This document shows, piece by piece, positions 1 through 32,173 of a stretch of 32,173 nt of DNA. The position numbers and the translations under genes were made by a program. Positions within the stretch are counted from its first letter, which is position 1. Each line of letters opens with the position of its first letter. The stretch is from Hyphomicrobiales bacterium (lineage in GTDB: Bacteria > Pseudomonadota > Alphaproteobacteria > Rhizobiales > Xanthobacteraceae), in the NCBI GenBank assembly GCA_021732625.1, contig JAKFUP010000001.1, positions 1 through 32,173 on the forward strand, given 5' to 3'. The notes under the pieces were generated by a model. That model was not told where the DNA came from, searched no databases, and saw only the letters and a program-made list of their open reading frames with translations.

Positions 1-47
1 GAGGAGTTATCCTCGTCGGTTCTCGCTTCGCAGATGCTCCGAGCTGT

Positions 48-1361
48 CTACTTTGCGGTCTTCTCAAAGTTGCGCAACATGGTATTGCCGCGTGCGACTG
101 CCGCGTCCAGCGCCTGCTGGGCCGTCTTCTGACCCGCCAGCGCGGCTTCGATTTCCTCGGACCACAGATCGCGCATCTGCACCATGTTGCCGAAGCGCAA
201 ACCGCGAGAATTCTCGGTGGGCTCCTTGTTGGTGAGCTCTTTCAGCGGTGTTTGCAACGTCGGATTCTTCTCGTAGAAGCCATCAGCCTTGGTCTTTTCG
301 TAGGCCGCCTTGGTGATCGGAAGGTAGCCGGATTCCTGATGCAGTTTGGCCTGGCGGTTGGTGTCGGACAAGAAGGTGAAGAACTTGGCGATACCTTTGT
401 ACTCATCCGGCTTCTTGCCGCCCATCACCCACAGCGAGGCGCCGCCGATGATCGAGTTCTGCGGTGCGCCGGTCACATCGGGATAATATGGCATCGGAGC
501 CGATGTGAAGGCGAACTTGGCCGTGCCTTTGGCGGTGGCGTAATAGCCCGACGATGTCAGGAAGATCGCGCATTCGCCGGAACCGAACCGGCTCTCGCTG
601 GCGTTGGCGCGTCCCGCGTAGTCGTAGGTCTTGTCCTTTTGCAAATCGATCAGGTTCTGCAGATGCTTCACATGCAGCGGCGAGTTGAATTTCAGTTCGG
701 TATCGAAACCGTCGAGACCGTTTGCCTTGCTGCCGATCGAGATGTTGTGCCAGGCGGAGAATTGCTCGATGTGAACCCAGCTTGCCCAGGCGTTGGAAAA
801 GCCGCACGTGGTGTGGCCGGCCGCCTTCAGCTTCTTGGCTGCATCGAAAACCTCCGGCCAGGTCTTCGGAATCTCCGCGACGCCGGCCTTCTTGAGTTCA
901 TCGAGGTTGACCCACATCACCGTCGAAGACGAGTTGAACGGGAACGACAGCATGTCTCCCTTCGACGTCGAGTAGTAGCCAGTGATCGCGGGGAGGTAGG
1001 CTTTCGGGTCGAATTGCTCACCAGCCTCCTTCATCAGGGCGTAGACTGGCTTGATCGCACCGGTCGCGCTCATCATGGTCGCGGTGCCGACTTCGAACAC
1101 CTGAATGATATGAGGCGCGTTGCCGGCGCGGAACGCCGCGATACCGGCGTTCATGGTGTCGGGATAGCTGCCCTTGTATGAAGGGACGATCTTGTAGTCG
1201 GACTGGCTGGTGTTGAATTCGTCAGCAAGCTTGTTGACGATGTCGTTGTTGCCGCCGGTCATGGCGTGCCACCACTGAATCTCGGTCGCGGCCTGCGCTG
1301 GCACAGCCAGCGCCATGAGCGCCGAAGCCGTTAAACCGAAACCGATCTGCCGAAAATTCAT
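48..1361 (-). CDS. ugpB: ABC transporter substrate-binding protein, sn-glycerol-3-phosphate (UgpB-like)
   Basis: This is a periplasmic solute-binding protein that would deliver sn-glycerol-3-phosphate or a glycerophosphodiester to a UgpAEC-type ABC importer. The 437-residue length matches the UgpB family (about 438). Residues 1-24 are a Sec signal peptide with a cleavage site after AQA. The mature protein opens with the family-typical TEIQWWHAMTGGNND segment and later has SFPFNSSSTVMWVNLDELKKAG and the IIGGASLWVMGG motif, as in family 1 extracellular solute-binding proteins. The ATG start is preceded by a strong GAGGAGG ribosome binding site. The gene reads out towards the window edge, where the permease and ATPase genes would be expected but cannot be seen. 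The fold and transporter role are secure; the exact substrate is inferred from similarity to UgpB. Confidence 0.88.
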   Translation of the reverse strand: MNFRQIGFGLTASALMALAVPAQAATEIQWWHAMTGGNNDIVNKLADEFNTSQSDYKIVPSYKGSYPDTMNAGIAAFRAGNAPHIIQVFEVGTATMMSATGAIKPVYALMKEAGEQFDPKAYLPAITGYYSTSKGDMLSFPFNSSSTVMWVNLDELKKAGVAEIPKTWPEVFDAAKKLKAAGHTTCGFSNAWASWVHIEQFSAWHNISIGSKANGLDGFDTELKFNSPLHVKHLQNLIDLQKDKTYDYAGRANASESRFGSGECAIFLTSSGYYATAKGTAKFAFTSAPMPYYPDVTGAPQNSIIGGASLWVMGGKKPDEYKGIAKFFTFLSDTNRQAKLHQESGYLPITKAAYEKTKADGFYEKNPTLQTPLKELTNKEPTENSRGLRFGNMVQMRDLWSEEIEAALAGQKTAQQALDAAVARGNTMLRNFEKTAK

Positions 1362-1473
1362 GAAATCCTCCTCAAGCCGTCATGTTCGTTCCGGCGCGAT
1401 AGCAACGCTGTATGACGTGACGTTGACCGAATGGTATCGCCGCACAGGCAGCGTTGGAAGGGCTATCAGACGG

Positions 1474-2676
1474 TCAGCGCTTGCGCTCGCGGGTCACCAC
1501 TCCCGACGCCACCAGCTTGCCAATGTCGTCCTTTGAGTAGCCGAACTCGCCCAGCACGGCTTCTGCGTGTTCGCTGAACTTCGGCGGAACATGCCGAAGA
1601 CTGGCCTTGGTGCGATCGAACCGGATCGGCGATGCAACGCCCTTGTACCAGTCCTTTTCGATCACATCGTCGCGGTGCTTCACATGCTCGCCGGCCAGCG
1701 CCTTGTCGATCGACTGAACGGGGCCGGCAGGGAGACCGGCTGCGAGCAGCCGGCGGCACAGCGGTTCGCTGTCGTGCTGTTTCAGGATCGCTTCAAGCTC
1801 TGCGCGCAGCTCCGTGCGATTGGCGATGCGGTCGCGATTGCGCGCGAAGCGGGGGTCGGTGCCGAGTTCAGGTTTGCCCAGTTCATTGCACAGCTTGCGG
1901 AAGGTGCCATCGTTGCCGACGCCCATAAAGATGTTGCCGTCGCGTGCCGGAAACACTGCATAGGGATAAAGGTTCGGATGCTCATTGCCGGTGAGAGCCG
2001 GCGGCTTGCCGTGCATAAAGAAATTCGCTGTGTGCGGATGCATGATCGCGAGACCGGTCTCGAACAACGTCGCTTCGACGAATTGTCCAAGCCCGGATTT
2101 AGCGCGTTCGGCCAGCGCCATCAGAATGCCGACGCAAGCATAGAGTCCGGTCGCCATGTCAACGAGCGCGACGCCGATTCGCGTCGGTCCGCTCTCGGGC
2201 GAGCCTGTCGAGGCCATCAATCCAACCATCGACTGGATGATGGCGTCGTAGCCGGGATGGCCGCCATGCGGACCGTCGCCGCCGAAGCCGGAGATTCGGC
2301 AATGGATGAGCTGCGGAAATCTTGCGCGCAGCATGTCGTTGCCGATGCCCCATTTGTCGAGCGTGCCGGGCTTGAAGTTCTCGATCAGCACATCGGCGTC
2401 TTCCAGCATGCGCATCAGCACCGTGCGGCCCCCTTCCGAGGCGAGGTCGAGACCGATCGAGCGCTTGTTGCGGTTGGTGCCGATGAAATAGGCCGCATCG
2501 TCCTCGTGAAACGGAGGGCCCCAGTCGCGGGTCTCGTCGCCGGCCGGCGGCTCGACTTTGATGACGTCGGCGCCATGGTCAGCAAGGATCTGCGTGCAGT
2601 AGGGGCCACCGAGCACGCGGGTGAGATCGATCACGCGCAGACCCGTGATGGCCCCGGCCGCTATTGGTGCAATCAT
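1474..2676 (-). CDS. Family III CoA-transferase (CaiB/BaiF type)
   Basis: This 400-residue enzyme moves coenzyme A between carboxylic acids through an enzyme-aspartyl thioester. The N-terminus (GLRVIDLTRVLGGPYCTQILADHGADVIKVEPP) is diagnostic, followed by the RNKRSIGLDL and ENFKPG motifs. Asp173 in GVALVDMATGLYA is the expected catalytic aspartate. The open frame extends upstream to 2991, but that extension runs through tRNA-Ala and has no family similarity. The ATG at 2676 places the conserved core about 12 residues in, so it is the preferred start, although its ribosome binding site is weak. The substrate cannot be told from sequence: formyl-CoA:oxalate, succinyl-CoA:mesaconate and related donors are all possible. 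The 112 bp between it and ugpB hold no clear terminator, so co-transcription with ugpB is possible. Confidence 0.88.
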   Translation of the reverse strand: MIAPIAAGAITGLRVIDLTRVLGGPYCTQILADHGADVIKVEPPAGDETRDWGPPFHEDDAAYFIGTNRNKRSIGLDLASEGGRTVLMRMLEDADVLIENFKPGTLDKWGIGNDMLRARFPQLIHCRISGFGGDGPHGGHPGYDAIIQSMVGLMASTGSPESGPTRIGVALVDMATGLYACVGILMALAERAKSGLGQFVEATLFETGLAIMHPHTANFFMHGKPPALTGNEHPNLYPYAVFPARDGNIFMGVGNDGTFRKLCNELGKPELGTDPRFARNRDRIANRTELRAELEAILKQHDSEPLCRRLLAAGLPAGPVQSIDKALAGEHVKHRDDVIEKDWYKGVASPIRFDRTKASLRHVPPKFSEHAEAVLGEFGYSKDDIGKLVASGVVTRERKR

Positions 2677-2942
2677 TTCGTTTCCAACCTTCGTTGCGTT
2701 TCTGAGTCGTCTGAATGCGGTCGTGGGGATATCTGATCGCAAATCAGCACACGGCTTAGCGCCCGGCAAGCGAGCCATGTGCAGGGTCGGCAGGCCGCAT
2801 CGGCATTTGGCGTGCTGAATATGAAATGGCAAACCTGCGGCATGACACGCCGCGGCTTTGCCGCAACCCATCGGGACTGCCTCAGGTTTGCCGCAACTTT
2901 TTTGCGGTCCAAGTGCGGTCCAGCAGAGGATTGGAAGGGAAT

Positions 2943-3018
<76 letters not shown>

Positions 3019-3095
3019 GAATTCCAGACGCGGCAGTTACTAACTTGCGTTACTTTGCTTGAATTCCCGTGAAAAATCACACTTCCAGGGTCAGC

Positions 3096-3503
3096 TCAAG
3101 CCTCTTCGTCGCCGGACACGTCGCCGATGATGTCGGTGACGTCTTCGTCTTCGTCCTCGTCCTCGGCAATGAAAGTCGAGTCGTCATCGTCGTCGTCATC
3201 GAGCGTTTCATCGACCTCGATATCGTCTTCGCTCTCCGGCAGCGCAGCTGCGACCTTGCCGGTTTTCTCTTCGGCATCAGCCTCCTCGAGCGACACCAAC
3301 TCTTCGGTCTCCGCCACTTCCGGCGCGGCCTCAGGTGCTGCTGCGGCAGCTGCCGCTGCGGCACGCCCGCGCGGTGGCGCGATCGGTGCAATCGGCACGA
3401 CATCGCCGGTATAGGGCGAGATCACGGGGGTCTTGTTGAGGTCGTAAAATTTCTTGCCTGTCGCCGGACAGATTCGCTTGGTTCCGAGATCGGATTTGGC
3501 CAC
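3096..3503 (-). CDS. FYDLN acid-domain protein (TIGR02300 family), function unknown
   Basis: A 135-residue protein of the small TIGR02300/FYDLN family, found mainly in Alphaproteobacteria and of unknown function. The conserved N-terminus (LGTKRICPATGKKFYDLNK, then PVISPYTGD) resembles one knuckle of a zinc ribbon but keeps only one cysteine. A run of nine alanines (about residues 49-57) follows, and the C-terminal half is very acidic, with stretches of Asp and Glu. The start is GTG with a CAGGA ribosome binding site about seven bases before it, and the family motif begins at residue 6, which supports this start. It is divergent from aroA. Family assignment is firm; no function should be assumed. 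Confidence 0.88.
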   Translation of the reverse strand: MAKSDLGTKRICPATGKKFYDLNKTPVISPYTGDVVPIAPIAPPRGRAAAAAAAAAPEAAPEVAETEELVSLEEADAEEKTGKVAAALPESEDDIEVDETLDDDDDDDSTFIAEDEDEDEDVTDIIGDVSGDEEA

Positions 3504-3540
3504 GGTGGAATCCTGGAGAATTCTTTGAAAAACGGTGCTT

Positions 3541-3569
3541 CACTTGGCTAGTTGCGACGCCAGTGTCAA
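3541..3569 (-). promoter_or_regulatory. Candidate promoter of the FYDLN gene
   Basis: On the minus strand a perfect TTGACA (-35) lies at 3569-3564, about 60 bp before the GTG start. A 17 bp spacer gives CAAGTG as the -10, which is a poor match, so only the -35 is convincing. It lies in the 145 bp divergent intergenic region shared with aroA. Confidence 0.35.
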
Positions 3570-3648
3570 TAGCGCATTGCAGGCAGCAGCCCGCGTGACG
3601 GGCCGCATTCTGCGTGGTAGAGCGCCATCCGCCTAAAGGACCGTTTTC

Positions 3649-4986
3649 TTGACACAATCTCCCTCCCCGACGCCGCTTCAAGCCCGCCAAAGTCCGGCTC
3701 TGACCGGGGTTGCGCGTGTGCCGGGTGACAAGTCGATCTCCCATCGTGCCCTCATTCTGGGCGCTCTGGCCGTTGGCCGGACCTCAATCTCGGGTCTGCT
3801 CGAGGGCGAGGATGTGCTGAACACAGCCAAGGCGATGGCCGTGCTCGGCGCAAAGGTCGAGCGCACCGGCGATACGAGGTGGTCAGTGAATGGGGTGGGC
3901 GTGGCCGGGTTCGCGCAACCCGACAAGCCGTTGGATTTTGGCAACTCCGGCACTGGCTGCAGGCTCGCCATGGGCGCGGTGGCGGGTTGCCCGATCACTG
4001 CGACGTTCGATGGCGACGCCAGCCTGCGATCGCGGCCGATGCGTCGCGTGCTCGACCCGCTCGAACTGATGGGTTGCCGCGCCCAAGACAAAGCCGGCGG
4101 TGGCCGTCTGCCGCTGACGCTCTCCGGCGCGCGCGATCCAATCCCGATCGTCTATCGCACGCCGGTGGCGTCCGCGCAGATCAAGTCGGCAGTGCTGCTG
4201 GCGGGCCTCTCCGCGCCCGGCGTGACGACCGTGATCGAAAACGAAGCGAGCCGCGATCACACCGAGCTGATGCTGAAACAATTCGGCGCAACCATCAGCA
4301 CGACGCCGGAAGGCGTGCATGGCCGCCGCATCGATCTGAAGGGACAGCCTGAGTTGCATGGCGTCGATATCGTCGTGCCGGCCGATCCGTCGTCGGCTGC
4401 GTTTCCGATGGTCGCAGCGCTGATCGTGCCGGGCTCCGAGATCCTGCTGACCGACGTGATGACCAATCCGCTGCGAGCCGGACTCATCACCACGCTACGC
4501 GAGATGGGTGGCGCCATCGACGAGATGGACCTGCGCGGCGATGGCGGCGAGCCGATGGCTGACTTCCGCATTCGTGCATCGCAATTGCGTGGTGTCGAGA
4601 TTCCGCCGGAGCGCGCGCCTTCGATGATCGACGAATATCTGGTGCTGGCCGTTGCGGCGGCGTTTGCCGAAGGCACCACGATCATGCGCGGGTTGCAGGA
4701 GTTGCGGGTCAAGGAATCCGATCGGCTCGAAGCAACCGCCGCGATGCTGCGCGTCAACGGCGTCAGGGTCGAAATTTCCGGCGACGATATGATTGTGGAA
4801 GGCCGCGGTCATGTGCCCGGCGGCGGTGTTGTCGCCACCCATATGGATCACCGCATCGCCATGTCGGCGCTGGTGATGGGTCTTGCGTCAGACAAATCGG
4901 TCGGCGTCGATGATATCGGTTTCATCGCAACAAGTTTCCCCGACTTCATTCCGATGATGCGGAAGCTCGGGGCTGAATTCGCATGA
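3649..4986 (+). CDS. aroA: 3-phosphoshikimate 1-carboxyvinyltransferase (EPSP synthase), class II
   Basis: EPSP synthase joins phosphoenolpyruvate to shikimate-3-phosphate in the sixth step of the shikimate pathway. The 445-residue protein shows [17 protein letters not shown] near residue 25, [37 protein letters not shown] and [11 protein letters not shown]. The overall sequence is much closer to the Agrobacterium CP4 (class II) enzyme than to E. coli AroA. Residue 101, in [11 protein letters not shown], is Gly; CP4 has Ala at the matching position. The start is a TTG with AGGA about ten bases upstream. No ATG lies close to the conserved N-terminus, so TTG is preferred but not certain. The stop overlaps the cmk start in ATGA, implying translational coupling. 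Confidence 0.96.
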
Positions 4987-5612
4987 TCATCGCAATCGAC
5001 GGACCTGCGGCATCCGGCAAAGGCACGCTCGGCAAGCGCCTCGCGGCGCATTATGGATATCGCCATCTTGACACGGGTTTGATTTATCGCGCGGTTGCGA
5101 AGGCAATGCTTGATGCCAGTGCCGCGCTGACAGACGAGGTGCGGGCGGCTGCAATAGCTCAGGCGCTCGATCCCGGCATGTTCGGCGATCCGGCGCTCAA
5201 ATCGCAAGCCGTTGGCGAAGCCGCATCGGTTGTCTCGGCTTTGCCGCGGGTGCGCGATGCTCTGCTGGCGTTTCAGCGAAGTTTCGCTGCTGGCCCGCCA
5301 GGCGCTGTGCTGGACGGACGCGATATCGGAACGGTGATCTGTCCGGATGCCGACGTGAAGATATTTGTGATCGCCGAACCGCAGGTGCGCGCACGCCGGC
5401 GGGCACTGGAAATGCTCGGGCGCGGCGAAGCTGCCGATGAAGCGGCGGTGCTGGCCGATATTCTCAAGCGCGACGAGCGTGACCGCAATCGCGCCGCAGC
5501 TCCATTGAAGCGCGCGGACGATGCGCACGAACTGGATAATTCAAATCTGGATATCGAAGGTGGCGTGAAAGCCGCCATTGCGATTGTCGAAAGAATCCGT
5601 GCGGCACGCTAG
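4983..5612 (+). CDS. cmk: Cytidylate kinase
   Basis: CMP/dCMP kinase makes CDP and dCDP from ATP and the monophosphates in the cytoplasm. The 209-residue protein starts [20 protein letters not shown], a P-loop typical of Cmk, followed by [32 protein letters not shown] and [19 protein letters not shown], which matches the NMP-binding and lid regions. Length is normal for the family (about 212-230). The ATG overlaps the aroA stop by four bases. The TAG stop lies inside the left arm of a perfect 12 bp inverted repeat. In many bacteria rpsA follows cmk directly; here about 0.8 kb separates them. Confidence 0.96.
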
Positions 5613-5662
5613 AGCATTTTTTGGCTAAGTAGAAACCGGTTAGCCGTAAGAAAATGCTCTAG
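5609..5662. repeat. Palindromic intergenic element with 12 bp perfect arms
   Basis: The arms CTAGAGCATTTT (5609-5620) and AAAATGCTCTAG (5651-5662) are exact inverted copies. Inside them GGCTAA (5623-5628) pairs with TTAGCC (5640-5645), so the whole unit can fold into one long hairpin. The left arm contains the cmk stop codon. No T-run follows on the plus strand, so it is not a canonical terminator. The style (TAGAGCAT... with ACCGGTT inside) recalls the palindromic mosaic repeats spread through rhizobial genomes; that link is from memory and unproven here. Confidence 0.75.
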
Positions 5663-5686
5663 GGTTATGATTGCGCGCATTCTGGT

Positions 5687-5722
5687 CGCAAAACCGGTAT
5701 CCACTTTTGCGGAATACGCGCT
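5687..5722. repeat. Dispersed 36 bp repeat, copy 1
   Basis: The segment CGCAAAACCGGT-N2-CCACTTTTGCGGAATACGCGCT matches 34 of 36 positions with a second copy at 10351-10386. Within it CGCAAAA and TTTTGCG form a 7 bp hairpin stem with an 11-nt loop. It sits 24 bp after the palindrome that ends at 5662, so the two may be parts of one composite intergenic element. Confidence 0.8.
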
Positions 5723-5757
5723 GAGCGCCGCACGAATTTTATTGATCGCACGTCAGA

Positions 5758-5925
5758 TTAGACGGCCTGATAGGATTCGATCGGCAGATTTGCCGGCACC
5801 GGCATAGCCAGCGGAACAATCGTTTCGAGCGATGTGAGTTGGTTTTGCGAAGTCGCAGGTGTGGTGATCGAGATCAGACCGCCAGCGATGGCAACGAACG
5901 CAGCCAGAAAAGCAACCTTGAACAT
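5758..5925 (-). CDS. Small secreted or membrane-anchored peptide, unknown
   Basis: A 55-residue product not recognised as any known family. The ATG at 5925 has a good GGGGGAG ribosome binding site about eight bases upstream, which favours it over an in-frame ATG at 5958. Residues 1-20 (FKVAFLAAFVAIAGGLISI) form a hydrophobic segment typical of a signal peptide or single membrane anchor; the rest is short, uncharged and proline-rich (VPLAMPVPANLP). It is the only minus-strand gene between aroA and folC. It could be exported or membrane-bound. The ribosome binding site and the signal-like start support a real gene, but there is no second line of evidence. Confidence 0.5.
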   Translation of the reverse strand: MFKVAFLAAFVAIAGGLISITTPATSQNQLTSLETIVPLAMPVPANLPIESYQAV

Positions 5926-6423
5926 TTTTGCACTCCCCCTTTTTTGTAGATGGCTCATTCATAGGGGAGACAACTTAAAGACGGGTTCCGTTACCTCATC
6001 GATACTGGCTGTTTTGAAAGTGCGGTGAATGCCTGCTTGAAAAACGGGCTTAACGAATTGGCTGTTTCGATCCTGCCTGCCGATCCGAGCGGGCTTGCCC
6101 CGCGGATTCAGCCTTGCCGGAAATGGCCGTGAAGGGTATATCCCCGGCATCCGGGCTGACTTCGACGTTGTCGAGGCCGTCCGAGCGGGCCGGCGGGTGG
6201 TTAAGCCCCTGCCGTCATTGGAGGATCAGCCCGCTTCTGGCCTTACGCGTAATTTGCTCGTTCCGGCTCCGGATTTCATCACCGTTTCGATCGCGCAGGC
6301 ATGCTGCCGGCCCGCTTCGCATTCTTTGCGTGGCGGTCGTCAAGGGTTGCGGACCTTTGGCCCTGAGCGATGGAGGCGTTCATCAACCCGAACGGCCGGC
6401 AAGATTCCGCATGTGGAGAACAA
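5926..6423. other. Long non-coding stretch upstream of rpsA
   Basis: About 500 bp without a convincing gene. Two plus-strand open frames start here (6095 and 6114), but one runs on out of frame into rpsA and neither has a ribosome binding site or family similarity. The stretch would hold the promoter of the small minus-strand peptide and the promoter and leader of rpsA. A candidate rpsA promoter lies at 6114-6142, implying a leader of roughly 270 nt. No known riboswitch was recognised. Confidence 0.6.
6114..6142 (+). promoter_or_regulatory. Candidate rpsA promoter
   Basis: TTGCCG (6114-6119) and TATATC (6137-6142) are separated by exactly 17 bp. Four of six bases match the -10 consensus and the important TTG of the -35 is present. 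This is the best sigma-70-like pair seen in the leader by eye. Its distance from the rpsA start (about 275 nt) would make an unusually long 5' leader. Confidence 0.3.
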
Positions 6424-8127
6424 ATGGCTTCGACTGCTTCTTCTTATAATCCGAGCCGCGAAGATTTCGCCGCGATGCTCGATGAGTCATTCGCCGGCGG
6501 CAATCTTCAGGAAAGCTCTGTCATCAAGGGCACTGTTGTTGCGATCGAGAAAGACATGGCCGTCATCGACGTCGGTCTGAAGACCGAGGGCCGCGTCGCG
6601 CTGCGCGAATTCGCAGGGCCCGGCCGCGAGAGCACTCTCAAGGTTGGCGACGAAGTCGAGGTGTTCCTCGACCGTATCGAAAATGCGCTCGGCGAAGCCG
6701 TGCTGTCGCGCGACAAGGCGCGCCGCGAGGAAAGCTGGGGCAAGCTCGAGAAGGCCTTCAACAATAACGAGAAGGTGCACGGCGTCATCTTCAACCAGGT
6801 CAAGGGCGGCTTCACCGTCGATCTGGATGGCGCGGTTGCCTTCCTGCCGCGTTCGCAGGTCGACATCCGTCCAATCCGCGACGTCGGTCCGCTGATGAAC
6901 AACTCGCAGCCGTTCCAGATTCTCAAGATGGACCGCCGCCGCGGCAACATTGTCGTGTCGCGCCGCACGGTTCTCGAAGAGACCCGCGCCGAACAGCGTC
7001 AGGAACTGGTGCAGAACCTCGAAGAAGGTCAGGTCATCGACGGCGTGGTCAAGAACATCACCGACTACGGTGCGTTCGTTGATCTCGGCGGCATCGACGG
7101 CTTGCTGCACGTCACCGATATCGCGTGGCGTCGCGTCAACCATCCGACCGAGGTGCTCACCATCGGCCAGACCGTGAAGGTCAAGATCATCAAGATCAAC
7201 CACGAGACCCACCGTATCTCGCTCGGCATGAAGCAACTGCTGGACGATCCGTGGCAGGGCATCGAGGCGAAGTATCCGCTGAACTCCAAGTTCACCGGCC
7301 GCGTCACCAACATCACCGACTACGGCGCGTTCGTCGAACTGGAGCCGGGCATCGAAGGCCTGATCCACGTCTCGGAAATGTCGTGGACCAAAAAGAACAT
7401 GCATCCCGGCAAGATCGTCGCTACTTCGCAGGAAGTGGAAGTGCAGGTTCTCGAAGTCGACTCAAGCAAGCGCCGCATTTCGCTCGGTCTCAAGCAGACC
7501 ATGCGCAATCCGTGGGAAGTCTTCGTCGAGAAGTATCCGGTCGGCGCGGTGGTCGAAGGCGAAGTCAAGAACAAGACCGAGTTCGGTCTGTTCCTCGGCC
7601 TCGACGGCGAAGTCGACGGCATGGTCCATCTGTCCGACCTCGACTGGAAGCAGCCGGGCGAACAGGTCATCGACAACTTCAAGAAGGGCGACATGGTCAA
7701 GGCCGTGGTGCTCGATGTGGATGTCGAGAAGGAGCGCATCTCGCTTGGCGTCAAGCAGCTCGAAGGCGATCCGTTCGCCGAGCCGGGCGACGTCAAGAAG
7801 GGCGCCGTGGTGACTTGCGAGATCATCGAGGTGAAGGAAGGCGGCATCGACGTGAAGATCGCCGGTACCGACTTCACCACCTTTATCAAGCGCTCGGAGC
7901 TCGCACGCGACCGCAACGATCAGCGCGCCGAACGGTTCGCCGTCGGCGAGAAGGTCGATGCCCGCGTCATTCAGTTCGACAAGAAGGCGCGCAAGGTGCA
8001 GGTCTCGATCAAGGCGCTGGAAGTCGCCGAAGAGAAGGAAGCCATCGCTCAGTACGGTTCGTCCGATTCGGGCGCGACCCTTGGCGATATTCTCGGCACC
8101 GCGCTCAAGCAGCGCACCGACAAGTAA
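6424..8127 (+). CDS. rpsA: 30S ribosomal protein S1
   Basis: S1 binds mRNA and helps the 30S subunit start translation. The 567-residue protein has six S1 (OB-fold) repeats beginning near residues 31, 115, 201, 285, 375 and 460. Repeats 3 and 4 are the most canonical (ITDYGAFVDLGGIDGLLHVTDI and ITDYGAFVELEPGIEGLIHVSEM), and repeat 6 is the most divergent. The frame is open from an ATG at 6370, but the ATG at 6424 has GGAG six bases upstream and gives the family N-terminus MASTASSYNPSREDFAAML, so 6424 is chosen. A rho-independent terminator follows. In many bacteria S1 represses its own translation through the leader, and the long upstream region here would allow this, but no specific structure was identified. 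Confidence 0.97.
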   Translation: MASTASSYNPSREDFAAMLDESFAGGNLQESSVIKGTVVAIEKDMAVIDVGLKTEGRVALREFAGPGRESTLKVGDEVEVFLDRIENALGEAVLSRDKARREESWGKLEKAFNNNEKVHGVIFNQVKGGFTVDLDGAVAFLPRSQVDIRPIRDVGPLMNNSQPFQILKMDRRRGNIVVSRRTVLEETRAEQRQELVQNLEEGQVIDGVVKNITDYGAFVDLGGIDGLLHVTDIAWRRVNHPTEVLTIGQTVKVKIIKINHETHRISLGMKQLLDDPWQGIEAKYPLNSKFTGRVTNITDYGAFVELEPGIEGLIHVSEMSWTKKNMHPGKIVATSQEVEVQVLEVDSSKRRISLGLKQTMRNPWEVFVEKYPVGAVVEGEVKNKTEFGLFLGLDGEVDGMVHLSDLDWKQPGEQVIDNFKKGDMVKAVVLDVDVEKERISLGVKQLEGDPFAEPGDVKKGAVVTCEIIEVKEGGIDVKIAGTDFTTFIKRSELARDRNDQRAERFAVGEKVDARVIQFDKKARKVQVSIKALEVAEEKEAIAQYGSSDSGATLGDILGTALKQRTDK

Positions 8128-8137
8128 AATTATGGAG

Positions 8138-8200
8138 GGCCTGCTTGCAGGCCGAGTCGGTAAAAATCAGGGGTTCCGGTCATACCGGAGCCCCTTTTGT
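8138..8200 (+). terminator. Tandem hairpins and rho-independent terminator after rpsA
   Basis: Two hairpins follow the rpsA stop. The first is GGCCTGC/GCAGGCC (8138-8153). The second is GGGGTTCCGGT/ACCGGAGCCCC (8170-8194) with a 3-nt loop and one G-T pair, followed directly by TTTTGTTT. The second is a textbook intrinsic terminator. Confidence 0.88.
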
Positions 8201-8316
8201 TTGGTGGCTTTGCTTCCAGATATTGTTTTTCCGCAAGATGCATTGCAATTGATTCATCCTGAAAACGGGATATCAACGCCGGTCAGGGACACACGCTCAT
8301 AGTCCTCGTCTGGCAT

Positions 8317-8351
8317 GCCAATCCTTGTATTTGCCAATCCTTGTATTTGCC
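8317..8351. repeat. Tandem duplication of a 16 bp unit
   Basis: GCCAATCCTTGTATTT occurs twice head to tail (8317-8332 and 8333-8348), followed by GCC, about 45 bp before the sppA start. It looks like a recent local duplication in the sppA 5' region. No function is evident. Confidence 0.8.
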
Positions 8352-8392
8352 GTGTATCCGCGTTCACGCTGCCACCATCGGGAGGTGTTTTG

Positions 8393-9373
8393 ATGTCGTT
8401 CGAACCGGATGTGATCGTCGATCGCCGCAGGATCCGCCGCAAGCTGACGTTCTGGCGGGTCAGCGCCGTGCTTGCTGTCATTGTAGCCATCGTCGCTGTC
8501 GCGCTCGCAGCCACGCCGGCTGGCCGCGACGCCTTGACCGGCAAGACTGCGGTCGCCCGCATCAAGATCGATGGACTGATCCGCAGCGATCAGGATCGCG
8601 TCGCAGCGCTCGAGCGTCTTGAATCGTCGAAGGCACCGGCCGTGATCGTGCATATCAATTCGCCCGGAGGGACGACAGCAGGCTCCGAGCAGCTTTACGA
8701 CGCGCTGGTCCGTCTGAAAGCCAAAAAGCCGCTGGTAGTGGTCGTGGAAGGCCTTGCGGCGTCCGGCGGCTATATCGCGGCATTGGCATCCGATCAGATC
8801 ATTGCGCAGCAGACATCGCTGGTCGGTTCGATCGGTGTGCTGTTTCAAATTCCAAATTTTACCGAGCTGCTGAAAACCGTTGGCGTGAAAGTCGAGGAAG
8901 TGAAGTCCTCGCCACTGAAGGCTGCGCCGAACGGTTACGAGCCAACCAGTCCTGAAGCGCGCGCGGCGCTCGATATGCTGGTGAAGGACTCTTACGCATG
9001 GTTTCGCGGCATGGTGAAGGATCGACGTGCGATGAACGACGCGCAGGTGGAGAAAGTCGCCGATGGCCGCGTCTTCACCGGCCGGCAGGCGGTTGATCTC
9101 AAGCTGATTGACCAGATAGGTGACGAGAAAACCGCGATCGCCTGGCTGGTCGCGCAGAAGAAAATAGCGCCGGATACGCCAGTGCGCGATCACAAGCTGT
9201 CACCGCGGCTCGGCGACATGACATTCCTGCGCGCGGCGACTTCTGTTGTCCTTGATGCGGTCGGATTGGGCACGCTGGCGCGTCAGTTCGAGCAAACCGG
9301 TGTGGTCGCTGCGGCGGATCGGCTGGGTCTCGATGGTCTGCTCGCACTATGGCAACCGGCGGCATCGAATTGA
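8393..9373 (+). CDS. sppA: Signal peptide peptidase SppA, short (36K) type
   Basis: A membrane-anchored serine protease that degrades cleaved signal peptides, with its active site outside the cytoplasmic membrane. The 326-residue protein has one N-terminal membrane segment at about residues 22-41, then a ClpP-like fold. HINSPGGTTAGSEQLYDAL (about 88-104) is the oxyanion-hole region. Ser124 in GLAASGGYIAAL is the nucleophile, and Lys176 in KSSPLKAAPN is the likely general base. The 52-residue gap between Ser and Lys equals that in Bacillus subtilis SppA (Ser147/Lys199, from memory). The frame is open from 8315, but the ATG at 8393 has a strong GGGAGGTG ribosome binding site and gives a normal N-terminus. 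It stands alone, between the rpsA terminator and the ihfB leader. Confidence 0.95.
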   Translation: MSFEPDVIVDRRRIRRKLTFWRVSAVLAVIVAIVAVALAATPAGRDALTGKTAVARIKIDGLIRSDQDRVAALERLESSKAPAVIVHINSPGGTTAGSEQLYDALVRLKAKKPLVVVVEGLAASGGYIAALASDQIIAQQTSLVGSIGVLFQIPNFTELLKTVGVKVEEVKSSPLKAAPNGYEPTSPEARAALDMLVKDSYAWFRGMVKDRRAMNDAQVEKVADGRVFTGRQAVDLKLIDQIGDEKTAIAWLVAQKKIAPDTPVRDHKLSPRLGDMTFLRAATSVVLDAVGLGTLARQFEQTGVVAAADRLGLDGLLALWQPAASN

Positions 9374-9483
9374 TGTATCGGCGGCTCCACAGGCGACGTT
9401 GCTGCGATGCGCATATGGGCGACTTCCTCTTCGAAGAGGCCTTTGTCACCCGAATTAGCATCATCGCGAGACGATTTATCGGC

Positions 9484-9513
9484 TTGACAGCTTGCGAGTT
9501 TTTCACGGAAATA
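9484..9513 (+). promoter_or_regulatory. Candidate ihfB promoter
   Basis: A perfect TTGACA lies at 9484-9489, in the 169 bp between sppA and ihfB. With spacing of 17 or 18 bp the -10 would be GGAAAT or GAAATA, both weak. It lies about 30 bp before the ihfB start, which would give a short leader. The position and -35 are good; the -10 is not. Confidence 0.4.
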
Positions 9514-9542
9514 GAAGGCGTTAGGCCCGGACTTCATCATCG

Positions 9543-9851
9543 ATGATCAAATCAGAACTCGTTCAGCGCATTTCCGAGCATAACCCGCACCTCTATCAGC
9601 GGGACGTCGAGAACATCGTCAATGCGATTCTCGATGAGATTGTCGCGGCGCTGGCGCGGGGAGACCGCGTCGAACTGCGTGGCTTCGGCGCATTTTCCGT
9701 GAAGCACCGTCCGGCCCGTTCGGGCCGCAATCCTCGCACTGGCGCGCACGTTCCGGTCGAACAGAAGAGCGTGCCGTTCTTCAAGACTGGCAAGGAAATG
9801 CGCGAGCGGCTTAATCGCGAAGACGGCGGCGACAGCAGCGCGGCCACCTGA
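9543..9851 (+). CDS. ihfB: Integration host factor subunit beta
   Basis: IHF-beta pairs with IHF-alpha to bend DNA sharply in recombination, replication and transcription. The 102-residue protein begins [17 protein letters not shown], has the [29 protein letters not shown] signature of the DNABII family with the minor-groove proline in RNPRTG, and ends with the [15 protein letters not shown] helix. It differs from HU in this arm sequence and the C-terminal helix, supporting the IHF-beta call. The ribosome binding site is weak. The partner ihfA is not in the window. It is followed after 61 bp by lapA, the usual order in proteobacteria. Confidence 0.95.
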
Positions 9852-9912
9852 TTCTGGCTTATTTTGTCCTGCTGCCTGACCGGTCATCAAGCTTTGCCGC
9901 GAGGGAGAGGTC

Positions 9913-10314
9913 ATGCTCCGTAAGATTGTCAATGCGCTGATCCTGCTGCCTCTCGGCTTGATATTTATTGTGTTTGCAGTCGCCAACCGTCACCTCGTGA
10001 CGGTCTCTTTCGACCCGTTCAGTTCCAGTGATCCCGGAATTGGTCTTTCACTACCGTTGTTCGTCGTCATTGTGCTGATGGTCATGCTGGGCGTCATCGC
10101 CGGCGGGATCGCGACCTGGTTCGGGCAGCGCCGCTGGCGGGCTGCCGCGCGCCGCCACGAGACCGATGCCCACGAGGCCCGTGAGCAACTGGCGAGCCTT
10201 CAACAGCGAGTGGCGGCCGATGCCCGAAACGCGGCTGTTCAGCCTCCGATCGGGCTCATTCCCGGCCCCGGAACGGGGGCGTTCGTGCGAGACAAGCAAG
10301 GCGCGGCGTTGTAG
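9913..10314 (+). CDS. lapA: LapA family (DUF1049) inner-membrane protein
   Basis: A 133-residue protein with membrane segments at about residues 8-24 and 45-68, and a cytoplasmic tail that is probably coiled coil (about 75-110: RRWRAAARRHETDAHEAREQLASLQQRV). The region ANRHLVTVSFDPF and the GVIAGGIATWF turn are typical of DUF1049. In E. coli LapA works with LapB to tune LPS synthesis by controlling LpxC turnover, and also sits near a chromosomal housekeeping cluster; here no lapB is seen, so a role in LPS control is inferred only from the family. A good GGGAGAG ribosome binding site precedes the ATG. Position just after ihfB fits the common ihfB-lapA arrangement. Confidence 0.8.
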   Translation: MLRKIVNALILLPLGLIFIVFAVANRHLVTVSFDPFSSSDPGIGLSLPLFVVIVLMVMLGVIAGGIATWFGQRRWRAAARRHETDAHEAREQLASLQQRVAADARNAAVQPPIGLIPGPGTGAFVRDKQGAAL

Positions 10315-10350
10315 AACCCGGCGATTACTCAAACTTACGCGTAGTCTTAT

Positions 10351-10386
10351 CGCAAAACCGGTGCCCACTTTTGCGGAATACGCGCT
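10351..10386. repeat. Dispersed 36 bp repeat, copy 2
   Basis: Matches copy 1 (5687-5722) at 34 of 36 positions; the two differences are in the middle (GC here, AT there). The CGCAAAA/TTTTGCG hairpin is retained. It lies between lapA and trpF and ends only 21 bp before the trpF ATG, so it is part of the trpF leader. Unlike copy 1 it has no large CTAGAGCATTTT palindrome beside it. Confidence 0.8.
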
Positions 10387-10407
10387 AGCCGGGATGCCAG
10401 CGGGATC

Positions 10408-11085
10408 ATGTCCCTGATCGTTAAAATTTGCGGGCTGTCGACGAGCGAGACGCTGGATGCAGCGCTCGACGCCGGCGCCGATATGGTGGGTTTCGTGTTC
10501 TTCGAAGCCTCGCCGCGCCATGTCGATCTCGGCGCCGCGCGCGACCTCGGCAGACAGGTCAAGGACCGTGCTCAGAAGGTGGCCTTGACGGTCGATGCTG
10601 ACGACGCGCGGCTTGCCAATATCGTCGACGCGCTGAAGCCCGACCTGCTTCAGCTTCACGGGACCGAGAGCGTTGCACGGGTTCGCGACATCAAACAGAC
10701 ATTCGGCGTGCCGGTCATGAAGGTGATTGCTGTCTCGACCGCGGCTGACCTGGTAGCGCTGCCGGGCTATGCGGCGGTGAGCGATCGCGTCCTGTTCGAT
10801 GCCCGGGCGCCGAAAGATGCGACCCGCCCAGGCGGCCTTGGAGTGCCGTTCGACTGGCATGTTTTGGACAAGCTTGACCTGAAACTACCGTTCATGGTCT
10901 CGGGCGGGCTGACGCCCGCAAACGTGTCCGAGGCCATCCGCATCACGCGAGCGCCGGGCGTCGACGTGTCGTCTGGTGTCGAAAGCGCGCCGGGCGTCAA
11001 GGATGCAAACTTGATCCGCGCGTTCATCGATGCCGCGAGATCAACCGACAAATTATCCGCGCGAGCCGCCGCCATCGGGCGCTAA
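10408..11085 (+). CDS. trpF: Phosphoribosylanthranilate isomerase
   Basis: TrpF catalyses the Amadori rearrangement of phosphoribosylanthranilate to CdRP in tryptophan synthesis. The 225-residue single-domain TIM barrel begins SLIVKICGLST, with the catalytic Cys in KICG. It continues with ADMVGFVFFEASPRHV, KPDLLQLHG, the catalytic-Asp segment VLFDARAPKDATRPGGLG (GTG.. in many homologues) and FMVSGGLTPANVSEAI, then GVDVSSGVESAPGVKD, which binds the phosphate. It is separate from trpC, unlike the E. coli fusion, and heads trpF-trpB-trpA, the usual alphaproteobacterial split of the trp genes. The ribosome binding site is weak. Confidence 0.96.
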   Translation: MSLIVKICGLSTSETLDAALDAGADMVGFVFFEASPRHVDLGAARDLGRQVKDRAQKVALTVDADDARLANIVDALKPDLLQLHGTESVARVRDIKQTFGVPVMKVIAVSTAADLVALPGYAAVSDRVLFDARAPKDATRPGGLGVPFDWHVLDKLDLKLPFMVSGGLTPANVSEAIRITRAPGVDVSSGVESAPGVKDANLIRAFIDAARSTDKLSARAAAIGR

Positions 11086-11106
11086 GGCTCTAACAGAAAG
11101 ACAGCG

Positions 11107-12320
<1,214 letters not shown>

Positions 12321-12324
<4 letters not shown>

Positions 12325-13157
12325 CGACCCGCATCGATACCCGTTTCGCCGAACTGAAGCAGCAGGGCCGCTCGGCCTTCGTGACCTTCATCATGGCTGG
12401 TGACCCGGACCTTGTGACCTCGCTCGAAATCATCAAGGCGCTTCCACAAGCCGGCGCGGATATTATCGAGATCGGGATGCCGTTCACCGACCCGATGGCT
12501 GATGGCCCATCGATTCAAGCGGCAGGCTTGCGTGCGCTGAAAGCCGGAACGACGCTGAAAAAGACGCTCGATCTGGTGCGCGCGTTTCGCAACGGCGACG
12601 CCGCCACGCCTCTGGTGCTGATGGGTTACTACAATCCGATCTTCATTTACGGCGTCGATAAGTTCCTTGTCGACGCGAAGTCGGCAGGTGTCGACGGACT
12701 TATCATTGTCGATCTGCCGCCCGAGGAAGACGAGGAGCTGTGTCTGCCGGCCATGCGTGCCGGACTGAATTTCATCCGGCTCGCGACACCGACGACCGAC
12801 GACAAGCGTCTGCCGGCCGTGCTCGCGAACACGTCCGGGTTCGTCTACTACGTCTCGATCACCGGCATCACCGGTGCCGCCAGCGCCGATAGCTCGAAAG
12901 TTGCGGCTGCTGTCGCGCGCATCAAGCGTCATACCACGCTGCCGGTATGCGTCGGGTTCGGTATCCGCACGCCGGATCAGGCGCGGGCGATCGCATCCAC
13001 GGCAAGCGGCGCGGTGGTGGGCACGGCGCTGGTCGACGTGCTGAGCGGCAGCCTCGATGCGGAGGGCCGGGCCACCTCCAAAACCGTTAATGCGGTTGCC
13101 GACTTGGTGCGGTCCCTCGCGCAGGGCGTGCGGGCCGCGCCGCAGGCGGCGGAATAG
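12321..13157 (+). CDS. trpA: Tryptophan synthase alpha chain
   Basis: TrpA splits indole-3-glycerol phosphate and passes indole to TrpB. The start is GTG at 12321, four bases before the end of trpB, giving a 278-residue protein beginning [16 protein letters not shown]. An upstream in-frame ATG lies inside trpB and gives a long unrelated N-terminus, so it is rejected. Catalytic Glu50 (IIEIGMPF) and Asp61 ([10 protein letters not shown]) are both present, followed by [19 protein letters not shown] and [10 protein letters not shown], and the phosphate-binding [11 protein letters not shown]. All match the family. It ends 116 bp before accD. Confidence 0.97.
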
Positions 13158-13273
13158 ACTATTTAGCGGAAGGATTGCTGCTTGCGGGTTGTCCGGCGGG
13201 CTCGCCGCGTCCATATAAGCGCCTGAATGATTGACGATAGCGAAGCTCAACTGTCTGTTTCGCGGAGCCGCCC

Positions 13274-14203
13274 ATGAACTGGATCACCAACGTCGTCCGG
13301 CCAAAAATTCGAAGCATCCTGCGCCGCGAAACGCCGGAGAATCTCTGGATCAAGTGTCCGGATTCCGGCCAGCTCGTGTTCTACAAGGATGTTGAGAACA
13401 ACCAGTTCGTCATTCCCGGTTCGAACTATCACATGCGCATGGGCGCATCTGCGCGCCTGAAATCGGTCTTCGACAACGAGACCTGGTATGACATCGCGCT
13501 GCCCGAGGTCGCCGCCGACCCGCTGAAATTCCGCGACGAGCGCAAGTATGTTGACCGGATCAAGGATGCGCGCGCCAAGACCGGCATGAACGACGCCATC
13601 AAGGTTGGTTACGGCAAGCTTGAAGGTCTCGGTGTCGTCGTCGCCGTGCAGGATTTCGATTTCATGGGCGGCTCGCTCGGCATGGCGGCCGGCGAGGCCG
13701 TGGTGAAAGGTCTCGAACTTGCGGTCGAGAAAAAGTCACCCTTCATCATGTTCGCAGCGTCCGGCGGCGCGCGCATGCAGGAGGGCATACTGTCGCTGAT
13801 GCAGATGCCGCGTACCACGGTCGGCATTCAGATGCTGCGCGAGGCGAAATTGCCTTACATCGTGGTGCTGACCAATCCGACCACAGGCGGCGTCACGGCA
13901 TCCTACGCCATGCTGGGCGATGTGCAGATCGCAGAACCCGGCGCGCTGATCGGCTTTGCCGGTGCGCGCGTCATCGAGCAGACCATTCGCGAGAAGTTGC
14001 CGGAGGGTTTTCAGCGTGCCGAATATCTCAAGGCGCACGGCATGGTCGATATGGTCGTGCATCGCCATGAGTTGCGACCCACGCTCGCGCGCCTCTGCCG
14101 GGTGTTGACCAAGGCTCCGGTCTCTCAATCGTCCTCCGTGCCGAAGCCGATGATTCCGGACGCGCCTGCCGTGGAAGCGGTATCGGCTGTGCCGTCCGCG
14201 TGA
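13274..14203 (+). CDS. accD: Acetyl-CoA carboxylase carboxyltransferase subunit beta
   Basis: AccD and AccA form the carboxyltransferase that passes CO2 from biotin to acetyl-CoA, giving malonyl-CoA for fatty acid synthesis. The 309-residue protein has the crotonase-like fold with [66 protein letters not shown] and [21 protein letters not shown], all well conserved. The N-terminal zinc ribbon is unusual. Only Cys28 remains; the positions spaced for the other three ligands are Ser31, Ile47 and Ser50, matching E. coli Cys27/30/46/49 spacing exactly. GGAG lies upstream of the ATG. The GTG of folC overlaps the accD stop, as is common in alphaproteobacteria. Confidence 0.95.
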
Positions 14204-15561
14204 GCCAGCCTGCGGCCAAGCCTTCCTCGGACAAGCCTTGCTCGAACAGGCCTTCGCCTCAGCTTGGCGACATTCTGGCGCGGCTGACCGCGCTGCATCC
14301 CAAGCGGATCGATCTGACGCTCGACCGGATGTGGCGTATCCTCGAGCGCCTCGATCATCCCGAACGCAAGCTGCCGCCGGTAATTCACGTCGCTGGGACT
14401 AACGGCAAGGGATCGACTGTCGCCTACCTTCGCGCGATCCTCGAAGCCGCTGGTCTGCGGGTTCATGTCTACACGTCGCCGCATCTGGTCCGCATCAACG
14501 AGCGCTTTCGCCTCAATGGAGTGCTGGTGAGCGACGACGAACTGCGTAGCGCGCTGGTGCATTGCGAGACCGTCAACGGCGGCGCGCCGATCACGGTGTT
14601 CGAGATGGAAACCGCCGCGGCGTTCACGCTGTTCGCACAACATCCGGCCGATGTCGTGCTGCTGGAAGTGGGCCTCGGCGGGCGGCTCGATGCGACCAAT
14701 GTGATCGACAAGCCGCTTGCCAGCGTCATTGCGCCGATCGGAATCGATCATCGCGAATTCCTCGGCGATACGCTGACGCAGATTGCCACCGAGAAAGCTG
14801 GCATCATCAAGAAAGGCGTGCCGGTGGTCTATGCCGAGCAGCCGGTTGAAGCCGCTGCCGTGATCGAACGGCAGGCAGGGCGATTGCACGCGCCGCTTCA
14901 CGGTTGCGGTCAGAGCTGGCACGTCAACGTCGAGCGCAGCCGTCTGGTCTATCAGGACGATCGCGGGCTTCTCGATCTCTCCGCGCCACGGTTGTTCGGG
15001 CGGCATCAGTTCGACAATGCGGGTCTGGCTATTGCAACATTGCGCGCGACCGATCTGCTTTCGATTAACGCGCAAGCATTCGAAGCTGGTATCGCGCGTG
15101 CGCAGTGGCCCGCGCGCATGCAGCGCTTGCCAGCCGGTCCGCTGATTGCGTCGGGTCCGGCCGACAGTGAGGTTTGGCTCGACGGCGGACATAATGTTGA
15201 TGGTGGCCGTGTCGTGGCTGCGGCACTGGGCGACCTCGAAGAGCGCGTGCCGCGGCCGCTGGTTGTGATCGTCGGCATGATGGGCAACAAGGATGCGGCT
15301 GGTTTCCTCGCCAATTTCGCCGGCCAGACACGGCACATCATCGCCGTGCCGATTCCGGATCAGGACAACGCAATGACACCGGCGGCATTGGCGGACGCCG
15401 CGCGCACGCTCGGCATGAGGGTGGAAACAGCCGACAGTGTTGAATCCGCGTTACACTCCCTGACGCAACTGGCCTACGAAACGCCGCCGCGCATTCTCAT
15501 CACCGGCTCGCTCTATCTGGCGGGCTCGGTGTTCGCCGCGAACGGTTCGTTGCCGCAGTAA
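14200..15561 (+). CDS. folC: Bifunctional folylpolyglutamate synthase/dihydrofolate synthase
   Basis: FolC adds glutamate to dihydropteroate and then extends the polyglutamate tail of folates. The 453-residue Mur-ligase-family protein has [20 protein letters not shown] (about 62-81, with the P-loop), a [16 protein letters not shown] folate loop, [27 protein letters not shown] and the second Mur-ligase region [26 protein letters not shown]-terminal [12 protein letters not shown] and [15 protein letters not shown] follow. The GTG start overlaps the accD stop (GTGA), and a short proline- and serine-rich segment of about 22 residues precedes the conserved core, so a later start is possible. It closes the plus-strand run and faces trxA across a terminator. 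Confidence 0.94.
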
Positions 15562-15579
15562 TTTTTGGGGGCAAATAAA

Positions 15580-15606
15580 AAACGGCCAGCGATGCGCCGG
15601 CCGTTT
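15580..15606 (-). terminator. Intergenic terminator between folC and trxA
   Basis: AAACGGCC (15580-15587) pairs with GGCCGTTT (15599-15606) across an 11-nt loop. Reading towards decreasing coordinates, the stem runs into TTTTTTATTT, a strong U-tract for trxA. In the folC direction only GTTTGCATT follows, so termination there would be weaker. It separates the converging plus and minus arrays. Confidence 0.85.
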
Positions 15607-15628
15607 GCATTGAGAATGTGTAGAGCGA

Positions 15629-15955
15629 TCAGACCGCCGCGGTGATCCACTGTTGCAGCTTCTGCTTCGGCGCGGCGCCGACCTGACGCGAGGCCATTTC
15701 ACCGCCCTTGAAAATCAGCAATGTCGGGATCGACATCACGCCGTACTTCGATGCGGTCTTCGGGTTCTCGTCGATGTTGAGCTTGACGATCTTGACCTTG
15801 TCGCCCATCGCGCCTGCGATCTCATCGAGCGCGGGAGCGATCATGCGGCAGGGACCGCACCACTCGGCCCAGAAGTCGACAACCACGGGGCCGGTCGCCT
15901 TCAAGACGTCTGTTTCAAAACTGGCATCCGATACCTTGCCGACGGTGGCGCTCAT
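15629..15955 (-). CDS. trxA: Thioredoxin
   Basis: Cytoplasmic thiol-disulfide reductant. The 108-residue protein has the active site WCGPCRM with Cys33 and Cys36, the buried aspartate in [25 protein letters not shown] and the cis-proline loop [11 protein letters not shown]. Length and sequence are typical of TrxA. The ATG is preceded by GAGGAA. It follows addA by about 98 bp on the minus strand, a common alphaproteobacterial order, and ends at the terminator near 15.59 kb. Confidence 0.98.
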
Positions 15956-16053
15956 GACGGTTCCTCGTGACTGAAAATACGGGGGTCAAGAATCGCCCCC
16001 TGTGAAGACTGGATCGAACGTATGAACGCCCCGTTGCCGGGTCAAGCGGGCTG

Positions 16054-19000
16054 TCACAAAGAGATGATGGCCGTCAGCGCATCGTCGAGTATTGGGGCCG
16101 GAATCTCCATGATTTCCGGCGTTTCCGTCCACAAAAGCACAGCCCGGACGGCTCTGGCGGGGTGAATCAAAGCCAGTACCTCCCGGTAAAGCGCGAGCTG
16201 GCGGATATAGGCGAGCGGAATATCGGCGATGGCCGAGGGCGGCACAGCGTTGGTTTTGTAGTCCACGATCCAGATACGATCGGGCGCGATCAGCAGGCGA
16301 TCGATTTGGCCGGACACCAGCGTCTCGGTTTGATCTGCCCGCCGCAGTTTTCCGACAATCGGCACCTCGGCGCGGCTGCCGGCGGCAAACAGATGTGCGA
16401 AGCGTGCATCGTCCATCAACGCCAGAACCTGCTGCGAGAGAGTTGTCCGCTCGGCTTCCGTCCAGTCCCCGCCAGTGTTGCGTGCGAGGTAGCGCTGCGC
16501 AGCCTGCTTGCGCCGGTCCGCGGGAATATCGGGCAACGATTGCAGCAGGCGATGCACAAGGTTGCCGCGCTGTATCGCGCGGCTGCGCGAAACTTGCGCG
16601 CCACCGCTCGCCGGAGGCCGGTGACGGTCTTCGGAAACCGACGGCCGGAGCACGTTTTGCTGTTGTGGCAAACTCGGGGCAGCCGCAAAAAGCCATGGCG
16701 GGATTGCGGCGGGTGTTCGCAATTCCGTGATCGGCAAAAAAACGGCCTCTTCGGCGACATCATCCGGCTTGCTGAAGCGCAATCCGGGTCCGCCTTGCTC
16801 CTCAGTGAGCGCGGTCTCCTGCAAACCGGATCGTCTCAGCCCGTCCCGTACCAGCGCATACCACGACGACGGCAGAATATCGCTCCGGTTGCCGGGCTGG
16901 CAGCCGCCGATGATCAGGCGATCGGCCGCACGCGTCATCGCCACATACAGCAGCCGGCGATATTCGTCGTCGGTGTCGCGCTGCATCTCCCCGCGCGCTG
17001 TCGCGACCACGGCCGGATCATCAGCCTTGCGTCCCGCCCACACTGTGAGCAACGGCGCATCGGGTGCCTGATTGCCGGCCGGCAGATGGATCAGATGCAA
17101 ACGCTGGGTTTCGACCGGCGTCGCCGTGGTATCGGCGAGAAACACGACAGGCGCTTCCAGCCCCTTGGCGCCGTGCACGGTCATGACGCGAACTTCGTTG
17201 CGTGCAATTTCCATGTCGCGCTTGATGTCGGTGTCGGAAGCGCGCAACCACGCGAGAAAACCCTGCAGGCTCGCGGTGTCGCGCCGTTCGAAGCTCATCG
17301 CAAGTTCGAGGAATTCGTCGATTGCGTCGTTGGCTTCATTGCCCAACCGCTGCAATATCCGTTTGCGCCCGCCATCCGCGCCCAGCAGCCACGCATAAAA
17401 TGCGAAGGGCGACTCATTGCGCGCCCTTGCCTCCGCGTCGCTCAATCGTGTCCACGCCGCGCGCAGTGTTTCATGGTCGGCGGAATGCGTGCGCATGGCG
17501 TCACGCAGGCTCCCCTTGCGGCCGTGGGCCAGTGCGAAGAGCTGGTCTTCGTCGAGGCCGAACAACGGACTCTTCAGCGCGACGGCGAGCGCCAGATCGT
17601 CCTGCGGCAACAACAGCGCGTCGCCGAGCGCGAGCATGTCGATGATCGCGATATGCTCGGTGAGTTTCAACCGATCGGCGCCCGCAACCGGAATCCCGGC
17701 ATGCTTCAGCGCCTTGATGATCGCATCGAACGCCTTACCCCGGCGGCGCACCAGCACCAGCACGTCGCCGTAGGTCAGCGGCCTGCGCTGGCCTGCGCTC
17801 CCGGTCCGTTCGCCGCGTCCGATCAATGAGGCGATCTCTCGCTGGACGTGATCGGCGAGCTTCGCTTCAGGGCTGATCGACGACACCGCATCGAGCGGCG
17901 CCTGCCATCCTTCCGGCGGTTTGCGAACCGGCGGCGGTTCCAGATTCCACAAATCCACCGTGCATGGCGCCGCGTCGGACAGCGCTTCATGCAATGGGTG
18001 GCCGTTTTCCGGCGGGTGGATGCTTTGATACTTGTCCGGTTCGAAGAAAACCGCGTCAACAGTGTTGAGAATACCTGCGCCTGACCGGAACGACATGTTC
18101 AGCCGCACCGTCTCGAACGGCAATCTTGCTTGACGGAATGCGGCTGCGAGATGTCTTCGCCGCCGATCGAATTCGGCCGGGATCGCACCCTGAAACGAAA
18201 AGATCGATTGCTTCTCGTCACCCACGGCGAACACGGTGCGCGTGACGTCGCGCGCGCCGCCGCCCGCAGTGAATTCGCCGATCAGCTTCCCGACGATGTC
18301 CCATTGCTGTGGGCTGGTGTCCTGCGCCTCGTCGATCAGCACGTGATCGATACCGCGGTCGAGTTTGTAGTGCACCCAGCCGGCGGAGGTCTGGCCGAGC
18401 AATGCCAGCGTCTTTCCGATCAGGTCGTCATAGTCCAGCGCGCCGCGCAGTTGCTTCTCGCGGGCGTAATTGCCGGCGACGGCTTCGGCGATCACCAGCA
18501 GCGCTTGCGTGCGGTCGCGCGTGATCGCGGCGCGGCGCTTGTCGAGCAGGCTGGAAAGCCGATCGCCTTCGGCATCGAAACGCGATGCGAGCCATGCATC
18601 ATTGTCCCGGATTTTTTTCGTGATGACGGATTTGCGCGGCTCCTGTTTCTCGGTCAGGAAAACGGAGAGATATTTATCCGTTTGCGCGGCATCGTCTTGG
18701 GCGAAAGCTTCTCGTAATCGTGCGGCGTGTTCGGCATCGGTTTTGTTGCCTCTCGCCAAGGCGTCGGCAACGGCCAGCCACTCGCTTAGCGGCAGATGCG
18801 GTCCATCGACGATCTCGCGTTCGATCGCAGCAAGACTGTCGTCTGCAGCGAGACCAAGCTCGCGCGTTAATTCGGCGATCGCCGCCGGTACGCCGCCTGA
18901 CCGTGCGATCCACGCCAGCAGCTTGTCGCGGCTCAGCACGGCTTCGTTGACGACGTCGCGGAAGGTCACGTCGGCGGCGCTCGCCATCGCGACACGCAAG

Positions 19001-19548
19001 GCGAGCCCCGCATCGCCGTCGGGCTGACGTGCGGCATCGAGCAGCACCTGCAGCCGCGCCCGCTCCATCATCTCGGTTTGGTCGCGATCGTCGAGCACCG
19101 TGAAGCGCGCCGGCACGTTGGCCTCGAACGGAAATTGCTGCAGCAGGCGCGTGCACAGCGCGTGAATGGTTTGCACCTTCAGCCCGCCCGGCGTCTCGAG
19201 CGCATTCGCAAACAGCTTGCGGGCCTGCGCACGAATGTCCGCATCGGGCCGCGCAATCCCGTTACTGCGCAGCGCCGCATTGAGCGCCGCATCGTCGAGA
19301 TTAATCCAGTCGCCGAGTTTGGCGAACACCCGTTGCGACATGTTCGCGGCGGCTGCCTTGGTGAAGGTGATGCAGAGGATTTTCGCGGGAGGCACGCCGG
19401 CGAGCAGCAGACGCACAACGCGCTGCACCAGAACATGCGTCTTGCCGGAGCCGGCATTGGCCGAGACGAACACCGAGGCGGCCGGATCCGACGATCGAAT
19501 CTGGGCGTCGATGGCGGCTTGCGGAATATGTACTCTCGACCCGCTCAT
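16054..19548 (-). CDS. addA: Double-strand break repair helicase-nuclease AddA
   Basis: AddA is the motor and nuclease subunit of AddAB, which resects double-strand DNA ends for RecA. The 1164-residue protein has a UvrD-type Walker A at about 30-37 (ANAGSGKT), the TFTKAAAANMSQRV motif Ia, a DEAQDTSPQQW Walker B, GDEKQSIFSFQGA, VMTVHGAKGLEAPVVFL and YVAMTRAADRL. The C-terminal RecB-like nuclease is shown by GQIDRLL (Asp1083) and VDYKTN (Asp1096, Lys1098). The frame runs upstream to 19623, but the ATG at 19548 overlaps the addB stop in ATGA, which gives the family start and implies coupling. The gene is intact. Confidence 0.97.
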   Translation of the reverse strand: MSGSRVHIPQAAIDAQIRSSDPAASVFVSANAGSGKTHVLVQRVVRLLLAGVPPAKILCITFTKAAAANMSQRVFAKLGDWINLDDAALNAALRSNGIARPDADIRAQARKLFANALETPGGLKVQTIHALCTRLLQQFPFEANVPARFTVLDDRDQTEMMERARLQVLLDAARQPDGDAGLALRVAMASAADVTFRDVVNEAVLSRDKLLAWIARSGGVPAAIAELTRELGLAADDSLAAIEREIVDGPHLPLSEWLAVADALARGNKTDAEHAARLREAFAQDDAAQTDKYLSVFLTEKQEPRKSVITKKIRDNDAWLASRFDAEGDRLSSLLDKRRAAITRDRTQALLVIAEAVAGNYAREKQLRGALDYDDLIGKTLALLGQTSAGWVHYKLDRGIDHVLIDEAQDTSPQQWDIVGKLIGEFTAGGGARDVTRTVFAVGDEKQSIFSFQGAIPAEFDRRRRHLAAAFRQARLPFETVRLNMSFRSGAGILNTVDAVFFEPDKYQSIHPPENGHPLHEALSDAAPCTVDLWNLEPPPVRKPPEGWQAPLDAVSSISPEAKLADHVQREIASLIGRGERTGSAGQRRPLTYGDVLVLVRRRGKAFDAIIKALKHAGIPVAGADRLKLTEHIAIIDMLALGDALLLPQDDLALAVALKSPLFGLDEDQLFALAHGRKGSLRDAMRTHSADHETLRAAWTRLSDAEARARNESPFAFYAWLLGADGGRKRILQRLGNEANDAIDEFLELAMSFERRDTASLQGFLAWLRASDTDIKRDMEIARNEVRVMTVHGAKGLEAPVVFLADTTATPVETQRLHLIHLPAGNQAPDAPLLTVWAGRKADDPAVVATARGEMQRDTDDEYRRLLYVAMTRAADRLIIGGCQPGNRSDILPSSWYALVRDGLRRSGLQETALTEEQGGPGLRFSKPDDVAEEAVFLPITELRTPAAIPPWLFAAAPSLPQQQNVLRPSVSEDRHRPPASGGAQVSRSRAIQRGNLVHRLLQSLPDIPADRRKQAAQRYLARNTGGDWTEAERTTLSQQVLALMDDARFAHLFAAGSRAEVPIVGKLRRADQTETLVSGQIDRLLIAPDRIWIVDYKTNAVPPSAIADIPLAYIRQLALYREVLALIHPARAVRAVLLWTETPEIMEIPAPILDDALTAIISL

Positions 19549-22500
19549 TCGTCGTCCTCGCCGATGATGGTCCATTCGCGGATCCGCGCGAGATCGTCGT
19601 AAGGACCATATCGGTTGGCCCACATCGGCATGCTCAGCGAGACAAAGGCTTGAGCCTCGTCATCGAAGCGCGCGATCAGGGTGCGCAAATGCCGGTACGC
19701 TTCATCAGCGCCGTCATCCGGCGAGATGCCGGCATCGGAGCGATCGCGTTTCAACGGCAGGTCAAGAGGCTCGCCCGGCGGATTGTTGCCGCTCAGACGG
19801 ATATAAGCGAGCTCGCTGACGGAGCCTCCGGCGGCAATTCCCGGAAAGCCGCCATGGCGCAGGATGGCGGCTTCAAGTGTGAGCTGCGGCGAGACGCCGG
19901 CGCGAACCTGAATGTCGGTCGGCGGCTTACCGGTTTTGTAGTCAATGATCGCAAACGTGCCGTCATGCCGCCGCTCGATGCGATCTGCGCGGCAGGACAA
20001 CGTGAAACTGCCGCCATCAAATGGAATTTGAATCTCGCCGCGAGTCTCCGCCTCGATCGAGCTGACATCGATACGCCGGTCGCGCTCCCAGTTCGCAAAC
20101 CAACCGGCGATGCGCAGGAAGCGCGGCCACCAAAGAGCGCGCGCCTCTGGCCGCTCCATCAGCGGCGCGAAATGAATTTGTCCGATGTCGCGCAAAACCT
20201 GTTCGGCATTGTCCGGCAGAGCCGCCGGATACTGGATGCCGAAATCGCCCAGCACCTGATGGATCGCCGAACCGCGGTCCGCGGCCGATGGCGGCATATC
20301 GACCGGATCGAGCGGTTGCAGCTTCAGGATGCGCCGTGCGTAGATCGTGTAGGGATCGCGCAGCCAGTCCTCGATTTCGGTGACGGACATGCGCGTCGGC
20401 CGCGCGGCTCGCGGCGGTCTTGGTTGCGGTTGCGGACAGGGTTGCGGTGGCTGAACTGGACGATCCAGCGCTTCGGCATAGTGCAGATACTTTTGCCCGG
20501 CATCTTTGACGGCCTGCCAACGCTCTGCGCCGGCAACCGCCTCAAGCCGGTGCAGGAAGCGCGAGGCGACCGCAGGCGAGCCGCCGGTTTTCGCAGCATG
20601 AGTGAGAATGACATCCGGTGCGCCGAGCAATTGCGCGAAATCATGTGCTGCGAGACCGATGCGCCGTTCGGGCAGATCGAGGCCGAGCTGCTGACGCATC
20701 GGACGGCTGAGCCATGGATCGTTGCGCGGTGCGGGTGGCCACACATTCTCGACCAGCCCTCCCAGAATCACGCGATCGTGTTGCGTCAAACGCGCTTCGA
20801 GCGGACCGTAAATGTGCAACAGCGCATCGGGACGCAGACGTTGACGAACGATCTGGTCGGCGAATGCGGTCTGAAACAGGCCGGGATAATCGCCAAGCGA
20901 TGTTGCCAGCGCATTGGCGGCGGCATCGCCGGCCGCCATGGCAAAATCAGCCAATGCGCTTTCGAGCGTTTCGCCGTCCGTGCCCTGATAGGCTGCAATA
21001 CTGCCGTCGGCGTCTTGCGAGAATGCTTCGAGCGCGCTCCGATGGCGCGCGACCAGCGCAGCAAAATCATGCAACTTTGTCTGCTGCATCGCTTCGAGCG
21101 GCTTCAGCGCCTCGTGGAACGCCGCAATCAGATTCTGCGCGGCATCCAACTGAGCGTCAGCAAGTCGAGCGCCGGCTTCGGATCCATGGATCAGCGATGG
21201 CTTGCCTTGCTTGAGTTTTGTCAGTTCGTCGCGGAAAATTCTGAAGTCATGAGCCAGCCCCATGCTTCCCGCCGCCGGTCGCGGGCCGCGCAGCACCGCG
21301 ATCTCAAGCGTTTCGATCGCTCGTCGCCAGCCGCCGGTGGTTTTGCCGAGACGGAACAGGGGATGCTTGAGCAGCGCCAGCAATACGGGCGGAGCCAGTT
21401 GTTCAGAAGCGGCTTCCGCAACCAGCCGCGCGAACAGACCCGCCGACGTATCCATCAGCGAATCGCCGCCGGAATCGTCGAACGTCAGATTCCATCGGTC
21501 GAGCGCCGCCATCACCCGGCGCGCCAGCGCACGATCCGGCGTCACCAATGCCGCAGAACGGTTGTCCGCGACCGCCTCGCGCATGGTAACCGCGATCGTC
21601 AGCGCCTCCATCTCGGAATTGGGCGTCTCGGCAACGGCGAGCGATTGCAGTCCTCGCGAGATATGTTGGGCGATATCGGGCTCCGCGAGCCGCCGATGCC
21701 ACTGTGCAGTTGCATCGGACGGCCGCAGCGCTTCCGATATCAGTACGTCGCGGCCGGGCGGCGAAATGTCACCGAGCTGAATCACGTCCCTGCGCAAGAT
21801 GCCGAAGCGCGCCAGCAATGCTCGGAGTGCGAATTGCGGGTGACTCGATGCGGGCGCGATATCATCGGTCCCGTCGTCACCGCCGATCATCCGCCACGCG
21901 TCGTCCTCAAGGTGGATGTCGAGGCCGGGCAGCACCACGGCGCCATTCGGCAGCTCGGCAATGGCCTTGAGAAACCGCGCGGTCGCAGGCATCGAGCCGG
22001 TCGAGCCTGCGGCAATCACTGGCCCCGAGTTATGAGTCTTCAGCCGTTCTGCTTCTGCCGCGATCAGGCGGTCGCGTCGGTCGACGCTCTCGATCTTGCC
22101 GAGCCGGGTCAGAACCTCGGGCCAAGACTGACGTGCGATATCGATAAACCGGAGGGTTAGTTGCCAGTATTCGTCGTATTCGCTTGGCACCAGCCGTTCG
22201 AGATTGTTCCAGTCGACGCCGCGCGTGGCCATGTCATCCATCAGCCGCGCCAGATCGTCGGCGAGTGCCAGAATCTGCGCCGGACCTCCTGCGACAAGCG
22301 AGGCTTCCCCTGTGCGCGCCGGCAATCGTGCGGCCCATGCCGCGACCAGCTTTGCCAAAAGCAGACGCCGCTCCATGCCCCCGAGTGCCGCCGGCAAATC
22401 CAGCGCGGCTTCGCTGCCCGGCGTCAGCGATGTTGCTTCGGCAAACGCAACTTCGTCTTCGTCGATGTCGTTGAGCACGACGATGCGCGGCAGTACCGCA

Positions 22501-22697
22501 GCCTGTGCATTCAGAACGTCGAGAAAGACATCGCGTGCCATCCGCGCGGCGCGTTGTGTCGGAAGATAGATCGTTGCATCGGCCAGCCGTTCAGGATGGG
22601 TGCGCGCATTGAAGCCGTCCACCAGCACGCCATCGACCAGCGTGGCGATGACAGTCGAGAGAAACGGCGCGGAAGCAGGGATATTGAAGACGCGCAT
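19545..22697 (-). CDS. addB: Double-strand break repair protein AddB (alphaproteobacterial type)
   Basis: AddB partners AddA in end resection and Chi-like recognition. The 1050-residue protein matches the alphaproteobacterial AddB family. No Walker A is visible near the N-terminus, so the helicase-like domain is probably structural. The C-terminal RecB-like nuclease is present, with SCRADRIERRHDGTFAIIDYKTGKPP holding Asp919 and Lys921. Only two cysteines occur in the whole protein, so the four-cysteine iron-sulfur staple of Bacillus AddB cannot be formed. A proline- and glutamine-rich linker lies before the nuclease domain (around QPPQPCPQPQPRPP). The gene is 69 bp after the murU-like gene on the same strand and overlaps addA. 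Confidence 0.94.
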   Translation of the reverse strand: MRVFNIPASAPFLSTVIATLVDGVLVDGFNARTHPERLADATIYLPTQRAARMARDVFLDVLNAQAAVLPRIVVLNDIDEDEVAFAEATSLTPGSEAALDLPAALGGMERRLLLAKLVAAWAARLPARTGEASLVAGGPAQILALADDLARLMDDMATRGVDWNNLERLVPSEYDEYWQLTLRFIDIARQSWPEVLTRLGKIESVDRRDRLIAAEAERLKTHNSGPVIAAGSTGSMPATARFLKAIAELPNGAVVLPGLDIHLEDDAWRMIGGDDGTDDIAPASSHPQFALRALLARFGILRRDVIQLGDISPPGRDVLISEALRPSDATAQWHRRLAEPDIAQHISRGLQSLAVAETPNSEMEALTIAVTMREAVADNRSAALVTPDRALARRVMAALDRWNLTFDDSGGDSLMDTSAGLFARLVAEAASEQLAPPVLLALLKHPLFRLGKTTGGWRRAIETLEIAVLRGPRPAAGSMGLAHDFRIFRDELTKLKQGKPSLIHGSEAGARLADAQLDAAQNLIAAFHEALKPLEAMQQTKLHDFAALVARHRSALEAFSQDADGSIAAYQGTDGETLESALADFAMAAGDAAANALATSLGDYPGLFQTAFADQIVRQRLRPDALLHIYGPLEARLTQHDRVILGGLVENVWPPAPRNDPWLSRPMRQQLGLDLPERRIGLAAHDFAQLLGAPDVILTHAAKTGGSPAVASRFLHRLEAVAGAERWQAVKDAGQKYLHYAEALDRPVQPPQPCPQPQPRPPRAARPTRMSVTEIEDWLRDPYTIYARRILKLQPLDPVDMPPSAADRGSAIHQVLGDFGIQYPAALPDNAEQVLRDIGQIHFAPLMERPEARALWWPRFLRIAGWFANWERDRRIDVSSIEAETRGEIQIPFDGGSFTLSCRADRIERRHDGTFAIIDYKTGKPPTDIQVRAGVSPQLTLEAAILRHGGFPGIAAGGSVSELAYIRLSGNNPPGEPLDLPLKRDRSDAGISPDDGADEAYRHLRTLIARFDDEAQAFVSLSMPMWANRYGPYDDLARIREWTIIGEDDE

Positions 22698-22766
22698 GAA
22701 GGGCCTGATTCGAACGGTCAGAGCGCATCATGTCATGGCTGGATGGACACCGGAAATAGCTAACGC

Positions 22767-23489
22767 TCAGGCGACACTGGCCAGAAATGCCCGTTCCGCC
22801 GCATGAACCGCATCCGGTGTGCCGACATGCATCCAGGTGCCGTCAAGCCGCAACCCGAACAGTCGTTCCTGCTCGTTGGCGCGATCGAAGCTTTTGGTCA
22901 GCGAGAACTCGCCACGCGGTGCATCGGCAAAGATCGCGGGCGACATGATGGCTGCGCCCGCATAGACGAACGGAACCACCTGATATTCCTTGCGGCGGCG
23001 CAATGCGCCATCGGGAAGCATCGCGTAATCGCCATTTCCGGAATAGCCGATGCTACTCGCAGTCGGAGCCATCAACAGCAGAATATCCATTTTTGCTGGA
23101 TCGAACGCAGCCGCCAGCCGGGCCAGGTTCGATTGCACGCCGTCGATCCACATGGTGTCGGCATTGACGTGGTAGAACGGCTTGTTGCCAAGTTGTGGCA
23201 GCGCCTTCACCACGGCACCGCCCGTGCCGAGGATCGTATCGCGTTCGTCGGAAATGGCGATTCGCGGAGCAGTGCGTCCAGCAACGTGGGAAATGATCTG
23301 GTCGGGCAGATAATGCACGTTGACCACGACAGTCTTGATGCCAACCCCGGCGAGTTTGTCGAGCGCGTGATCGAGCAGGGCCTTGCCGGCAACGGGCACC
23401 AGCGGTTTCGGCGTGGTATTCGTCAATGGCCGCATCCGGACGCCGAGACCGGCGGCGAGGACCATGGCAGTGGTTGGGCGTGTGGGCAT
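22767..23489 (-). CDS. murU: Sugar-1-phosphate nucleotidyltransferase, probable N-acetylmuramate-1-phosphate uridylyltransferase (MurU-like)
   Basis: A 240-residue nucleotidyltransferase with the pyrophosphorylase signature LAAGLGVRMRPLTNTTPKPLVPVAGKALLDHALDKL near the N-terminus, GTGGAVVKALPQLG for the nucleotide and HVNADTMWIDG for the metal-binding loop. C-terminal WMHVGTPDAVHAAE is typical of short GMP/UMP transferases. Similar proteins are annotated as mannose-1-phosphate guanylyltransferase. The tight linkage to an AmgK-like kinase favours MurU, which makes UDP-MurNAc from MurNAc-1-phosphate in the cell-wall salvage route that bypasses de novo synthesis. Substrate is inferred from context. 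An alternative start is the ATG at residue 9, since the family motif begins just after it. Confidence 0.8.
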   Translation of the reverse strand: MPTRPTTAMVLAAGLGVRMRPLTNTTPKPLVPVAGKALLDHALDKLAGVGIKTVVVNVHYLPDQIISHVAGRTAPRIAISDERDTILGTGGAVVKALPQLGNKPFYHVNADTMWIDGVQSNLARLAAAFDPAKMDILLLMAPTASSIGYSGNGDYAMLPDGALRRRKEYQVVPFVYAGAAIMSPAIFADAPRGEFSLTKSFDRANEQERLFGLRLDGTWMHVGTPDAVHAAERAFLASVA

Positions 23490-23638
23490 GAAATTCGTCA
23501 GAGCCTGTTATCTTAGTCTAGCGCGAATCTTTGCGCCGTGTCCCGCGAATCGGTTCGTCAAAGCGCCGCAGGCGGCTCGCTCTAGGAGATCAAGATGACA
23601 ACGGTGCGACGGACGCCGTAAGTCATGCCATCGTTGGC

Positions 23639-23959
23639 TCAGGCCTCCGCAGCCTGCCGGCGAGATGGTTTCTTTTTCTTGTCGATCTGCTTGAGGAAGT
23701 TGACGCCGATCTGTTCGCCGTTAACCCAGGACAGTTCGCAGCGGCGATAGGCAAGACCAGTGGAGGACAACAGCAGGAAAAATTCCTTCAAATGCAGGCC
23801 TTCCACAGAACCCGCGACAGTGAGCTTTGCTCCGGTCTCGGAGACGTCTTCCATGGTGCAGTTCCGCCGCCACGTTCCGTCGATCCCCATCATTTGCGCG
23901 GTATAGCCGCGCTCGAAGGTCACGCGTTCGCCGGTTCGTCGTTCGCTTGCCATAGCCAT
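23639..23959 (-). CDS. PilZ domain protein
   Basis: A 106-residue protein with a PilZ-like layout: an arginine-rich start (SERRTGERVTFERGYTA) and the DVSETGAKL motif (DxSxxG), the two parts that bind cyclic-di-GMP in PilZ domains, followed by beta-strand-rich sequence and a Lys/Arg tail. No other domain is fused. The ATG at 23959 has GGAG only three bases before it; the in-frame ATG two codons later (23953) has better spacing and may be the real start. It lies between the tsaE-amgK fusion and the murU-like gene, on the same strand, with about 80 bp before and 149 bp after. Binding of c-di-GMP is predicted from the motif only. Confidence 0.78.
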   Translation of the reverse strand: MAMASERRTGERVTFERGYTAQMMGIDGTWRRNCTMEDVSETGAKLTVAGSVEGLHLKEFFLLLSSTGLAYRRCELSWVNGEQIGVNFLKQIDKKKKPSRRQAAEA

Positions 23960-24040
23960 GGGCTCCAGACACAGAGTATCACCCTCCAGATTAGGGCAGC
24001 CGTGGCTAACAATTCGTAAAAGGATGTCGGCCTTTAAGCG

Positions 24041-25582
24041 TCAGACCGGGCGCGCGGGTGCCGGAACATTGGTTTCGTACCAGCTCCGCAGGGATGCCAG
24101 ATAAGGATGAGCCAGCGAGCGGTTCAGATACCGCCAGACCCTAGGCTGATGGGCAAGATATTGCGGCTTGCCGTCGCGGCGATTGAGCCGCGCAAACGTG
24201 CCGAGCAGCCGCGTGTTGCGTTGCGCCGACATCACCGCATAGGTCTCGGCGAAAGCTCCCGGATCGAAAGCTGGATCGGCCGTCTTCCGCGCGCGGACAT
24301 AGCGCGTCAGCATCGCAAGCTCGATGTCCTCCGGAACATCGACGCGGGCATCTTGCAGGAGCGAGACCAGATCGTAGGCAGCGGGGCCGAGCACGGCATC
24401 CTGAAAATCGAGAATACCGACTTTTCTGGTTGCTTCGCGATTCTCAAGCCAGATCAGGTTGGGCGAGTGGAAGTCGCGCAGCACCCAGGTCCGGGGCGTG
24501 TCCGCGATCTTGTCCAGAATCCTGCGCCACATCATCACGAAATCGGCGCGCAGGTTGTCATTCGGCGCTATGCCACGATCCGGCAGATACCACTCCAGCA
24601 TCAGTCCGATTTCGATCAGCAGTGCATCAGTGCTGAACACAGGCACGGGATAATCAATATGTGGCGCGATCGGCAATATGTCCGGCAACGGATCGCCGTG
24701 CAGCGCGGCCAGCATGTCGGCCGCGGCTTGATAGCGTTCGGCGATCGGCGCTGGAGGCGAACCTTCGACGAACAATGCTGTACCGAAGTCTTCGGTGATC
24801 AACAAACCACTGTCCAGGTCGGCGTGGTGTATCTCCGGCGCGGAGAAGCCGCGCTCGCGCAACCCGCCGGCGATCGCGACGAACGGCTTGACGTCTTCGG
24901 CCAGATGCACGGCGGCACTATAGGACTTGCCGTCATAGGCCGCCGGTCCATCGGGCCGCTTTGGTGCATTCATCAGGATGGTCGAGATATTGCCTCGATG
25001 CAGCCGCGCATATGATCGTGTCGAAGCGTCGCCGGGCATACGTTCGCGCCGCGCGTCGCTGTAGCCCGCAAGATCCAGAAACTGCCGCAGCGATTCGAGA
25101 CGCGCCACTTTTGCGGCGGCGCTGCCAAAACCTGTGATCTCGGCAACGCGTGCACCTGAGCCCATCGCAGGCCGATGAGTGAGCGCGATATCGATACGGC
25201 TTGGCGGCAGCATTCCCGCTGCACGTTCGGGCCATTCGATCAGGGCCATGACGCCTTGCGGCAGAGGTGCGAGCCCGATTTCTTCCAGCTCGCCCGGATC
25301 GTTGATGCGGTAGAGGTCCGCGTGCAGCACGGACAACGGCCCCAGATCGTAGTCCTGAACCAAAGTGAAAGTCGGGCTTGGCACCTCCAGGGTGGGGTCG
25401 CTGGCCAGATACCGAAGCATCGCGCGCGCAGCGGCGGTTTTGCCAGCGCCGAGATCGCCAGTGAGCGTGATGACGTCGCCGGCACCTGTTAATAGCGCGA
25501 GGTCGGCCATCAACTGGGCTGTTGCGGTTTCGTTGGCGAGCGCCACCGAGAACGAAACAGGAGGATTGGCAGGCTCTGTCAT
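24041..25582 (-). CDS. Fusion of TsaE (t6A synthesis ATPase) and AmgK-like sugar kinase
   Basis: A 513-residue two-domain protein. Residues 1-155 are TsaE: Walker A GDLGAGKT (42-49), EVPSPTFTLVQDY, HADLYRINDPGELEEIG and LIEWPERA, all typical of the ATPase that supports t6A37 modification of tRNA. Residues 165-513 are an aminoglycoside-phosphotransferase-fold kinase: RDFHSPNLIWL (about 369-379, with Asp370) is the catalytic loop and GILDFQDAVLGPAAYDLVSLLQD holds the metal-binding Asp392. The closest relatives are AmgK anomeric kinases for MurNAc/GlcNAc, supported by the downstream murU-like gene. The ATG overlaps the upstream kinase stop in ATGA. The two parts are in one frame with no stop, so the fusion is real at sequence level; kinase substrate is inferred. 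Confidence 0.88.
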   Translation of the reverse strand: MTEPANPPVSFSVALANETATAQLMADLALLTGAGDVITLTGDLGAGKTAAARAMLRYLASDPTLEVPSPTFTLVQDYDLGPLSVLHADLYRINDPGELEEIGLAPLPQGVMALIEWPERAAGMLPPSRIDIALTHRPAMGSGARVAEITGFGSAAAKVARLESLRQFLDLAGYSDARRERMPGDASTRSYARLHRGNISTILMNAPKRPDGPAAYDGKSYSAAVHLAEDVKPFVAIAGGLRERGFSAPEIHHADLDSGLLITEDFGTALFVEGSPPAPIAERYQAAADMLAALHGDPLPDILPIAPHIDYPVPVFSTDALLIEIGLMLEWYLPDRGIAPNDNLRADFVMMWRRILDKIADTPRTWVLRDFHSPNLIWLENREATRKVGILDFQDAVLGPAAYDLVSLLQDARVDVPEDIELAMLTRYVRARKTADPAFDPGAFAETYAVMSAQRNTRLLGTFARLNRRDGKPQYLAHQPRVWRYLNRSLAHPYLASLRSWYETNVPAPARPV

Positions 25583-28098
25583 TCGGCGGCGTTACGATGC
25601 GCTGACTGATCCAGCGGAAAGTCGCAGCTGACTGTGGTTCCTTTTCCGACGGTAGAATCGATCCGGACTTTGCCGCCGTGCAACTCAACGAACGACCGCA
25701 CCAGCGACAGGCCAAGCCCTGCGCCACGATGATTCGATCCGTTGGCGTAACTGGCAAACCAATTGAACACCTTGTCTTTGACGTCGGGTGCAATGCCTGG
25801 GCCCGAGTCCGTAACGCTGAAAGTAACGTGATGATCGTTACGTGCCGCTATGATCGATACAGCGCTATCTTGCGGCGAGAAGCCGACGGCGTTGGCGAGC
25901 AGATTATACAGCACCTGCACAACGCGCCGTTCGTCAGCGATGAAGTCGCCGAGTGATGGGTCGATGTCGATTCTGAGCTTGATGTGGTCGCGCGCGAGCC
26001 TGTCCTGAATGCCTTCGGCCGCTGCATTGATCGCCGACCCGATATCAACCTGACTGAGGTCCAGCGTCATCGCGCCGGCATCGATGGTCGCGAGATCGAG
26101 GATGTTGTTGATGATCGCCAGCAGAGCATTTGTCGAAGTGGTGATATAGCTGAGATACTCGCTCTGCTTTTCGCTCAACGGCCCGGTTGATGGATCGCTG
26201 AGAAAATGCGCGAAGCCGATAATTGTCGTCAGCGGAGAGCGCAATTCGTACGATACGTGGTGGACGAAATCGACCTTCATCTGGTCAGCCGTTTCAAGTG
26301 CTTCGTTGCGCTCGCGCAGGGCGCGCTCGACATTCACCGTATCGGTGATGTCCTGGAAAGTAAGCATGGTCGCGCCATCGGGCAGCGGCATCGTTGTGCT
26401 GTCGAGCACGCTGCCATCCTTGCGCTCGAGCCTGAGCGGAACCGGTGAGCGGTTCTCAATGCCTGTCACAGCATTACGCAGTGTTTGCCAGACGATTGAA
26501 TCGTCGAACAAGGGCCTGCACCAGCCCTCGACCATGTCGATATGCGGTTGCTGTTGCAGTGCTTCGGTCGAGAGCTTCCACATTTTTGCGAAAGCCGGAT
26601 TGAAAAGCTGAGCGCGGCCGTTGCTGCCGAACACAGCGACGGCCTCGACCAGGTTGTCGATCGATTCTTGCTGAACGCGGATAAGTTTGTCGAAGCGGCG
26701 CGCCAGTTCCAGACTCTCGGTAACATCATCGAACAGGTAGGTGACGCCACCTTCCGGGTTAGGGGTGGTCACGATGCTGATGGCGCGGCCATCCGGCAGA
26801 TACCACGTGTCTTTGGCAGGTTCGACTGCGCGGTATGCCTCGTACAGTTTGGCTTTCCAGCCGCGGAAGTCCTGTTGTTCAGGGATTTTGCGCGCCGCGC
26901 GCAAGCGATCTAGCACGCTCGAATCGTCCGGGAAGGTGTCGAGGAAAGCGCGATCAAGATCCCAGAGCCTGCTGTAGGAGTCGTTGTAGAATGCAAGCCG
27001 CCGCTGACCGTCGAACACCGCGACACCGGAGGACAGCTGATCGAGCGTGCGGCGGTGTGCTTCCGCCATCTGCTCAAGCGCCGCTTTCAGCGTGGCGGCT
27101 TCGGTGACGTCGATGGCAATGCCAGCGCTGCCCTGCGGCACGCGCATCGCGCGGACATCGAATATACGGCGCTCGCCACGAATGGCGACCGGCAGCCGCG
27201 CGCCGAACGCGCCCTCGGTCGCGAGCGTATGCGCCATGTCTTCGCGGTCAGCGCTGTCGAGCAGTTCAAGATTTCGACTGACGGCATCCTGCGGGGAACC
27301 GGCTTCGGTCGCCTCAGCATAGGCCGCGTTGGCAAAGCCGAGCTGGCCGCCGGTGTCGCGCGTCCAGACCGGTGCGGGCACGGCGGCAGCAAAGGTACGA
27401 AGGATTTCCGTCTCCGCGAGCAATGCTTTGTACTTTTGGGTCAGCTCGGCGTGATCGCGGCGGATGCCGCTCAGTTCGCGAATGCGGACGATGGCCTGCC
27501 CACCGATGGCGCGGCCGATCGCTTCGATGGACCGGCCGATCGATGTTGTCAGGTGCAGGGTGAAACTTTCGCCGTCATTGCGCAGGGATTCGATAGCCCG
27601 GTCGAGTTGAAGGGCCGGTTCGGGGTGCAACCAGGTTCCGAATGCCAGTACGCGTTGATGCGGATCGGTGGCGTGTGGCAGCAATAGCGACAAGTCACCG
27701 CTGATCTGCGGGCGCTCTTCGCCGGCCGGCCATGCGATCAACACCTGTGGCTCGGCAAACAGCAATGCCCGAAACCGATCAGCCTCGACCTGCAGCGCCT
27801 GATTGCGCAAACGCATTCGCATATCGTTGTCGGCGGCGCGGACTCGGGTGCGAATCAAGAGGATGGTTGCGAACACGGTAAAGCCAAGTACTGCTGCGGC
27901 TGTGGTCAGCGCGGCCAGTTCCTGCCGGTCGAGATTGAGCAGATGGAGGATCGATTCGCCAAATCCTGTCGCGTCAGCCGCATAGGCGGACGACGTCATT
28001 GTCGAGATCGCGATGGTTACAACACCGGTACGGCAGCGGCGTGCGAGCGCGGTGCACGACAACAATATCCGACGCATGGTCGCAATCACGCCTGACAT
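25579..28098 (-). CDS. divL: DivL-like PAS sensor kinase homologue with Tyr in the H-box
   Basis: A membrane sensor with histidine kinase architecture, of 839 residues from the ATG at 28098. That start is chosen because the following 40 residues look like a signal peptide (SAYAA) and the upstream frame to 28230 is arginine-rich and unlike protein; another ATG at 28077 is possible. A membrane segment follows at about 64-83, then PAS domains at about 231-330, 345-465 and 472-590. The dimerisation helix reads FVHHVSYELRSPLTTIIGF, with Tyr617 where kinases have the phospho-accepting His. The ATPase domain is intact: N-box VLYNLLANAVGFSP, DSGPGIAPD and GAGLGLSLV. This Tyr is the hallmark of DivL, which in Caulobacter (Tyr550) relays phospho-DivK status to CckA and CtrA. 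Its stop overlaps the tsaE-amgK start. Confidence 0.82.
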   Translation of the reverse strand: MSGVIATMRRILLSCTALARRCRTGVVTIAISTMTSSAYAADATGFGESILHLLNLDRQELAALTTAAAVLGFTVFATILLIRTRVRAADNDMRMRLRNQALQVEADRFRALLFAEPQVLIAWPAGEERPQISGDLSLLLPHATDPHQRVLAFGTWLHPEPALQLDRAIESLRNDGESFTLHLTTSIGRSIEAIGRAIGGQAIVRIRELSGIRRDHAELTQKYKALLAETEILRTFAAAVPAPVWTRDTGGQLGFANAAYAEATEAGSPQDAVSRNLELLDSADREDMAHTLATEGAFGARLPVAIRGERRIFDVRAMRVPQGSAGIAIDVTEAATLKAALEQMAEAHRRTLDQLSSGVAVFDGQRRLAFYNDSYSRLWDLDRAFLDTFPDDSSVLDRLRAARKIPEQQDFRGWKAKLYEAYRAVEPAKDTWYLPDGRAISIVTTPNPEGGVTYLFDDVTESLELARRFDKLIRVQQESIDNLVEAVAVFGSNGRAQLFNPAFAKMWKLSTEALQQQPHIDMVEGWCRPLFDDSIVWQTLRNAVTGIENRSPVPLRLERKDGSVLDSTTMPLPDGATMLTFQDITDTVNVERALRERNEALETADQMKVDFVHHVSYELRSPLTTIIGFAHFLSDPSTGPLSEKQSEYLSYITTSTNALLAIINNILDLATIDAGAMTLDLSQVDIGSAINAAAEGIQDRLARDHIKLRIDIDPSLGDFIADERRVVQVLYNLLANAVGFSPQDSAVSIIAARNDHHVTFSVTDSGPGIAPDVKDKVFNWFASYANGSNHRGAGLGLSLVRSFVELHGGKVRIDSTVGKGTTVSCDFPLDQSAHRNAAE

Positions 28099-28320
28099 GG
28101 ATGCCCCAACTGCCGCGCGCTGCGATCTACGGCCGATGCGGGCGACCGAAGGCCGCGGTCTGGCTTTCAAGCTTCGAACGCCCGCGCACGTTCTCTCTCC
28201 GCGCGGCGGCCGCATCACAGCGCGAATCATTCGACAATAACCCCGAGCGGAGTCAGGCCGTAAGAGTCCAGATCGTGAACGCGAAAAGGTTAGGTCAAAT
28301 TGCGCAAAAGGAGGGTGGCC

Positions 28321-28779
28321 TTAGCGGCCGGTGGAGCCGAATCCGCCGCTGCCACGGCCGGTTTCCGAGAGTGCGGCGACCGGGGTGAACCGGGCTTGGC
28401 TAACGGGTGCGATCACCATCTGAGCGATACGCTCGCCGCGCTGGATGGTGAAGTCCGTATTCCCGTGATTGATCAGCAAAACGCCGATTTCGCCGCGGTA
28501 ATCGGCATCGATTGTTCCCGGGGCGTTGAGCACCGTGACGCCGTGTTTGGCCGCGAGGCCTGAGCGAGGGCGTACTTGCGCCTCGTATCCCGGCGGCAGC
28601 GCAATCATCAGTCCGGTCGGCACAACGGCGCGCTTCCCTGCTGCCAGTATGAGTGGTTCGTTCTCGGGAACCGCAGCGAGCAGGTCCATCCCGGCGGCCA
28701 GCACGCTGTGGTAGGCCGGCAGCGCCAATCCGTCTGCGTGGGGTAATCGCTGAACTTCGATCACGGGGGTTGCGCTCAT
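28321..28779 (-). CDS. dut: Deoxyuridine 5'-triphosphate nucleotidohydrolase (dUTPase)
   Basis: dUTPase hydrolyses dUTP to dUMP, keeping uracil out of DNA and supplying thymidylate synthesis. The 152-residue trimeric-type protein has all five motifs: [38 protein letters not shown] (with the catalytic Asp), RGERIAQMV and the C-terminal [11 protein letters not shown] arm that closes over the active site. The frame extends to 28860, but the ATG at 28779 overlaps the coaBC stop (ATGA), giving the normal start and coupling. The coaBC-dut order is common in proteobacteria. Confidence 0.97.
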
Positions 28780-30218
28780 GTTGACTCCGCGGCAGAGATT
28801 TCCCGGGCGATGCGATCGACCAGCGCCGATGCCACATCGTCTTTCATCATCGCGGGCCACGATTCGATTTTCGTTTCGCCGCCGCTTTTGCCCTTCATCA
28901 GCAGATGAACCGTGTTGCGGTCGCCGCCCATCACTCCGCCCGACGGCGAAACGTCGTTCGCGACGATCCAGTCGCAGCCTTTGCGTAACAGCTTCGACAT
29001 CGCGTTATCGATCAGGTGCTCGGTTTCGGCGGCGAAGCCGATTACGAGCGGTGGCCGCTTCTGTTTCAGCTTGGATATGGTCGCGAGAATGTCGGGATTT
29101 TCGACGAGCTGCAGCGGCGGCATGCCCGACGATGTTTTTTTGATTTTCTGATCGCCCTCGCGCGCCACGCGCCAGTCGGCGACAGCCGCCGCGAAGATCG
29201 CTATATCCGCAGGCAGTGCGTCTTCGACCTGCCTGAGCATGTCCCGCGCGGCTTCGACACGAATGACGCGAACGCCCGGCGGATCGTTCAAACCAACGGG
29301 CCCAGAGACCAATGTCACGTTGGCGCCTGCGGCGGCGGCAGAGGCCGCAATGGCAAAGCCTTGCTTGCCTGACGAGCGGTTGGCGATGTAGCGGACCGGG
29401 TCAATTGGTTCATGTGTGGGGCCAGCCGTAATCAGGATACGCTTACCGACCAGCGGTCCGACGGGTGCGGGCCGTAGTATTTCCATCGCAGCATTGGCGA
29501 TCTCGATCGGCTCAGCCATGCGGCCGATACCGGCTTCATTGGCTTCGGCCATTTCACCAGCGTTCGGGCCGATCACAAGAATGCCATCGGTTTTCAACTG
29601 AGCCAGATTGCGGCGCGTCGATGGGTTATTCCACATCAGCGGATTCATTGCCGGCGCCAGCAGTACAGGACGATTGCTCGCAAGCAGGATCGCGGTTGCG
29701 AGATCGTCGGCATGGCCGTGAGCCATCTTGGCCATCAGATCGGCAGTCGCAGGCGCGACGACGATCATGTCGCAGTCGCGCGCGAGGCGAATATGTCCTG
29801 CATCGAACTCGCTCTTGGGATCGAACAAATCCGTATAGACATGCTCATGCGCCAGCGCGCTTGCACTGAGGGCCGTGACGAATTGCTGGGCTCCGCGCGT
29901 CAGTACGCAGCGGACATGGACATCGCGCTCTTTGAGGCGGCGGATCAGATCGAGCGCTTTATATGCGGCGATGCCGCCGCCAATGATGAGCGTGACTTTA
30001 AAACCAGTCGACGAAGCCACGCTTGATAGCGTGGGCATGCTTTTGATTTCAGGAGCGCGCTGGTGCTCTTGCCGACGAACCTGAGGTGCGCCTTCGTGGG
30101 TTGCCTCACGCAGGATTGTGCGCACCTCATCCTCAACCGAGCGGCCATGTCGCGCGGCACGCAGCCGAAGCTGGGCTTTGAGAGCTTCGTCGAGTTTGCG
30201 GACGGTGAGGCTGGCCAT
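28776..30218 (-). CDS. coaBC: CoaBC with an N-terminal ribbon-helix-helix (FitA/VapB-like) domain
   Basis: CoaBC joins cysteine to 4'-phosphopantothenate (CoaB, C-terminal) and decarboxylates the product on FMN (CoaC, N-terminal) for coenzyme A. In this 480-residue protein residues 1-42 are a ribbon-helix-helix (RHH) DNA-binding domain of antitoxin type: strand SLTVRKL, then two helices with [16 protein letters not shown]. After a linker (about 43-70) comes CoaC, with [17 protein letters not shown], His142 ([10 protein letters not shown]) and Asn192 (PAMNPLMW). The spacing of those two equals E. coli His75/Asn125. Glu225 stands where E. coli has Cys158. CoaB follows intact ([43 protein letters not shown]). 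The ATG at 30218 has a GGAAG ribosome binding site; an internal ATG at 30038 lacks one. Two ATGATATCAT palindromes lie upstream. Confidence 0.93.
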
Positions 30219-30242
30219 GCGCGATCTTCCAATATCGCGGAT

Positions 30243-30271
30243 AGATTATGCGATGATATCATCGCAATCAA
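30243..30271 (-). promoter_or_regulatory. Candidate coaBC promoter spanning an operator palindrome
   Basis: On the minus strand TTGATT (30271-30266) is a plausible -35. TAATCT (30248-30243, 17 bp spacing) or CATAAT (30250-30245, 15 bp spacing) could serve as the -10. The spacer is almost exactly the palindrome GCGATGATATCATCGC. The start of transcription would lie roughly 15-20 bases before the ATG at 30218. The -10 choice is uncertain. Confidence 0.45.
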
Positions 30272-30294
30272 GATAATGATTGCAATGATATCAT
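30250..30294. promoter_or_regulatory. Double palindromic operator candidate upstream of coaBC
   Basis: ATGATATCAT occurs exactly at 30253-30262 and 30285-30294, with centres 32 bp apart, about three helical turns. The proximal copy is the core of a perfect 16 bp palindrome, GCGATGATATCATCGC (30250-30265). A further inverted repeat GCAATCA/TGATTGC (30264-30270 and 30277-30283) lies between them. The distal copy overlaps the ubiB stop codon. Such paired palindromes are typical of binding sites for RHH dimers, and coaBC itself starts with an RHH domain. Confidence 0.7.
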
Positions 30295-31862
30295 TTGTGG
30301 ATTGACCAGAGAATGCCAAGAAAAGCCAACGCTATGACCCACAATGCTACGGCGCTCCACCGATTGCGTCGCGCTTCCGCCCGCCCGATGGCCTCGATCG
30401 TCTCTGGCGCGAGGATCAGACCATTGCGGGTGGCAGCGTCGAATTGCTCGAGCACGGCGACCGAGCGCGCCGCGATTGCCGGCAGGCCCGACATGATTCG
30501 CCCGAGTTCGCTTGCGCCGCTGACCGCGCCTGCGATACGTCCGACCGGGCCGAGGTTGCGCTCGATCCATTCACGGACCACTGGCTCGGCTGTGGTCCAT
30601 ATGTCGAACTTCGCATCGAAGCTGCGCGCGACGCCCTCGACCACGACCATGGTCTTTTGCAGCAGGATTAATTCCGGGCGCGTGCGCATATCGAACAAGG
30701 CAGTAATCTCGAGCAGCAAGGTCAGCAATCGCGCCATCGAAATCTCCTCGGCGGTGCGATTGTGAATTGGCTCGCCGATGGCGCGGATGGCTTGTGCAAA
30801 ATTCTCGATCGAATGATGCGCTGGGACGTAGCCCGCCTCGAAATGCACTTCAGCAACGCGATGATAATCGCGCGTGATAAAGCCAAGGAGGATCTCGGCG
30901 AGAAAGCGCCGCTCCTTCATGCCGAGCCGGCCCATGATGCCGAAATCGACGGCGACGAGGCGGCCTTCCTTGTCGACGAACAGATTGCCCGGATGCATGT
31001 CGGCATGGAAAAAGCCGTCGCGGAGCGCGTGACGTAAAAAGCTCTGGATCACCTTACGGCCAAGATCCGGGAGATCGACATTTGCGGCCTTCAGACCCGC
31101 GTGATCGTTCAGCGCGATGCCATCGATCCATTCCATCGTCAGCACCGAATGGCTGGTGCGATCCCAATCCACACTCGGAGTGCGGAAATCCAGATCGTCG
31201 CGCGTATTCTCGGCCAGCTCCGACATCGCAGCGGCTTCCAGCCGTAAATCCATTTCCATTGCAACCGAGCGCGACAACGTCTCGAAGACCTCGACCATGC
31301 GCAACCGCTGCGCTTCAGCGGAATGCTCTTCGGCTTTGCGCGCCATGAACATGAAAGAGCGAAGATCACGCCGGAAGCGCGCCGCTATATTTGGGCGTAA
31401 TACTTTGACTGCGACGCTGCGGCGGACGCCATCATGCTCGGTCTCTGCACGATGGACCTGTGCGATTGAGGCCGCGGCGACCGATGGACCGAAGGTCGCA
31501 AACGCCTGTGCCAGTGGCCGTTCCAGCGAGGTCGCGACAATTGTTTCGGCCTCGGTCTGTGGAAATGGCGGCAAGCGATCCTGCAAACTTTCCAGATCGC
31601 GAGCGATTGCGACGCCGACGACATCGGGGCGCGTCGCAAGAAACTGTCCAAGTTTGACGTAAGTCGGCCCGAGCCGGGTCAACGCACGCGATAGCCGCGC
31701 GCCGGATTTGACGCCCGGACGTTCGATCAATCGCGCCATGCGCAATGCAAGCTGCGCAGGCGGTGGCAGGGGTGCCGGATCGACGACGCCGAACACGCCT
31801 TCGCGCGCGAATACGAAGCCGGCGCGCATCAGGCGCACGGTATGAGTGAACGCAGAAATCAC
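30291..31862 (-). CDS. ubiB: UbiB, ubiquinone biosynthesis atypical kinase/ATPase
   Basis: UbiB supports ubiquinone synthesis as an atypical ABC1/ADCK kinase-like ATPase at the inner membrane. The 523-residue protein has the family KxGQ motif (Lys70-Gln73 in [13 protein letters not shown]), the alanine-rich AAASIAQVH loop, AVKVLRP with the ATP lysine, [11 protein letters not shown] and VDFGIMG. One or two C-terminal membrane segments are visible at about 502-521 ([19 protein letters not shown]). The start is GTG, overlapping the ubiE stop in GTGA. The TGA stop lies inside the distal ATGATATCAT palindrome of the coaBC control region. The intergenic gap to coaBC is only 72 bp, so read-through transcription into coaBC is possible. 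Confidence 0.96.
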
Positions 31863-32173
31863 AAACGCCAGCCCGAATGCATTGCCACGACGCCGCCCGA
31901 CATCGGCTGCCAGGTCACGCGTGCAAACCCGGCGGCGCGGATCATGTCGGCGAATACCGGCGGACGTGGAAACTTGCGGATTGATTCGACGAGATACTGA
32001 TACGACTCGGCGTCGCCGGTGACCGCGCGGCCGAGCGGCGGGATTACCTTGAATGAGAAGAAGTCATAGATCCGGTCGAGGCCGGGTACATCGACGTTGG
32101 AGAATTCCAGACAGAGAAAGCGTCCGCCGGGTTTGAGCACCCGATAGGCCTCAGCCAGCGCGAGTTCGATGCG
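31859..32173 (-). CDS. ubiE: Bifunctional demethylmenaquinone/2-methoxy-6-polyprenyl-1,4-benzoquinol methylase, partial
   Basis: The C-terminal part of a UbiE methyltransferase, which uses SAM in the C-methylation step of ubiquinone synthesis. The gene continues beyond the window edge, so the start and the SAM-binding N-terminal motifs are not visible. The visible frame reads through [49 protein letters not shown] and [21 protein letters not shown], which are hallmark C-terminal UbiE segments. An internal GTG at 32140 lies within LKPGG and is not a real start. Its stop overlaps the ubiB GTG. The ubiE-ubiB pairing is widespread in proteobacteria. Confidence 0.94.

Follow-up and report, generated by a model that had tools for sequence, protein, structure and literature searches.

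A CoaBC enzyme fused to an antitoxin-type ribbon-helix-helix domain: a predicted repressor of its own operon with visible toxin-antitoxin relatives

The window, a 32,173-nt stretch of DNA from a Hyphomicrobiales bacterium, encodes a coenzyme A biosynthesis enzyme, CoaBC, that begins with a ribbon-helix-helix (RHH) DNA-binding domain of the FitA/VapB antitoxin class. We consider it probable, judging from sequence comparison, that this domain enables CoaBC to repress its own coaBC-dut operon, and autorepression is strongly inferred. The fusion, operator-like sites that co-occur with it and are specific within the genome, toxin-antitoxin intermediates and distinct further fusions are all seen in the sequences of the window and its relatives.

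The fusion gene and its product

ORF reading gives a single frame, uninterrupted from ATG to TGA (Table 1). The first-pass annotation had recognized in it an RHH domain of the FitA/VapB class in frame with complete CoaC and CoaB parts, and database searches bear out both points. Pfam assigns the N-terminus to FitA-like_RHH (PF22513; 62.4 bits, E 3.9e-17, cutoff 27) and the remainder to Flavoprotein and DFP, each above cutoff. The NCBIfam model of CoaBC, TIGR00521, scores 388.5 bits against an equivalog cutoff of 219.7; its alignment with residues 74–470 takes in model positions 5–391 of 392, i.e., the whole model. In a PDB sequence search, CoaBC of M. smegmatis (6tgv) matches residues 74–471 (E 3.3e-72), and FitA of 2h1o and 2bsq matches residues 2–38 ungapped, with E values (0.014 and 0.015) that are weak alone. 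The RHH domain and the enzyme thus form one polypeptide, an architecture like that of PutA.

Table 1. Features of the coaBC locus (positions in the window).
Feature	Position	Strand	Basis or remark
RHH-coaBC fusion gene, 480 aa	28776..30218	-	ORF, Pfam, NCBIfam
FitA-like ribbon-helix-helix domain, residues 2–39	30102..30215	-	PF22513, FitA structures, invariant residues
Linker, residues 42–72	30003..30095	-	low model confidence
CoaC (flavoprotein, PPC decarboxylase) domain, residues 74–240	29499..29999	-	PF02441, 6tgv
CoaB (PPC synthetase) domain, residues 257–440	28899..29450	-	PF04127
Operator-like site 2 (proximal), TGATTGCGATGATATCA	30254..30270	-	overlaps perfect 18-bp palindrome 30249–30266
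Operator-like site 1 (distal), TGATTGCAATGATATCA	30277..30293	+	inverted relative to site 2; overlaps ubiB stop
GGAAG, Shine-Dalgarno-like, 7 nt 5′ of the RHH ATG	30226..30230	-	sequence
dut (dUTPase)	28324..28779	-	ATG overlaps coaBC stop (ATGA)
Putative promoter, TTGATT (30271–30266), 17-bp spacer, TAATCT (30248–30243)	30243..30271	-	sequence reading

Positions G141–I143, P189–W196, N280–K285 and K358/K360/K361 are invariant in 29 aligned fusions, and we take them to be the CoaBC active-site motifs GH(I), PxMNxxMW, NRSSGK and KxKK, respectively. CoaC of E. coli depends on an essential cysteine in its flap. The corresponding flap of the window protein (29517–29570, CoaBC residues 217–234) contains no cysteine, and neither do those of 120 fused and 26 listed unfused relatives; CoaC of this order may perhaps finish the reaction differently. 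In six genomes (G227, G248, G269, G284, G333 and G511) the alignment breaks into a CoaC and a CoaB piece, 69–117 nt apart within one open frame, which suggests a longer joint between the two domains.

Among fused proteins, 92 distinct RHH sequences agree without exception at nine positions (R7, L9, R20, A22, S27, E29, E31, R33 and L36); R7 presumably corresponds to a DNA contact in FitA. From residue 40 up to the CoaC strand, 125 fused proteins have between 26 and 55 aa. The median pN/pS is higher for RHH (0.31) than for CoaC (0.215) over 4867 pairs, which are not independent of one another. An AlphaFold2 model based on 29 sequences (mean pLDDT 73.8) places helices at residues 11–24 and 28–41, followed by the enzyme domains, with pLDDT of 51–74 in the RHH blocks and below 50 in linker residues 42–70. 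No RHH protein appears among 50 listed of 1882 Foldseek matches, all of which are CoaBC, single domains or related flavoproteins. Comparison by eye with free antitoxins recognized no FitA-type toxin-binding tail in the window linker.

The RHH start is likely the translated one, as the first-pass annotation had argued from its ribosome binding site: a Shine-Dalgarno-like stretch precedes it, and none was seen by eye before the internal ATG at 30038. A linker methionine occurs in only 16 of the 125 fused proteins, and we reject the internal ATG as a general explanation. A frameshift or sequencing error, the other artefact considered from the outset, is rejected as well: the genus-mate G001 shares the fusion (87% identical), and it is present at every one of the loci retained as the best 80 of 176 named relatives, including the complete chromosome of Bradyrhizobium barranii (L235). 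These 80 align from residue 1; Bradyrhizobium supplies most of them, two strains named Bradyrhizobium diazoefficiens included, and Nitrobacter (L250) and Tardiphaga (L218) are also represented. One record, L213, is titled Frankia sp. RB7 and has a coaBC resembling that of Bradyrhizobium; it is perhaps mislabelled or contaminated.

Upstream of coaBC lie ubiE and ubiB (ABC1), and downstream dut, probably co-transcribed with coaBC, followed by a PAS histidine kinase gene. No toxin gene adjoins the fusion among these four neighbours, in agreement with the initial reading. The window genome, about 91% complete, yielded no second PF22513 gene; its two PIN genes both lie away from the fusion locus.

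The extension turned out to be common when CoaBC homologues were searched for it, as had been proposed with its discovery. A first sample (60 of 61 genomes with a match) gave 20 whole-protein alignments from residue 1 and two further RHH carriers, one in frame with a longer linker (G013) and one split by a frame break (G020). Among the matches listed for 198 genomes of the family, 195 of which had a CoaBC match, at least 115 align from residue 1 or 2, i.e., from the RHH domain; one of these, G015, has a stop within the aligned stretch. Outside the family, the order sample (146 of 150 matched) contains, among the matches listed, only two whole-length alignments from residue 1, G330 and G300, which share one genus of another family, g108. 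Two other candidates, G261 and G326, proved unfused on inspection. In the class sample (85 of 115 matched) the only whole-length match from residue 1 is that of the window's own genome, the other short matches from residue 1 being separate small genes. Fusions with a strongly divergent RHH would escape all these searches.

Operator-like sites and the promoter region

The DNA from the ubiB stop to the coaBC ATG contains two inverted 17-bp sites, 23 bp apart. The pattern common to both, TGATTGCNATGATATCA, has only two exact matches in the window genome, namely these sites. Relatives share the consensus TGATTGCA-n-TGCAATCA, from which the window sites deviate by two and three changes. Within 200 nt upstream of coaBC, a site with at most three mismatches to the consensus is present at 135 of 145 fused loci and one with at most four at 144, compared with 0.03% and 1.2% of shuffled upstream stretches (n = 2900), respectively. 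The best site has 0, 1, 2, 3 or 4 mismatches at 62, 20, 40, 13 and 9 of these loci, and one locus has no site; at L094 (G067) no site occurs within 200 nt and one is found further upstream only. Eighty of the 145 loci are the named close relatives and hence not independent, and the consensus was derived from the same loci that were scored; independent evidence comes from the genome-wide test.

The sites accompany the fusion. None of 26 loci lacking both a fusion and a toxin-antitoxin module (four of them from other families) has a site with three or fewer mismatches in up to 1200 nt; the best has four, once. A tblastn search of up to 1400 nt upstream of these 26 loci likewise found none of the antitoxin or toxin types that served as queries. 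The comparison of fused and unfused loci was run without L071, L074, L078, L085, L089, L135 and L144, and L004, which it classed as unfused, is a fused locus.

In 14 genomes scanned in full, sites with no or one mismatch occur in 11, and all of them precede coaBC. Eleven two-mismatch sites were found elsewhere, in excess of the one found for the reversed control. Two of the eleven were inspected by a coarse ORF check: that of L046 (G011:C43:2015-2031) occupies a gap upstream of an ORF which we take to resemble rpoH, and that of L041 falls inside long ORFs. The paired sites, unique as they are in the genome and found together with the fusion, agree with the predicted DNA-binding role. The first-pass annotation had envisaged an enzyme perhaps reporting flavin, CTP, cysteine or CoA status to transcription. 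Since the close sites all precede coaBC, we favour control of the own operon over a many-gene reporter; a wider regulon is not favoured, though two-mismatch sites occur elsewhere.

The symmetry of the site is maintained as its sequence changes. Departures from the consensus are often found on both arms, and the palindrome is preserved in the variants TGATGGCA-T-TGCCATCA, TGCATGCA-T-TGCATGCA and TGATATCA-A-TGATATCA, as would be expected if a symmetric dimer recognizes the site. At the 120 of 157 loci with at least two sites, the distance between neighbours is 22–23 bp in 87 pairs and 9 bp in 17.

Site 2 straddles the −35 element and the spacer of the putative promoter. The pattern TTGATT-N17-TA...[TA] fits 21 of 68 site contexts, the −10 profile across 183 site contexts is mixed, and a consensus promoter scan puts a single promoter elsewhere, at 30319–30290. 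The assignment is tentative, because a spacer of 21 fits equally well (21 of 68) and because the scan points elsewhere.

Probable toxin-antitoxin ancestry and apparently repeated fusion

Several unfused relatives in the window's family hold an intact module, a FitA-like antitoxin gene plus a PIN toxin gene, between ubiB and coaBC (G102, G197, G097 and G119; PIN confirmed by Pfam in the first three). The modules of G102 and G197 have a perfect operator, and their toxin stop overlaps the coaBC start, as would be expected within one operon; that of G097 has no good operator. Two further modules are decayed. In G010 the antitoxin is whole, the toxin is reduced to its two ends and there is no good operator; in G073 the antitoxin retains its tail, the toxin is mostly gone and the operator is perfect. 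These six loci come from 28 fetched unfused family loci, a non-random draw. A toxin, absent beside the window gene, is thus found in relatives at the very same place, intact or as remains, when it is looked for as first suggested.

Of 14 FitA-like genes standing free elsewhere in the family, 5 bear an operator of the same kind and nine do not; one such site is exactly the one seen at a fused coaBC (L060, L018). In a CoaBC tree of 85 rows, three of them from other families, fused, toxin-antitoxin and plain states are mixed, and well-supported branches force at least three changes of state; L005, L007, L016, L081, L082, L135, L144, L157, L163 and L167 are outside this tree. We conclude that the window RHH domain probably descends from a FitA-PIN toxin-antitoxin module, an ancestry visible in its relatives.

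Genus g108 offers a parallel case. The fusion is present in 45 of 60 matched genomes; 12 of the 15 unfused ones have an antitoxin and a toxin at the place and three have neither, with toxins located by tblastn at L277, L281 and L284. At least five different antitoxins are fused to CoaBC, judging from junctions inspected in 22 of the 45. The commonest is the G330 type, of which all 12 tested have TGATTGCATTGCTATCA or TGATAGCATTGCTATCA. For the other four types, free antitoxins of intact sister modules at the same place match the fused part better than the G330 type does: 81–82% over 79 aa for G374, 75% over 83 for G348, 78% over 67 for G369 and 69–71% over 83 for G391/G392. The toxin-binding tail is retained in G348, G374, G391 and G392, and hence in all but one of the four. 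At six g108 fusions that are less common or more distant, the operator match is good in G390 and poor in G348; G369 has an off-consensus palindrome, as does G374, there before an upstream RHH gene, and no good operator was found at G391 and G392.

Because both antitoxins and junctions differ, the fusion appears to have arisen several separate times. The g108 CoaBC tree (36 rows) has at least five state changes, with the fused label loosely clustered; losses and inter-strain cassette exchange would give the changes seen in both trees, and the mixing of states likely reflects new fusions and exchanged cassettes alike.

Two features of the ubiB-coaBC gap are recorded here in addition. In genus g108 it carries several antitoxin types, free or fused, that do not track the CoaBC tree, a pattern suggestive of a hot spot at which cassettes are exchanged. 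In the gap at L257/L295 (G265), L276, L279 and L283, two antitoxin-like RHH genes precede one PIN toxin gene, and these tandem modules bear a TGACAGCA-n-TGCTGTCA palindrome.

Proposed mechanism and relation to known systems

We propose the following course of events. An ancestor would have carried a FitA-PIN module between ubiB and coaBC, whose autoregulated promoter also read coaBC. The toxin gene would then have been deleted and the antitoxin RHH joined in frame to coaBC, with the operator kept. In the resulting protein, RHH dimers of the CoaBC oligomer are predicted to bind one or two of the 17-bp sites overlapping the putative promoter. More enzyme would mean more repression and hence a steady enzyme level; since every repressor molecule is an enzyme molecule, output would stay near a set point.

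What could hold several RHH dimers together after loss of the toxin is suggested by two known proteins. In FitAB, the toxin makes no DNA contact and strengthens binding by tethering antitoxin dimers, as stated in excerpts of its description (PMC3920265). CoaBC is dodecameric, and mycobacterial CoaB is inhibited by CoA thioesters, according to passages of PMC7794376. The dodecameric core could have taken over the tethering part of the toxin, which would explain why the fusion is such a frequent remnant. We entertain as a tentative possibility, not a favoured one, the fuller version in which CoaBC has stepped into the toxin's role of co-repressor, its grip on DNA being tuned by ligands or by its assembly, so that a toxin-antitoxin feedback loop would have been turned, several times independently, into a coenzyme A homeostat.

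A related proposal, compatible with autorepression and extending it, is a ligand-gated trigger enzyme in the manner of PutA, with the FMN, CTP, acyl-CoA or substrate state setting DNA binding. Its appeal lies in the architecture, for PutA, likewise a flavoenzyme, carries its RHH domain at the N-terminus and acts as an autogenous repressor (PMC5293562), and in the mycobacterial CoaBC dodecamer, whose inhibition by CoA and acyl-CoAs (PMC7794376, in the passages referred to above) makes ligand control of DNA binding possible. The sequence, however, carries no sign of coupling, the linker being of low model confidence and variable in length and sequence, and we regard such gating as possible but doubtful.

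We consider all of the remaining explanations unlikely. If the RHH domain were a neutral relic of toxin-gene deletion, decayed modules such as those of G010 and G073 and the two fusions without a good operator (G391 and G392) would be natural, but nine residues would hardly stay invariant in 92 RHH sequences beside a variable linker, with pN/pS at 0.31, nor would operators be kept with symmetric changes; a relic is improbable. RHH domains form dimers, and the domain could in principle be a mere dimerization or assembly handle of CoaBC that binds no DNA. That idea leaves the operators, their genome specificity and their absence at plain coaBC loci unexplained and strikes us as very improbable. 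Least credible, by a little, is that the fusion still serves as an antitoxin neutralizing a PIN toxin made elsewhere. The tails kept in G348, G374, G391 and G392 and the two PIN genes elsewhere in the window genome speak for it; yet the window protein has no recognizable tail, and its genome, at about 91% completeness, has neither a second FitA-like RHH gene nor a PIN gene adjacent to the fusion.

We know of one case, PutA, in which an RHH domain within a metabolic enzyme makes it its own repressor, and to our knowledge transcriptional control of the bacterial CoA pathway has been little described. No earlier report of a CoaBC fusion to an RHH domain or antitoxin was found in open-licence full texts. 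If autorepression by the fusion is true, CoaBC would be a second such self-repressor beside PutA, here in the CoA pathway. It also exemplifies one ending of toxin-antitoxin modules: loss of the toxin, with the antitoxin kept as a regulatory part of its neighbour. Intact, decaying and fused stages coexist in living relatives, with several separate fusions, which makes the fate of chromosomal toxin-antitoxin modules addressable at this single locus.

Like PutA, the fusion is a flavoenzyme that begins with an RHH domain; PutA represses its own genes, and the CoaBC fusion is predicted to do so. It differs in that the enzyme is CoaBC, the RHH domain is of the FitA-antitoxin type with visible toxin-antitoxin ancestry, and there is apparently one target operon. 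With FitAB and VapBC it shares the RHH family PF22513 and, in relatives, the place between ubiB and coaBC; its operator kind is that of some free FitA-like genes of the family (the 5 of 14 noted above). Unlike those modules, the locus has no toxin gene beside the RHH and no recognizable toxin-binding tail, its RHH domain is joined to an enzyme, and antitoxin dimers tethered in FitAB by the toxin would here be tethered by CoaBC. Compared with CoaBC (Dfp) itself, the window protein has complete CoaC and CoaB domains, as the TIGR00521 score attests, and differs by about 70 extra N-terminal residues that carry the RHH domain.
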